DNA from: Celeribacter indicus
GTDB taxonomy: Bacteria; Pseudomonadota; Alphaproteobacteria; Rhodobacterales; Rhodobacteraceae
Reading direction: 5' to 3'
Assembly: GCF_000819565.1 (NCBI RefSeq)
Contig: NZ_CP004393.1
Location: 1-64,000 of the forward strand
DNA: 64,000 nucleotides
The translations under genes were made by a program, and so were the position numbers. Positions 1-64,000 of the stretch are shown piece by piece. Under the pieces are notes generated by a model that saw nothing but the letters and a program-made list of their open reading frames with translations, had not been told where the DNA came from and ran no database searches. Each line of letters opens with the position of its first letter. Within the stretch, counting starts at the first letter, position 1.

Positions 1-1380
1 ATGAACAACGATACGTGGGGACGTGTGAAAGACAGGTTGCTCGAGTCCGTGGGGCCGAACAATTTTGCCAACTGGATCGAGCCGCTCGAGTTGAAACGGG
101 TGGATAACGGGGTCGCTGAATTTTCCGTTCGGACCAATTTCATGGCCAACTGGGTGGCCCGCAATTTCTCCGACACGATTCTCACGCATCTGAAGGGCGC
201 CGACGTCCCGGCCTCGCGGGTTGAATTCAGGGTCGAGCCGCATTCCGGCTCCTCCGCTCCCGTCGCCACCGCACCGAAGTCGGCACAGCCCGTTGACGCC
301 ACGCCGGAGGTCCCCGGCGCCGCACCGGCGGGCGAGGATCTTCCCGGCGCGCCGCTCGACCCGCGCTTCACCTTCGACAACTTCGTGGTCGGAAAACCCA
401 ACGAACTGGCCCACGCCGCCGCGCGCCGCGTCGCGGAGGGCGGGCCCGTCACCTTCAACCCGCTGTTTCTCTATGGCGGCGTCGGCCTCGGCAAGACCCA
501 CCTGATGCACGCGATCGCCCACGAGATCCGCCAGCGCCGTCCCGAACTGCGGGTGCTTTATCTGTCGGCCGAACAGTTCATGTACCGCTTCGTCCAGGCG
601 CTGCGCGACCGCCAGATGATCGACTTCAAGCAGATCTTCCGCTCCGTTGACGTGCTCATGGTGGACGACGTGCAGTTCATCGCGGGCAAGGATTCGACGC
701 AGGAGGAATTCTTTCACACGTTCAACGCGCTCGTCGACCAGGGCAAGCAGATCATCATCTCCGCCGACCGTGCGCCGGGCGAAATCAAGGATATGGAGGA
801 CCGCATCCGCTCCCGCCTGCAATGCGGCCTCGTGGTCGATCTGCACCCGACGGATTACGAGCTGCGCCTCGGCGTGCTCCAGACCAAGGCGGAGACTTAC
901 CGCGCCCAATATCCCGACCTCCGCTTTGCGGAAGGCGTGCTCGAATTCCTCGCACATCGCATCTCCACCAACGTGCGCGTGCTCGAGGGCGCGCTCATGC
1001 GCCTGTTCGCCTTCGCCTCGCTCGTCGGGCGCGAGATCACGCTCGATCTGACGCAGGAATGCCTGTCCGACATCCTCAAGCAGTCCGACCGCAAGGTCAC
1101 GGTGGAGGAAATCCAGCGCAAGGTTGCCGAACATTATGCGATCCGCCTCTCCGACATGATCGGCCCGAAGCGTGTGCGCTCCATCGCGCGGCCGCGCCAG
1201 GTGGCGATGTATCTCGCCAAGCAGCTCACATCGCGATCTCTGCCCGAGATCGGGCGCCGCTTCGGCGGACGCGACCATACGACCGTGATGCACGGCGTGC
1301 GGCGGATCGAGGAACTGAAGGGGACCGACAGCCAGATCGCCGACGACATAGAACTGCTGCGCCGCGCGCTCGAGGCGTGA
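1..1380 (+). CDS. dnaA: Chromosomal replication initiator DnaA
   Basis: Initiator ATPase that binds DnaA boxes and opens the origin. 459 residues, the usual size. Domain I is about 1-75, followed by a Pro/Ala-rich linker (about 80-118) and an AAA+ domain with Walker A GGVGLGKTH (159-167) and Walker B VLMVDDVQF (218-226). The C-terminal helix-turn-helix carries the DnaA signature GGRDHTTVMHG (422-432). The window begins on its ATG, so its promoter and any upstream origin are not visible. It is followed by dnaN, recF and gyrB, the common bacterial order. Confidence 0.99.
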   Translation: MNNDTWGRVKDRLLESVGPNNFANWIEPLELKRVDNGVAEFSVRTNFMANWVARNFSDTILTHLKGADVPASRVEFRVEPHSGSSAPVATAPKSAQPVDATPEVPGAAPAGEDLPGAPLDPRFTFDNFVVGKPNELAHAAARRVAEGGPVTFNPLFLYGGVGLGKTHLMHAIAHEIRQRRPELRVLYLSAEQFMYRFVQALRDRQMIDFKQIFRSVDVLMVDDVQFIAGKDSTQEEFFHTFNALVDQGKQIIISADRAPGEIKDMEDRIRSRLQCGLVVDLHPTDYELRLGVLQTKAETYRAQYPDLRFAEGVLEFLAHRISTNVRVLEGALMRLFAFASLVGREITLDLTQECLSDILKQSDRKVTVEEIQRKVAEHYAIRLSDMIGPKRVRSIARPRQVAMYLAKQLTSRSLPEIGRRFGGRDHTTVMHGVRRIEELKGTDSQIADDIELLRRALEA

Positions 1381-1561
1381 CGGGCGCCGCAGGCAACGTG
1401 AGTCCCAATCGCTGCACCACCGGGACAAAAGCCCTCGGCGGTGCGCGCCTCTCTTGACGACCGCGCCGGTTGCCAACACAGTCCGGGAACAAAGAATTCT
1501 TGCGCCTGGCGGCGGATCGTCTACGGTCGTCGCCCCGGCCTAGGAGAGACACGAGGGTGGT
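1381..1561. other. dnaA-dnaN intergenic region
   Basis: A 181-bp gap that probably holds a dnaN promoter. No match to the DnaA box consensus TTATNCACA was seen by eye and it is not AT-rich, so it does not look like an origin. The only notable word is a 10-bp palindrome AAGAATTCTT near 1493-1502. Confidence 0.5.
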
Positions 1562-2680
1562 ATGAAAATCAGCATCGAACGCGGCACGCTTCTCAAAGCC
1601 GTTGGTCAGGCACAATCCGTGGTCGAGCGCCGCAACACCATACCGATCCTCGCCAATGTGCTGATCGAGGCGGAGGGCGACACCGTCTCCTTCCGTGCCA
1701 CAGACCTGGATATCGAGGTCGTCGACAAATGTTCGGCCATGGTCGAACGGGCCGGGGCGACCACCGTGTCCGCCGTGACGCTCCACGAGATCGTGCGCAA
1801 GCTGCCCGACGGGGCCATGGTCCAGCTCACCGACGACAGCGCGACGGGACGCCTGACGGTCGAGGCGGGCCGGTCGAACTTCTCCCTTGCTACGCTGCCC
1901 AAGGAAGATTTCCCGGTGATGGCCTCGGCGGAGTACGACAGCAATTTCGCCGTACCCGCGCCGGTGCTGCGCCGCCTGTTCGACAAGTCGAAATTCGCGA
2001 TTTCGACGGAGGAGACGCGCTATTACCTCAACGGCGTCTACATGCATGTTGCGGAGGGCGAAAACGGCCGCGTGCTGCGTTGCGTGGCGACCGACGGCCA
2101 CCGGCTCGCACGGATCGACGCCGCCCTGCCGCCCGAGGCGGATGACATGCCGGGCGTGATCGTCCCGCGCAAGACGGTGGGCGAGCTGCGCAAGCTGCTC
2201 GATGACGACGAGATGCAGATCGCGGTCTCCGTGTCCGAGGCGAAGGTGCGCTTCGCCACCCCCGAGATCACGCTTACCTCGAAAGTGATCGACGGCACCT
2301 TCCCCGATTACACGCGCGTCATCCCGATGGGCAATTCGCGCAAGCTCGAAGTCGACGCCGCCGAATTCGCGAAGGCCGTGGACCGCGTGGCCACGGTCTC
2401 TTCCGAGCGCTCCCGCGCGGTGAAGCTGACGCTCGAGGACGACAGGCTGACGCTTTCCGTGAACGCGCCCGACAGCGGCGCCGCGGAGGAGGAGCTTGCG
2501 GTTGCCTATAGCGATGAACGCCTGGAGATCGGGTTCAACGCGAAATACCTCCTGGAGATCGCCTCGCAGGTCGATCGCGAGAACGCCGTCTTCCTGTTCA
2601 ACTCCTCCGGCGATCCGACGCTGATGCGCGAGGGCAACGACACCTCCGCAGTCTATGTCGTGATGCCGATGCGGGTGTGA
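1562..2680 (+). CDS. dnaN: DNA polymerase III beta subunit (sliding clamp)
   Basis: Ring-shaped processivity clamp of DNA polymerase III. 372 residues, the normal length for three repeated clamp domains, ending in the conserved YVVMPMRV tail. The start is an ATG preceded by GAGGGTGGT. It lies between dnaA and recF in the standard replication gene order and is probably co-transcribed with recF, whose start is about 30 bp downstream. Confidence 0.98.
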   Translation: MKISIERGTLLKAVGQAQSVVERRNTIPILANVLIEAEGDTVSFRATDLDIEVVDKCSAMVERAGATTVSAVTLHEIVRKLPDGAMVQLTDDSATGRLTVEAGRSNFSLATLPKEDFPVMASAEYDSNFAVPAPVLRRLFDKSKFAISTEETRYYLNGVYMHVAEGENGRVLRCVATDGHRLARIDAALPPEADDMPGVIVPRKTVGELRKLLDDDEMQIAVSVSEAKVRFATPEITLTSKVIDGTFPDYTRVIPMGNSRKLEVDAAEFAKAVDRVATVSSERSRAVKLTLEDDRLTLSVNAPDSGAAEEELAVAYSDERLEIGFNAKYLLEIASQVDRENAVFLFNSSGDPTLMREGNDTSAVYVVMPMRV

Positions 2681-2711
2681 GTATTTCCGGCAGCAAAAAG
2701 ATCAGAGCGGC

Positions 2712-6966
<4,255 letters not shown>

Positions 6967-7012
6967 CAGGGGCGGTCCGGGGGGACGGCCAGGCAGGGAC
7001 GGGGAGGCGAGA

Positions 7013-7924
7013 GTGAAGGTCGGGATCGTCCTGGGACTGCACGCTCCCTTTCCTTACATCGCCGCCCAGATCGCCTCCATCCGGAACCAGAGCCACGGCG
7101 ACTGGATGCTCCTGCTCCGGGACGACGGCCCGCCCGCGCCGGAGACCGGGAGGCTTCGGAAAGAGATCGGGGGTGATGCCCGGATCGTCTACAGATCCGT
7201 CCGGTCCGCCGGATTCGTGTCCAATTTCCTTTCCGGGCTGTGCGACCTTCCCGATGATTGCGATGCGGCCGCCCTGTCGGATCAGGATGACATCTGGCAC
7301 CCGACCAAGCTTGCACGCGCGGTGCGCGCCCTCTCTGACGCGCCGGACGGTCCCGCGCTCTATTGCGCACGCCGCAACATCCTCACCGCGGGAGGTGTCA
7401 CCGCCGTGTCGCGGCTCTACCGCCACCCGCCCTCTTTCGCGAATGCGCTGGTTGAGAATATCGCGCCGGGCAACACGATCGTGATGAACCGCGCGGCGCT
7501 CCGCCTCGCACGGGAGACCGCCGATTTGGGGAGGGATGTCTTCGCCCATGACTGGTGGCTCTACCAGTTGATCACCGGGGTTGGCGGCACCGTCCTGCAC
7601 GATCCCGTTCCGGTTCTCGACTATCGCCAGCACGAGGCCAACCTGCTCGGCGCGGGCGAGCGCGGTGGACGCTGGTTCGGCAACCGGCTGCGCGTTCTGG
7701 GCGGTGCCTATCGTGAGCGACTCGATCGGCATTGCGCCGCCCTCGCATGTCTTGAAGAGCGGCTGACGCCGGAGAACCGCGCGCTTCTGGCAGCGTTCGA
7801 AAGCGCCCGCGGCCGGCGTGGCGCTCCGGAGCGGGTTCTGGCGATGGTGCGTCTGCCCGTCCGGCGACAGGGCATGCTGTCGCAGATCGGCTTCCTGTCG
7901 GCCGTGGGGCTGAACCGTGTCTGA
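7013..7924 (+). CDS. GT2-like family glycosyltransferase
   Basis: Predicted glycosyltransferase with a GT-A fold, 303 residues. The N-terminus resembles rhamnosyltransferase-type GT2 enzymes (SIRNQSHGDWMLLLRDDG), and SDQDDIW at about residue 91 is the likely DXD-type nucleotide-sugar and metal site. It starts at GTG with GGGGAGGCGA upstream. The next glycosyltransferase starts 8 bp before its stop, so the two form an operon. It is the first gene of the accessory polysaccharide region after gyrB. Donor and acceptor are unknown. Confidence 0.85.
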   Translation: MKVGIVLGLHAPFPYIAAQIASIRNQSHGDWMLLLRDDGPPAPETGRLRKEIGGDARIVYRSVRSAGFVSNFLSGLCDLPDDCDAAALSDQDDIWHPTKLARAVRALSDAPDGPALYCARRNILTAGGVTAVSRLYRHPPSFANALVENIAPGNTIVMNRAALRLARETADLGRDVFAHDWWLYQLITGVGGTVLHDPVPVLDYRQHEANLLGAGERGGRWFGNRLRVLGGAYRERLDRHCAALACLEERLTPENRALLAAFESARGRRGAPERVLAMVRLPVRRQGMLSQIGFLSAVGLNRV

Positions 7925-9062
7925 GCGTCCGAAAATCCTCATGATCGGCGGCTCTGGGCAGCCCTCCGGCGTACCGGCCTTCATCCTCGGCATGGTCGAG
8001 GCGCTCGGGCCGGAGGTCGAATGCGTCGTGGTTTCCGAGGCGGATCGCGGCGGATATTCCCGCCTGCCCGCCCTTGGCGTGCGTCATGTGGCGCTGGAGG
8101 GGCTGGCGAGCTCGTTCAACCCGCTGACCTACGGCAAGGCGCGCCGCAACCTGGCGCGGACCATCGCCGACGAACGCCCCGATCTGGTCTGGGCGCATGC
8201 GCGTGCGGCCGTGCATCTGTGCCGCGAACTGTTTTCCGGTACGCCCCCGGTGCAAACACGTCTTGCGGTCAGCCTGCACGGCCTGCCCTTCGACCCCGGA
8301 CACCGCCGGATGCTCCGCCTGCTGTCCCTGCGTGTCGAGGCGCGCCATCTGCGCCACACGCAGCCGCATCACATCCACCTCCTGACGGAGGGGGACGCGG
8401 CGCTCTACCGTCGGATGCTCGGCCGGGTGACGGAGCGCCACGCGTTGCACATCCTCGGCACCACCTCCCACCGTCGCCTCGCGCCCGCCCCGGCGCCGCG
8501 CCCCGCTTCGGGGACGCCGCTGCGGCTGATCATGACGACGCGTCCGGGATATCAGAAGAACCTCGTGGCCGCCGCACATCTGGTGGCTGCGTTGCGCGTC
8601 CCCTGGCGGCTGGATCTCTACGGCAGCGGTACGGACTCGCCCCGGCTGGTTCGCGCCTTCCGGCGAGTCCTGGGTGCCTCGATCTCCTCCGTCGGCTTCC
8701 ATGGTGCGGTGTCCGACGTCGGAGCGGCGCTCGACCGAGCGGATCTCTACCTCTCCACCTCGCGCTACGAAGGGATGTCCATCGGCGTGCATGAGGCTTT
8801 CCAGGCGGGTCTGCCCCTTGCGTTGAGCGACATCCACGGCAACCGCATCTTTCTTGCGACCCATCCCTTCGCGACCGCCCTGCCGGCCGGGCGGCCCCAA
8901 GAGGCGGCGCGTCGGATCGAAAACCTCTGGGCCCCTCTGCGGGAATTTCCCGATCACCGGGCAGAGGCGGGCCGGGCCTGGCACAGGCATTTCGCTCCCG
9001 AGCAATGGACGAGCCGCGCGCACAACATGCTGCGCGCGATGCTGTCCGATCCGCTTCCGTAA
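7917..9062 (+). CDS. Glycosyltransferase family 4-like protein
   Basis: Predicted GT-B-fold glycosyltransferase, 381 residues. The N-terminal GGSGQPSGVPAFILGM resembles the acceptor-domain start of GT4 enzymes. The C-terminal half has the EX7E motif within SRYEGMSIGVHEAFQ, the usual donor-phosphate-binding signature. It begins at a GTG overlapping the upstream glycosyltransferase by 8 bp, so the two are translated together. Its stop lies about 20 bp before the inserted IS5-family element. It probably adds a sugar to the surface polysaccharide; specificity cannot be read. Confidence 0.82.
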   Translation: MSERPKILMIGGSGQPSGVPAFILGMVEALGPEVECVVVSEADRGGYSRLPALGVRHVALEGLASSFNPLTYGKARRNLARTIADERPDLVWAHARAAVHLCRELFSGTPPVQTRLAVSLHGLPFDPGHRRMLRLLSLRVEARHLRHTQPHHIHLLTEGDAALYRRMLGRVTERHALHILGTTSHRRLAPAPAPRPASGTPLRLIMTTRPGYQKNLVAAAHLVAALRVPWRLDLYGSGTDSPRLVRAFRRVLGASISSVGFHGAVSDVGAALDRADLYLSTSRYEGMSIGVHEAFQAGLPLALSDIHGNRIFLATHPFATALPAGRPQEAARRIENLWAPLREFPDHRAEAGRAWHRHFAPEQWTSRAHNMLRAMLSDPLP

Positions 9063-9080
9063 AGACCGCCGTCGAGCCGG

Positions 9081-9844
9081 CTAGGGCGCGGACTCAATTG
9101 ATCGCAACCAGATCCTTGTTGAGGCGAGGGCGACTGCTGCGAGGAAGTTGACCGCATGCTTTTCGAAGCGTGTGGCGATGCGGCGAAACTGTTTGATTTT
9201 GCAGAAGTATCGTTCAACGAGATTGCGGCGGCGGTAGAGATCGGGCGGGACGCTGCGTTGCAGGCGGACGCGGCTCTGGGTCGGGATATGTGCTTCGCCA
9301 CCCCGCGCCGCCACGCGCTTTACCAAGGCCAGGCTGTCGTATCCTCGGTCTGCGACGACGATGCCGGGGGGCAGGTCGTCCAAGAGCAACGGAGCCACCG
9401 TCTTGTCGGAGGCCTGTCCGGCCGTAATGTGCAGCCGGACCGGCAAGCCGTCCTGATCGACCACGGCGTGGATCTTGGTGCTCAGTCCGCCACGAGAACG
9501 GCCGATGGCGTGAGCCTCGCCCCCTTTTTTCCACCTGCGGCGTGCTGATGGGCGCGGACGATGGAACTGTCGATCAACTGCAGCGACTGCGGCGATCGTT
9601 GTGCCAGTTCCTCGAACACTTTCAGCCAGATACCGCGCTTGGCCCAGCGGTTGAACCGGTTGTAGACGGTCGTGTATGGGCCATATCGCTCCGGCAGATC
9701 GCGCCAAGGTGCGCCAGTCCGCAGCACGTGAAATATCCCGTTCACCACCCGCCGGTCATCAACCCGACGCTTGCCCTTGCCAGGCTTCGGAATGAGCGGC
9801 TCCACCAGTTGCCACTCCTCGTCGCTCAGATCGTACCGCGCCAT
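9081..9844 (-). CDS. IS5-family transposase, made by -1 frameshift (orfA/orfB)
   Basis: OrfA runs from the ATG at 9844 (GGGAGGGTTTC upstream) to 9482 and starts MARYDLSDEEWQLVEPLIP, typical of IS5-type DDE transposases. OrfB, in the -1 frame, continues GRSRGGLSTKIHAVVD and ends at 9081 with the DDE C-terminal half (ADRGYDSL, then RRRNLVERYFCKIK). The heptamer A AAA AAG, read in the orfA frame at 9530-9524, is a canonical -1 slippery site. A slip there gives an open fusion of 254 residues, the expected size. The stop codon TAG comes from the target CTA at 9081-9083. Confidence 0.9.
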
Positions 9845-9918
9845 GAAACCCTCCCGCTTTTGGCAGAAGTGAATCACAACACCCTACAAACGGAAATCCA
9901 CTTATTGAGTACGTGCCC
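9084..9918 (-). mobile_element. IS5-family (IS427-like) insertion sequence
   Basis: An 835-bp element. Its ends form an imperfect inverted repeat: the left end reads GGGCGCGGACTCAAT and the right end, reversed, reads GGGCACGTACTCAAT. It is flanked by a TA duplication (9082-9083 and 9919-9920), so the rebuilt target is CTAG, as expected for the IS427 group. It contains a two-frame DDE transposase. The TAG that ends the transposase and the TAG that ends the neighbouring RTX gene both use these TA bases. It looks complete and possibly active. Confidence 0.92.
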
Positions 9919-12626
9919 TAGTCGAACACGATGAGCATGCTGTCGGCGAGGCCGCCGAGATCCCTCACGCCTTCGAGAATGATGATGTCGCCGTTGCCGA
10001 AATCGATCAGAGTCCTGCCGGCGCCGACCGCCGCGTAGCGGGCGACGATCTGGTCCGGCGTCGTGACCCCGTCGAGCAGCTGCGCCTCGATGAAGAGTCG
10101 GTCCTCGCCGGGCGTGAAATCCGCCACGCGATCCGTCTCCATCCCCTTCCGGAATACGAAGATATCGGCCCCGCCCCCGCCGACGAGATAATCCTGTCCC
10201 GCGCCCCCGGTGAGCCGGTCTGGGCCATTGCCTCCGTTGAGGACGTCGTTTCCATCGTCCCCAAGGAGCGTGTCCGCGCCGCCGCCCCCGATCAGGCGAT
10301 CGTTCCCCTGGTTGCCCGCGAGAACGCTGTTGCCCTTGCCATCCATGAGGAAGTCATCACCCGGCCCGGCGATCAGCCAGCCCACGCCCTCCTCGTTGAT
10401 GAGCGTATCGTCGCCGTCTTCGCCCATGAGCCGGTCATTCCCGCTCTCCCCGTAGAGGAAATCCCTTCCGTATCCGCCGTTCAGGACGTCATTGCCCGGC
10501 CCGCCATACACTATGTCGTTTCCCCGGCTGGCCACCACGACATCGTCCCCGGCTCCGGCATAGATCACGTCGTTGCCGAGACGCGTGTAGAGATGGTTGT
10601 CCCCGTCATCGCCATAGACGATATCGTTTCCGTCCCCGCTGGTCAGGTTCTCGATGCTGATATAGCGGTCGCCGGCGGCGCCCTCGCCGACATTCTCGGC
10701 GGGAGTCGCGAGGTTCAGCACGAGATCCGTCGTGAACTCCTCATAGCTCGCCGTGTCGATACCCGATCCTCCGTCGAGAACATCCGCGCCCATGCCGCCG
10801 AACAGGATGTCGTCTCCGGCGCCGCCCGCCAGCACGTCGTCGCCACTGTAGCCTTTGAGGATGTTGTTCGCTTGATCGCCCCGGATCGTGTCGTCAAGGG
10901 TCGTACCGATCACGTTCTCGACCGAGACCAGCCGGTGTCCCGCCGCCGCACCGGCATTCAGTGCCTGGTTTTCCAGGTTGATCACCACCGCTGTCGTCGC
11001 GAGGCTGTAATCCACCGTATCCAACCCCTCGCCGCCGTCCATGTGGTCGTTGCCGCGCGTCGAGATAAAGATGTCGTCGCCCCCGTGACCATAGAGGAAA
11101 TCGGCCGAAGCCGTGCCCTGGAGCCGGTCGTGGCCCGCGCCGCCCTCCGTGATCTGGCGTCCGGCACCTGCGTGTCTCGGTTCGAGTGTGACATGGTCGG
11201 CATTGAACAGGAGCGCGTCGACAAAGGCGGCGGCCGGAACCTGCATCCCGTCATGTGTCGTGACATGCAGCTCTTCGTCGCCGAGGGTCAGGACAAACCC
11301 CTCGGCCGTCATCTCGATCCCGACGCTGGCCACTGTTCCGCTCAACGGATAGTGGGACAGGTCGATGCGGTCCTGCCGGTAGTCGAAATCCGAAATACGG
11401 TCCGTCTTTCCGTCCGGTCGGAGTTGAAACAGATCCGCGCCGCTGCCGCCGACGAGGACGTCCACGCCGGGTCCGTCGACGAGAATGTCGTTACCACCCC
11501 CGGCCTGCACCGTACCGCCGCCCGCGGTCGCGAAGATCACGTCCGCCCTTGCCGTTCCGGTGCCGCCGGTCGACACCTGCCCCTGATCGTGCAGATCCAC
11601 GGCCAGCCGGGTCAACCCCGTGTCGCCCGTCGATATCGCAATCAGGTCCAGACCGGTTTCCGTCTCGACGAAATTCAGGTGGGAGACGTTTCGGAGCGCC
11701 GTCTGGTCCGTGTCTATGAAGCTGTCCCACACCACCAGAGAGCCGTCAGGAAGGATCTTGAACAGGGTGACGCCGCCATCGTTGCCTGCTGCGGCGAGGT
11801 AGGAGGTTCCGGCATAGGTGATGGCGTCGAGTGCCGCCGCGCCGCCGAAGCGCGTGTGCAGGGAATCGTTCACCTGATCGCGCGCGAGGAGTTCGCCCTC
11901 CTCGGTCAGCTCGAGCACGGTGACGGACCCGCTGTCCGCGGCGGCGAGAAAGACGAACGCGCGGCCCTCGATGGTGAGCGTCGCCATGGCCGTGGGCGTC
12001 GCGACCGGCAGGCCGTCTGCCGCGCCATAGCTGTCGGTCACGCGCAGGCGGCCGTCGTCGGAAACGTCCATCGCCGTCAGCCCGTGCTCCGTCGCGGAGG
12101 CCGCGACGACATAGGTCTTTCCGCCCGTGTCGACCGCGCAAATCGCGCTGATCCGGTCGAGATGCAGATCCACCCCGTCTTCGACATGTACGGGCGCGCC
12201 CGGCCTTCCGTCCCCGTCGAGCGCGAAGACCGACAGCCCAGAGCCCGCGGAGAGGGCCGCGGCCACATAGGTCGTCCCGCCCACCTCGAAGGTGCAGATC
12301 TCCGCCCGGTTCGCGTGAGAGGGCGATAGGTTCAACTGCACGCTTTGCGATCCGCCCGCCGAACCCTCGGAAAGCGTCAGGATCGCCGCGTCGGAAAGCA
12401 CATGATCCGAGCCGCCGATCGGCAGGATCGCGGCGTTGCCGTCCGCCATGTTTCCCGCGGAGAAGACAAGCGGCGATCCCTCCCGGATCGTGCCTGTCGC
12501 ATATGTCCCCGACGCGGCATCGTAAAGCCGGATCGTGCCGTCGGCGGAGCAGACCACCGTCGTCACCTGGCTGAGAAAAACCGCATCCTCCGCAAAGATC
12601 GTCTCGATCACCGACAAGGCGCCCAT
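9918..12626 (-). CDS. RTX calcium-binding protein with N-terminal propeller-like region
   Basis: 902 residues from the ATG at 12626, chosen for the AGGAGGG site just upstream; the frame is open for 55 more codons but without a good start. Residues about 20-350 hold repeats resembling a beta-propeller (SADGTIRLYD, ILPDGSLVVWD). Residues about 365-425 and 495-870 are rich in GGxGxDxLx nonapeptides, which bind calcium in type I secreted RTX proteins. The C-terminus has the usual RTX ending (VADFTPGEDRLFIE). There is no signal peptide, as expected for type I secretion, and no type I secretion genes nearby. The TAG stop sits on the IS5-family insertion point but is preserved. Confidence 0.88.
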   Translation of the reverse strand: MGALSVIETIFAEDAVFLSQVTTVVCSADGTIRLYDAASGTYATGTIREGSPLVFSAGNMADGNAAILPIGGSDHVLSDAAILTLSEGSAGGSQSVQLNLSPSHANRAEICTFEVGGTTYVAAALSAGSGLSVFALDGDGRPGAPVHVEDGVDLHLDRISAICAVDTGGKTYVVAASATEHGLTAMDVSDDGRLRVTDSYGAADGLPVATPTAMATLTIEGRAFVFLAAADSGSVTVLELTEEGELLARDQVNDSLHTRFGGAAALDAITYAGTSYLAAAGNDGGVTLFKILPDGSLVVWDSFIDTDQTALRNVSHLNFVETETGLDLIAISTGDTGLTRLAVDLHDQGQVSTGGTGTARADVIFATAGGGTVQAGGGNDILVDGPGVDVLVGGSGADLFQLRPDGKTDRISDFDYRQDRIDLSHYPLSGTVASVGIEMTAEGFVLTLGDEELHVTTHDGMQVPAAAFVDALLFNADHVTLEPRHAGAGRQITEGGAGHDRLQGTASADFLYGHGGDDIFISTRGNDHMDGGEGLDTVDYSLATTAVVINLENQALNAGAAAGHRLVSVENVIGTTLDDTIRGDQANNILKGYSGDDVLAGGAGDDILFGGMGADVLDGGSGIDTASYEEFTTDLVLNLATPAENVGEGAAGDRYISIENLTSGDGNDIVYGDDGDNHLYTRLGNDVIYAGAGDDVVVASRGNDIVYGGPGNDVLNGGYGRDFLYGESGNDRLMGEDGDDTLINEEGVGWLIAGPGDDFLMDGKGNSVLAGNQGNDRLIGGGGADTLLGDDGNDVLNGGNGPDRLTGGAGQDYLVGGGGADIFVFRKGMETDRVADFTPGEDRLFIEAQLLDGVTTPDQIVARYAAVGAGRTLIDFGNGDIIILEGVRDLGGLADSMLIVFD

Positions 12627-12720
12627 GCCACCCTCCTGTATCCCACACAGGCAGGATGGCGTCAGGGATTTAACGATCCTTTCATCAAATCGGGCGAGAT
12701 CGCGGCAAGATCCTCCAATT

Positions 12721-13728
12721 TTATCGGACAGGCGGCGGTTTCGCCCGATAGAGGGCGCGGGCGATGTCGAGCGCGACCGGTGCTGCGACATGGTGCGGTG
12801 TCACCAGCTCCTCCGTCTCGACCGGATCGGGGGAGAGCGCGAAGTCCGGCTGGACCGCGCGGATCCGCTGTGCCAGCGCGGCATTCCGACCGGCGAAGCC
12901 CTCCCGGATGGCCGCGATCTGGGACAGGGTGAGCGCCGACCGCGGTCGGGCGCCGAAGTGATCTGCGAGCACCCGCTCCACGGTGTCGATGAGCCGCGGT
13001 GTCGCGGGTCCCGGTCGCGCAATCCGTGCAGCGAGCGCATGGGCCAGGGGCGGTGGCGAGCTGTTGCGATCGCCGGGCGGAGGCGCCTCGAGCCCGTCGC
13101 ACAGCCCGTCCAGCCCGGCCGCCGCGAGGATTGCCGCGAGCACCCCGCCCGGATGGCGACGGGCGCTCCGATAGTCGAGGAAGGTGATCCGTTCCGGGGC
13201 AAAGCCCCGCGTCACCTGATCGAGAACCAGCCCGTGATCGACGGGAACGCCGGAAGCCAGCCCTTCCGCGATGGCATGATCGACGAAATTCGCGAGATTG
13301 GGCATGCGACCGGATTTCACCACCTGCTGCCAGACGGACTGGATCAACCCGACCTGGTCGCGGACGACATAGACCAGCCGGACCGAGGCGAAGGGCCTGA
13401 CCATCTCTGCAAGCTCCGCGAAATCGACCCGCGCCGGAGCCAGCCGACTGAACGGCTCTCCCGACAGGATCAGCGTGCCCTCCCGATCGGCATATCCGGT
13501 CACGACCCGGTGCCACAGCGCGTCGATGCCGCCCGCCCCGGCCAGGCAGCGCGCGAAAGCCGGATCGGGGATCCATTTCGCCGTCAGCACGTGATGCGCC
13601 GGATTCGGACCGAGATCGGGATAGAACACCCCCGCCTCCGCCAGCCGTGCCCGGTTGCGAAACAGCGTCCGCTGGACATAGGTGGTCCCGGTCTTGTGCG
13701 CGCCGATATGCAGGAGAAGATGGGCCAT
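12721..13728 (-). CDS. Sulfotransferase family protein (first copy)
   Basis: 335 residues from the ATG at 13728, preceded by GGGAGT; the longer open frame upstream overlaps the neighbouring gene and is not coding. The N-terminus HIGAHKTGTTYVQ is the 5'-phosphosulfate-binding loop of PAPS-dependent sulfotransferases. It starts 5 bp after the stop of a second sulfotransferase that is similar in its first 60 residues, so the two may be paralogues with different acceptors. The setting with glycosyltransferases and a Kps-type exporter suggests it sulfates a surface glycan; this is inference. Confidence 0.85.
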   Translation of the reverse strand: MAHLLLHIGAHKTGTTYVQRTLFRNRARLAEAGVFYPDLGPNPAHHVLTAKWIPDPAFARCLAGAGGIDALWHRVVTGYADREGTLILSGEPFSRLAPARVDFAELAEMVRPFASVRLVYVVRDQVGLIQSVWQQVVKSGRMPNLANFVDHAIAEGLASGVPVDHGLVLDQVTRGFAPERITFLDYRSARRHPGGVLAAILAAAGLDGLCDGLEAPPPGDRNSSPPPLAHALAARIARPGPATPRLIDTVERVLADHFGARPRSALTLSQIAAIREGFAGRNAALAQRIRAVQPDFALSPDPVETEELVTPHHVAAPVALDIARALYRAKPPPVR

Positions 13729-13733
13729 GGAGT

Positions 13734-14735
13734 TCACTCCCTTTGCTGGTCCGCCACAAGATGTCGCGCGAGCGTCATGAATAGGGCGGCGTCCATCTCC
13801 TCGCGCGTGACGCGGCCGGCGAGCGCCGCGCTGATCTCCGGCATGCGGAACCGCGGCTGCACCGGGCGCACAGTCCTCTCGAGCGCCCGGTTGAGCGGTT
13901 CGTAATGCGCCGCGATCCGCGCGATCTCCGCCTCGGTGAAAAGTGTCGTGCGCCGTGCCGGCCCGAACCGGCCCTCGACGGAGAGGCGCGCCGCGCGCAG
14001 CAGCCATGGCGGCGCCTTGCGCTCCGTCGCGACGAGATTGGCGCAGAGCGTCGCGAGCGGTTCCGGCGACATGTTGGAATTCTGCGCGCCGAAGGGCAGG
14101 AGGTCCGCGGGATCGACCCCCTGCGCGACCTCCTCCAGAACCGCGCCGAGGATGCCATGCGCATGGCCGCATGCCCGTTCGTAGCTCAGCAGGCGGATTT
14201 CCCCCGGATCGAAACCGCTGTAGAGATGCTTCAGGAGGCGGCGATAATCGGTGAACAGCCCCTCGACCAGATCGTTTTCCAGCGTTCTGGCGAGATAGGG
14301 TTCGATCGGGCCGGGATTGCGGTCCTCCGAGACCTGCTGGTACACGGACTGGATGAAGGCCGCCTGATTACGCAGGACGCAAATCACCCGCACCTCGTCG
14401 AAATGCGACACCATCCTGCGCAGATGCGCCATGTCGACGCGATGCGGAGCCCAGCGGGAAAATTCCTCCGAACTGACGAAGATCGTATCGCTTTCCCGGA
14501 TCTTCCGGTCCGGGCAATGCTGCAACCTTGCCCAGGCGCGGGCCGGGTCCCGATAGGCGTAGGTCCGGTTCAGCGGAATCCAGGCGGAGGCGAGTCCGTG
14601 ATGCCCCCGTTGCGCCCCGATCGCGGGATAAAGGAGACCGTGGCGGCGCAGCAGGCGGCGGTTCTTGTGAAACGTGTCCTGGATATGCGTCGTCGCGGTC
14701 TTGTGCGTGCCGATATGGAGGATGAGGCGGGGCAT
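13734..14735 (-). CDS. Sulfotransferase family protein (second copy)
   Basis: 333 residues. The N-terminal HIGTHKTATTHIQDTF matches the PAPS 5'-phosphosulfate loop, with Ala where the neighbouring paralogue has Gly. Later segments such as DTIFVSSEEFSRW and VICVLRNQAAFIQSVYQQ mirror the neighbour's LILSGEPFSRL and LVYVVRDQVGLIQSVWQQ. Its ATG directly follows the TGA of the upstream RgpF/WbsX-type gene with no bases between, so the genes form a tightly coupled minus-strand operon. The acceptor is unknown. Confidence 0.85.
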   Translation of the reverse strand: MPRLILHIGTHKTATTHIQDTFHKNRRLLRRHGLLYPAIGAQRGHHGLASAWIPLNRTYAYRDPARAWARLQHCPDRKIRESDTIFVSSEEFSRWAPHRVDMAHLRRMVSHFDEVRVICVLRNQAAFIQSVYQQVSEDRNPGPIEPYLARTLENDLVEGLFTDYRRLLKHLYSGFDPGEIRLLSYERACGHAHGILGAVLEEVAQGVDPADLLPFGAQNSNMSPEPLATLCANLVATERKAPPWLLRAARLSVEGRFGPARRTTLFTEAEIARIAAHYEPLNRALERTVRPVQPRFRMPEISAALAGRVTREEMDAALFMTLARHLVADQQRE

Positions 14736-16961
14736 TCAGGAGCCGGCGCTTTCCGGCGCCGCGCAGAATTCCGCCAGCACCTCGAGAGCCGATGATCCAT
14801 ATTGCTGGCACGGCTCCAGCATCGCCTTTTCCGCCCACTCGTTCCAGGCGTTGATCCAGAGCTCGCCTCGGTAGGATCGCGTCAGGCGGGTCCGCGAGAG
14901 CGCGCTCAGCCAGGCCCGGAAGGTGCCGGGATTCGCGCCGTAGGCGATATGGGCCGCTGTCCCGCGGCGGGCGGTGTTGTCCCAGGACGGCATGACCCCG
15001 GCGATCGTGTTCCGTGGCAGCGCCTTCATGTAATCCGCGGAGACCGAGCGCCGCGCGACACTCGTATAATCATAGGCGAGCCCCCGGAAACCGGGCGTCA
15101 CCGCGGCGTGCATCCGGTTGCCGCCGGGACCGCCGCAGAGATAGGCCTCGCGCCCGACCAGCCCGTGCGGCGGCATTTCGACCCAGAAGTCGAACAGCCC
15201 CTCGGGCACCGGGCTTTCCCCTTCCACGTGGAACAGCACCGCGCCGAGTTCCACCTCACCGAGACCCTCCTCGCGCCAGGTTCGGCGCATCTCCTCCACG
15301 GCTGCCTCCGGCCGGGGCATGTCGTCCGGCCTGTAGATCACGAACCGCGGCCGCGTCCCGTCGACCCGCTGGTATCGCGGATCGTGCATGTATCTGGCCA
15401 CGTCGCGGGCGCAGGCGGCGGCAAAGCCTGGCGCATAGCTCTGCGGCATCAGCACTTCGCCGCTCAGCCCGTCCCAGTTGCGCCGCCAGCTCTCGTTTGC
15501 CCAGCACAGGTAGAAGGGAAAGTCGATCTCCGGGCGTTCGAGGAGCCGGTCGAGCGGCTGTTCGAGCAATCTGCGGCCGTCAAACCAGTAATGGTAGACG
15601 CAGAACGCGTCGATGCCGGCAGAGGCCGCCATCCTGGCCTGTTCCGCCATCACCTCGGTCACGCGCAGGTCGTAGAAACCCAGGTCGGTCGGCAGGACCG
15701 GCTGCCTGTGGCCGCGAAAGTTGGGCCTGCCGCGTGCCACACCGCTCCATTCGGTAAATCCCTTCCCCCACCACAGATCGTTTTCCGCAACCGGGTGGAA
15801 TTGCGGCAGGTAGAAGGCAGTGACGAAAGCGGGACGTGGCGGGGGCGGGGCGATCTCCTGCGTGTCGAGTTCGCTCGCCTGGAGAATGCTCAGCCCGGCG
15901 GCCCGGCACATGTATCCCAGCGCCCGCTCGACCGCATGCGCGGTGGTCCCGTCGAGCTGTTGCGCCTCCGGCTCGAAATCCGCGGGGCCGAGTTCGAGTC
16001 CCTTGAGAAGGCGGAGCACGGTCGGCTTGAGCCAGTAGATCGAACCGGCGGGAAAGGCGAGGGTCCGGACGTCCATGGGCACCTCGATCCGGTCGAGCAG
16101 GGATCTCGTCCGTTCGACATTGGAGCCCCACCATTGCGCGCCGCCGAAGCGTTGCCCGTCCGCGACCCAGAAGCCGGTGTCCATGGCCCGCACGAACCGC
16201 TCGAGACGCCGCCGCGTCCGAACAGGATCGCCGAGGATACCGGAAATCAGGGCCTGCCGCCATGTGTCGCCGTCGACGCGGTGGGGGCTCTTCTTCGTAT
16301 GCAGCTTGCAGATCGCCTCGTATCCGTCGAGCAGCCCGGCATTCGCGAAATGCAGGAACGGATAGATGTCGCGGCCGTGATTGGGCACCGCATGCACCGT
16401 CGCCTCAGGAAACCGCGCCAGCACGAGATCGCGGGGATCGGTCTCGTGAGATTTGAGTTTCACATAGGAGACGAAGAGATCGAAGGCGAATCGCTGGCGG
16501 GCGAGATGGGCGGCGATTTCCTCCCACATCTCGATGTAGAAAAGATGCACCACGACCGCGAAACGCGCCTTTGGCCGTTCGGGATCGACACGCAGGACCG
16601 GAAACTCCGCCCCGGCTTCGATCTCCGCGGAGGCCAGGTCGCAGGTCACGCGGCATTCGTGCCGGCCCGACCGGATGTAATGTCGGAACGGCCGCTCCCG
16701 CGCCCGTGCGACGTCCGGATTGTGCTTGAGATAGGCCGCCGGGGAGAAGGCCCCGTTCGGCCGCAGCCCCAGCGGCTCCCCGTAGATCACGTAATGCCGC
16801 TCCGGGTCCATCTTGTAGAGCCTGTGCAGCCTCGGGAGTGTCCCGGTGTAGAAGGCGCGGTCGAAAAGCCCGCTGGCGCGCAACTCGCGGGCATAGGCGC
16901 GTTCTTCGGAGGTTGCGATCACGAAGCGAAGGGCGTTTTTCATCCGTTGGGCGGGTCTCAT
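14736..16961 (-). CDS. RgpF-like / WbsX-like polysaccharide biosynthesis protein
   Basis: 741 residues. Residues about 135-340 resemble the rhamnan synthesis F (RgpF) domain (VVVHLFYIEMWEEIAAHL, PNHGRDIYPFL, KLHTKKSPH). Residues about 380-710 resemble the WbsX family (AFYLPQFHPVAENDLWWGKG, CVYHYWFDGRRLLEQPLD, CWANESWRRNWDG). Proteins joining these two are found in O-antigen and capsule loci and are thought to handle glycan chains. An ATG at 16943 is an alternative start. It is the first gene of the minus-strand run that continues into the two sulfotransferases, and lies just downstream of the KpsM-like permease. Confidence 0.85.
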   Translation of the reverse strand: MRPAQRMKNALRFVIATSEERAYARELRASGLFDRAFYTGTLPRLHRLYKMDPERHYVIYGEPLGLRPNGAFSPAAYLKHNPDVARARERPFRHYIRSGRHECRVTCDLASAEIEAGAEFPVLRVDPERPKARFAVVVHLFYIEMWEEIAAHLARQRFAFDLFVSYVKLKSHETDPRDLVLARFPEATVHAVPNHGRDIYPFLHFANAGLLDGYEAICKLHTKKSPHRVDGDTWRQALISGILGDPVRTRRRLERFVRAMDTGFWVADGQRFGGAQWWGSNVERTRSLLDRIEVPMDVRTLAFPAGSIYWLKPTVLRLLKGLELGPADFEPEAQQLDGTTAHAVERALGYMCRAAGLSILQASELDTQEIAPPPPRPAFVTAFYLPQFHPVAENDLWWGKGFTEWSGVARGRPNFRGHRQPVLPTDLGFYDLRVTEVMAEQARMAASAGIDAFCVYHYWFDGRRLLEQPLDRLLERPEIDFPFYLCWANESWRRNWDGLSGEVLMPQSYAPGFAAACARDVARYMHDPRYQRVDGTRPRFVIYRPDDMPRPEAAVEEMRRTWREEGLGEVELGAVLFHVEGESPVPEGLFDFWVEMPPHGLVGREAYLCGGPGGNRMHAAVTPGFRGLAYDYTSVARRSVSADYMKALPRNTIAGVMPSWDNTARRGTAAHIAYGANPGTFRAWLSALSRTRLTRSYRGELWINAWNEWAEKAMLEPCQQYGSSALEVLAEFCAAPESAGS

Positions 16962-17002
16962 GGAAAGCCGGTCTCCTGAAATATGGGCTGCCGCGTCCTG
17001 AT

Positions 17003-17818
17003 TCAGCGCAGCAGCAGGCTCTTGTAGTTTCGGCTCAGAAGCAGGAAGCCGAGCACGCCCAGCCCCAGGGACAGGAACAGGACGAAGCCCGGCAGGGCCG
17101 CGGGCGCGTCATAGGTGGCGTAGATGCCCGTGCGGAACACGGCGACGATGCTGCACAGCGGGTTGAACATGAGGAGGCTCCGGACCTGTTCCGGAAGGCT
17201 CTCCGGCAGGAAGATCACGCCGGAGACGATCAGGAGCGGGCGCGTCAGGATCGACCAGAGGGTTTCCCAGATTGGCGCGGCGAGAAACAGGTAGCAGTTC
17301 ACGACGCCCACCGCACAGCCAAAGGCGACCGCCATCGCCATGCCGAGCATCAGGCCGGACCAGTCGAGGATGAGCGGGATGTCCCAGATGCTGACGATCA
17401 TGACGAGGACCAGAACGGTGACGAGCCCCTGGGTGACCAGATTGAGCACGAGCCGGGCCGCCAGCGCATCCACGAAGGAGATCGCCGGATAGTGCAGCAG
17501 CGGGCGGGAGAACCGGACCGCCCGCGCCAGGTCGTTCGAGATCGCGAGGAAGACGGAAAACGGCAGGAAGCCCGTGGCATGGAAGAGCGGAAAGCTGGTG
17601 CCGAGGGCCGGGTGGCGCGCGATCATGGAGAAGACCAGCGTCAGGAAACCGATCGCGGCGATCGGTTCGGCCACGGTCCAGAGATAGCCGCCGAAGACCC
17701 GCGAATACCGGGTTTCGACCTCCCGTAGGATCAGCGCGACAACGGTGCGCAGGAAGCGGGTGCCATGGGGCGCGGGTCTCTGCGGGAGCCGTATTCCGAT
17801 CGGCGCATTCTGCGACAT
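17003..17818 (-). CDS. kpsM: Capsule polysaccharide ABC transporter permease (KpsM-like)
   Basis: 271 residues, about six hydrophobic segments, of the ABC-2 polysaccharide-export permease family. REVETRYSRVFGGYLWTVAEP near residue 33 is the amphipathic entry segment typical of KpsM/Wzm proteins. The start ATG is preceded by AAAGGAAAG. It is divergent from the KpsE-like gene, with about 140 bp between them. Its partner ATPase is the interrupted kpsT beyond kpsE, so the exporter is probably non-functional unless another ATPase substitutes. Confidence 0.9.
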   Translation of the reverse strand: MSQNAPIGIRLPQRPAPHGTRFLRTVVALILREVETRYSRVFGGYLWTVAEPIAAIGFLTLVFSMIARHPALGTSFPLFHATGFLPFSVFLAISNDLARAVRFSRPLLHYPAISFVDALAARLVLNLVTQGLVTVLVLVMIVSIWDIPLILDWSGLMLGMAMAVAFGCAVGVVNCYLFLAAPIWETLWSILTRPLLIVSGVIFLPESLPEQVRSLLMFNPLCSIVAVFRTGIYATYDAPAALPGFVLFLSLGLGVLGFLLLSRNYKSLLLR

Positions 17819-17958
17819 CGGTTCTTTCCTTTCGAATTCCTTTTGAGTCCGGTCGGCGGCGACGATGGTCCGGCGCCGAAAACCGTCCTGTCGCCACCAT
17901 TGCTTAAGAAAGTTGATGTTGAATGAACGCGGGCAGAGGGATGAAAGGAGATCGCGTC

Positions 17959-19170
17959 ATGAACGACGCCCGACAGAGACGTCCGTCCCGAGCCGCCGCT
18001 CAGGCGCGGGCGGAGCGGAGCAGGAACATCTTTCTCGTCGAGGTGCCGCTCACCGCGCCGGAGGCGTTCATGCGCCCGCGCCACAAGGCGATTCTCGTCA
18101 GTTTCCTGCTTGCGGTGCTTCTGCCGGCGGCCGCCGCCGCGGCCTATCTCTGGCGGGCGGCTTCCGACCAGTATGTCTCGACCCTCGGTTTTTCCGTGCG
18201 GACGGAAACCGCCGCGCCGGCCGCGTCCCTGGTCTCCTCGCTCATCGGCGTGTCGTCGAACGGCGCGCGCGATGCAGATATCCTCTACAAATACCTGCGC
18301 AGCCGCGATCTCGTCGCCCGAATCGACGCGGAACTCGACCTGCGCGCGCTTTATACGAAGCCGCCTTCGGATCCGGTCTTCCGCTTGCGCGCGGGGGCGA
18401 CGATCGAGGATCTGACAAACTATTGGTCCCGCATGACGCAGGTGTCCTACGACGGCAATTCCGGCCTGATCGAAATGGATATCCGCAGTTTCGATCCCGG
18501 CGACAGCTACCGGATCGCCCGCGCCGTACTCGCCCTGTCGACGGAGAAGATCAACGACCTGTCCGATATCGCGCGGGAGGACACGGTGCGATTCGCCCGG
18601 CACGACATGGAGGCGGCGGCGGGACAGCTGAGGGAGGCGCGCAGGCGCCTGACCGGGTTTCGCGTGGAGAACCGGATGGTCGATCCCGACGCCGATATCC
18701 AGGGCCAGATGGGTTTGCTGAACGCGCTTCGGACGACCCTTGCCGAGGAGATGATTGCGAATAACCTGATCCGCACCTCCACCACGCGCGAGAACGATCC
18801 GCGGCTGGAACAATCGGAGCGGCGCATCGCGATCATCCGCGACCGGATCGAACAGGAGCGTGCCCATCTCGGCGCGGGGGCCGGGGAGGAAGGGCCGGGC
18901 TATTCGCGGATCGTGTCCGACTACGAAAGCCTTGTGGTGGACCGGGAATTCGCCGAACAGCGCTATCTGGCCGCGCGTGCGAACTACGATACCGCGCTTG
19001 CGGAGGCCGGGCGCCAGAGCCGTTATCTCGCAGTCTATGACGAGCCGGCCCTGGCCGAGGCCGCGACCCGGCCGCGCCGGCCGATTATCCTTGGCCTGAC
19101 GCTCCTGCTGCTCAGTGGCCTCTGGGGGCTCGGGCTTCTGATCTTCTACTCGATCAAGGACAGAAGATGA
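17959..19170 (+). CDS. kpsE: Capsule export inner-membrane protein (KpsE/CtrB-like)
   Basis: 403 residues from the ATG at 17959, which has an ideal AAAGGAGAT; two upstream in-frame starts lack one as good. A transmembrane segment is at about 43-64, followed by a long periplasmic region with coiled-coil-like helices and a second transmembrane segment near 374-397, with a short basic tail. This is the topology of the polysaccharide co-polymerase / export family (KpsE, BexC, CtrB). Its TGA overlaps the kpsT ATG by 4 bp, so kpsE and kpsT were an operon. Confidence 0.88.
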   Translation: MNDARQRRPSRAAAQARAERSRNIFLVEVPLTAPEAFMRPRHKAILVSFLLAVLLPAAAAAAYLWRAASDQYVSTLGFSVRTETAAPAASLVSSLIGVSSNGARDADILYKYLRSRDLVARIDAELDLRALYTKPPSDPVFRLRAGATIEDLTNYWSRMTQVSYDGNSGLIEMDIRSFDPGDSYRIARAVLALSTEKINDLSDIAREDTVRFARHDMEAAAGQLREARRRLTGFRVENRMVDPDADIQGQMGLLNALRTTLAEEMIANNLIRTSTTRENDPRLEQSERRIAIIRDRIEQERAHLGAGAGEEGPGYSRIVSDYESLVVDREFAEQRYLAARANYDTALAEAGRQSRYLAVYDEPALAEAATRPRRPIILGLTLLLLSGLWGLGLLIFYSIKDRR

Positions 19171-19297
19171 CGATCCGATTGCACAATGTCTCGATGTCCT
19201 TTCGGACCGGAACCCGGCGCAAGATCGTGGCGGACAGGCTCTCGATGGAGTTCCGGCCCCGGCAATGCGTCGCGATCCTGGGGCGGAACGGCGCCGG

Positions 19298-19305
19298 GAA
19301 ATCCA
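19298..19305 (+). repeat. IS256-family target duplication, left copy
   Basis: GAAATCCA, repeated exactly at 20635-20642 on the other side of the element. Its 8-bp length fits the IS256 family (8-9 bp). Confidence 0.9.
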
Positions 19306-20634
19306 GAGAGTGTCCGACCTTTTGTGTATGGCTGATCCGGTTCATGCTGCACCGAAAGGAAGCATGAATGACTATTTCGAAAGACATCTTGGACGAACTG
19401 CTTAAGGGTGTGGAGCGCCCTGAGGATCTGCTCGGCGATGCCGGGCTGATGAAAGAGCTGAAGATCAAGCTCATGGAACGAATGCTGGGCGCGGAGCTGA
19501 CGGCGCATCTTGGCTACGAGGAAGGCAAAGACGCTCCACCCGGCCAGACCAACCGCCGCAATGGCGCCTCGAGCAAGGTGCTGAAGAGCCAAGACGGCGA
19601 ACTGCCGCTGGCGGTGCCTCGCGACCGCGACAGCAGCTTCGAGCCCGAGCTGGTGAAGAAGGGCCAGACCCGGATCGACGGGATCGATGACAAGATCATC
19701 GGGCTTTATGCGGCCGGGCTGACGGTCCGGGACATCCAGGCTCACCTGCTTGATCTCTACGGCCTGAAGGTCTCGCCCGACCTGATCAGCCGCGTCACCG
19801 ATGCGGTGCTGGACGAGGTCAGGGAATGGCAGACCCGCGCGCTGGATCGGATGTATCCCATCGTGATCTTCGACGCTCTACGGGTGAAGATCCGTGACGC
19901 CGACAGCCGGACAGTGAAGAATAAGGCCGTCTACGTCGCCCTGGGCGTCACCCGTGATGGGAGCCGTGAGGTTCTGGGCCTGTGGACCGCCGAGAACGAG
20001 GGCGCCAAATTCTGGCTCTCGGTGATGAACGAGTTGAAGAACCGGGGCGTGCAGGACATCCTGATCGCGGTCGTGGACGGGCTGAAGGGCTTTCCTGAGG
20101 CCATCACCGCCGCGTTCCCGGACGCCATGGTCCAGACCTGCATCGTGCATCTGGTGCGCCATTCCCTGAATTTCTGCTCTTGGAAGGACCGCAAGGCCGT
20201 GGCTGCGGACCTACGCCGGATTTACAGTGCCCCGACCGCCGATATGGCCGAGGCCGAGCTCGATGCCTTCGAGGAGAAATGGGCCGGGAAATACGCCTCC
20301 ATCGCCCCGGCCTGGCGCCGGGCATGGCAGGAGGTGATCCCGTTCTTTGGTTTCGATCCCGCGATCCGGAAAATCATCTACACCACGAATGCCATAGAAA
20401 GCTTGAACCGCGTGATCCGGAAAACGATCAAGACGCGGGGCTCCTTCCCGACCGACGAGGCCGCAACCAAGTTGATCTATCTGGCAATCCGCAAATTCGA
20501 AAAGGATGGCCGAAATGTCCGGGAATGGTTTGCAGCCCGCAACCAGTTCGCCATAATGTTCGGCGAGCGCTTCGACGCTTGAGTATCTGAAACCGCATGG
20601 GCCGGGCCAGATACACATAGTTCATGACACTCCC
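19306..20634 (+). mobile_element. IS256-family insertion sequence in kpsT
   Basis: A 1329-bp element. The left end reads GAGAGTGTC and the right end, reversed, GGGAGTGTC; both are followed further in by a shared GTGTAT. It is flanked by the exact 8-bp duplication GAAATCCA. It carries one full-length mutator-type transposase read in the same direction as kpsT. Nothing looks decayed, which together with the perfect target duplication suggests a recent insertion. Confidence 0.93.
19368..20582 (+). CDS. IS256-family (mutator-type) transposase
   Basis: 404 residues, the family length. The DDE residues are visible in context: Asp in YPIVIFDALRVKI (about 169), Asp in IAVVDGLKGFPEA (about 235), and Glu in TTNAIESLNR (about 345). 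The C-terminal FEKDGRNVREWFAARNQF is characteristic of the family. It starts at the ATG immediately after the stop of the kpsT stub, with a GGAAGC site upstream. Confidence 0.96.
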   Translation: MTISKDILDELLKGVERPEDLLGDAGLMKELKIKLMERMLGAELTAHLGYEEGKDAPPGQTNRRNGASSKVLKSQDGELPLAVPRDRDSSFEPELVKKGQTRIDGIDDKIIGLYAAGLTVRDIQAHLLDLYGLKVSPDLISRVTDAVLDEVREWQTRALDRMYPIVIFDALRVKIRDADSRTVKNKAVYVALGVTRDGSREVLGLWTAENEGAKFWLSVMNELKNRGVQDILIAVVDGLKGFPEAITAAFPDAMVQTCIVHLVRHSLNFCSWKDRKAVAADLRRIYSAPTADMAEAELDAFEEKWAGKYASIAPAWRRAWQEVIPFFGFDPAIRKIIYTTNAIESLNRVIRKTIKTRGSFPTDEAATKLIYLAIRKFEKDGRNVREWFAARNQFAIMFGERFDA

Positions 20635-20642
20635 GAAATCCA
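20635..20642 (+). repeat. IS256-family target duplication, right copy
   Basis: Exact copy of GAAATCCA at 19298-19305; kpsT coding sequence resumes directly after it. Confidence 0.9.
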
Positions 20643-21175
20643 CCCTCCTCCAGATGATCGCCGGAATGATCCCACCGCAATCGGGCCGGATCGAGGTCAC
20701 GGGAACGGTGTCCTGGCCGGTCGGATTCGCGGGCTCCTTCCACCCCGATCTCACCGGCGCCCAGAACCTGCGCTTCGTGGCGCGGGTCTATGGCGTCGAC
20801 ACGCAGCACCTTGTCGATTTCGCCAGGGAAGTGTCCGGCCTCGGCGCCCATTTCGACGCGCCCTTCCGCAGCTATTCGGCCGGAATGCGCGCGCGCCTCG
20901 CCTTCGCCGCCTCGATGGGCATCGACTTCGACCATTACCTCTTCGACGAGGTGACATCGGTGGGCGACGCCGCCTTCCGGGAGAAGAGCGAGGCGGTGAT
21001 CCGCACGCGGCTGAAGAGGTCGGGCGCGATCCTCGTATCGCATTCCATGGGGCTGGTGCGAAGCCTCTGCGACGCAGCGGTCCTCCTCGAAGACGGCAAG
21101 GCGATGTGGTTCAACGACGTTGCGCGCGCGATCCGCCGCCATCAGTCGATGCTGGAGGCCTGACCGCGCCGCATG

Positions 21176-22084
21176 TCACTCCCGCCCCAGATGCCGCTCT
21201 CCCCGCGCCTTCGCCAGCGCGATCTGCCGCTGGCGCTCGCGGAACCGCTCCTTGCGAGCGGCATCGAATTCGTCCACGCAACGGGGACAGGAGACGCCTT
21301 CCTCGAAAGCGGGATGTGCCTTGTCCTCCGGCAGGATCGGGCGGCGGCAGGCGTGGCACAGTTCGTGCGGCCCCTCGGCAAGCCCGTGCCCGATCGACAC
21401 GCGCCCGTCGAAGACGAAGCAGTCGCCCTCCCAGAGGCTCTCCTCCTCGGGCATCTCCTCGAGATATTTCAGGATGCCGCCCTTGAGGTGATAGACCTCC
21501 TCCACACCCTGCCCGAGCAGGTAGTTCGTCGATTTCTCGCAGCGGATCCCGCCGGTGCAGAACATCGCGATCTTCTTGTTGTGGAAGCGGTCCCTGTTCC
21601 TTTCCCACCACTCCGGAAATTCGCGAAAGCTCCGGGTTTGCGGGTCGATCGCGCCACGGAACGTGCCGATCTCCACCTCGTAATCGTTGCGTGTGTCGAT
21701 GACCGCCACATCCCCGGAGGAGATCAGCGCATTCCATTCCTCCGGCGTACAATAATGTCCGACCCGCGCCTTCGGGTCGACATCCGGCTGGCCCATGGTG
21801 ACGATCTCGCGCTTGATCCGCACCTTCATCCGCGCAAAGGGCTGGTCTTGCGCGGTCGACAGCTTCACCTCGAGGCCGGCGCAGCCGGGAAGGGCGCGGA
21901 TATGGGAAAGCAGTTGCTCGATCGCCGCAGGCGTCGGCCCGGCCACCGTGCCGTTGATCCCCTCCTGCGCCAGAAGCAGCGTGCCCGTGATCCCTTCGCC
22001 ACGGCACAGATCCAGAAGCCCCTGCCGGAGCCCGGCGGGATCGTCGAAACGGGTGAAGTGATACAGGGCGCATACGGTAAACAT
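21176..22084 (-). CDS. trhO: tRNA uridine 34 hydroxylase (rhodanese family)
   Basis: 302 residues from the ATG at 22084, chosen because [10 protein letters not shown] matches the usual start of this family; an in-frame ATG 17 codons upstream has a site too close to it. TrhO makes 5-hydroxyuridine at position 34 of tRNA. It has an N-terminal UPF0176-type domain ([17 protein letters not shown]) and a rhodanese domain with the catalytic Cys in [12 protein letters not shown]. Cys pairs near the C-terminus (CHACRRPI and CPRCVDEF) look like a small zinc site. It converges on the kpsT remnant, 12 bp away. Confidence 0.93.
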
Positions 22085-22186
22085 AATGTGCTCGATACGC
22101 CTCGCCTCCCCGTCAGGCAAGGGCTTGAAAATCATCTTCCGGCGGCTTCTTTAGAGCCATCCCGTGACAAGACATGAGGTCCCGCG

Positions 22187-23584
22187 ATGCCGCGAAACGT
22201 CCTGATCGCCGCCTTTCTGGCCATTTCCGTCACCCTCCCGGTCCGAACCGCCCTCGCCCAGACGCCGACGGTTCCCGAAAGCCGCGCCGAGCTCCAGCTC
22301 TCCTTCTCCCCCATCGTCCGGGAAACGGCGCCCTCCGTCGTCAATATCTACGCCTCACGCGTGGTCGAGGAGCGCCTGTCCCCCTTTGCCGATGACCCGT
22401 TCTTTTCCCAGTTCTTCCGCAGCGGCCCGGCGCGCCAGCGCGTCCAGCGGTCGCTCGGCTCCGGGGTGATCGTGTCGGAGGACGGGCTCGTGGTGTCGAA
22501 TTACCACGTCGTGGGGGAGGCGTCGGAGATCCGCGTGGTGCTTTCCGACCGGCGCGAATACGAGGGAGAGGTGGTGCTGGCCGACCAGGACGCCGATGTC
22601 GCGGTCCTGCGGCTCAGGGACGCGGAGGACCTGCCCGCCCTGCCGCTCGCGGACAGCGATGCGCTCGAGGTCGGGGATCTCGTGCTCGCCATCGGCAATC
22701 CGTTCGGCGTCGGACAGACGGTCTCCTCCGGCATCATCTCCGGCCTCGCGCGCTCCGGAAGCGCGATTCCGGGCGGCGCAGGCTCCTATATCCAGACCGA
22801 CGCGGCGATCAATCCGGGCAATTCCGGCGGCGCGCTCGTCGACATGTCCGGCCGGCTCGTCGGCATCAACACCTCCATCCTGTCCCGCACCGGCGGCTCC
22901 ATCGGCATCGGCTTTGCGATCCCCTCCAACCTCGTGCGCGAATTCACCCGGCAGGCCGAGGCGGGTCAGACCTCCTTCGTGCGCCCGTGGTCGGGTGTCA
23001 CCACGCAGGCGGTGGACGATGCCGTCGCGGAGGCGCTGGGCCTGCCCAGACCCGAGGGCGTCGTGCTCGCCGAACTGCATCCGCAATCGCCCTTCGCCAG
23101 GGCCGGGCTCGCGGTCGGCGACGTGCTGCTCACGCTCGACGGCCAGCCGATCCTCTCGCCGGCCGATCTCGAATACCGGCTCTCGATCCTGCCCGTAGGC
23201 GAAAGCGTGACGCTCGAGGCGGTGCGCGCCGGAGAAACCGTCACGCTGGACCTGTCCCTGATCCCCGCGCCGGGATCCGAGCAACCCGCGCCGGTGACGA
23301 TCTCCTCCCCCGGACTCCTCGACGGGCTCGTGGTCGCCGATCTGACCCCCGCGCTGGTGGAGCGATACGGCCTGCCGCTCTTGTCGGAGGGTGTGATCGT
23401 GCTCGAGGCCGGGGGCTATGCGGCGCGCCTCGGGCTGCGGCCCGGCGACCGCATTCTCGCCCTGAACGGGGCGGAGATTGCGGATTCGGATGCCCTTGCG
23501 GCGGCCGCCCAGTCCGTGCGCGGTGGGCTGCTCCTCACGCTGGACCGCGGCGGCCGCGTCCTGCGTCTCCGGTTTCAGGGGTAG
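22187..23584 (+). CDS. DegP/DegQ-like periplasmic serine protease
   Basis: 465 residues with an N-terminal signal peptide (cleavage likely after ALA-Q near 24). The trypsin-like triad is visible: His107 (SNYHVVG), Asp137 (DADVAVL) and Ser213 (GNSGGAL). Two PDZ-type domains follow. The protein belongs to the HtrA family, which degrades or refolds damaged envelope proteins. It is a little shorter than E. coli DegP and could be DegQ- or DegS-like; no transmembrane anchor beyond the signal is seen. It is divergent from trhO. Confidence 0.9.
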   Translation: MPRNVLIAAFLAISVTLPVRTALAQTPTVPESRAELQLSFSPIVRETAPSVVNIYASRVVEERLSPFADDPFFSQFFRSGPARQRVQRSLGSGVIVSEDGLVVSNYHVVGEASEIRVVLSDRREYEGEVVLADQDADVAVLRLRDAEDLPALPLADSDALEVGDLVLAIGNPFGVGQTVSSGIISGLARSGSAIPGGAGSYIQTDAAINPGNSGGALVDMSGRLVGINTSILSRTGGSIGIGFAIPSNLVREFTRQAEAGQTSFVRPWSGVTTQAVDDAVAEALGLPRPEGVVLAELHPQSPFARAGLAVGDVLLTLDGQPILSPADLEYRLSILPVGESVTLEAVRAGETVTLDLSLIPAPGSEQPAPVTISSPGLLDGLVVADLTPALVERYGLPLLSEGVIVLEAGGYAARLGLRPGDRILALNGAEIADSDALAAAAQSVRGGLLLTLDRGGRVLRLRFQG

Positions 23585-23650
23585 CGGCGCGCAGTCCTGC
23601 CTTGCCGCAGGCGCCTTCGGGCGTTACGCCTAAGCCAAAGGAGATCCGCC

Positions 23651-24250
23651 ATGCGCCCGTCCAACGAAGCCCTCATCGTCATCGACATCCAGAACGACTT
23701 CTGCCCCGGCGGCGCGTTGGCGGTTGCCGGGGGCGATGAGATCGTGCCGGGCGTCAACACGCTCATGGAGGATTTTCCCGCCGTCATCCTCACGCAGGAC
23801 TGGCATCCCGCCGGCCATTCCTCCTTTGCCTCCACCCATGGCGCCGCCCCCTTCTCCACGACCGAAATGCCCTACGGCACGCAGGTGCTCTGGCCCGATC
23901 ACTGCATCCAGGGCACAGATGGGGCGGCCTTCCACCCCGCCCTGCGCACGGATGGCGATCTCATCATCCGCAAGGGGTTCAACCCCGCCATCGACAGCTA
24001 TTCCGCGTTTTTCGAGAATGATCACGTCACGCCCACCGGACTCGAGGGCTACCTGCGCACGCGCGGCATCGAGAGCCTGACCATGGTCGGCCTCGCGACC
24101 GATTTCTGCGTGAACTTTTCCGCCGTGGACGCCGCCCGGCTGGGCTTCGCGGTCGCGGTGCGGACCGATCTGTGCCGCGCCATCGACATGGACGGCTCTC
24201 TCGCCGCGGCGCTCGAAGGGATGAGGACCGCCGGGGTCGAGGTGCGTTAG
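23651..24250 (+). CDS. pncA: Nicotinamidase
   Basis: Hydrolyses nicotinamide to nicotinate in NAD salvage. 199 residues. The catalytic triad Asp12 (VIDIQNDF), Lys108 (IIRKGFNP) and Cys153 (LATDFCVNFS) is visible, and the metal ligands Asp50 and His52 (TQDWHPAGH) and His84 (WPDHC) are in place. A CCAAAGGAGATCCGCC site precedes the ATG. The SulP-type transporter follows 3 bp after its stop and pncB follows that, which suggests a salvage operon. Confidence 0.95.
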   Translation: MRPSNEALIVIDIQNDFCPGGALAVAGGDEIVPGVNTLMEDFPAVILTQDWHPAGHSSFASTHGAAPFSTTEMPYGTQVLWPDHCIQGTDGAAFHPALRTDGDLIIRKGFNPAIDSYSAFFENDHVTPTGLEGYLRTRGIESLTMVGLATDFCVNFSAVDAARLGFAVAVRTDLCRAIDMDGSLAAALEGMRTAGVEVR

Positions 24251-24253
24251 ACC

Positions 24254-25513
24254 ATGACGCCGAAACTCTTCACGACGCTGAAAACCTACACCCGCGCCGA
24301 ATTCGGCGCCGACCTCTTCGCGGGTGTGACCGTGGCGCTTGTCGCCCTTCCGCTCTCCATCGCCATTGCCATCGCCTCCGGGGCCGCCCCCGCGGCGGGC
24401 TTCGTCACCGCCATCGTCGCCGGGTTCCTGATCTCCGCCCTCGGCGGCAGCCGGGTCCAGATCGGCGGCCCGACCGGCGCCTTCATCGTCGTCGTCGCCG
24501 GCGTCATCGCCACCCATGGCTATGACGGCCTCGTTGCCGCCACCTTTCTCGCCGGGATCGTGCTCGTCATTGCCGGCCTGTTTCGCGCGGGTCAACTCGT
24601 CCGCCACGTTCCCGAGGCGGTGATCAACGGTTTCACAATCGGCATCGCGGTCATCATCGCCACGAGCCAGATCCCCGATTTCCTCGGCCTCGCCGGTTCC
24701 TTCCCCGCCGATTTTCTCGAAAAGATCCCGGCCCTCGTCGCGGCCCTGCCCGCGCTCAATCCCGCCTCCCTCGCCACGGGTCTTGTCACCATGGCGCTCA
24801 TCGTCCTGCTGCGCCGGGCCTTTCCCCGCCTGCCGGGCCTGATCGTCGCCGTCGCACTGACCTCCGCCGCGGTCGCGCTTCTCGACCTGCCGGTGGAGAC
24901 GATCCGGTCCCGCTTCGGCGAACTGCCGCAGAGCCTCCCCGCGCCGCGCCTGCCGGAGCTGAGCCTCGCGAGCCTGCGCGAACTGCTTCCCTCCGCGCTG
25001 GTCATCGCCTTCCTCGCCGGTGTGGAATCCCTCCTGTCCGCCATGGTCGCGGACCGGATGATCGGCGGGCGTCACCGCTCCAATGCCGAACTCATGGCGC
25101 AGGGCTGGGCCAATATCGGCTCATCGCTCTTCGGCGGCCTGCCGGCCACCGGTGCCATCGCGCGCACGGCGACCAACGTGCGCGCGGGGGGCAAGACCCC
25201 GGTCGCGGGTATCATCCATTCGCTCACGCTTCTGGCGATCATGATGCTCGCCGCACCGCTCGCGGGCTATCTCGCCCTTCCTGCGCTTTCGGGCCTGTTG
25301 CTGCTCACCGCCTGGAACATGTCCGAGCCGAACCGTTGGGGCGCCTACCTGCGGTCCCGCCCCTCGGACCGTGCGCTTCTCCTCATCACGCTCGTGCTGA
25401 CCGTCGTCACCGATCTGACCGTCGCGATCGGCACCGGCATCGCGCTCGGCCTCGCCCTGCGGCTGGCACGCCGCGGCGTCGACGATCCGGACTGGACCCC
25501 GCGCGACAAGTAG
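24254..25513 (+). CDS. SulP family anion transporter lacking a STAS domain
   Basis: 419 residues, about 10-12 hydrophobic segments. Conserved SulP features include ITSQIPDFLGL-like (IATSQIPDFLGL), HVPEAVINGFTIGIAVI and LPATGAIARTATNVRAGG. It ends soon after the last membrane segment and has no C-terminal STAS domain, which most SulP proteins carry. It sits between pncA and pncB, 3 bp after pncA. Sulfate, bicarbonate or another small anion are possible substrates. Its position raises the possibility of a link to nicotinate, but nothing in the sequence proves this. Confidence 0.88.
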   Translation: MTPKLFTTLKTYTRAEFGADLFAGVTVALVALPLSIAIAIASGAAPAAGFVTAIVAGFLISALGGSRVQIGGPTGAFIVVVAGVIATHGYDGLVAATFLAGIVLVIAGLFRAGQLVRHVPEAVINGFTIGIAVIIATSQIPDFLGLAGSFPADFLEKIPALVAALPALNPASLATGLVTMALIVLLRRAFPRLPGLIVAVALTSAAVALLDLPVETIRSRFGELPQSLPAPRLPELSLASLRELLPSALVIAFLAGVESLLSAMVADRMIGGRHRSNAELMAQGWANIGSSLFGGLPATGAIARTATNVRAGGKTPVAGIIHSLTLLAIMMLAAPLAGYLALPALSGLLLLTAWNMSEPNRWGAYLRSRPSDRALLLITLVLTVVTDLTVAIGTGIALGLALRLARRGVDDPDWTPRDK

Positions 25514-25583
25514 GCCCCCCGCGCTTGCCAAACCCTGCCGCCCCCTGCTTTAACCGAACCATCGTTTCCGGAGGGGGTCTGCC

Positions 25584-26876
25584 ATGGTCGATATCGCCAC
25601 CCGCGTCTACAATCACAAATGGAAGATCGACCCGATCGTCCGGTCGCTCATCGACACGGATTTCTACAAGCTGCTCATGTGCCAGTCGGTGTTCCGCAAT
25701 CGCCCGGACACGCATGTCACCTTTTCTCTCATCAACCGCTCGAAGGACATCCGCCTAGCCGAGATGATCGACGAGGGCGAACTGCGCGAGCAACTCGACC
25801 ACGTTCGTTCCCTCTCCCTCACACGCGGCGAATCCACCTGGATGCGCGGCAACACCTTCTACGGCAAGCGCCAGATGTTCCGGTCCGACTTCATGGAATG
25901 GTTCGAGAAGCTCCGCCTCCCCGCCTACCAGCTGGAGAAGCGCGACGGGCAATACGAGCTGACATTCGAGGGCAAATGGCCCGAGGTCATGCTCTGGGAA
26001 ATTCCCGCCCTCGCCATCCTCATGGAGCTGCGGTCCCGCGCGGTCCTGAACGGGATGAAGAAATTCGAGCTTCAGGTGCTCTACGCCCGCGCCATGACGA
26101 AGCTCTGGGAAAAGATCGAGCGGCTCCAGGCGCTTGATGGTCTCAGGATCGCCGATTTCGGCACTCGCCGTCGCCATTCCTATCTCTGGCAGGACTGGTG
26201 CGTCCAGGCGATGATCGAGGGGCTGGGGGAGAAATTCACCGGCACCTCCAACTGCCTCATCGCGATGAAGCGCGATCTGGAGGCGGTCGGCACCAACGCC
26301 CATGAACTTCCCATGGTCTATTCCGCGCTGGCCGAAAGCGACGAAGAACTTGCGCAGGCGCCCTATCAGGTGCTCCGCGACTGGCACGAGGAGCATTCCG
26401 GCAACCTGCGCATCATCCTGCCGGATACCTATGGCACCAGGGGCTTTCTGGAGAACGCGCCAGACTGGCTCGCCGGCTGGACCGGCATCCGCGTCGATTC
26501 AGGCGACCCCGCCATCGGCGCCGAAACTGCGATCGAATGGTGGAAAAGCCGCGGCGAAGATCCCACGCAGAAGCTCATCATCTTCTCCGACGGGCTCGAC
26601 ACCGACAAGATCATCGAACTGCACCGGCAATTCCAGGGTCGGGTAAAGACCAGCTTCGGCTGGGGCACCCTCCTGACCAACGACTTCCGCGGCCTCGCCC
26701 CCGGCGACGCGCTGGCGCCCTTCTCGCTCGTGTGCAAGGCGATGAGCGCAGAGGGCCGGCCGACGGTAAAGCTCTCCGACAACCCGAACAAGGCAATGGG
26801 CCCGGATACGGAGATCGAACGCTACAAACGCGTCTTCGGGGTCGGGGAGCAGGAGGCGTTGGAGGTTGTGGTTTAG
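25584..26876 (+). CDS. pncB: Nicotinate phosphoribosyltransferase
   Basis: Converts nicotinate and PRPP to nicotinate mononucleotide. 430 residues. The segment [17 protein letters not shown] at the N-terminus, [13 protein letters not shown] (catalytic-loop region) and IRVDSGDP in the phosphate-binding half are typical of bacterial PncB. CGGAGGGGG precedes the ATG. Together with pncA upstream it completes conversion of nicotinamide to NaMN. Confidence 0.95.
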
Positions 26877-26974
26877 GTTCGGGCGTGGAACGCCGCCATC
26901 ATCAAGAAGGGAATGATCTGCCGGCCCCATGTTCGCGGATTTTCTGAGAAGAGATATTCTGAAATGAAAAGGGC

Positions 26975-27391
26975 CTAATCCACCCGCCCCCGCAACTTCT
27001 TCACCTCGCCGCGCTCCTTTTTCGCCTTGATCCGCCGCTCCACGCTGCCCTTTGTCGGTTTCGTCTTCACCCGCCGTTTCGGCACGACGAGCGCCTTCTG
27101 CACCAGCTCCACCAGCCGTTCGCGCGCGATCTCCCTGTTCCGCGCCTGCGACCGGGTGTCCTCGACCTGGATCACCACCGCGCCGTCCTTGGTCCAGCGC
27201 CGACCGGCAAGACGCTTCAAGCGGGTCTTCACCGGCTCGGGCAGATGGGGCGAGCGCGCCGCCTCGAAACGCAGTTCGACCGCCGTCGAGACCTTGTTCA
27301 CGTTCTGCCCGCCGGGACCGGAGCTCCGGACGAACTGTTCGGTGATCTCCCAGTCGGCGATGTCGATCTTGTCTGTGACGATGAGGGGCAT
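26975..27391 (-). CDS. arfB: Alternative ribosome-rescue factor ArfB (peptidyl-tRNA hydrolase)
   Basis: 138 residues from the ATG at 27391, the E. coli ArfB length. The N-terminal release-factor-like domain has the catalytic GGQ at 27-29 (SSGPGGQNVNKVST), and the Lys/Arg-rich C-terminal tail (RRIKAKKERGEVKKLRGRV) is the part that enters the empty mRNA channel. It rescues ribosomes stalled at mRNA ends. It converges on pncB, with 98 bp between them. Confidence 0.95.
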   Translation of the reverse strand: MPLIVTDKIDIADWEITEQFVRSSGPGGQNVNKVSTAVELRFEAARSPHLPEPVKTRLKRLAGRRWTKDGAVVIQVEDTRSQARNREIARERLVELVQKALVVPKRRVKTKPTKGSVERRIKAKKERGEVKKLRGRVD

Positions 27392-27444
27392 GGGACGTCC
27401 GGTGATTTCTGTTCGGCCCAGGGTAGGGCAGGGGGCGGACACGG

Positions 27445-27472
27445 AAAAGGGCTGTCCAGATCAGACAGCCCT
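27445..27472 (-). terminator. Rho-independent terminator downstream of the 18-codon ORF
   Basis: A perfect 9-bp stem (AGGGCTGTC / GACAGCCCT) with a 7-base loop. Read on the minus strand it ends in TTTT. It is placed to end the transcript carrying the small ORF at 27540-27596. Confidence 0.8.
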
Positions 27473-27539
27473 CCGAGATCTCAGGAGATGGGCCAATTAG
27501 GAAAGCCCAATCGGGAATGTTTTACCCAGAAGTCTGCCT

Positions 27540-27596
27540 CTAGGTAGCGGCCCCCCCGACTGTCTTGACCTCGCTCTCCAACATCACTCTAGACAC
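27540..27596 (-). CDS. Candidate 18-residue small protein with extended Shine-Dalgarno
   Basis: An ORF too short for normal gene calling: GTG start, 18 codons, TAG stop; the peptide is VSRVMLESEVKTVGGAAT (read as Met at the start). The upstream region GAAAGGAGGTGGTCCAG matches 16 of 17 bases of the complement of the 16S rRNA 3' tail. A terminator follows 68 bp downstream. A TATAAA overlapping the yhhQ stop is a weak possible -10. The peptide itself resembles nothing I recognise; it may be a small protein, a leader, or an RNA that pairs with the 16S tail. Confidence 0.5.
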   Translation of the reverse strand: MSRVMLESEVKTVGGAAT

Positions 27597-27666
27597 TGGA
27601 CCACCTCCTTTCGATAAGTTGCCGATAAGAGGATGGTGGCACAGATTTGGTGTATGGCAAGTAAAT

Positions 27667-28308
27667 TTATACCATCCGTGCGGTGAGGCGATGAACAATG
27701 AGGCGGAATGGCGCGAGAGCGATCAAAGCGAGGGCGAACTTGAGCCCCCAATCGGCCACCGCGAGCGTCACCCAGAGCGGCAGGGGGGCGCCGAAGGTGA
27801 GGAACGGCACCTGATCCCAGGCCCAGGACACTTCCATGTCCGCGCCCGCACCGAAGATCGCGATGCTCTGGGAAAAGGCGACGGTGAAGAAGATCGCCGT
27901 ATCGAGGACCGAGCCCACGAGGGAGGAGACGAAGGGCGCCGTCCACCATTGCCCGCCGCGGAGGCGGTTGAACACGAAGACATCGACGAGCTGCGCGACG
28001 AGGAAGGCCGTGCCGGAGGCCACCGCCACACGCAGCGCGACCGCCTGATAGGTGAAGCCATCGCCCTGGAGCGTGACCTGCGTGCCGATGAGGGAACAGG
28101 CGACGCCGGTGACGAAGCCGGCGAGGATGACCTTCCGCGCCGCGGCCGGTCCGTAGACGCGGTTCATCACGTCGGTGACGAGGAAGGCGAAGGGATAGGT
28201 GAAGGCGCCCCAGGTCAGGAGCCCGTCGAGCAGCAGGAACTGCACGAGGATGTTGGAGGCCACGACGATGGCGGCCATGGCGACAATGCCCGGAAGGATG
28301 CGTGTCAT
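27667..28308 (-). CDS. yhhQ: Queuosine precursor transporter (YhhQ family)
   Basis: 213 residues from the ATG at 28308, about six transmembrane segments; a 12-codon upstream extension is possible. The segment AFTYPFAFLVTDVMNRVYG is the family signature, found in transporters of preQ0/preQ1 used to make queuosine in tRNA. The next Rhodobacteraceae-type envelope genes lie upstream. A conserved preQ1 riboswitch was looked for upstream and not recognised. Confidence 0.92.
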   Translation of the reverse strand: MTRILPGIVAMAAIVVASNILVQFLLLDGLLTWGAFTYPFAFLVTDVMNRVYGPAAARKVILAGFVTGVACSLIGTQVTLQGDGFTYQAVALRVAVASGTAFLVAQLVDVFVFNRLRGGQWWTAPFVSSLVGSVLDTAIFFTVAFSQSIAIFGAGADMEVSWAWDQVPFLTFGAPLPLWVTLAVADWGLKFALALIALAPFRLIVHRLTARMV

Positions 28309-28348
28309 GATATATGATCCGTTTTTTATCGAAGGTGACGGCAACTCG

Positions 28349-28363
28349 GCCCCGCGACGGGGC
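28349..28363 (-). other. Small GC hairpin between two minus-strand genes
   Basis: A perfect 6-bp stem (GCCCCG / CGGGGC) with a 3-base loop, 40 bp downstream of the preceding gene's stop and 40 bp upstream of yhhQ. There is no T-tract on either side, so it is not a clear terminator. Confidence 0.4.
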
Positions 28364-28403
28364 GATGGGCGCGTGTAACCCTCCGGCAGAGGCGGATCAA
28401 GCC

Positions 28404-29282
28404 CTATTCGGCAACGAGGTAATCGACGAATTCGGTCTTCTGGAAGAACCGGAAGTTGTCGTCGGACACCATCGTGAGGTGAATGCCCGCCTCGTCCTGC
28501 CAGACCGCGATGCTCTCGAGGTTGTCGTGATGTCCGGTGAGCGTGCGCAGGAGCTCCGTCTCGCCGGTGAGGCCCTCCTCCGTGATCTCGAACCGCCGCA
28601 CGCGGGAGGCGAAGCCGATCCCCGTGAACCAGCGTTCGAGCAGATACATCCTGCCGTCAGGGCCGATATCCATCCCCACGGGAAGGAAATCCGTATCCGT
28701 GTCGCGCGGCACGGAAAACGGCTTCTCCCATTGCGTCCCGTTGAACCGGTAGACGGGATAGGGACGTCCGACCGCGCCCGACCGCTCGGGCAGGGTGTAG
28801 AGCCGCCCCTCCGCATCCGCCGCCAGCGCCTCGAGCGAGGAATTCATCTGCATTCCGGCGAAATCGGGGTGAGAGGGCAGATCGACCAGCCGTCCCGTCT
28901 CGAGATCGAGCCGTGCCACGCGGTGCTGGCCCTCGAAGGAGACATAGAGCGTCCCGTCGGGCGTTTGGGTCAGCCCCTCGCTGTCGTCGCGGTATTTCGG
29001 CAGCGCGCCGCCGTCTTCGGCCCGCAGCGGCACGCCCCGTGCGAGTTTCGCCGCCGTGACGACGCCTTTTGCATCGCGCTGGAGGTCGCCCTCGAAGACG
29101 ATCGCCCGGTCCGAAAGCGCGATGAAATGCCGGCCGTCCTCCGACAGTTCGAGTCCCGACAGCCCGCCCACCCGCTTGTCCTGAGAGACCCAGGTGTAGG
29201 CACCGAGAAAGCGCGCCTCCACCGCCGCGGCGGCGACAGGCAGGAGGGTCGCGATCAGCGCGACGACAAGACGGAGGTGCAT
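28404..29282 (-). CDS. Esterase-like activity of phytase family protein
   Basis: 292 residues with a signal peptide (LVVALIATLLPVAAAAV). The motifs GLSGLELSEDG, FIALSDRAIVFEG and SLEALAADAEGRLY match the phytase-like, beta-propeller family of secreted proteins of unclear substrate. Its ATG lies 28 bp inside the end of mepA, so the two are expressed together. No good Shine-Dalgarno is seen, which suggests translational coupling to mepA. Confidence 0.82.
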   Translation of the reverse strand: MHLRLVVALIATLLPVAAAAVEARFLGAYTWVSQDKRVGGLSGLELSEDGRHFIALSDRAIVFEGDLQRDAKGVVTAAKLARGVPLRAEDGGALPKYRDDSEGLTQTPDGTLYVSFEGQHRVARLDLETGRLVDLPSHPDFAGMQMNSSLEALAADAEGRLYTLPERSGAVGRPYPVYRFNGTQWEKPFSVPRDTDTDFLPVGMDIGPDGRMYLLERWFTGIGFASRVRRFEITEEGLTGETELLRTLTGHHDNLESIAVWQDEAGIHLTMVSDDNFRFFQKTEFVDYLVAE

Positions 29283-30166
29283 TGCTGAGGCAGGCTCGCG
29301 AGGGTGATCGGCGGCTTCGGTTTCACGGGCTTGGCGTTCGGATCCGGCGGCGGCGGGTTCAGGATGTTGTTCACCCATTGCTGCGCATCTGCACAGCCGT
29401 CGCCGGGCGGCGGCGGATCCTGGGCGACGCAGGACCTGTCGCCCCACGGACAGTTGAGGCGGACGTGGAAATGGTAGTGATGGCCCCACCATGGCCGCAC
29501 CTTGCGAAGCCAGCTCTTGTCGCCGGTCTCGTCGTTGCACATCTGCGCTTTCGCGCCGGGAAAGATGAAGATCCGCGCGACCCGCGGGTCGGAAGCGGCG
29601 GCCTTGATGATCTCGTGGTGCTGGCGCGTCCAATTGCCGTTCACATAGGCCCCGGCGGCGCGCCGTGTCGAAATCGACGACAGGCTTTCCCGTTCGCCGC
29701 GGCTGAGATCGAGCCGGCTCGCCGGCAGCATCCAGATATCGGCATCGAGGCCGACCTGATGGCTCGCGTGGCCGGTCAGCATCGGTCCGCCGCGCGGCTG
29801 GCTCATGTCGCCGATATAGAGCCCGTTCCAGCTCGGCTGGCGCGCGGCGGAGCGCGACAGGTCCTGAAGGAAGGCAACGAGCGTCGGATGACCCCAGTTG
29901 CGGTTGCGCGACAGGCGCATCGCCTGCCAGGTCGGGCCAGTCTCGGGCAATTGGACGGCGCCGGACAGGCAGCCCTGGGAATAGCCGCCGAAGGAGGCAG
30001 GCACCTGTTGCGAGGGCAGGGCGACCTTCCCGAACAATTCCTTGGCGGGCCGGAAATCGCTGGCCGCGACCTCGGCGCGGGAGGTCGTCGCGACCGCAGT
30101 CTCTTCCTTGCCCCCGACGCAGCCCGCCAGAAGCGCGCATGCCGCCAGGGTCATCCATCTACGCAT
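29255..30166 (-). CDS. mepA: Penicillin-insensitive murein endopeptidase MepA
   Basis: LAS-family zinc endopeptidase that cuts D-Ala-mDAP crosslinks in peptidoglycan. 303 residues. The lipobox LLAGC (Cys16) indicates a lipoprotein. The zinc-binding segments SHQVGLDADIW and HHYHFHVRL are intact. It overlaps the end of the MFS gene upstream by 8 bp and the start of the phytase-like gene downstream by 28 bp, forming a tight operon. Confidence 0.93.
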   Translation of the reverse strand: MRRWMTLAACALLAGCVGGKEETAVATTSRAEVAASDFRPAKELFGKVALPSQQVPASFGGYSQGCLSGAVQLPETGPTWQAMRLSRNRNWGHPTLVAFLQDLSRSAARQPSWNGLYIGDMSQPRGGPMLTGHASHQVGLDADIWMLPASRLDLSRGERESLSSISTRRAAGAYVNGNWTRQHHEIIKAAASDPRVARIFIFPGAKAQMCNDETGDKSWLRKVRPWWGHHYHFHVRLNCPWGDRSCVAQDPPPPGDGCADAQQWVNNILNPPPPDPNAKPVKPKPPITLASLPQQCTSVLSSR

Positions 30167-31541
30167 GATCGGTCACCTTTTCACCCTCGGGATGAACCCA
30201 CGCTAGCAGCACCAGACCGACAATGAAAAGGGCGATGAGCGGAGTGATGCCGGCGCGTTGCGAATTCGTGATGTCCGAGATCACCGCGATGAGCGCGGGC
30301 GCGAGGAAGGACGTCGCCTTCCCGGACAGGGCATAGAGGCCGAAGGCCTCGGTCATGCGCGCGGGATCGGCCTGCCGCACCATCGTCGTGCGTGAGGCAG
30401 ATTGCAGCACGCCCGCCACCGCCCCGAGCGAGACGCCGCAGATGTAGAAGGCGATATCGGGCAGGGCGCTGTCGCGTCCGACGGTGACGAACAGCGCGCT
30501 CTCGCGCGTGATCGTCAGGATCACGAGGCAGGTCGCGATCAGGACGAGGATGGAGGCACGGATCACCGGCTTCGGCCCGTGGCGCCGGTCCGCAAGCCCG
30601 CCGAAATAGGTGAAGATCGCCCCGGACAACGCACCGAGAATGCCGAAGACCCCGACCTGCACGACGCTCCATTCCAGCGCGCCGAGCGCGTAGATGCCGC
30701 CGAAGGTGAAGACGCCGTTCAGCGCGTCGCGATAGAACATCGAGGAGGCGAGATAGGCGAAAAGCGATTTGCGGCGCGGCAGGCTTGCGATCGTCTGCCG
30801 GAGATCGCGCAGGCCCTTGCGCACCGCGCCGGCCATGCCGAGCCCCGGCAGCTTCGGCTCCCGCACCCAGAGAAAGAACGGGATCATGGAGAGCACGAAC
30901 CACAGCGCGACGAAGGGTCCGACGAACCGCGTACCCTCCCGCGCCGCCGGATCGAAGCCGAAAAGCGGCGGGCTGCCGAGAAGCGTCACACCGTCCGCGT
31001 TTTCGGCAAAGAACAGCAGCATGATGACCAGCGCGAGGATCCCGCCGACATAGCCCCAGGCCCAGCCGTCGCCGGAGATCTTCCCGATCTCCTCGCGGCT
31101 GCCGAGCGCGGGCAACAGAGCATTGGTGAAGATCGTGGTGAATTCCACTCCGATCAGGCCCAGCCCGAAGAACACCAGCACTGCCGTGGTGGGGAAATCT
31201 TCGGGACGGGCGATCCAGAGCCCCGCCGATCCGATGACATAAAGGAGAGAAAAGACCCGGATCCACGGCATCCGGCGCTTGCTCTCGTCCGCGACTGCCC
31301 CGAGCAGCGGTGCGCTGAAGGCGATGAGGAGCCCGGTGATGGTGAGTCCATAGCCCCAGATCGACTGGGCCTCCGCCTTTGCATGGGCCGCATCCATGCC
31401 GCCCGCCACCAGCGAGGCGATCACCTGCTCGGCGAAATAGGGCCCGAAGATGAAGGTGAGGATCAGCGTGTGAAAGGGCTGTGTCGCCCAGTCATACATC
31501 ATCCAGCCCCAGATGCGTTTGCGGTGAACCGGCGCGTCCAT
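30159..31541 (-). CDS. MFS transporter, UMF1 type
   Basis: 460 residues from the ATG at 31541, which has AAGGGGCAGGGT upstream; the longer frame is not supported. Twelve hydrophobic segments. The N-terminal WGWMMYDWATQPFHTLILTF is typical of the UMF1/YxiO-type branch of the major facilitator superfamily. The stop lies within the first codons of mepA, so the two are co-expressed. Its substrate is unknown; coupling with a murein endopeptidase hints at, but does not show, a cell-wall metabolite. Confidence 0.88.
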   Translation of the reverse strand: MDAPVHRKRIWGWMMYDWATQPFHTLILTFIFGPYFAEQVIASLVAGGMDAAHAKAEAQSIWGYGLTITGLLIAFSAPLLGAVADESKRRMPWIRVFSLLYVIGSAGLWIARPEDFPTTAVLVFFGLGLIGVEFTTIFTNALLPALGSREEIGKISGDGWAWGYVGGILALVIMLLFFAENADGVTLLGSPPLFGFDPAAREGTRFVGPFVALWFVLSMIPFFLWVREPKLPGLGMAGAVRKGLRDLRQTIASLPRRKSLFAYLASSMFYRDALNGVFTFGGIYALGALEWSVVQVGVFGILGALSGAIFTYFGGLADRRHGPKPVIRASILVLIATCLVILTITRESALFVTVGRDSALPDIAFYICGVSLGAVAGVLQSASRTTMVRQADPARMTEAFGLYALSGKATSFLAPALIAVISDITNSQRAGITPLIALFIVGLVLLAWVHPEGEKVTDHA

Positions 31542-31601
31542 ACCCTGCCCCTTGCCTGTTATCGGGAGGATAGAACAGGGAAAACCCTGCGCGCGCAACG
31601 T

Positions 31602-32147
31602 CTATGCGCCGGCGTCCTGCGTCGGGGGCCATGGCCGCATCTGCTCCGCCTCGCACCAGGCCCGCACCCAGTCGGGCAGTGCGGGCGGCTCGATATCCGG
31701 CGACAGTTGCGACATGAACTCGTGGGGCGGGACCATCCGGCGGTTCTTCAACAAGGCGCCACGGACGAGGATATGGTTGCAGCATTCCCCCTTCCGGTCC
31801 CACATCGACTGCTCGATGTAGAAGAACTTCCCGTCGAACCCGACGAAGCGCGTCCACATCTCGAGCTTCTGAAAGGCCGTCACGCGCCGCCGGTAGCGGA
31901 CAGAGACGCCCGCAACCGCCATGCCGTATCCGCCATCCTTCACCGCGTCCGCAACCCCGGTGCGGATCGACGCCGGCAGACGCCCCAGATCGAACAGCGT
32001 CAGCGTCCGCCCGTTGTTGAGTTCGAGCCATATGTCGATGTCCCACGGCATGCAGATGTGCTGCGACACATGGGTGTCGAACAGGTCAAGCTTCGGCGCC
32101 TTGCGGGCCTTCCAGACGTGATAGGACATGCGGACGAACGGATACAT
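31602..32147 (-). CDS. Acyl-CoA thioesterase family protein
   Basis: 181 residues from the ATG at 32147 (GAGAG upstream). The sequence resembles hotdog-fold thioesterases of the 4HBT type (DIDIWLELNNGRTLTLFDLGR, then FVGFDGKFFYIEQSMW). The family hydrolyses acyl-CoA; the physiological acyl chain is unknown. It is a separate unit upstream of the MFS gene and divergent from the YggT gene. Confidence 0.8.
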   Translation of the reverse strand: MYPFVRMSYHVWKARKAPKLDLFDTHVSQHICMPWDIDIWLELNNGRTLTLFDLGRLPASIRTGVADAVKDGGYGMAVAGVSVRYRRRVTAFQKLEMWTRFVGFDGKFFYIEQSMWDRKGECCNHILVRGALLKNRRMVPPHEFMSQLSPDIEPPALPDWVRAWCEAEQMRPWPPTQDAGA

Positions 32148-32285
32148 GCCCGAAGCTCTCGCAATCGCGGCAGCGCGGGTCAAGCCGGAACGTTGCGGCA
32201 CGCGCTGCGGCGACCTGCATCTTGCGCGCAGGGGCTGGAAACCTTAGGTGAGAGAGCGACCCACATTTTCGGAAAATGGAACCGC

Positions 32286-32573
32286 ATGCTGTCCCTGTTG
32301 CAAATCATCCTGATGATCCTCGGCGTCGTCAAATTCGTCATGATCGTGCAGATCGTCATGAGCTGGCTCATCAACTTCCAGGTGCTCAACATGCGCCAGC
32401 CGCTCGTCTACCAGATCTGGGAGGGTCTCACCCGCCTTCTCGAACCGATCTATCGGCCGATCCGCCGGATCCTGCCGCCGATGAACGGCCTCGATCTCGC
32501 GCCGCTGATCGCCTTCATCGCGATCTATGCGATCGAGATCGTGATCCGCAACAACGCCGGCCTCTTCATCTGA
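32286..32573 (+). CDS. YggT family membrane protein
   Basis: 95 residues with two hydrophobic segments (ILMILGVVKFVMIVQIVMSWL and LIAFIAIYAIEIVI) joined by the family's conserved central part PIYRPIRRILPPMNGLDLAPL. YggT proteins are small inner-membrane proteins, linked to cell shape and osmotic stress in several bacteria. It lies 65 bp upstream of recQ and may share its transcript. Confidence 0.9.
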   Translation: MLSLLQIILMILGVVKFVMIVQIVMSWLINFQVLNMRQPLVYQIWEGLTRLLEPIYRPIRRILPPMNGLDLAPLIAFIAIYAIEIVIRNNAGLFI

Positions 32574-32638
32574 TCATTCGCCCTTGAGCCTCGCGCCCGC
32601 CCGTGCGAATCTGCCGCCAATCACAAGAGCAGGCAGAT

Positions 32639-34678
32639 ATGGACACGGCGCAGGCGCTTCTTTCCTCCGTTTTCGGCTTCGACGCCTTTCGACCCGGACA
32701 GGCGGAAATCGTCGGGGCCGTCGTGGACGGGCGCGATACGCTTGCCATCATGCCGACCGGCGGGGGCAAGTCGCTCTGCTATCAACTGCCCGCCCTCGTG
32801 CGCGACGGGCTGACGGTCGTGATCTCCCCGCTCATCGCGCTCATGCGCGATCAGGTCCAGGGGCTTCAGGCCGCGGGCGTCGCCGCCGGCGCGCTCACCT
32901 CCGGCAATACCGACGAAGAGACCGATGCCGTCTTCGCCGCCCTGTCGCGGGGGGAGCTGAAACTCCTCTACATGGCGCCCGAACGGCTCGCCTCCGGCGG
33001 CACCCTGCCGCTCCTGCGCCGCTCCGGCGTGACGCTCATTGCCGTGGACGAGGCGCATTGCGTCTCCCAATGGGGCCATGATTTCCGCCCCGACTACCTC
33101 CGGATCGGCGAGCTGAAGCGTGCGCTGGGCGTGCCGCTCGCCGCCTTCACCGCGACGGCGGACGAGGAGACCCGCGCGGAGATCGTCACGCGCCTGTTCG
33201 ACGGACGGCAACCGGATACCTTCCTGCGCGGCTTCGACAGGCCCAACATCCACCTCGCCTTCGCGGTGAAGGACAGCCCGCGCCGCCAGATCCTCGACTT
33301 CACGCGCGCCCGCAAGGGCCAGTCGGGCATCGTCTATTGCGGCACGCGGGCCAAGACCGAAAGCCTCGCCCGCGCGCTCACCGAGGCGGGGCACCTCGCC
33401 CTCGCATATCACGGGGGCATGGAGCCGGACCTGCGCCGCGATGTCGAGCGCCGGTTCCAGCAGGAGGACGAGCTGATCGTCGTGGCCACCGTCGCCTTCG
33501 GGATGGGCATCGACAAGCCCGACATCCGCTGGGTCGCCCATGCCGACCTGCCGAAAAGCGTGGAAGGCTATTATCAGGAGATCGGCCGCGCCGGCCGGGA
33601 CGGGGCCCCCGCCGAGACGCTGACCCTGTTCGGCCCCGACGACATCCGCTTCCGCCGCAGCCAGATCGACGAAAGTCCCGCGCCGCCCGAACGCCGTGCC
33701 GCCGACCACGCCCGGCTCAACGCCCTCCTCGGGCTCGCGGAGGCGCAGCACTGCCGGCGCCAGACCCTCCTGGCCTATTTCGGCGAGGCGGCCGAGCCCT
33801 GCGGCAACTGCGATCTCTGCGACACACCGCCTGCGCTCTTCGACGGTACGACCGCGGTACGCAAGGCGCTGTCGGCGGTGCTGCGCTGCGACGAGGGTTT
33901 CGGCGCGGGGCATCTCATCGACGTGCTGACGGGCAAGGCGACGGACAAGGTGCGCCAGTGGACCCACGACCGGCTTTCCGTCTTCGGCGTCGGACGCGAA
34001 TATGACAAGCGGCAATGGAACGCGATCTTCCGGCAGATGATGGGCGCCGATCTCGTGCGGCCCAACCCGGAACGGCACGGGGCGCTCTATATGACCGAGG
34101 CCGCAATCCCGATCCTGAAGGGCGAGGGGACCGTCACGCTGCGCAAGGACACGCTCGCGGTGGCACGCAAGGGCCCGGTCGCGAAGGCGCTCGTGTCCGA
34201 GGAGGACGCGCCGCTTCTCTCCGCCCTCAAGGCAAAGCGGCGCGCCTTCGCCGAGGAGGCGCGCGTGCCGGCCTATGTCGTCTTCGCCGACCGCACGCTG
34301 ATCGAAATGGCCGAAAAGCGACCCGCGACACTGGACGAGATGGCGCGGATCGGCGGCGTCGGCGCGAAGAAGCTCGAACGCTACGGCGAGGCCTTCCTGT
34401 CGGTGATCCTCGGCGCGCCCGCGCCGGAGATGCACCCCGCGCGGCGCAAGCTCTCGGCTTCCGGCGGCGGCGATCTCTTCGACCGGTTGCAAGATGTCCA
34501 CAGCCGCCTCACGCGCGGCGAATGCGGCACGCTCAAGCCGATGAGCCTCACCGCCTCCCAGATCACGAAGATCGTGCGGCAACGCCCCCGCGACCTCGAC
34601 GGCTTCGCGCGGCTCGTCGGGGAGCGTCAGGCCGAACGCTTCGGTCCCGCCATGATCGAGGTGCTCGGGTCTGTCTGA
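32639..34678 (+). CDS. recQ: ATP-dependent DNA helicase RecQ
   Basis: 3'-to-5' helicase used in recombination and replication-fork repair. 679 residues from the ATG at 32639 (AGGCAGAT upstream). Walker A MPTGGGKSLCY is near 38-48, and the DEAH box region is DEAHCVSQWGHDFRPDYL. Motif VI is EIGRAGRDG, the zinc cysteines are in CRRQTLLAYF through CGNCDLCD, and an HRDC domain follows at about 520-600. Its last 150 bp are repeated 229 bp downstream in a decayed copy. Confidence 0.96.
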   Translation: MDTAQALLSSVFGFDAFRPGQAEIVGAVVDGRDTLAIMPTGGGKSLCYQLPALVRDGLTVVISPLIALMRDQVQGLQAAGVAAGALTSGNTDEETDAVFAALSRGELKLLYMAPERLASGGTLPLLRRSGVTLIAVDEAHCVSQWGHDFRPDYLRIGELKRALGVPLAAFTATADEETRAEIVTRLFDGRQPDTFLRGFDRPNIHLAFAVKDSPRRQILDFTRARKGQSGIVYCGTRAKTESLARALTEAGHLALAYHGGMEPDLRRDVERRFQQEDELIVVATVAFGMGIDKPDIRWVAHADLPKSVEGYYQEIGRAGRDGAPAETLTLFGPDDIRFRRSQIDESPAPPERRAADHARLNALLGLAEAQHCRRQTLLAYFGEAAEPCGNCDLCDTPPALFDGTTAVRKALSAVLRCDEGFGAGHLIDVLTGKATDKVRQWTHDRLSVFGVGREYDKRQWNAIFRQMMGADLVRPNPERHGALYMTEAAIPILKGEGTVTLRKDTLAVARKGPVAKALVSEEDAPLLSALKAKRRAFAEEARVPAYVVFADRTLIEMAEKRPATLDEMARIGGVGAKKLERYGEAFLSVILGAPAPEMHPARRKLSASGGGDLFDRLQDVHSRLTRGECGTLKPMSLTASQITKIVRQRPRDLDGFARLVGERQAERFGPAMIEVLGSV

Positions 34679-34744
34679 TCACGCCTGCGCCCGCGCGGCC
34701 TCCGGCGGGGCAGGCTCGACCCGCCCGCCGGGCAGCACCGACCG
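34524..34744 (+). repeat. Direct repeat, copy 1: recQ 3' end plus degenerate histidine-kinase tail
   Basis: Covers the last 150 bp of recQ and the bases after it. 54 of the first 58 bases match copy 2. Beyond the recQ stop, the minus strand reads VLPGGRVEPAPPEAARAQA followed by TGA, clearly a relic of the end of the histidine kinase (VLPGERAEPGLPEAALA). So the repeat unit spans the convergent ends of both genes. Confidence 0.85.
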
Positions 34745-34752
34745 ATGAAATC

Positions 34753-34967
34753 GCGGCACGTTCAAGCCGATGAGCCTCCCCGCCTCCCGGATCACGAAGG
34801 TCGTGCGGCAGGCCCCCGCGCCCTCGACGGCTTCGTGCGGCTCGCCGGGGCACATCAGGCTGACCGTTTCGGTCCCGCCATGATCGGGGTGTGCGAGCTC
34901 GTCCGATCACGCCAGCGCGGCCTCCGGCAGGCCGGGCTCGGCCCGCTCGCCGGGCAGGACCGGCCGG
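34753..34967 (+). repeat. Direct repeat, copy 2: histidine-kinase 3' end plus degenerate recQ tail
   Basis: The counterpart of copy 1, 229 bp downstream. On the minus strand it holds the real end of the histidine kinase. On the plus strand it is a recQ-like tail with substitutions and at least one single-base deletion, so it is no longer coding. Confidence 0.85.
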
Positions 34968-37081
34968 CAGTCGTTCGGGACTTCGGTCAGGATCCGGTCG
35001 ATGATCGCCGCCTTCCTGAGCGGCTTTGTCATGTAGTGGTCGAGCCCTGCGGCAAGGATCTCCTGCTCGTCGCCCGCCATCGCGTGTGCGGTGAGTGCCA
35101 CGATCGGTACATGGCCGCCGTCCCCGCGTTCCAGCATGCGGATCTGGCGCGTCGCCTCCTTCCCGTCGACCTCGGGCATGGATATGTCCATGAAGATCAG
35201 GTCGGGGCGGAAGCCGACGAACTGCTCCACCGCCGCACGCCCGTTCGTCGCGAATCGCAGGTCGATCTCCAGATCCTTCAGCATCTTGCCGAAGACGAGC
35301 CGGTTCGTCTTGTTGTCCTCCGCGGCGAGAATGCGCATCCGCCGTCCCGGCGCCTCCCCCTCCGCCGCCGGTCCCGCCGGGACGAGGGTGGAGAGCGCCC
35401 GCCAGAGATCAGCGCGCAGCAGCGGCTTTTGCAGCGTCGCCTCCGCTATCCCGAACTGCTCCGCCCGCACCGGCCCCGAGGTCATCACGAGCACCGGCGC
35501 CGTCACGCCTTGCCCGCGCAGCCGGCCGATCAGCGCCGCGATGTCCGTCCCCGGCAGCTTGTCGTCCACGAGATAGACCTGCGCGTCGAGCGGCGAGGCC
35601 AGAAGCTCCGCCGCGGTCGCGAAGGCCGACACCTCGAAGCCGAGCGCGGTGAGCTGCTTTTGCAGGATCAGGGAGGTCGCGCGGATGTGGTCCACAAGCG
35701 CCGCCTTGTGCATCCAGGAGGGAAGCTGGCCGGCGGCAGCCTCCGCCACCACCTCCATGCCGATCCGGAAGCCGAAACACGATCCCGCCCCTTCCTCGCT
35801 GTCGACCCAGATCTCCCCGCCCATGAGCTGCACGAGCTGGCGCGTGATCGCGAGGCCGAGACCCGTGCCCTCGAACTTGCGGCTGCGGGTGTCCTCCACC
35901 TGGTTGAACTCCCCGAACACATGCTCGATCATCTCCGGCGCGATGCCGATGCCCGTATCCTCGACCGAGACATGGACCCGCTGGCGCGTGCCGCCCGCCT
36001 CCGGCAGGCCGACGACACGGACGATCACATGGCCCTCATGCGTGAACTTCACCGCATTGCCCACGAGATTCGTCAGCACCTGCCGCACCCGCCCCGGATC
36101 GGCCACGAACGTCGTCGGCATGAACATGTCGTAATCCATGATGAGATCCACGCCCTTCTGCGCCGCGCTCGGCTGCAACAGGACCATCACGTCCTGGATG
36201 CAGCGTTCGAGGTCGAAGGGAACCGGATGCAGCGAAAGTTTCGACGCCTCGATCTTCGAGTAGTCGAGCACGTCGTTGATCAGCCCGAGAAGCGCCTCGC
36301 CGGAGGAGCGGATCGTTTCGACACAGAGCGTCTGCTCCTCGGTGAGATCCGTCTCCGCCAGAAGCTCCGCCATTCCCACCATGCCGTTCATCGGCGTGCG
36401 GATCTCGTGACTCATGTTGGCGAGAAAGGCGGATTTCGCCCGGTTCGCCGCCTCCGCCTTGCTCCGCGCCCGCTTCAGCCGCTCCTCGTAGCGGATCGTG
36501 GAGGTGATGTTGAGCCCGAGTGACACCATGTCCCCGTCCGAGGAGCGGCGGTCCACGAGCTTCACGAACTGGTTGTTCCACAGCCGGATCACCTGCGGCT
36601 CCCGCGCCGGCGCGCGCCAGCGTTCCAGCGCCCGCTCGAGGAAACTCCTCCGGCTCTGATCGCCGATGTCGACGATGCCCTCCTCGATGGCAAGCCGCAC
36701 GATGTCGGAATAGGCGATCCCCGGCCGCACCGCCTCCAGCCCGTCGAAGATCCGAAGATAGGCCGGATTCGCCGCGATCAGCGTGTCGGAGGGGTCGAAC
36801 ACCGCGAATCCGTCCGCGATCGTCTCGATCGAATCCCACAGCCGCCGCTCCGCGATCACGACCGCCGTGTTCGCCCGCTCGAGATCCTCCTTCGTGCGCA
36901 GGTTCTCGTCGCGCAGGACTTCGGTCTGCTCGCGCGTCACGATGATCTCGTCGGACAGGTGCCGGGCATGTTGCGACAGCTTGCGGTTCGCCGCGTAGAG
37001 TTCCGCCTGTTTCAGTTCCAGCAGTCGTTCGGCGGCCAGCCGCGCGCGGCGTTCCTGTGCAAGCGTTTCCGAAATCGTCAT
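34907..37081 (-). CDS. Hybrid sensor histidine kinase (PAS, HisKA, HATPase, two receivers)
   Basis: 724 residues with no transmembrane segment, so a cytosolic sensor. A coiled coil (about 1-80) is followed by a PAS domain (about 81-195), HisKA with His225 (NMSHEIRTPMNG), and the ATPase with N-box LVGNAVKF, DTGIGI (375-380) and GTGLGL (405-410). A first receiver (about 456-567) has a weak acidic pocket (LVDH, with VDD at 505-507). The second (about 584-703) is complete: Glu588/Asp589, Asp632 and Lys686. GAGGGTCAGG precedes the ATG. Its partner regulator is not adjacent. Confidence 0.92.
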   Translation of the reverse strand: MTISETLAQERRARLAAERLLELKQAELYAANRKLSQHARHLSDEIIVTREQTEVLRDENLRTKEDLERANTAVVIAERRLWDSIETIADGFAVFDPSDTLIAANPAYLRIFDGLEAVRPGIAYSDIVRLAIEEGIVDIGDQSRRSFLERALERWRAPAREPQVIRLWNNQFVKLVDRRSSDGDMVSLGLNITSTIRYEERLKRARSKAEAANRAKSAFLANMSHEIRTPMNGMVGMAELLAETDLTEEQTLCVETIRSSGEALLGLINDVLDYSKIEASKLSLHPVPFDLERCIQDVMVLLQPSAAQKGVDLIMDYDMFMPTTFVADPGRVRQVLTNLVGNAVKFTHEGHVIVRVVGLPEAGGTRQRVHVSVEDTGIGIAPEMIEHVFGEFNQVEDTRSRKFEGTGLGLAITRQLVQLMGGEIWVDSEEGAGSCFGFRIGMEVVAEAAAGQLPSWMHKAALVDHIRATSLILQKQLTALGFEVSAFATAAELLASPLDAQVYLVDDKLPGTDIAALIGRLRGQGVTAPVLVMTSGPVRAEQFGIAEATLQKPLLRADLWRALSTLVPAGPAAEGEAPGRRMRILAAEDNKTNRLVFGKMLKDLEIDLRFATNGRAAVEQFVGFRPDLIFMDISMPEVDGKEATRQIRMLERGDGGHVPIVALTAHAMAGDEQEILAAGLDHYMTKPLRKAAIIDRILTEVPNDCRPVLPGERAEPGLPEAALA

Positions 37082-37196
37082 CCTGACCCTCGTCGAACCC
37101 TGCCCGCGCCGGTCCGGCCGGGCCTTTGCGACAGGGTGGCACGGTCAGGATGAAAAGACCGTTAATCGGCGGCGGAAACCTGCGCGGCGGATCCGG

Positions 37197-37940
37197 TCAT
37201 CCCGGCACGGCATGGGCGAGTGGAGCGCGTCCCGTCTCCGTCACGACCTCCTCGATGCCGTTCTCGATCACCAGCGCGGTCAGCGGCCGGCCATAGCCCG
37301 CCCCGCTGTCGATGTCGATGCGATGCCCGAAATGCGTCGGCTCGTCGAGCGCCGTATGGCCGTGCACTACGGTGAAGGGCAGCGGGCCGCGATAGTCGAG
37401 CCAGCCGGCGCGAATCCAGATCAGGTCGTTCTCCGTCTGCCGTTCGACCGGGACACGCGGACGGATCCCGGCATGGACAAAGAGGTAGTCGCCCCAAGCA
37501 TAGGTCAGCGGCGCGGTTTCGAGGAAGTCGAGATGCGCCTCCGGCACCGCGCGCGCCGCGCGCATCTGTGCAACCTCGAATGCCCCGTCCTCGGCCTCGA
37601 CGCCGTAGGAGGCCAGCGTCCGCGCCCCGCCGAGCGCGGGATGCAGCCAGCTCTTGCCGGACTTGATGTTGTCGTCATGGGCGATGCCGTGCCGCACGAA
37701 ACGGGTGAACATGCGGTCGTGATTGCCGCAGAGCACGCGCCACGGATGCCCCGCCGCGATGCCCGCCATCAGGTAGTCGATCACGGCCCGGCTGTCCGGG
37801 CCGCGGTCCACGTAATCGCCGACATGGATGATGCGCGCGCCCTTGTCCCCGACCCGCGCCTTGTCCGCCGCGATCCGCGCATGCGCGGCCTTGAGCATGT
37901 CGAGTTGACCGTGGATGTCCCCGATCGCGTAGATGCGCAT
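37197..37940 (-). CDS. Serine/threonine-type metallophosphatase
   Basis: 247 residues of the calcineurin-like metallophosphoesterase superfamily, close to PrpA/bacteriophage lambda-type protein phosphatases. The three metal motifs are GDIHGQ (7-12), GDYVDRG (about 41-47) and GNHDRM (about 72). GGAGGCAGGC lies just before the ATG. It is independent of the neighbouring kinase by orientation (same strand, 55-bp separation after the kinase start). Natural substrate unknown. Confidence 0.9.
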   Translation of the reverse strand: MRIYAIGDIHGQLDMLKAAHARIAADKARVGDKGARIIHVGDYVDRGPDSRAVIDYLMAGIAAGHPWRVLCGNHDRMFTRFVRHGIAHDDNIKSGKSWLHPALGGARTLASYGVEAEDGAFEVAQMRAARAVPEAHLDFLETAPLTYAWGDYLFVHAGIRPRVPVERQTENDLIWIRAGWLDYRGPLPFTVVHGHTALDEPTHFGHRIDIDSGAGYGRPLTALVIENGIEEVVTETGRAPLAHAVPG

Positions 37941-37964
37941 GCCTGCCTCCTGCTCCTGCCCGTC

Positions 37965-37999
37965 AAAATAGAAGAGCCGCCGGAAAACACCAGCGGCTC
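37965..37999 (-). terminator. Rho-independent terminator of serA
   Basis: A 10-bp stem (GAGCCGCTGG / CCGGCGGCTC on the minus strand, one G-T pair) with a 6-base loop, followed by TTCTATTTT. It lies 34 bp after the serA stop. Confidence 0.85.
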
Positions 38000-38032
38000 A
38001 CCCCATGCCTTTTTGCACTCCGGCCTTGCGGA

Positions 38033-39625
38033 TCAGGCCTTGAAATGCAGCGGGATCACGCGCTGGAACAGCCCGCTGTCCTTGAGCGCCTTCACCGTCT
38101 CCGGCTTGATCGGCGTGTCGAGGAAGGTCATCGCGATCGCATCGCCGCCCGGCGCGGAGCGGCCGAGGGTGAAGTTCGCGATGTTCTCGTCATGCTCGGA
38201 CAGCAGCGTGCCGAGACGGCCGATGATGCCCGGCACGTCCTTGTTGGTGGTGTAGAGCATGTGCTCGCCCACCTCGGCGTCGATGGTGATGCCCTTGATC
38301 TGGATGAAGCGCGGCTTGCCGTCGCTGAACACCGTGCCCGCGATGGTGCGGTATTTCTCGACCGTCTGGATGTCGAGCTTGATATAGCCCTCGAATGCGC
38401 CGGAGGCGTCCTGCGTGGTGCGGGAGATCTGGATGCCGCGCTCCTTCGCGATGAGCGGGGCGGAGACCATGTTCACGTCCGGGTTCACCGCCTGCATGAT
38501 GCCCGCCACGACGGCCGCTTCGAGCGCCTTGAGGTTCATTTCGGAGGCGACGCCGTCGAAGGTGATGTTGATCGTCTCGATCGCCTCTTCGGTCACCTGT
38601 CCGATGAAGGAGCCGAGCGATTCCGCGAGCTTCACCCACGGGCCCATGACCTTCGCCTCTTCGGCGGTCATCGACGGCATGTTGAGCGCGTTTTCCACGG
38701 CGCCGTCCATCAGGTAGTTCGACATCTGCTCGGCCACCTGGAGCGCGACGTTTTCCTGCGCCTCGGTCGTGGAGGCGCCGAGATGCGGGGTGCAGACCAC
38801 GTTCGGCAGGCCGAAGAGCGGGTTGTCCGTCGCCGGCTCCTCCGCGAACACGTCAAAGGCCGCGCCGGCCACATGGCCCGACTTGATCAGGTCCGCGAGC
38901 GCCACCTCGTCGACGAGACCGCCACGGGCGCAGTTGATGATCCGCACGCCCTTCTTGGTCTTCCCGAGATTCTCCCTGGAGAGGATGTTGCGCGTGGAAT
39001 CGGTCAGCGGCACGTGCAGCGTGATGAAGTCGGCGCGCTTCAGAAGCTCGTCGAGCTCCACCTTCTCGACGCCGAGTTCGGCGGCGCGCTCTTCGGAGAG
39101 GAAGGGATCGTAGGCGACGACCTTCATCTTCAGGCCGAGCGCGCGGTTGCATACGATGCCGCCGATATTGCCGGCGCCGATGACGCCCAGCGTCTTGGCG
39201 GTCAGCTCGACGCCCATGAATTTCGACTTCTCCCATTTGCCCGCCTGGGTCGAGGCATCGGCCTCGGGGATCTGGCGCGCCACCGCGAACATCAGCGCGA
39301 TGGCATGCTCGGCGGTGGTGATCATGTTGCCGAAGGGCGTGTTCATCACGATCACGCCTTTCTTCGACGCCGCTTCCTTGTCGACGTTGTCGGTGCCGAT
39401 CCCGGCGCGGCCGACGACCTTGAGATTGGTCGCCTTCTCCAGAAGGGTGGGGGTCACCTTGGTCGCGGAGCGGATCGCGAGACCGTCATACTTGCCGATC
39501 ACCTCGGCGAGCTTTTCCTTGTCCTTGCCGAGCTCGGGCATGAAATCGACATCAATGCCGCGATCGCGGAAGATCTGGACGGCGGTTTCCGAAAGCTTGT
39601 CGGAGACGAGAACTTTGGGGGCCAT
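38033..39625 (-). CDS. serA: D-3-phosphoglycerate dehydrogenase
   Basis: First step of serine synthesis: oxidises 3-phosphoglycerate to 3-phosphohydroxypyruvate with NAD. 530 residues from the ATG at 39625 (GAGGAG upstream). This is the long form: N- and C-lobes of the catalytic/NAD domains, with GAGNIGGIVC as the Rossmann loop, then an allosteric substrate-binding domain, and a C-terminal ACT domain (about 455-530) that in related enzymes senses serine. It lies 114 bp downstream of serC on the same strand and is followed by a terminator. Confidence 0.97.
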   Translation of the reverse strand: MAPKVLVSDKLSETAVQIFRDRGIDVDFMPELGKDKEKLAEVIGKYDGLAIRSATKVTPTLLEKATNLKVVGRAGIGTDNVDKEAASKKGVIVMNTPFGNMITTAEHAIALMFAVARQIPEADASTQAGKWEKSKFMGVELTAKTLGVIGAGNIGGIVCNRALGLKMKVVAYDPFLSEERAAELGVEKVELDELLKRADFITLHVPLTDSTRNILSRENLGKTKKGVRIINCARGGLVDEVALADLIKSGHVAGAAFDVFAEEPATDNPLFGLPNVVCTPHLGASTTEAQENVALQVAEQMSNYLMDGAVENALNMPSMTAEEAKVMGPWVKLAESLGSFIGQVTEEAIETINITFDGVASEMNLKALEAAVVAGIMQAVNPDVNMVSAPLIAKERGIQISRTTQDASGAFEGYIKLDIQTVEKYRTIAGTVFSDGKPRFIQIKGITIDAEVGEHMLYTTNKDVPGIIGRLGTLLSEHDENIANFTLGRSAPGGDAIAMTFLDTPIKPETVKALKDSGLFQRVIPLHFKA

Positions 39626-39659
39626 GCTGGGCACTCCTCGGGAAATATGGGGGATGGTG

Positions 39660-39680
39660 GCCGGGCGCGTGCCGCCCGGC
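39660..39680 (-). promoter_or_regulatory. Hairpin between serC and serA
   Basis: An 8-bp perfect stem (GCCGGGCG / CGCCCGGC) with a 5-base loop, with no T-tract, placed 34 bp before the serA start. Just upstream of it on the minus strand GTCGGACTTC is repeated in tandem (with a T or C after each). It could set mRNA stability or relative expression of serA. Confidence 0.45.
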
Positions 39681-39739
39681 AGGGGGCCGACGGAAGTCCG
39701 ACAGAAGTCCGACGTCCCGCCGACCGGCAATTCAGCCGT

Positions 39740-40882
<1,143 letters not shown>

Positions 40883-40906
40883 TGCTGGTATCCTTGCAGA
40901 TATATG

Positions 40907-40924
40907 CCTCTCGTTGGGGAGAGG
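40907..40924 (-). promoter_or_regulatory. serC leader hairpin (candidate serC RNA motif)
   Basis: A 6-bp perfect stem (CCTCTC / GAGAGG on the minus strand, loop CCCAAC) ends 24 bp before the serC start, just before its Shine-Dalgarno site. A conserved serC RNA motif upstream of serC is known from alphaproteobacteria. I could not check this sequence against the published consensus, so the identity is a guess. Confidence 0.4.
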
Positions 40925-41082
40925 TGTCCCGCCGCCGCAGATAGACCCTTTTCCCGCCTCTGGCAATTCCCATTTTCATCTCCCGAACTTTTCTCCCGGC
41001 GCCACACGCCGTTGCTTCTCGCTGGAAAGACAGCGGCGCACGGGCTATCAGGCGCGGGACTGACATCCCTACGGAGCTCTCC

Positions 41083-41961
41083 ATGTTCGCCGTGACCCTC
41101 CTGACCGATCCCTCCGCCCCTTCGCTCGACCTGGCCATGGCGGAGGCGTTGCGCTCGGCCTGGGCGGGGCGCGATCTCAGGTGGTTGGCCCTGGGAGAGG
41201 CCGCGGAATTCATGGTCGGGAAAGTGCCCGCGAATCGGTGGGAGGTCTGGCAGGATCTGCAAGGTCAGGGCGTCGATCTCGTGGTCCTGCCGGCGAAGAA
41301 CCGGCGCAAGAAGATGCTGCTCGCCGACATGGATTCGACGATGATCCAGCAGGAATGTATCGACGAACTTGCCGATGTCGCGGGTGTCGGAGAGCGCGTG
41401 AAGGAGATCACCGCCAAGGCGATGAACGGCGAGCTCGATTTCGAGGGCGCCCTGACCGAGCGCGTGGGGCTTCTTCAGGGCCTGCCCGAAACCGTCATCG
41501 CGCAGGTGATCGAGGACCGCATCACCTTCATGCCGGGCGGACAGGAGCTCATCGCGACGATGAAGCGCGACGGCGCCTATTGCGCGCTCGTCTCGGGCGG
41601 CTTCACCGCCTTCACCGGCCATGTTGCGGAGGCACTGGGTTTTCACGAGAACCGCGCCAACACGCTCCTGATCGAGAACGGCACGCTGATCGGCAAGCCG
41701 GGCCTGCCGATCCTCGGACGCGAGGCGAAGGTGCAGGCGCTCGAGGAGATCACCGCGCGCCTCGGGATCAGCCATGACGACGTGATCGCGGTGGGCGACG
41801 GGGCGAACGATCTCGGCATGCTCAAGCTCGCGGGCTTCGGTGTCGCGCTGCATGCGAAACCCTCGGTGGCGGCCGAATGCGACATCCGCATCAACCACGG
41901 CGATCTGTCGGCGCTGCTCTATATCCAGGGCTACGCGAAGTCCGAGTTCTCGGGTGCTTGA
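41083..41961 (+). CDS. serB: Phosphoserine phosphatase
   Basis: Last step of serine synthesis. 292 residues. A HAD phosphatase with catalytic Asp82 and Asp84 in LLADMDSTMIQQE, motif II SGGFTAFT, and motif IV VGDGANDLGML. An N-terminal domain of about 75 residues precedes it, as in SerB of gamma- and alphaproteobacteria. It is divergent from serC with a 200-bp gap, so all three serine-pathway genes are together here. Its stop overlaps the start of the TSUP permease. Confidence 0.96.
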   Translation: MFAVTLLTDPSAPSLDLAMAEALRSAWAGRDLRWLALGEAAEFMVGKVPANRWEVWQDLQGQGVDLVVLPAKNRRKKMLLADMDSTMIQQECIDELADVAGVGERVKEITAKAMNGELDFEGALTERVGLLQGLPETVIAQVIEDRITFMPGGQELIATMKRDGAYCALVSGGFTAFTGHVAEALGFHENRANTLLIENGTLIGKPGLPILGREAKVQALEEITARLGISHDDVIAVGDGANDLGMLKLAGFGVALHAKPSVAAECDIRINHGDLSALLYIQGYAKSEFSGA

Positions 41962-42712
41962 GATCTCCTTCGACCTCGTCCTGATCCTCGTCGCCGCGGC
42001 CTTTGCCGCGGGATTTGTCGACAGCATCGCGGGTGGTGGCGGCCTCATCACCATTCCCGCGCTCCTGCTTGCAGGCATTCCGCCGGTGACGGCGCTCGCC
42101 ACGAACAAGGTCCAGGGGCTGTTCGGTGCAGGCATGGCGGCGGTCACCTACGCGCGCGCCGGGCATGTCGTCCTGCGCCGGCAGATTGGCCCTGCCGCGC
42201 TCTCCTTTTCCGGCGCCGTACTCGGGGCGCTGCTTGCGGGGTCGCTCCCGACGGATGTGATCCGCCTCGGTCTGCCGGTCCTGCTCATCGCGATCGCGCT
42301 TTTCTTCGCGCTGCGCCCCGGCCTGTCCGACATCGACCGCACGGCACGGATCGGACCGCTTGCCTTCGCGCTGGGTTTCGTGCCGGTGATCGGGTTCTAC
42401 GACGGGCTTCTCGGTCCCGGCACCGGCGCCTTCTTCATGCTCGGTTTCGTGAGCCTCGCCGGCTATGGCATCCTCAGAGCCACGGCGCATACCAAGCTGC
42501 TGAATTTCGCCTCGAATGTCGGGGGGCTCGCAGGTTTCCTGCTCGTTGCCAAGCCCTTCTGGATGCTCGGTCTCCTCATGGGCGCGGCGCAGATCGCGGG
42601 CGCTTATCTCGGCTCGACCCTCGCCAGCCGGGCAGGGGCGCGGCTCATCCGGCCCGTCCTCGTGACCGCCTCGACCGCGCTCGCGCTCAAGCTCGTCTGG
42701 GACTGGTTCTGA
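41954..42712 (+). CDS. TSUP family (TauE/SafE) permease
   Basis: 252 residues from a GTG at 41954, overlapping the serB stop by 8 bp; the upstream part of the open frame overlaps serB and is not coding. About seven to eight hydrophobic segments. The N-terminal FAAGFVDSIAGGGGLITIPALLLAGI and the internal GFYDGLLGPGTGAFFMLG are the duplicated TSUP motifs. Family members move sulfite, sulfonates or other organic anions; the substrate here is unknown. Confidence 0.9.
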   Translation: MLEISFDLVLILVAAAFAAGFVDSIAGGGGLITIPALLLAGIPPVTALATNKVQGLFGAGMAAVTYARAGHVVLRRQIGPAALSFSGAVLGALLAGSLPTDVIRLGLPVLLIAIALFFALRPGLSDIDRTARIGPLAFALGFVPVIGFYDGLLGPGTGAFFMLGFVSLAGYGILRATAHTKLLNFASNVGGLAGFLLVAKPFWMLGLLMGAAQIAGAYLGSTLASRAGARLIRPVLVTASTALALKLVWDWF

Positions 42713-42900
42713 ACCGCGCTTCACGTTTCAGCGAATTTCTGCCTGCGGCCCTTTTCCAAGGCGGCGGAATTGCGGTAGGGTCTTCGCGAAATGGCGAAAA
42801 AGGCATAAAAGCGCTGAAAAACCGCCGTTCTGATCCGGGCCGGGATGCGGCGGTGGTATCAGACATCAAGGCCGGACTAGTTAGGGGCAGTGAAAGATCA

Positions 42901-43434
42901 ATGAGCTTTTCCGTGAAACAGGTTTTCCTTGCGGCAACTTTCGCACTGGCGGCGGGCCACGCCGTCGCCCAGGAAAGCAGCAATCAGGTCGCGTCCAACA
43001 CGGACTGGTATGTCTTCGAGGAGGCCAACCCGTCCAAGCAGTGCTGGGTCGTCTCGAAGCCGAAGGAGACCGTCAACACCGATGAGGCCGGCCGGATCAA
43101 ATCCGTGCGCCGGGGCGAGATCCTGCTTTTCGTCTCCTATGCGCCGTCGAACGGTGTGAAGGGGCAGATCTCCTTCGCGGGGGGCTATCCCTTCGCGTCC
43201 GGCTCCGAGGTGACGCTCGACATCGGCGGGACGAGCTTCGCGCTCTTCACCGACGGCGAGACGGCCTGGGCGGCGACTGCGGCCGATGACGAGAAGATCG
43301 TCGCATCGATGAAGCGCGGGGCGGCCGCCACGCTGACCGGTCACTCCTCGCGCGGCACGGTGACGAAGGACACCTTCTCCCTGCTTGGCTTCACCGCCTC
43401 CGTCGAGGAAGCGGCGAAACGCTGCGACAGCTGA
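42901..43434 (+). CDS. Invasion-associated locus B (IalB)-like periplasmic protein
   Basis: 177 residues with a signal peptide (FLAATFALAAGHAVAQ). The core NTDWYVFEEANPSKQCWVVSKPK resembles the IalB family of small secreted alphaproteobacterial proteins, whose biochemical function is unknown. It forms a single-gene unit: a 188-bp gap lies upstream and a terminator downstream at 43460. Confidence 0.85.
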   Translation: MSFSVKQVFLAATFALAAGHAVAQESSNQVASNTDWYVFEEANPSKQCWVVSKPKETVNTDEAGRIKSVRRGEILLFVSYAPSNGVKGQISFAGGYPFASGSEVTLDIGGTSFALFTDGETAWAATAADDEKIVASMKRGAAATLTGHSSRGTVTKDTFSLLGFTASVEEAAKRCDS

Positions 43435-43459
43435 GCGCGCTCGCGGAGCTGTGACGGAA

Positions 43460-43483
43460 GGCCCTGCCGGAGCGGGGCCTTTT
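43460..43483 (+). terminator. Rho-independent terminator of the IalB-like gene
   Basis: An 8-bp stem (GGCCCTGC / GCGGGGCC, one T-G pair) with a CGGA loop, followed by TTTT. It lies 26 bp after the stop of the IalB-like gene. Confidence 0.85.
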
Positions 43484-43553
43484 CCATGCGCCTTTCCATC
43501 GGATGCAGAATCCTGTATGAGGCCCGCTTGACCACCCGCATAAGAGAAACGCC

Positions 43554-44732
43554 ATGTCCACCAGCGCTCCCATCACGCAGGATGTCCTGACCATTCCCCG
43601 CAAGGAAACGGGATCGGGCAAGATCAACCTTGTCGGCCTGACGCGGGACGCGTTGCGGCAGGCGCTGATCGACGCCGGCACCCCGGAGAAACAGGCGAAG
43701 ATGCGTGCGGGACAGATCTGGCAATGGATCTACCAGTGGGGCGTGCGCGATTTTGCGGAGATGACGAATCTCGCGAAAGCCTATCGCGCCGACCTCGCGG
43801 AAAAATTCGAGCTGCGCATTCCCGAGGTCGTGTCGAAGCTCGTCTCCGAGGACGGCACGCGGAAATATCTCGTGCGGATCGCCGGCGGCCACGAGGTCGA
43901 GGTGGTCTATATCCCCGAGGAGGGCCGGGGCACGCTCTGTGTCTCCTCCCAGGTCGGATGCACGCTCACCTGTTCCTTCTGTCACACCGGCACGCAGAAG
44001 CTCGTGCGCAACCTGACCGCCGCCGAAATCGTCGGCCAGGTGATGATGGCGCGCGACGATCTGGACGAGTGGCCGGAAAAGGGCGCGCCGAAGGACGAGA
44101 CGCGGCTTCTGTCCAACATCGTGCTGATGGGCATGGGCGAACCGCTCTACAATTTCGAGAACGTTCGTGATGCGATGAAAATCGTGATGGACGGCGAAGG
44201 CATCGCGCTCGGGCGTCGCCGTATCACGCTCTCCACCTCCGGCGTCGTGCCGGAGATCCATCGCACCGCGCAGGAGATCGGCTGCCTTCTGGCCGTGTCC
44301 TTCCACGCGACGACCGACGAGACGCGCGACGTGCTCGTGCCGATCAACAGGAAATGGAACATCGAAAAGCTGCTCGAGGCGCTGCGCGAATATCCGAAGG
44401 CGACGAATTCGGAGCGGATCACCTTTGAATACGTCATGCTCAAGGACGTGAACGACAGCGACGAGGATGCGCGTCGCCTGGTGAAGCTCCTCGACGGCAT
44501 TCCGGCGAAGGTGAACCTCATTCCCTTCAACGAATGGCCCGGTGCGCCCTACAAGCGGTCCTCGAACAACCGGATCCGCGCCTTTGCGACGATCCTGATG
44601 CAGGCGGGCTATGCCTCCCCGATCCGCACACCGCGGGGGGAGGATATCATGGCTGCCTGTGGCCAGCTCAAGTCCGCGACCGAGCGCGCGCGCAAGTCCC
44701 GCGCCCAGATCGAGGCGGAAGCGCGGCTCTGA
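43554..44732 (+). CDS. rlmN: 23S rRNA (A2503-C2) / tRNA methyltransferase RlmN
   Basis: Radical-SAM enzyme that methylates C2 of A2503 in 23S rRNA and A37 in some tRNAs. 392 residues. The iron-sulfur cysteines Cys136, Cys140 and Cys143 sit in [28 protein letters not shown] is the second family signature, and a conserved Cys (AACGQL) near the C-terminus is the methyl-carrier residue. Standalone gene. Confidence 0.97.
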
Positions 44733-44783
44733 TCCTTTCCCGCCGCTAACGCGGTCTTAACCGTTCCGGGATACATTCCGGAC

Positions 44784-45215
44784 ATGGACTGCACAGAGAT
44801 CAGATTCGACCAATATTCCGTCACCGACGGCGCCTGCGCCGCGGGGCCGGCGAATGCGCGCCCCGTTTCCTTTCGTCGTCCCGGCCCCGACCGGGCCGTA
44901 CGCCCCGGCGAAGGGGCGTTCGGCTACAGGGGGCCGCGCCGCCCGCATGCGCTTCGGGCCTATCTCGCCCATGATTTCGCTCAGGCGGAGGGATGGGCGG
45001 AGCTGCGGGACTTGCTGCGGGCAAAGGGTTACGCGCTGGCCGGGGGCAAGGACGACCTCGTGCTTCAGACGGTGGAGGGGGAGCGGCTCTGCGAAGCTGC
45101 GGAGATCGGACAGCCTTGCGCCATGCTCATGAAACGCTTCGGCGCGCCCTTTCCGGACCATCGGTCTCCTCGTCCCGCCTCGCCGCATTCCGGACCACCG
45201 GTCCTGCCGCTCTGA
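44784..45215 (+). CDS. Conserved small protein of unknown function
   Basis: 143 residues. The central part (RAYLAHDFAQAEGWAELRDL, then GYALAGGKDDLVLQT and CAMLMKRFGAPFP) looks like a conserved alphaproteobacterial hypothetical, in which a short helical segment is followed by a beta-rich module. No catalytic motif is seen. The N-terminal 40 residues are low in conservation and could start downstream. Another small ORF follows within 20 bp. Confidence 0.6.
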   Translation: MDCTEIRFDQYSVTDGACAAGPANARPVSFRRPGPDRAVRPGEGAFGYRGPRRPHALRAYLAHDFAQAEGWAELRDLLRAKGYALAGGKDDLVLQTVEGERLCEAAEIGQPCAMLMKRFGAPFPDHRSPRPASPHSGPPVLPL

Positions 45216-45235
45216 CCCCGCACAAGGTTCCGAAC

Positions 45236-45433
45236 ATGGAAAAACTCACGCTCCTGCTCAACGCAAGCACGGTTGAAATGCTGCACCTTCTCGCCCGCGA
45301 CAGTGGAAAGACCATCGGCCTGCTCGTTCAGGACATGGCGCTGGAACGCTATATGAACTGCGCGATGTCAGGAACGCGGCCGTCCGGCCAGGCTGCCCCT
45401 TCCGGGGAGATCGGCCTGACGGGATCAGGCTGA
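45236..45433 (+). CDS. Small protein resembling a ribbon-helix-helix domain
   Basis: 65 residues. The first 40 ([20 protein letters not shown], then [16 protein letters not shown]) have the strand-helix-helix rhythm of MetJ/Arc-type DNA-binding domains. This is based on pattern only. It lies 20 bp after the preceding small gene and probably shares its transcript. It converges on the LOG-family gene. Confidence in coding status is moderate. Confidence 0.5.
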
Positions 45434-45435
45434 CC

Positions 45436-46287
45436 TCAACGCCCCACGATGCTGTCCCGCGTGCCTTCGAGCGGCCAGGTGTCGATCGCCTCGACGGCCT
45501 CCTCCGCCGTTTCGACGAATTTGAACAGATCGAGATCGACGGGCGAAATCGTGCCCGCCTCGGCGAGCGCGTCCCAGTTGATGATCGTGCGCCAGAAGTC
45601 GCGGCCGAACAGCAGGAAGGGCACCCGCGCCATGCGTCCGGTCTGGATCAGCGTGAGGCTTTCGAACATCTCGTCGAGCGTGCCGAAACCGCCCGGAAAC
45701 ACCACGATTGCCTTGGCCCGCATCAGGAAATGCATCTTCCGCACCGCGAAATAGTGGAAGTTGAAGCACAGGTCGGGGGTCACGTATTCATTCGGCGCCT
45801 GCTCATGCGGCAGAACGATGTTGAGCCCGATGGAGATGCCGCCGGCATCCGCCGCACCGCGGTTTCCGGCTTCCATCACGCCCGGTCCGCCGCCGGTGAC
45901 GATGACATTCTCGCGGTGACCGTTCTGCATGGATCTTTCCGTCATCCGCCGGGCGAAATCGCGGGCCTCGTCGTAATAGCGCGTGAGTTCCGCGAGCGTT
46001 TGCGTGCGGGCGCGGTCGCGATGCGCGGGGTCGGGAATGCGCGCGCCGCCGAACATGACGATCGTGCTCTCGACCCCGTATTCGTTCATCAGCAGGTCGG
46101 GTTTCAGGAGCTCGAGTTGCAGGCGCACCGGCCGCAATTCGTCGCGGGACATGAAGTCGTCGTCGGTAAACGCCAGTTCATAGGAGGGGGAGCGCGTCTG
46201 GGGCGTATCCGGCCGGTGGCGCGCCGCTTCCATATCCGTTTCGCTGTCACGAAGGGGATGGCGGCGATGCGGGGTCTGCTCGGTCAT
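45436..46287 (-). CDS. LOG family protein (TIGR00730-type nucleotide phosphoribohydrolase)
   Basis: 283 residues from the ATG at 46287 (GAAAG upstream). The motifs [16 protein letters not shown] and [16 protein letters not shown] are the Rossmann-fold LOG signatures (GGGxGxM and PGGxGTxxE). Homologues cleave nucleoside 5'-monophosphates, giving cytokinins in plants; the bacterial role varies. A 60-residue N-terminal extension rich in polar residues precedes the domain. It is divergent from dapD. Confidence 0.9.
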
Positions 46288-46425
46288 CTGAATGTCTTTC
46301 GGTGCGTTATGTGGTTCTTGTCTCCGCGCGGTCGGTGTTCTGGCAAGTCTCCTGCGTTGCGCGCGAGGCACCGACCGACTATAGGCTCCTGCAACAGATA
46401 TTCCATGACGATCCGGGAGACCACC

Positions 46426-47253
46426 ATGTCGAATGCACAGCTCGAATCCGCCATCGAAGCCGCCTGGGAGGCGCGCGACACGATCACGCCCGCCACCACC
46501 GGCGCAACGCGCGAGGCGATCGAGGACACGCTCAACGCGCTCGATCGCGGCGACCTGCGCGTCGCCGAGAAGACGGAGGGCGGCGACTGGCATGTGAACC
46601 AGTGGGCCAAGAAGGCGGTGCTGCTTGGCTTCCGGATCAAGGACATGGAGATGCAGGACGGCGGTCCGCAGGGCTCCGGCTGGTGGGACAAGGTCGACAG
46701 CAAGTTCAAGGGCTGGGGAGAGAAACAGTGGAAGGCCGCCGGTTTCCGGGCCGTGCCGAACTGCGTCGTGCGCAAATCGGCCTATATCGCGCCGGGTGTG
46801 GTCCTGATGCCCTCCTTCGTCAACCTCGGCGCCTATGTGGACGAGGGCACCATGGTCGACACCTGGGCGACGGTGGGATCCTGCGCGCAGATCGGCAAGA
46901 ATGTGCACCTCTCGGGCGGCGCCGGTATCGGCGGCGTGCTCGAACCGCTCCAGGCAGGTCCGGTGATCATCGAGGACAACTGTTTCATTGGCGCGCGTGC
47001 CGAGGTGGCGGAGGGCGTGATCGTGCGCGAGGGGTCCGTGCTCGGCATGGGTGTCTATCTCGGCCAGTCCACGAAAATCGTCGACCGCGAGACCGGCGAG
47101 GTCTTCTATGGTGAGGTGCCGCCCTATTCCGTGGTGGTCGCGGGCACGATGCCCTCGAAGAATGGCGTGAACCTCTATTGCGCGGTGATCGTCAAGCGGG
47201 TGGACGAGAAGACGCGCTCCAAGACTGGCATCAACGAGTTGCTTCGCGACTGA
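46426..47253 (+). CDS. dapD: 2,3,4,5-tetrahydropyridine-2,6-dicarboxylate N-succinyltransferase
   Basis: Succinyl-CoA-dependent step of the succinylase route to diaminopimelate and lysine. 275 residues, the family length. A left-handed beta-helix hexapeptide-repeat domain runs through about 110-220 ([20 protein letters not shown], then [19 protein letters not shown]). The start ATG has CGGGAGA upstream. dapE, the third enzyme of the route, is at 51806. A terminator follows at 47283. Confidence 0.97.
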
Positions 47254-47282
47254 AGCGGTCTATCTGAGATCTGAAGGTTCGA

Positions 47283-47310
47283 CGCGCGAGGGGCGACCTT
47301 CGCGCGTTTT
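47283..47310 (+). terminator. Rho-independent terminator of dapD
   Basis: A 7-bp stem (CGCGCGA / TCGCGCG) with a 10-base loop that can pair further, followed by TTTT; 30 bp after the dapD stop. Confidence 0.8.
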
Positions 47311-47340
47311 CGTCTTGTTGAGTAACGAAAGGAACTGCAC

Positions 47341-47586
47341 ATGGGTCTCGGAATACTCGCGTCGATCATTGTCGGCGGCCTGGCCGGATGGATCGCCAGC
47401 ATGATCATGAAAGCCGATACAGGGCTGTTCACCAACATCATCCTCGGCATCGTCGGGGCGGTGGTGCTCAACCTGATCCTGTCGCTCGTCGGGATCTATG
47501 CCGAGGGCAGTTGGCTGCCGCAACTCGTGGTCGGGATCATCGGGGCCAGTCTCCTGATCTGGATCGTCCGGCAGGTGAGAAGCTGA
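47341..47586 (+). CDS. GlsB/YeaQ/YmgE family stress-response membrane protein
   Basis: 81 residues with three hydrophobic segments separated by glycines (LASIIVGGLAGWIASMIM, then IILGIVGAVVLNLILSLVGI), typical of the family of small inner-membrane stress proteins. GAAAGGAAC lies just before the ATG. It stands alone between the dapD terminator and the cobW remnant. Confidence 0.88.
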   Translation: MGLGILASIIVGGLAGWIASMIMKADTGLFTNIILGIVGAVVLNLILSLVGIYAEGSWLPQLVVGIIGASLLIWIVRQVRS

Positions 47587-47589
47587 GCG

Positions 47590-47866
47590 GCGCAGCGCGT
47601 CGGGCGCCGTCCTCGGGATTGTCCGGGTAAAGGACGTCCTGTCCGAGGCGTTGTCGCTCCGCTGCGCCGAGGCTGCGAGGGCGGGGCCATCGCAGCCGTG
47701 CGGCTGTTTCAGCGCCTTCCGCCAGATCCGGCGCGCGGAGCGTGGCGACCACGGCAGCGCGGCGGCGAGATTGTTTATGGCTTCCGGGTCGAAGGCCCGG
47801 CGGATGCGGTAGACGAAGGAGGCCGCCACTCCGCGATTCCGGCCGATTCGATGAGGAGATAGACTA
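47590..47866 (-). pseudogene. CobW-type GTPase remnant, C-terminal part
   Basis: On the minus strand next to the IS630 end the sequence reads VYLLIESAGIAEW, the conserved segment of the CobW GTPase core. A different frame then reads AASFVYRIRRAFDPEAIN, the start of the CobW C-terminal domain. The roughly 130-150 residues expected between them are missing, so there was an internal deletion as well as frameshifts. The rest of the C-terminal part is degenerate. Confidence 0.75.
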
Positions 47867-48919
47867 AAGCGTTTCGGCTTTAACCCGAGACATATCCAGC
47901 AGCCTTGAAGTAGTTCCAGCACTCTGTTGGGTCGTAGAGCTCGCAGATTGCGCCGATGGCGTCGAAGACTTCGGTGAAGGTTCTGGCGCCGATCTTTCGA
48001 AGGTGAGCTTTCAGTTTGGAGAATGCTTGCTCGATGGGATTGAGATCCGGCGAGTAAGGCGGGAGGTACAGAAACCAGCAGCCGTGGTCGTGCAAGGCCT
48101 GAGCCGCCTCCTTGTTCCGATGGGTCGCCAGATTGTCCAGGATGACAACGGTGCCGGGGGCGATCTCCGGGACAAGCACTTCTCGGATGTAGACGGCAAA
48201 GGCGGGGCCATCCATGGCACCCTTGATGACCCATGGTGCGATCAAAGCATCCGAGGCCAGCCCGGCGATCAGCGTTTGGGTTCCCCAACTGCCAAACGGT
48301 GCATCCATGGTCAGGCGATGACCCCGCTTGGCCCGGCCACGCAGACGGGTCAGGTTGGTCTTCACTGCCGTTTCATCAATAAAGACAACGCGTTCGGGAA
48401 AGGCCGCAATGGCAGGCAGCCGATGCTTGAACCACTCAGTCCGCTGCTGTCTTACCTTGGCGCGACCGCGCTCGGTGGCGACCAGCGACTTTTTTTGTAT
48501 GTGAAACCGAGCCGGGACAGCAGGTTGGCGATGGAAGAATGATGCACCCGCACGCCTGCCGCGGCCGCCAGCGCGTCGCGCAACTCAAAGAGCGTGATGT
48601 CGGGGTCTTGCGCGACCAGTTCCTTCAGGAAAGCCTGATGCGCTGCCAGCTTTCCCCGACCACGTGGCGGGCCTTGCGGTGCGGGCTCCGCATGGCCCTT
48701 GGTCCGAACCTGACGCGCCCACCGCGCGCCTGTCGCCGCAGACACTTTCAGGCGCAACGCCGCCGCCCGCCCGCTTAACCCTTCCTCAATATACTCCTGA
48801 AACCGCGCCCGAAGCGCATTCGGCAAAGGTGCTGACATGATCCATCCTCCCAAACAGGATGAATCACATCAGCCACCTCAAGGAAACCCCCGCCGATTCA
48901 AATTCAAGCCGAAACGCTT
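47867..48919 (-). mobile_element. IS630-family insertion sequence
   Basis: A 1053-bp element. The ends match in 16 of 17 bases: AAGCGTTTCGGCTTTAA at the left and, reversed, AAGCGTTTCGGCTTGAA at the right. It is flanked by the TA duplication expected for IS630 (47865-47866 and 48920-48921). It contains a two-frame transposase. The insertion lies inside the cobW remnant. Confidence 0.92.
47880..48838 (-). CDS. IS630-family transposase, made by -1 frameshift (orfA/orfB)
   Basis: OrfA starts at the ATG at 48838 and ends at 48452 (helix-turn-helix type, SGRAAALRLKVSAATGARWA). OrfB continues in the -1 frame as KSLVATERGRAKVRQQRTEW, then RVVFIDETAVKTNL, ILDNLATHRN and the DDE-type C-terminus SPDLNPIEQAFSKLK. 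A run of seven A on the minus strand (48496-48490) lies exactly where the frames must join. A -1 slip there gives an open 319-residue protein, the family length. Confidence 0.88.
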
Positions 48920-49200
48920 TAGCACCCGTCTTCCGCGAGCCTGCACACCTCGGACAGAAGTTCCTCCGGCAGGGTGCAGCAGATGCAGCCGTCGCTCATC
49001 TCGACCAGCATTTCCTCGGTGCGCGACAGATTCGCGCCGCCCTGACGCACGAGATCAGCGTCGGTGTTCACCCCGGACATGTCGTTCACGATGACCGCGA
49101 CCTTCCGTCCGTCGCGGCTGTTGAGCATGTGGTTGGGCAGGGTGATCTTTCCCGAGCCAAGGAATCTCCCGTGATGGTCTCCTTGGCGACGCTTGACTTT
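48920..49200 (-). pseudogene. CobW-type GTPase remnant, N-terminal part
   Basis: Reads FLGSGKITLPNHMLN (a Walker A with GKIT where GKTT is usual), then VAVIVNDMSGVNTDADLVR and DGCICCTLPEELLSEV, where CICC is the CxCC metal-binding motif of CobW/ZigA-type zinc metallochaperones. A two-base insertion lies just upstream of the P-loop, and no good start is left. It breaks off at the IS630 boundary. The parent gene was probably a GTPase that delivers zinc or another metal under limitation. Confidence 0.85.
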
Positions 49201-49226
49201 CGCACGGGCAATTCGCAAAGGAAGGC

Positions 49227-49577
49227 ATGAACAAGACGCCCAAACCGTCCCGCCAGAAAGTCTATACATTGCTCGTCGAGGTCGGGCGGAAGGCCGGAGA
49301 CGGCCTGCCTGAAGGCGCGACCGGCGCCGCGCTGATGCTTTATTCCTCGGGTGTGGACGAGGCAGAGGCGGTCCGTGAGGCCGTCGCGCTCCTCAAGCAG
49401 GCCGATCTCGCGCCGCTCGATGTGACGGGGTACGGCACGCTTGAGGAGCGTATCGAACTCGGCCATGAGATTTCCGACGAGGAGCGCGGACTGATGCAGC
49501 GGGCGCTCGAGGAGAATTCCGTCGTCGTCGCGCAGATGACGCCGTTCTTCGAGGGCGACACGGGCGTGAGACACTGA
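49227..49577 (+). CDS. Conserved hypothetical protein
   Basis: 116 residues with AAAGGAAGG right in front of the ATG. It resembles no domain I can name; the composition is acidic and helical, with EAEAVREAVALLKQADLAPLD and DEERGLMQRALEENSVVVAQ. The DUF389 gene starts 1 base after its stop, so the two form an operon and may act together. It is divergent from the cobW remnant. Confidence 0.65.
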   Translation: MNKTPKPSRQKVYTLLVEVGRKAGDGLPEGATGAALMLYSSGVDEAEAVREAVALLKQADLAPLDVTGYGTLEERIELGHEISDEERGLMQRALEENSVVVAQMTPFFEGDTGVRH

Positions 49578-49578
49578 G

Positions 49579-50586
49579 ATGGCCGACAGGCTGGTCCAGC
49601 TCGTCGTATCCCGGAGCGATTTCGAGCGGGTGACGGCCTGTCTGCGGGAGATCTCCCCGCGTGACTGGTGGGCCGTACCGGGTGAGGGCGAGGATGCGCG
49701 CCTCACCGTGTTCGTCTCCCTGCACAAGGCCGACGCGCAGGACGTGATCGACCGGCTTTCAGACACGCTCGAGGGCAGAGAGGACTGGCGGCTCTATTCC
49801 GTGGCCACTGAATCGAACCTGCCGGAGATGGACGACGAGGAAACGCGGGAGCGGCTCGCGCAGCGGGAAGTCTCCGCCACGCGCGAAGAGATCTATTCCG
49901 ATGTGCGTTCCGGGGCGGCGCTGACGCGGGACTATCTCATCCTCTCCTCGCTCGCGACCTGCGTGGCGGCGATCGGACTGAACTCGGGTCAGGTCGCGGT
50001 GGTGATCGGTGCCATGGTGATCGCACCGCTTCTGGGGCCGATCATGGCCTTCGCCTTCGGCACGGCGCTGGGCAATCTCGACCTGCTGCGGATCTCTGCA
50101 CGCTCGCTCGGCGCGGGCATCGCCGTTTCCGTGCTCTTTGCCGCCCTGATCGGCCAGATCTATCCCGCCTCGAGCGAAAGCACGCTGCTCGACTACGACG
50201 GCGTGCTCTCGCTCCGCACCGTGATCCTGCCCCTTGCCTCGGGCGCCGCGGCCGCCCTGACCATTGCCGGAGGCAGCACCTCCGGTCTGATCGGCGTGAT
50301 GGTCGCCGCCGCCCTGCTGCCACCGCTTGCGGCCTTCGGACTGCTGGTCGGCAGCGGAAACTGGAGCATGGCCTCGCGCGCATTGGTGAGCGTCGCCGTC
50401 AACGTCATCGCCATCAACCTCGCGGCGCAGGTCGTCTTCGTGTTGAAGGGCATCCGCCCGCGCCGCTGGAAAAGCGAGGCACACGCGACCTCGGTGCGGA
50501 TCAGCCTCGCGATCTCCGCGCTGCTGGTCATCGCCGCCTCGGCCGCGCTCTGGGGCTTCGGGCATCCCGATTTCTGGTCGGGATGA
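49579..50586 (+). CDS. DUF389 family membrane protein
   Basis: 335 residues. A soluble N-terminal domain (about 1-110) is followed by roughly six or seven hydrophobic segments with the DUF389 signature [35 protein letters not shown]. Function unknown; homologues are sometimes annotated as TIGR00341-type proteins. It is translationally linked to the 116-residue gene upstream. Confidence 0.88.
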
Positions 50587-50599
50587 ACCCGTCGGGTCC

Positions 50600-51652
50600 C
50601 TATTTCGCCCCGAACCATTTTCGATAGATCGTGTCATAGGTGCCGTCCTCGCGCAGCTTCAGGAGGCTGTGGTTGAGCGCGTTGGCATAGGGCGAATTCG
50701 AGGGCAGCGCGATCCCGTAATTCTCGGGGAGGAAGATCTGCCCGATCAGCCGCGCCTCACCCTGGCCCGCGGTGTTCACGTAATGGGCCAGAAGGGGGGC
50801 ATCATAGACCACGGCGTCGATCCTGCCCTCCTCGAATGCCCCGAACAGCGCGGCGGGAGTGTCGAAGGAGACATACCGCAGATCGCGGCGGTCGAGGAAG
50901 GCGGCGGAGGTCGAACTGCCGATGGTGCCGACCTGCCTGCCGTAGAGATCGTTCAGGCCATTCACGTTCGACTGGATCGCGTCGATCGTCAGGAGGGTGG
51001 TGATCCGGGCGACGAAGATCGAGACGACGAACAGGGAGGAGATCACGAGGACGACGCCGAACAGGCGGCCGAGGAGCGAGCGCGGCTGGCGCTCCTCGAA
51101 ACCGCCGTTCACCACGAGGTTGAGCGCCCACCAGAAGGCCGGGAACATCGCGTGGCGGACGGGCATGTCGAAATAGGGCTGTTTGCGGCGTTCGAAATAC
51201 CACATCAGCATGCCGCAGGCGAAGAGCAGGCAGAAAGCCGCGAACATGTCGACGAGCAGGTCGCGCGACAGGATCAGAGACCAGACGGAGCGGGTGGAAT
51301 CGTCGGCCGGCACCATGATCTGAAGCCCAGCCTCGAAGATCGGCTGGCTGAAATCCATGACCAGTTCCCGGTCTGCCGTGATCGAGATATTGGCAATCGC
51401 GGCATGCGCCTCGCCCCGTTCGATCAGCCCGAGCATGTCCGGGAAGGATCCGACCCGCCGGATTTCGTAGTCCCAGCCAAGATCCTCGGCCAGCGCCCGC
51501 CAGAGGTCGATGGCAAAGCCTGTCTCTTCCCCGTCCTCGACCATGGAAAACGGCGGGCGCGTCACCGTGGCGAGGGTCAGATCCTGCGCGCCACCGGCAA
51601 GCGGCGGAAGGCAGAGCAGAAGCCCAACCAGACATCGGAAAAAATGCGTCAT
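50600..51652 (-). CDS. Ionotropic glutamate receptor-like channel (ligand-binding domain split by a pore)
   Basis: 350 residues from the ATG at 51652. A signal peptide ([16 protein letters not shown]) precedes a periplasmic-type solute-binding domain (S1 about 24-128, S2 about 224-345). Between them lie a hydrophobic segment (132-153), a pore-loop-like segment (168-184) and another hydrophobic segment (194-216) ending in [10 protein letters not shown], analogous to the SYTANLAA region. This is the layout of GluR0-type channels. The place of the potassium filter (TVGYGD in GluR0) is taken by [11 protein letters not shown]. Confidence 0.85.
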
Positions 51653-51805
51653 TTCAAACACCCCCGGAACGTCTCGCCTATGCCACAGAGACGGGGCGCC
51701 TTTCAATCGGCTTTCGCGGCGGCGGATCGCTCCGCGCCCCGTCCACGGCCTGCATTGCCGAAGCCGGGCGGGGAGGGTAGATGTGGGCCGATGAAGGAGC
51801 TTCCG

Positions 51806-52951
51806 ATGACGCTAGACCCCGTGCAACTGACCGCCGACCTGATCCGCTGCCCCAGCGTGACGCCGGAGGAGGGCGGTGCGCTCGTTCTGATCGGGCGCAG
51901 GCTTGCCGAGGCGGGATTCCATTGCGTCCGGGTCGATCGCAACGGCACGCCCAACCTTTTCGCGCGCTGGGGTGACAGGGCCGCACCGCGCACGCTCGGC
52001 TTCAACGGCCATACCGATGTCGTGCCCGTCGGAGATCCCGGCGACTGGACAAAGGATCCCTTCGGCGGGGAGATCAGCGACGGCATCCTCTGGGGGCGTG
52101 GTGCGACGGACATGAAATCCGGGGTCGCGGCCTTTGTCGCGGCGGCCTGCGACTATGTGGCGGGGCGAGAGCCCGGCGATACCGCGATCGTGATCGCCCT
52201 GACCGGGGACGAGGAGGGCGACGCCACCGACGGGACCGTCGCGCTTCTCGATTGGATGGCGGACCAGGGGGAAAAGATGAGCGATTGCCTCGTCGGGGAG
52301 CCGACCTGCCCGGAGAATTTCGGCGACATGATCAAGATCGGGCGGCGCGGCTCGCTCACCGCCCATTTCACCGCGCGCGGTGTTCAGGGGCACGCGGCCT
52401 ATCCGCATCTGGCGAAGAACCCGGTGCCGGTCCTCGCACGGCTGATGGCGGAGCTTTCGGCGCACAGCCTCGACCAGGGCACCCGGCATTTCGATCCCTC
52501 GACGCTTGCCGTCACCACCTTCGATACGGGCAATCCTGCGACCAATGTCATTCCCGCCCAGTGTCGCGCCACGGTGAACATCCGTTTCAACGATGCCCAT
52601 ACGGGAGACGGGCTGTCGAACTGGCTCCGGTCGCGGGCGGCCGCCCTGAGTGCGCAGACCGGCATCGAGATCGGCCTGCGGGTCTCCATCTCCGGCGAAA
52701 GCTTCCTCACCCCGCCCGGCCGGTTCGTGGAGATCGTGTCGCATGCGGTCGAGACGGTCACGGGCCGTCGGCCCATGCTGTCGACCTCCGGCGGCACATC
52801 GGACGCCCGGTTCATCAGGTCCCACTGTCTGGTCGTGGAATTCGGGCTCGTGGGCAAGACGATGCACAAGGTGGACGAACATGTCCCGGTGGCGCAGATC
52901 ACGGCGCTGAGGGATGTCTATCTTTGCCTGATCGGAGACTATTTTTCATGA
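51806..52951 (+). CDS. dapE: Succinyl-diaminopimelate desuccinylase
   Basis: Removes succinate from N-succinyl-LL-DAP in the lysine/DAP route. 381 residues from the ATG at 51806, which has AAGGAG 7 bases upstream. An M20 metallopeptidase with zinc ligands in [13 protein letters not shown] and [10 protein letters not shown], then catalytic glutamates in DEEGDATDG. Its stop overlaps the GNAT gene start by 4 bp. dapD lies 4.5 kb upstream. Confidence 0.96.
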
Positions 52952-53373
52952 TCCCGCCGATTGAGAAGACCGAGGATTTCGCCGATTGCCTCGCCCTGCG
53001 GCTCGCCGTCTTCGTCGATGAGCAGAAGGTTCCTGTCGAGGAGGAGGTGGACGATCTCGATCCCGTCGCCACCCATTTCATCGCACGCGATGCCGAAGGC
53101 CGCCCGGTCGGCACGGCGCGGATCGTCGAAATCGACGGAACCGGCAAGATCGGACGTGTCTGTGTGGCGAGGGAGCATCGCGGGACCGGCCTCGGCGCGG
53201 CGCTGATCGAGGCCTGTCTGGCCGAGCTGCGCCTGCGGCCGCATCTGACGCGGGCGAAGCTGGGCGCGCAGACCCATGCCATCGGTTTCTACGCGCGCTT
53301 CGGTTTCGAACCGGTGGGCGCGGAATATCTCGATGGCGGCATTCCGCACCGCGACATGGTGATGCCATTGTGA
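52948..53373 (+). CDS. GNAT family N-acetyltransferase
   Basis: 141 residues, close to the ElaA/Gcn5-like group. Acetyl-CoA-binding motif A is present as [15 protein letters not shown] (Q/RxxGxG/A-type). The start overlaps the dapE stop (ATGA), so it is translated with dapE. Its acceptor is unknown; the linkage suggests, but does not prove, a small amine in the same pathway. Confidence 0.87.
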
Positions 53374-53529
53374 GGTCCGCGGTCCCGGACGGGACCGGGC
53401 GCGGACCGGGGATGTTGCCGGGTGTGGACGAACTCGAGGGGCTGAAACGCCTCGGCACCGCGGCGCGAATTCCCTCCGGTCCGCGCTTTGCCAGTGGTCG
53501 GCACAGGCGGCGCATGATAGCGTCGGTAC

Positions 53530-55785
53530 ATGAGCAGCATTCCGACAAGGGACGAGATCCTTCGCTGGATTTCGGACCATCCGACCCAGACCGCGAAACG
53601 CGACATCGCCAAGGCCTTCGGGATCAAGGGAGCCGCGCGCATCGACCTGAAGCGTGTCCTCAAGGAGCTTGAGGACGAAGGCCACCTTCAGAAACGCCGC
53701 AAGACCTATCGCGACCGTGAAAAGCTGCCGCCCGTGTCGGTCCTTTCCGTGCTCGCGCCCGATGCCTCGGGCGATCTCTTCGCCAAGCCGCTCGAATGGG
53801 CGGGCGAGGGGCCGGAGCCGCGGATCCTTCTGATGCTGCGCGAAAGCGATCCGGCCGTGGGCGAAGGCGAACGTATCCTGGCCAAGCTTCAGGAGGTGAC
53901 GGATGAGGATCATCAGTACCAGGCCCGGCTGATCCGCAAGATCGGATCGAACCCGCGCAAGATCCTCGGCGTTTTCCGCAAGTCGGCGGAAGGCGGGCGG
54001 GTCGTACCCATCGACAAGGGCAACGACAAGGACTGGCTCGTGCGCGCGGGGCAGGAGCAGGGCGCGAAGGACGGCGAACTGGTCGAGGCCGAGCAGGCCG
54101 GGCCGAAAAACCGCCTTGGGCTGCCGCAGGCGCGGGTGATCACGCGGCTTGGCGACCCGAGCGAACCCAGGGCCGTCTCCCTCATCGCGATCCACCAGCA
54201 CGGCATTCCCGACGACTTTCCCGACGCTGTGATCGCGGAGGCGGATGCAAGGAAACCGGCGGGGCTCAAGGGGCGCGAGGACCTGCGCGACTTGCCGCTC
54301 GTGACCATCGACCCGGCGGATGCCCGTGACCACGACGACGCGGTCTGGGCCGAATACGACCCGGATCCGAAGAACGAGGGCGGTTTCGTCCTCTGGGTCG
54401 CCATTGCGGATGTGGCTTATTACGTTACGCCCGGTTCCACGCTCGACCGTGAGGCGTGGAAGCGCGGGAATTCCACCTATTTCCCCGACCGGGTCGTGCC
54501 GATGCTGCCCGACCGGCTGTCCGGCGATCTGTGCTCGCTGCACGAAGGCGTGCCGCGCGCCTGCCTCGCTGTGCGCATGGTGATCGACGCCGAGGGCAGG
54601 AAGCTGTCGCACCGGTTCATGCGCGGTCTGATGCGCTCGGCGGCGACGCTCAGCTATGCCGAGGTCCAGGCGGCGCGCGACGGCCAGCCGAACGACAGAT
54701 GTGCGCCGCTCATGGAGAGTGTCATCACGCCGCTTTACGGTGCTTACGAGGCGCTCGCACGGGCCAGAAAGGCACGGCAGCCTCTGGATCTCGACCTTCC
54801 CGAACGCAAGATCGTGCTGGGCGAGGACGGACGGGTGAAATCGGTCGCGCTCGCCGAACGCCTCGATGCCCACCGGCTCATCGAGGAATTCATGGTCCTC
54901 GCCAATGTCGCGGCGGCGGAAGAACTGTTCCATCGCAACCGGCCGCTTCTCTACCGCGTTCACGAGGAGCCTTCGCTCGAAAAGCTCGACGCGCTGCGCG
55001 AGGTGGCGCAGGCCTCCGGCTTCACGCTCGCGAAGGGTCAGGTGATCCACACATCCCATCTCAACAAGCTTCTCGCGCAGGCCGAGGGGACGGATCACGA
55101 CGAGCTCATCAACATCTCCACCCTGCGTTCCATGACGCAGGCCTATTACCATCCGGAGAATTTCGGCCATTTCGGCCTCGCGCTGCGCTCCTATGCGCAT
55201 TTCACCTCGCCGATCCGGCGTTATGCGGACCTGATCGTGCACCGCGCGCTGATCTCCGCACATGGCTGGGGCAAGGACGGGTTGTCCGCCGAGGATACCG
55301 AGAGGCTCGAAGCCACGGCAAAGCACATTTCGGAGACGGAGCGCCGTTCCATGACGGCGGAACGGGACACCACGGACCGTTACCTCGCCGCCTATCTCAG
55401 CGAACGGGTCGGAAACGAGATGACCGGCCATATCTCTGGCATTCAGAAATTCGGCGTCTTCGTCAAGCTGGACGAGACCGGTGCGGACGGGCTCGTGCCG
55501 GTGCGAAGCCTCGGGGCTGAATTCTTTCACTACGATCCGAAGGAACAGACGCTCATGGGGGCGGATACCGGTACGGTGATATCCGTCGGGCAAAAGGTCG
55601 TGGTGCGGATCGCGGAGGCCGTTCCGGTGACCGGCGGACTCGAGCTCGAACTTCTCTCGGTCGAGGGGGCGAGCCTGCCGCGTGGTCCGCGACGGGCAAA
55701 GGCCGGCGTGGTGCGGCGCAAGGTCAACAAGAACAAGGCGAGGCGGGACAAGACGCGCAGGAAGGTCGAACGCCGCCGGCGATAG
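53530..55785 (+). CDS. rnr: Ribonuclease R
   Basis: 3'-to-5' exoribonuclease that digests structured RNA. 751 residues. An N-terminal winged-helix-like region is followed by cold-shock domains, the RNB catalytic core with DPADARDHDDAVW holding the metal-binding aspartates, and a C-terminal S1 domain (about 635-710, GHISGIQKFGVFVKLDE). The tail is rich in Lys and Arg. The 156-bp gap upstream contains no recognisable gene. Confidence 0.95.
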   Translation: MSSIPTRDEILRWISDHPTQTAKRDIAKAFGIKGAARIDLKRVLKELEDEGHLQKRRKTYRDREKLPPVSVLSVLAPDASGDLFAKPLEWAGEGPEPRILLMLRESDPAVGEGERILAKLQEVTDEDHQYQARLIRKIGSNPRKILGVFRKSAEGGRVVPIDKGNDKDWLVRAGQEQGAKDGELVEAEQAGPKNRLGLPQARVITRLGDPSEPRAVSLIAIHQHGIPDDFPDAVIAEADARKPAGLKGREDLRDLPLVTIDPADARDHDDAVWAEYDPDPKNEGGFVLWVAIADVAYYVTPGSTLDREAWKRGNSTYFPDRVVPMLPDRLSGDLCSLHEGVPRACLAVRMVIDAEGRKLSHRFMRGLMRSAATLSYAEVQAARDGQPNDRCAPLMESVITPLYGAYEALARARKARQPLDLDLPERKIVLGEDGRVKSVALAERLDAHRLIEEFMVLANVAAAEELFHRNRPLLYRVHEEPSLEKLDALREVAQASGFTLAKGQVIHTSHLNKLLAQAEGTDHDELINISTLRSMTQAYYHPENFGHFGLALRSYAHFTSPIRRYADLIVHRALISAHGWGKDGLSAEDTERLEATAKHISETERRSMTAERDTTDRYLAAYLSERVGNEMTGHISGIQKFGVFVKLDETGADGLVPVRSLGAEFFHYDPKEQTLMGADTGTVISVGQKVVVRIAEAVPVTGGLELELLSVEGASLPRGPRRAKAGVVRRKVNKNKARRDKTRRKVERRRR

Positions 55786-55874
55786 CAAGAATTCGCCGGT
55801 GCGTGTTTTGTCTGCTTCATGGATGCGGGATCTTCGGTTTACGCTTTGAAAAATACATCGGAGCAGGTCAAAAA

Positions 55875-57137
55875 ATGCGAGCAGTTTCTCTTTCCCTCAC
55901 CGGTATTGCCTTGTCCTTCGGCATTGTCGCAGCCAAGGCGCAACCGGTCGATTACACCCCGACACTCCCCGGCCAGATGAAAGGGCAGACGAACATGCAC
56001 CTCGCATCTGCTTCCGCCGAGGCGGGTTTCCAGTCCTGGATCGCGGGATTCCGCAGCCGCGCCCTGCGCGAGGGAATCTCCGCCACCACCTTCGACCGGG
56101 CCTTTCGGGGCGTGCACTACAATTCGGACGTGATCGCAAAGGACCGGCGGCAGTCCGAATTCACCAAGCAGATCTGGGATTATCTCGACAGTGCCGCCTC
56201 CCCCACACGGGTCAGCAACGGTCAGGCGGCGATGCGGAAATATGCCGCCGTGCTCGACGGGGTCGAGCGGGTCTATGGCGTGGACAAATACGTGGTCGCG
56301 GCGGTCTGGGGACTGGAAAGCGCCTATGGCGAGCATCGCGGCGACGTCCATATCATCGAGGCGATGGCAACCCTTGCCTATGACGGGCGGCGCGGATCGT
56401 TCTTTGAGAGCCAGCTCATCGCGGCGCTGAAGATCCTTCAGGCAGGCGACACGACGCCCGCGCGGATGACGGGGAGCTGGGCCGGCGCGATGGGGCACAC
56501 GCAGTTCATCCCGACCTCCTTCCTCGCCTTTGCGGTAGACGGAAACGGGGATGGAAAGCGCGATATCTGGTCCGACGACCCGACCGACGCGCTCGCCTCG
56601 ACCGCGGCCTATCTGGCGCGGCACGGCTGGAACAAGGGGCAGCCATGGGGTGTCGAAGTGCGGCTTCCCTCCGGGTTCGACTACAGCTCGGCGCGGCGCG
56701 ATGTCATGCGCTCCCCGGACGACTGGGCGCGGCTCGGCGTCGTCGGGATCGACGGGCGCCCGGTGCCGAATTACGGGCGTGCCTCGATCCTCCTGCCCGC
56801 GGGAGCGCAGGGCGCAGCCTTCATGATCTTCGACAATTTCGCGGTGATCGAACGCTACAACAAGGCGGATGCCTATGTGATCGGCGTCGGACATCTGTCG
56901 GACCGGCTGAGGGGTGGCCCCGCGATCCAGGCCTCCTGGCCGCGCGGATATGCGCCCCTGTCGTTCAACGAGAAGAAGCAGATGCAGCAGCTCCTGACAC
57001 GCCGCGGATTTCTCGATGACAAGATCGACGGCATCATCGGTCCGAATACGGTCAATGCCATCCGCGCCTTCCAGCGCTCGATCGGCGTGACGCCGGACGG
57101 CTATCCGTCGCAGGAGCTGATGCGTCACCTGCGCTGA
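55875..57137 (+). CDS. Lytic murein transglycosylase with peptidoglycan-binding domain
   Basis: 420 residues from the ATG at 55875. A signal peptide (ALSFGIVAAKA) precedes an SLT_2/MltB-type catalytic domain with Glu in VWGLESAYGEHRG and AGAMGHTQFIPTSFL, followed by a C-terminal PG_binding_1 domain (about 365-418). It cleaves glycan strands of peptidoglycan. Lipobox not seen, so the protein is probably soluble in the periplasm. It converges on rppH. Confidence 0.9.
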   Translation: MRAVSLSLTGIALSFGIVAAKAQPVDYTPTLPGQMKGQTNMHLASASAEAGFQSWIAGFRSRALREGISATTFDRAFRGVHYNSDVIAKDRRQSEFTKQIWDYLDSAASPTRVSNGQAAMRKYAAVLDGVERVYGVDKYVVAAVWGLESAYGEHRGDVHIIEAMATLAYDGRRGSFFESQLIAALKILQAGDTTPARMTGSWAGAMGHTQFIPTSFLAFAVDGNGDGKRDIWSDDPTDALASTAAYLARHGWNKGQPWGVEVRLPSGFDYSSARRDVMRSPDDWARLGVVGIDGRPVPNYGRASILLPAGAQGAAFMIFDNFAVIERYNKADAYVIGVGHLSDRLRGGPAIQASWPRGYAPLSFNEKKQMQQLLTRRGFLDDKIDGIIGPNTVNAIRAFQRSIGVTPDGYPSQELMRHLR

Positions 57138-57143
57138 GGCGGC

Positions 57144-57620
57144 TCACGCCAGAGAGGCGGAGAATTCCCGGACAATTTCCTCGTAGATATCGCGCTTGAA
57201 CGGCACGATATCGGACAGAAGGCCGGCCCTGTCCGTCCATTTCCAACGCGAGAATTCGGGGTGATCGGTCGCGATGTCGATCGCCTCCTCCGGCCCCGTG
57301 AGGCGCAGCAGGAACCAGAGCTGCCTCTGCCCCTTGTATTTCCCGTTCCAGACCTTGCCGAGAAGGTGATCGGGCAGGTCATAGGTCAGCCAGTCGGCCG
57401 TGCGCGCGAGCACCTCGACCTGTTCGGAGCCGAGGCCGATCTCTTCGCCCAGTTCGCGCAGCGCCGCCTCCTGCGGCTCTTCGCCCGCGTCGATCCCGCC
57501 CTGTGGCATCTGCCAAGCGCCGGGCGTGTCGATGCGCTCCCCGACGAAGATGCGACCCTCCCCGTCTGTCAGGACGATCCCGACGCAGGGACGATAGGGA
57601 AGATCGGAAAACTCAGTCAT
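57144..57620 (-). CDS. rppH: RNA pyrophosphohydrolase
   Basis: Nudix hydrolase that removes pyrophosphate from 5' RNA ends to trigger decay. 158 residues from the ATG at 57620. The Nudix box is visible as GGIDAGEEPQEAALRELGEE(IG), about residues 41-62, and the N-terminal YRPCVGIVLTDGEGRIFVGER is characteristic of RppH. It lies 50 bp downstream of ctpA on the same strand. Confidence 0.95.
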   Translation of the reverse strand: MTEFSDLPYRPCVGIVLTDGEGRIFVGERIDTPGAWQMPQGGIDAGEEPQEAALRELGEEIGLGSEQVEVLARTADWLTYDLPDHLLGKVWNGKYKGQRQLWFLLRLTGPEEAIDIATDHPEFSRWKWTDRAGLLSDIVPFKRDIYEEIVREFSASLA

Positions 57621-57670
57621 GGAAGTCTCTCTTGCGGTGGAAAAGGGGCACCCTTTGGGCGCCCCGGCAG

Positions 57671-59002
57671 TCACTGGCCGATCTTCGACAGGCCCTTGAG
57701 AAGATCCACCGCGTAGGCGAGCTGGAAATCCTCGTCGCGCAGTTTCGCGGCCTCATCGGCGGCGGTGCGTTCCTCTTCGATCTTCCGGCGCTGGTCTTCG
57801 GTCAGGCTGTCGTTGTTGAGCGCGCCGCGCAGGTCGGCCTCGGACCGCAGACGGGGCGCGGTCGACTCTTCGGCCGTCTCCTCTTGCGGCTGGCGCGGCG
57901 GCTGTTCGACGACGATGTCGGGAGAGATGCCGAGCGCCTGGATGGAGCGGCCGGAGGGCGTATAGTAGCGGGCCGTCGTCAGCCGCATCGCCCCGTCGGA
58001 CCGAAGCGGCATGACTGTCTGGACCGACCCCTTGCCGAAGGATTTCGTGCCGATGACCACGGCGCGGTGATGATCCTGGAGCGCGCCCGAGACGATTTCG
58101 GAGGCCGAGGCGGAGCCGCCGTTGATCAGCACCACGAGTGGCTTGCCCTGTGCGAGATCGCCCTCGGTCGCGTTGACGCGTTCGCTGTCCTCGGGATTGC
58201 GGCCGCGGGTGGAGACGATCTCTCCCTCCTGGAGGAAGGCGTCGGAGACCTTGATCGCCTGGTCGAGCAGGCCGCCGGGGTTGTTGCGCAGGTCGACGAC
58301 GAACCCGTCGACATTATCGAGCCCGCCGAGCTCCTCGACACCCTTGTTCAGCTCGGCCTGGAGATTGGGATAGGTCTGGTCGTTGAAGGTCGTGACGCGC
58401 AGCACGACGGCATTGCCTTCGACGCGGGACCGCACGGCGGTGAGCTTGATCGTGTCGCGCACGATCGAGACGTCGAACGGCTCGTCGGTTCCCTCGCGCA
58501 CGATGGTGATGACGATCTCGGAGCCGACCGGCCCGCGCATCAGGTCCACCGTCTCGTCCAGCGTCAGACCGAGAACGCTCTCCCCGTCCACATGGGTGAT
58601 ATAGTCGCCCGCCTCGATCCCGGCGATGTCGGCGGGAGTACCGTCCATCGGCGCAACGACCTTGACGAAGCCTTCCTCCTGCGTGACCTCGATGCCGAGA
58701 CCGCCGAAGGAGCCGGAAGTCTGCACCCGCATGTCCGCCGCATCTTCGGGCGAGAGGTAGGAGGAATGCGGATCGAGCGAGGAGAGCATGCCGTTGATGG
58801 CGGCCTCGACCAGGTCCTTCGCGTCGACCTCCTCGACATATTGCGCGCGGATCCGCTCGAAGACGTCGCCGAACAGGTCGAGCTGCTCGTAGACATTGTT
58901 CGATTTTCCGGCGTCCTGCGCCAGAAGCGGACCGGCGAACTGTGTCGAGATCAGAGTGCCGGCAAGAACGCCCGCCACGCCCGCCATCATGTATTTCTTC
59001 AT
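57671..59002 (-). CDS. ctpA: Carboxy-terminal processing protease (S41)
   Basis: 443 residues. A signal or anchor segment at the N-terminus is followed by a PDZ domain (about 85-170), then the S41 catalytic core with the Ser in NGGSASASEIVSGAL and the Lys in GTKSFGKGSVQT. It processes periplasmic proteins, including peptidoglycan enzymes in related bacteria. Gene order ctpA-envC-gpmI-rlmH-rsfS is common in alphaproteobacteria, with ctpA at the downstream end here. Confidence 0.95.
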   Translation of the reverse strand: MKKYMMAGVAGVLAGTLISTQFAGPLLAQDAGKSNNVYEQLDLFGDVFERIRAQYVEEVDAKDLVEAAINGMLSSLDPHSSYLSPEDAADMRVQTSGSFGGLGIEVTQEEGFVKVVAPMDGTPADIAGIEAGDYITHVDGESVLGLTLDETVDLMRGPVGSEIVITIVREGTDEPFDVSIVRDTIKLTAVRSRVEGNAVVLRVTTFNDQTYPNLQAELNKGVEELGGLDNVDGFVVDLRNNPGGLLDQAIKVSDAFLQEGEIVSTRGRNPEDSERVNATEGDLAQGKPLVVLINGGSASASEIVSGALQDHHRAVVIGTKSFGKGSVQTVMPLRSDGAMRLTTARYYTPSGRSIQALGISPDIVVEQPPRQPQEETAEESTAPRLRSEADLRGALNNDSLTEDQRRKIEEERTAADEAAKLRDEDFQLAYAVDLLKGLSKIGQ

Positions 59003-59041
59003 TTCCGTTCCTCTCCGGCCCGGACTCGGACCATCATCGCG

Positions 59042-60175
59042 TCAAAGCGGAGCGTTTGCGAACCACCGCTCGGGATTCACGGGCTTCCCGCCTTCTCTTA
59101 TCTCAATATAAAGCGTCTCGGACAGCGCTGCGCCAGTGCCCTGGACGGCATTTTCGACGAAGTCGTCGAGATCGGGCGAGGCGCCGCCCATCAGGCCGAC
59201 CGCCGTTCCGGCCGGCACCACCGCGCCGACGTCACCATAGACCTCATCGAGACCCGCCAGAACCAGCAATACGTCATTTGCAGGTTCAAGCACGATCACG
59301 TTTCCGTAGTCGAGAAACGGCCCCTTGTAGCGTACTGTCGCCGGCCATGGTGTCGTCACCAGGGTGAGCGGACGTGTCGCCCAGAGCCAGCCGGGACGCG
59401 CCACGCCTGCGCCGTCCTCTTCCTCGTAACTGCGCACCAGCCTGCCCGGTGCGGGCATCGGCCAATTGCCCATGTCCTCCTTGAAGGAGGGCAGGGGGGC
59501 GATCCCGTCCACCACGTCCATGACGGCAAGCCCGGATGCGAAGGCTTCGAGCGTCGCGGAACTGTCGATCAGGGTCTGCATCCGTTCGGGATCGGTCGTG
59601 AAGCGGTGCGGCAGATCGGTCCGGTCGGACATCGCCTGCGACAGCTCCGTGCGCGCCCGCTGCACTTCGGAGAGCCCGCGCGAAAGGGTCTGAAGCGCCT
59701 CGTCCTGCAACTCGCGCAGGATCTGCACCTCCTGAAGCTTGACCCGGAGATCCTCCGCCTGCGCCTGCATCGCGGGCGTGACCGAGGAGACCAGCATACC
59801 CGCCCGCGCCTGGCCCAGCGGACCGTCGGGATGGACCAGCGCCTCGGGCGAGGCGTCCGGCTTGAGGTTGATGAGAATGCCGAGAAGGGCGGCGACCTGT
59901 CCGCTCTCGTCCTCGAATTCGCGCGCGATCTCCGCCTCGCGCAGCGAGACCTGGCGCAGCCCCGCGCGCATCGCCTCGAGCCCTTCCTCATAGGCCTGCA
60001 CGACGCCGGTCAGTGCCTTGACCCGGTCTGTCGCGGATTGTGCGGCCTCGAGCTTTTCATGCGCCGCATCGAACTGTGCAAGCGCCGTCTCGGCCAGTGC
60101 GGCAGGGCTGTCCTGCTGCGCGGCAAGCGGCGCGCCGGCAAGCGCAAGTCCCAAAACGGCTGCAAGCAGTCTCAT
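59042..60175 (-). CDS. EnvC-like murein hydrolase activator
   Basis: 377 residues with a signal peptide (LLAAVLGLALAGAPLAA). A long coiled-coil region (about 22-220) is followed by a LytM-type domain (about 255-370). The zinc-binding His and Asp of active M23 peptidases are absent: the region corresponding to the ligands reads LWATRPLTLVTTPWPAT and the usual HxH is missing. This fits EnvC proteins, which activate amidases rather than cleave themselves. Its start overlaps gpmI by 4 bp. Confidence 0.85.
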   Translation of the reverse strand: MRLLAAVLGLALAGAPLAAQQDSPAALAETALAQFDAAHEKLEAAQSATDRVKALTGVVQAYEEGLEAMRAGLRQVSLREAEIAREFEDESGQVAALLGILINLKPDASPEALVHPDGPLGQARAGMLVSSVTPAMQAQAEDLRVKLQEVQILRELQDEALQTLSRGLSEVQRARTELSQAMSDRTDLPHRFTTDPERMQTLIDSSATLEAFASGLAVMDVVDGIAPLPSFKEDMGNWPMPAPGRLVRSYEEEDGAGVARPGWLWATRPLTLVTTPWPATVRYKGPFLDYGNVIVLEPANDVLLVLAGLDEVYGDVGAVVPAGTAVGLMGGASPDLDDFVENAVQGTGAALSETLYIEIREGGKPVNPERWFANAPL

Positions 60176-61698
60176 CTGACGATCAGGCTCTGGCCGGTCA
60201 TCTCCGCGGGCTTGTCGAGGCCCATGAGATCGAGGATCGTCGGGGCCACATCCGCGAGCCGTCCGCCATCGCGCAGGCGGCTTCCTTCGGGACCACCGAA
60301 TATGATCACGGGTACGGGATTCGTGGTATGCGCCGTGTGCGGTCCCCCCGTCACCGGGTCGATCATCGTCTCGCAATTGCCGTGATCGGCGATCACCACC
60401 ATCGCACCGCCGACCCTTGCGAGCGCGGCGACAACCTTCGCGAGTCCCTGATCCACCGCCTCGCAAGCCTTCTCCGCCGCCTCCAGAGATCCGGTATGTC
60501 CCACCATGTCGGGATTGGCATAATTGGTGACGATGAGGTCATAGCCCTTTTCGATCGCCTCGACGAATTTCTCCGTCACCTCGGGCGCGCTCATCTCCGG
60601 CTGGAGATCGTAGGTCGCCACCTTCGGCGATTTCGGCATGAAGCGGTCCTCGCCCACCTCCGGCTCTTCCTTGCCGCCGTTCAGGAAGAAGGTGACATGC
60701 GGATATTTTTCCGTCTCGGCGAGCCGGAACTGCGTCAGACCTTTCTTTGCCACCCATTCGCCGAGCGTGTTGACGAGCTCGCGTTTCGGATAGGCGGTGG
60801 CCATGTAGGCGTTGTGCCCGGCCGAATATTCCACCATGCCGAGCAGTGCGGCATACTGCGGGCGCTCTCCCGTTTCGAATTCCGCAAATCCGGGCTCCCC
60901 GATGGCACGGAGAATCTCGCGCGCGCGGTCGGCGCGGAAGTTGTTGCAGAAGAAGCCGTCGCCGTCCTTCACGCCCGTATAGCCGCCGATCACCGTCGCC
61001 CTGATGAACTCGTCGCTCTCACCGCGGGCATAGGCGTTGCTTACCGCCTCCTGCGCGGTGACAGCCGTCTCGACGCCCGTTCCGTCGACCATCGCGCGAT
61101 AGGCCTGCGCGACACGTTCCCAGCGATTGTCGCGGTCCATGGCGTAATAGCGACCGATCACTGTGCCGACCGTCGCACCCTCCGGCAGCCGGGCGACGAG
61201 ATCGGGGATGAACCGGTCCGCCGATTTCGGCGCCACGTCCCGCCCGTCGGTGATCGCGTGGATCACCACCGGCACGCCGTGGTCGGTGATCATCCGTGCC
61301 GCCGCGAGCGTGTGGTCGATATGCCCGTGCACCCCGCCATCCGAAATCACGCCCATGAGATGCGCGGTCCCTCCCGCGGTTTTCACCGCTTCGATGAAGG
61401 CGAGGATCGGCTCGTTCATGAAAAACGAGCCGTCCTCGATCGCGAGGTCGATCTGTCCGAGATCCATCGCCACGACCCGGCCGGCGCCGATATTCGTGTG
61501 CCCGACTTCCGAATTTCCCATCTGGCCGGTCGGCAGGCCGACATCGGGGCCGAAGGTGATCAGCGTGCTCGAGGGGCAGTCGGCCATCAACCGGTCGAAG
61601 GTCGGCGTCTTCGCCAGAACCGGCGCATTGGCCGTCTCGGTGGGGCCGATGCCCCAGCCATCGAGAATGCAGAGAACGACGGGTTTCGGTGCGGCCAT
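60172..61698 (-). CDS. gpmI: 2,3-bisphosphoglycerate-independent phosphoglycerate mutase
   Basis: Interconverts 3- and 2-phosphoglycerate using two metal ions. 508 residues from the ATG at 61698 (AAGGAG upstream). The catalytic Ser is in TGQMGNSEVGHTNIGAG, and metal-binding histidines lie in NYANPDMVGHTG and VIADHGNCE. Its TGA overlaps the envC-like start (ATGA), coupling the two. rlmH is 95 bp upstream. Confidence 0.97.
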   Translation of the reverse strand: MAAPKPVVLCILDGWGIGPTETANAPVLAKTPTFDRLMADCPSSTLITFGPDVGLPTGQMGNSEVGHTNIGAGRVVAMDLGQIDLAIEDGSFFMNEPILAFIEAVKTAGGTAHLMGVISDGGVHGHIDHTLAAARMITDHGVPVVIHAITDGRDVAPKSADRFIPDLVARLPEGATVGTVIGRYYAMDRDNRWERVAQAYRAMVDGTGVETAVTAQEAVSNAYARGESDEFIRATVIGGYTGVKDGDGFFCNNFRADRAREILRAIGEPGFAEFETGERPQYAALLGMVEYSAGHNAYMATAYPKRELVNTLGEWVAKKGLTQFRLAETEKYPHVTFFLNGGKEEPEVGEDRFMPKSPKVATYDLQPEMSAPEVTEKFVEAIEKGYDLIVTNYANPDMVGHTGSLEAAEKACEAVDQGLAKVVAALARVGGAMVVIADHGNCETMIDPVTGGPHTAHTTNPVPVIIFGGPEGSRLRDGGRLADVAPTILDLMGLDKPAEMTGQSLIVR

Positions 61699-61793
61699 AA
61701 CGGGCTCCTTCGTAATCATTCGCTCACCTTCTAGCGCGCTCGCCGCGCCGGGTGAACCTCTCCCGCTTGGTCGAGGCAAAAATACTCCGGGGG

Positions 61794-62264
61794 TCAGGCC
61801 CGATGATAGGGCGATCCGGCCAGGATGGACGCGGCGCGGTAGAGCTGTTCGCTCAGCATCACGCGGGCGAGCATATGCGGCCAGACCATCTTTCCGAGCG
61901 AAACGGAAAAATCCGCCCGTGCCCGCAGGCTGGGGTCGATCCCGTCCGCACCGCCGATGACGAAGGTCAGGTCCGAACGTCCGGCATCGCGCCATCCGGC
62001 GAGTTTTTCCGCGAAATCCGGGGATGAAAGGATCTGTCCGCGTTCGTCCATCGTCACGAGCACGGCGCCTTTCGGGATGGCGCGCTCCAGAAGCTGCGCC
62101 TCCGCCGCCATGCCGCCGCCCTTTCTGTCCTCGATTTCCGACACGGTCAGAGGGCCGAGGCCAAGGGCGCGCCCGGTGCGGTCGAACCGGGTGGTGTAGT
62201 CGTCGATCAGCGCCGCCTCCGGGCCGGAACGGAGCCGGCCCACGGCGCAAATGCTCACCTTCAT
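61794..62264 (-). CDS. rlmH: 23S rRNA pseudouridine-1915 N3-methyltransferase
   Basis: SPOUT-class methyltransferase acting on the assembled ribosome. 156 residues, the family length, with the family ending ILAGSPYHRA and the SAM-binding TFVIGGADGI. It lies 7 bp after the rsfS stop, so the two are co-transcribed. Confidence 0.96.
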   Translation of the reverse strand: MKVSICAVGRLRSGPEAALIDDYTTRFDRTGRALGLGPLTVSEIEDRKGGGMAAEAQLLERAIPKGAVLVTMDERGQILSSPDFAEKLAGWRDAGRSDLTFVIGGADGIDPSLRARADFSVSLGKMVWPHMLARVMLSEQLYRAASILAGSPYHRA

Positions 62265-62271
62265 CGGGCTC

Positions 62272-62655
62272 TCAGGACGTCTTTCCGGCCATCGCGGCCT
62301 TCGCCTCTTCGGGCGACATCCACATCTTTTCGAGCTGATAGAAATCCCGCACTTCCGGGCGGAAGATGTGGACGATCACATCGCCCGCGTCGATCAGGAC
62401 CCAGTCGCCCTGATCCTTGCCCTCCACGCGGCTGAAGACGCCGTGATCCTGCTTGAGGCTGTCGGCGAGCTTTTCCGCCATGGCGCTGACCTGGCGGGTC
62501 GAGCGACCGGAGCAGATGACCATGTAATCCGCGACCTCCGACTTGCCGCGCAAGTCGATGGATACGAGGTCTTCGGCCTTGTCCTGATCGAGGGAGTGCA
62601 TGATGAAGTCCAGAAGTTTCTGGCCTCCGAACGGGTGCGGCGCGGTTTCCGTCAT
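62272..62655 (-). CDS. rsfS: Ribosome silencing factor RsfS
   Basis: Blocks subunit joining by binding L14 in the stationary phase. 127 residues from the ATG at 62655, the likely core; the frame is open for 33 more codons. The domain is clear from KLLDFIMHSLDQDKAEDLVS through DWVLIDAGDVIVHIFRPEVR. The start is uncertain: the best Shine-Dalgarno (AAGGAGGACT before an ATG at 62711) drives a different frame. That frame ends by overlapping the ATG at 62655. Confidence 0.9.
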   Translation of the reverse strand: MTETAPHPFGGQKLLDFIMHSLDQDKAEDLVSIDLRGKSEVADYMVICSGRSTRQVSAMAEKLADSLKQDHGVFSRVEGKDQGDWVLIDAGDVIVHIFRPEVRDFYQLEKMWMSPEEAKAAMAGKTS

Positions 62656-62711
62656 GGACGCGTCCGACGATGCGGCCTTGCCGGCCGCGCTTTGAACGTG
62701 AGACAGGACAT
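62652..62711 (-). CDS. Candidate 19-residue leader ORF of rsfS
   Basis: ATG at 62711 preceded by a near-perfect AAGGAGGACT, 19 codons, with its TGA overlapping the rsfS ATG as ATGA. Either it is a leader that couples translation to rsfS, or the true N-terminus of rsfS was frameshifted. An in-frame ATG CTG TCT CAC would be restored by losing two bases after this ATG or gaining one. Confidence 0.4.
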   Translation of the reverse strand: MSCLTFKARPARPHRRTRP

Positions 62712-62808
62712 AGTCCTCCTTCGCTACGCGCCGACAGGCCCCGGCGCTGGGCATGCCCCTAAGGTAACATCGGCGGGTCCAAATCTCAATGTTCCGCCCT
62801 CCCCGTCT

Positions 62809-64000
62809 TCAATCTATCGTCTTCGTGGCCAGAGTCGAGCCGTCGAGTATCCGGACCTCGCGCTGCGGGAAGGGGATCGAGATGCCGTGTTCCTTGAACG
62901 CATCCCAAAGCGAGAGATAGACATTGCCGCGCACATTGGTGAGCCCGCCGGAGGGATCGGTGATCCAGAAACGCAGGATGTAATCCACCGAACTGTCGCC
63001 GAAACCGACGATGTGACAGACCGGCGGGCGCGAGGCGAGCACCCGGTCCACGCTGGCTGCCGCAGCGATCGCCACCCGGCGCACGAGATGCGGATCGTCG
63101 CCGTAGGCGGTGCCGAAATGAATGTCGAGGCGCACGAAATCATTCGTGTGCGACCAGTTCACCACCTGGTTCGTGATGAGATCCTCGTTCGGGATCAGGT
63201 ATTCCTTTCCGTCCCGCGTGGTGATCGAGGCGTAGCGCGCGCCTAGCGTGTTGATCCAGCCGAACGTGTCGCCGAGCGAGATCACGTCGCCGGGCTTGAT
63301 CGACTTGTCGAGCAGGATGATGACACCCGAGACGAGGTTGGAAACGACCTTCTGGAGACCGAAGCCGAGGCCGACGCCGACGGCGCCCGAAAGGACCGCA
63401 AGCCCGGTGAGGTCGAAGCCCACCGCCTTCAACCCGATGAACAGCGCCGCCCCGTAAAGCGAGACCTGCACGACCTTAATGATCAACTCGCGCATGGAGG
63501 GGGAAATGTCTTCGTTGCGCCGGATTCGGGTCGACGTCTGGCTCGCGCCGAGCCGAGCGACCGTGACGAGGATCGCGGTGACGACGAGCGCCTTCAGCAC
63601 CGAGAAGGCGGAAAGCCGGAAGTCGCCGAAGCGGATCGCGAGACTGTCGAGGGCCTGCGCGGTCTCGTCGAGCCCACCGAAGAAATAGAGCGTCACATAG
63701 ATCCACAGGCTCCAGCGCGTCACCCGTCTGAGCGCGCGGTTGCGCATGAGCTGGACGAGGAATTCGACCGCGATCCAGGCGGAGACGACGCGCGCGAGGA
63801 TACCGATGAGATAGGAGCGGGAGGGCCAGGTCACCTCGTGCAGCGCGAGGAAAATTACCCAGAGCAGGACGGCCCAGACGATGAAGGTCAGCCGTTTCTC
63901 GATCGCCAGGAGATACCGAAGCTGCCATTTCGGGCGGCCTTCGAGCCCGCGCATCCATCTGCGCATCCGCGTCCTGCAAAGGCGCCCCAGCACGACTGCG
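62809..64000 (-). CDS. Mechanosensitive ion channel (MscS family), partial at window edge
   Basis: At least 394 residues, open past base 64000; a GTG at 63993 is the last possible start in the window, but the frame remains open to the edge. Several hydrophobic segments are followed by the pore-lining helix (GAVGVGLGFGLQKVVSNLVSG) and the beta domain (DKSIKPGDVISLGDTFGWIN, then YLIPNEDLITNQVVNW). The channel opens on membrane tension. It is on the same strand as rsfS, 54 bp before its open frame. Confidence 0.9.
   Translation of the reverse strand, partial: AVVLGRLCRTRMRRWMRGLEGRPKWQLRYLLAIEKRLTFIVWAVLLWVIFLALHEVTWPSRSYLIGILARVVSAWIAVEFLVQLMRNRALRRVTRWSLWIYVTLYFFGGLDETAQALDSLAIRFGDFRLSAFSVLKALVVTAILVTVARLGASQTSTRIRRNEDISPSMRELIIKVVQVSLYGAALFIGLKAVGFDLTGLAVLSGAVGVGLGFGLQKVVSNLVSGVIILLDKSIKPGDVISLGDTFGWINTLGARYASITTRDGKEYLIPNEDLITNQVVNWSHTNDFVRLDIHFGTAYGDDPHLVRRVAIAAAASVDRVLASRPPVCHIVGFGDSSVDYILRFWITDPSGGLTNVRGNVYLSLWDAFKEHGISIPFPQREVRILDGSTLATKTID

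Follow-up and report, generated by a model that had tools for sequence, protein, structure and literature searches.

The window, the first 64,000 nucleotides of the Celeribacter indicus contig NZ_CP004393.1, carries a row of capsule genes in which an insertion sequence (IS) divides kpsT. On the forward strand, kpsE (17923..19170) encodes a KpsE-type inner-membrane export protein of 415 residues and overlaps the start of kpsT, which is the last gene of this unit and is followed by a gene on the opposite strand. Divergent from kpsE, on the reverse strand, kpsM (17003..17818) encodes a KpsM-type exporter permease, 271 residues as called, that matches Pfam ABC2_membrane above the cut-off; it aligns with its counterpart in congener G011 (locus L147) at 59% identity out to position 17842, and its true start may lie slightly upstream of the called one. 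Behind kpsM, the reverse strand continues with a WbsX/RgpF-type glycosyltransferase of 741 residues (14736..16961; 67% identity to G011), a possible sulfotransferase of 333 residues (13734..14735; 21.2 bits, below the Pfam cut-off of 27 bits), a relative of the latter with no Pfam match (12662..13759; about 355-365 residues depending on the start), and a protein with RTX calcium-binding repeats (9918..12791; 957 residues as called), whose true start may be later than the called one, the alignment with G011 starting at 12629. The RTX protein ends the capsule gene row here, and it closes the row in congener L147 too. All of these genes next to kpsT are open and collinear with G011, each in a one-frame alignment at 49-67% identity, and the collinearity extends to trhO and two more genes downstream; for KpsE, the alignment (62%) spans G011 residues 33-413 and leaves the first 32 G011 residues unaligned. 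The initial annotation had described the other capsule genes as intact, and this holds for the two exporter genes kpsE and kpsM and for the four that lie behind kpsM, all of which read through without interruption.

The names of the exporter components rest on homology and neighbourhood, because the NCBIfam scores of KpsM (73 bits against a cut-off of 300), KpsE (BexC_CtrB_KpsE, 200 bits against 437.5), KpsS and the outer-membrane export protein are all under the curated cut-offs, and none of the 25 listed matches of the right-hand part of KpsT reaches its cut-off. For kpsT, the name is backed both by its homologues and by its position next to kpsE and close to kpsM. Several listed homologues bear the title capsular polysaccharide transport ATP-binding protein. 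Among the matches listed, the closest named KpsT proteins come from Celeribacter (77% and 73% identity); the protein entry P0001 is listed for 2 contigs. KpsS-like, KpsC-type and outer-membrane export proteins are encoded by a cluster of open genes near 3.37 Mb. The KpsC-type protein contains two Capsule_synth stretches, its name being our own reading, and an additional Capsule_synth match lies at 531 kb.

The element in kpsT extends over 19306..20634 (forward strand, 1329 bp) and is bounded by imperfect terminal inverted repeats. Its 404-residue reading frame (19368..20582, forward strand) corresponds to an IS256-type transposase over nearly its whole length: a profile search matched Pfam Transposase_mut to residues 15-376, and NCBIfam transpos_IS256 scored 403.7 bits against a cut-off of 150. 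These matches bear out the family assignment of the initial annotation, and we could verify its coordinates for an exact 8-bp target-site duplication, with the left copy GAAATCCA at 19298..19305 and the right copy GAAATCCA at 20635..20642, both on the forward strand. By simple arithmetic, an exact 8-bp repeat at a given pair of sites has a chance of about 1/65,536. Elements of the IS256 family duplicate about 8 bp of their target. The same length is given for IS256 in an excerpt of PMC11178275. We also observed that the broken kpsT frame ends in a TGA (19365-19367) directly abutting the transposase ATG at 19368 (TGAATG), and that the transposase is oriented in the direction of the kpsE-kpsT transcript. 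Given this abutment and shared direction, translational coupling is possible; the junction is probably incidental.

How precisely is kpsT divided? Its 5' part (19167..19305, forward strand) encodes 46 residues ending in GRNGAGKS and supplies the first base of the Thr codon, whereas the 3' part (20643..21163, forward strand, with the stop at 21161-21163) covers positions 24-137 of the Pfam ABC_tran profile. As kpsT starts at 19167, the left repeat copy ends one base inside the Thr codon, and the duplicated 8 bp reach from the Gly codon through those for Lys and Ser into that for Thr within the Walker A motif, which is split by the IS. The break had initially been placed between the Ser and Thr codons; the motif is indeed divided, but one base further into the Thr codon. 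Joining the two parts had been predicted to yield a KpsT of 219 residues, and this fits the coordinate arithmetic (139 + 521 bases, that is, 660 with the stop). In the interrupted state, the frame running into the IS meets a stop after 66 residues, and the right-hand fragment, within a reading frame of 179 residues whose ATG lies inside the IS end (20624..21163, forward strand), retains Lys-Ser-Thr without the glycine-rich loop. Among homologous proteins taken as the best 120 of 6,082 from clusters at 90% identity, minus the window's own, exactly one residue lies between the aligned halves in 119 of 119. Consistently, exactly three bases separate the halves in all of 80 named loci of 3-16.5 kb each, which were picked by similarity to the right kpsT half, kept from 122, and belong nearly all to Rhodobacteraceae by title or genus. 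Because the halves are exactly one codon apart in homologues, no sequence has been lost; as judged by this comparison, the break is at the Walker A Thr codon, with nothing gained or lost apart from the duplication.

Elsewhere in the genome, the element recurs: there are five full copies including that in kpsT, three of them identical and two with one base difference in common, and exact 8-bp repeats flank three of the five, again including the kpsT copy. A fourth copy (L001, C1:1943740-1945068) is flanked by a repeat of 7 bp and, when its flanks are judged by eye, apparently lies within another transposable element; the fifth (L005, C1:2453312-2454640) has no flanking duplication, which suggests a rearrangement or deletion beside it. 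A 30-bp exact match to the left end only (L007, C1:310573-310602) is either a relic or the terminus of a related element. Five full copies, three of them identical, point to recent movement of the element, and near-identity of this degree would imply recent transposition, in keeping with the recent insertion initially proposed. A related element is found in three of the 19 other congeners, at 67-90% identity and at full length in one.

Uninterrupted kpsT is present in 16 of the 19 other congeners, 15 at 52-76% identity and G006 at 42%, where the assignment is less sure than in the other 15. Two genomes (G009, G010) have the paralogue only, and G017 has no match at E<=1e-40; none of the 16 carriers among the 19 genomes searched has an interrupted kpsT. 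In the family sample, 268 of 295 genomes contain kpsT matches. Among the best of these matches, the three besides the window that start at or beyond residue 20 (G075, G044 and G179) were considered as recurrent interruptions and rejected, because the 94-116 bases between the aligned end of kpsE and the aligned start of kpsT fit a divergent N-terminus and do not accommodate an IS. Likewise, none of the 80 named kpsT loci contains a match to the transposase of this element (E<=1e-5) within its 3-16.5 kb. Among the sampled genomes, the insertion appears to be recent and private to the C. indicus lineage.

We consider it highly probable that a single recent insertion of an IS256-family element inactivated kpsT, as an ordinary mutation. 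We envision a scenario whereby a resident, recently active element would have entered kpsT once, duplicating 8 bp over the Gly-Lys-Ser-Thr codons of Walker A and leaving a frame of 66 residues on the left and, on the right, a fragment that lacks the glycine-rich loop; together these would amount to a null allele of the exporter ATPase. An ABC ATPase whose Walker A is divided should no longer hydrolyse ATP, and from its sequence this KpsT has very likely lost its function. Since no gene follows kpsT in its unit and the next gene lies on the opposite strand, no polar effect on the other capsule genes is expected. We infer that the surface polysaccharide of this cluster would be lost or reduced. 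Reversion by clean loss of the element between the 8-bp repeats is possible in principle and expected to be rare.

Alternatively, the insertion might be silent, if polysaccharide export were kept up by a second KpsT-KpsE pair together with a second KpsM-like permease. KpsT2 (C1:3794015-3794665; 40% identity to the L009 query and 36% to P0002) is followed by a KpsE-family protein (pair: L110, 9016-11461; L160, 1450-2391), and a distant KpsM-like match is found at C1:272810-273532, about 3.5 Mb from the pair in contig coordinates. Given these proteins, capsule loss is not certain. However, KpsT2 is a distant relative, and the second permease is only 22% identical to KpsM and has no Pfam match. 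KpsT2 moreover occurs in at least 15 of the 19 other congeners, a lower bound because the E<=1e-40 limit lies near the scores of the paralogue, and its presence beside uninterrupted kpsT in 13 of them suggests a separate role or polymer. We therefore regard a silent loss as unlikely. Could KpsT itself survive in pieces? The right-hand part has its in-frame ATG at 20624 in the IS end and keeps Lys-Ser-Thr, but Walker A would be distributed over two chains and the right chain would lack the glycine-rich loop; we know of no precedent for a working ATPase from split fragments of this kind, and that both fragments are translated and assemble productively is hardly conceivable. The multicopy nature of the IS might also have led to a repeat being wrongly placed in kpsT during assembly. 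This is extremely improbable, given that the genome is one 4.53-Mb contig, that the duplication is exact, that the left flank matches the genome itself once, and that the outer flanks adjoin in all homologues examined (119 proteins, 80 loci).

The insertion had initially been read as an on/off change in capsule production, with the element entering and cleanly leaving kpsT; as a phase-variable switch, this would have to occur often enough to maintain both capsule forms. Element, duplication and neighbouring genes are intact and the kpsT halves are one codon apart, so that clean loss of the IS would restore the frame. There is also precedent: excerpts of PMC11178275 describe reversible phenotypic switching by IS256 in staphylococci, and a passage of PMC5649170 cites insertion and excision of IS256-family elements in biofilm genes of Staphylococcus and Pseudoalteromonas. 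Yet any recent insertion displays an intact element and an exact duplication, and such anatomy is by itself no argument for a switch. The same excerpts of PMC11178275 note that clean excision seldom occurs and seems not to depend on transposition. Furthermore, kpsT is uninterrupted in all 16 congeners that carry it, recurrence is not demonstrable from a single genome, and no intact allele from the same species was found among the best 120 of 6,082 proteins (90% clusters), the next homologue being 77% identical. Of the initial reading, recent insertion and a divided Walker A stand, whereas switching by precise excision is not favoured and seems to us decidedly improbable. A self-coupled variant is conceivable, in which expression of the capsule unit, owing to the shared direction and the TGA-ATG abutment, could raise translation of the transposase and the rate of element movement; we give such a reversible kpsT/IS switch very little credence.

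If a single inactivating insertion is the correct reading, a surface polysaccharide may be missing from this isolate, one which most of the sampled congeners are able to export. The annotated kpsT of this isolate is a fragment, which calls for caution by users of the annotation. Were clean excision to prove frequent, a marine alphaproteobacterium would possess a surface switch of the IS256 type. A literature search, covering listings and the starts of abstracts, found no description of this kpsT insertion locus; the case is new, and its kind, inactivation by an IS, is already known. In staphylococci, excerpts of PMC11178275 report IS256 inactivation with rare clean excision for sarA and rsbU, and a title among the references of PMC5649170 names ica as an IS256 case. 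The staphylococcal cases and the C. indicus locus have in common an IS256-family element, an 8-bp duplication and a surface-polysaccharide or biofilm phenotype, predicted in C. indicus. Reversion is reported for the former, whereas in C. indicus, a marine alphaproteobacterium, the inserted state alone has been seen, and the gene hit encodes an exporter ATPase. The Pseudoalteromonas biofilm-gene case, as cited in PMC5649170, is likewise marine, involves the IS256 family and affects a surface phenotype, but it concerns another host class and excision is cited for it, in contrast to the inserted state of C. indicus kpsT. With the KpsMTE-type (group 2) capsule ABC exporters, the C. indicus system shares KpsM, KpsE and KpsT homologues and, elsewhere in its genome, KpsS, a KpsC-type protein and an outer-membrane export protein. 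It departs from group 2 in that kpsM is divergent from kpsE-kpsT (as in congener L147), that kpsS and the genes grouped with it are found about 3.4 Mb from the kpsT locus in contig coordinates, and that KpsT is split.
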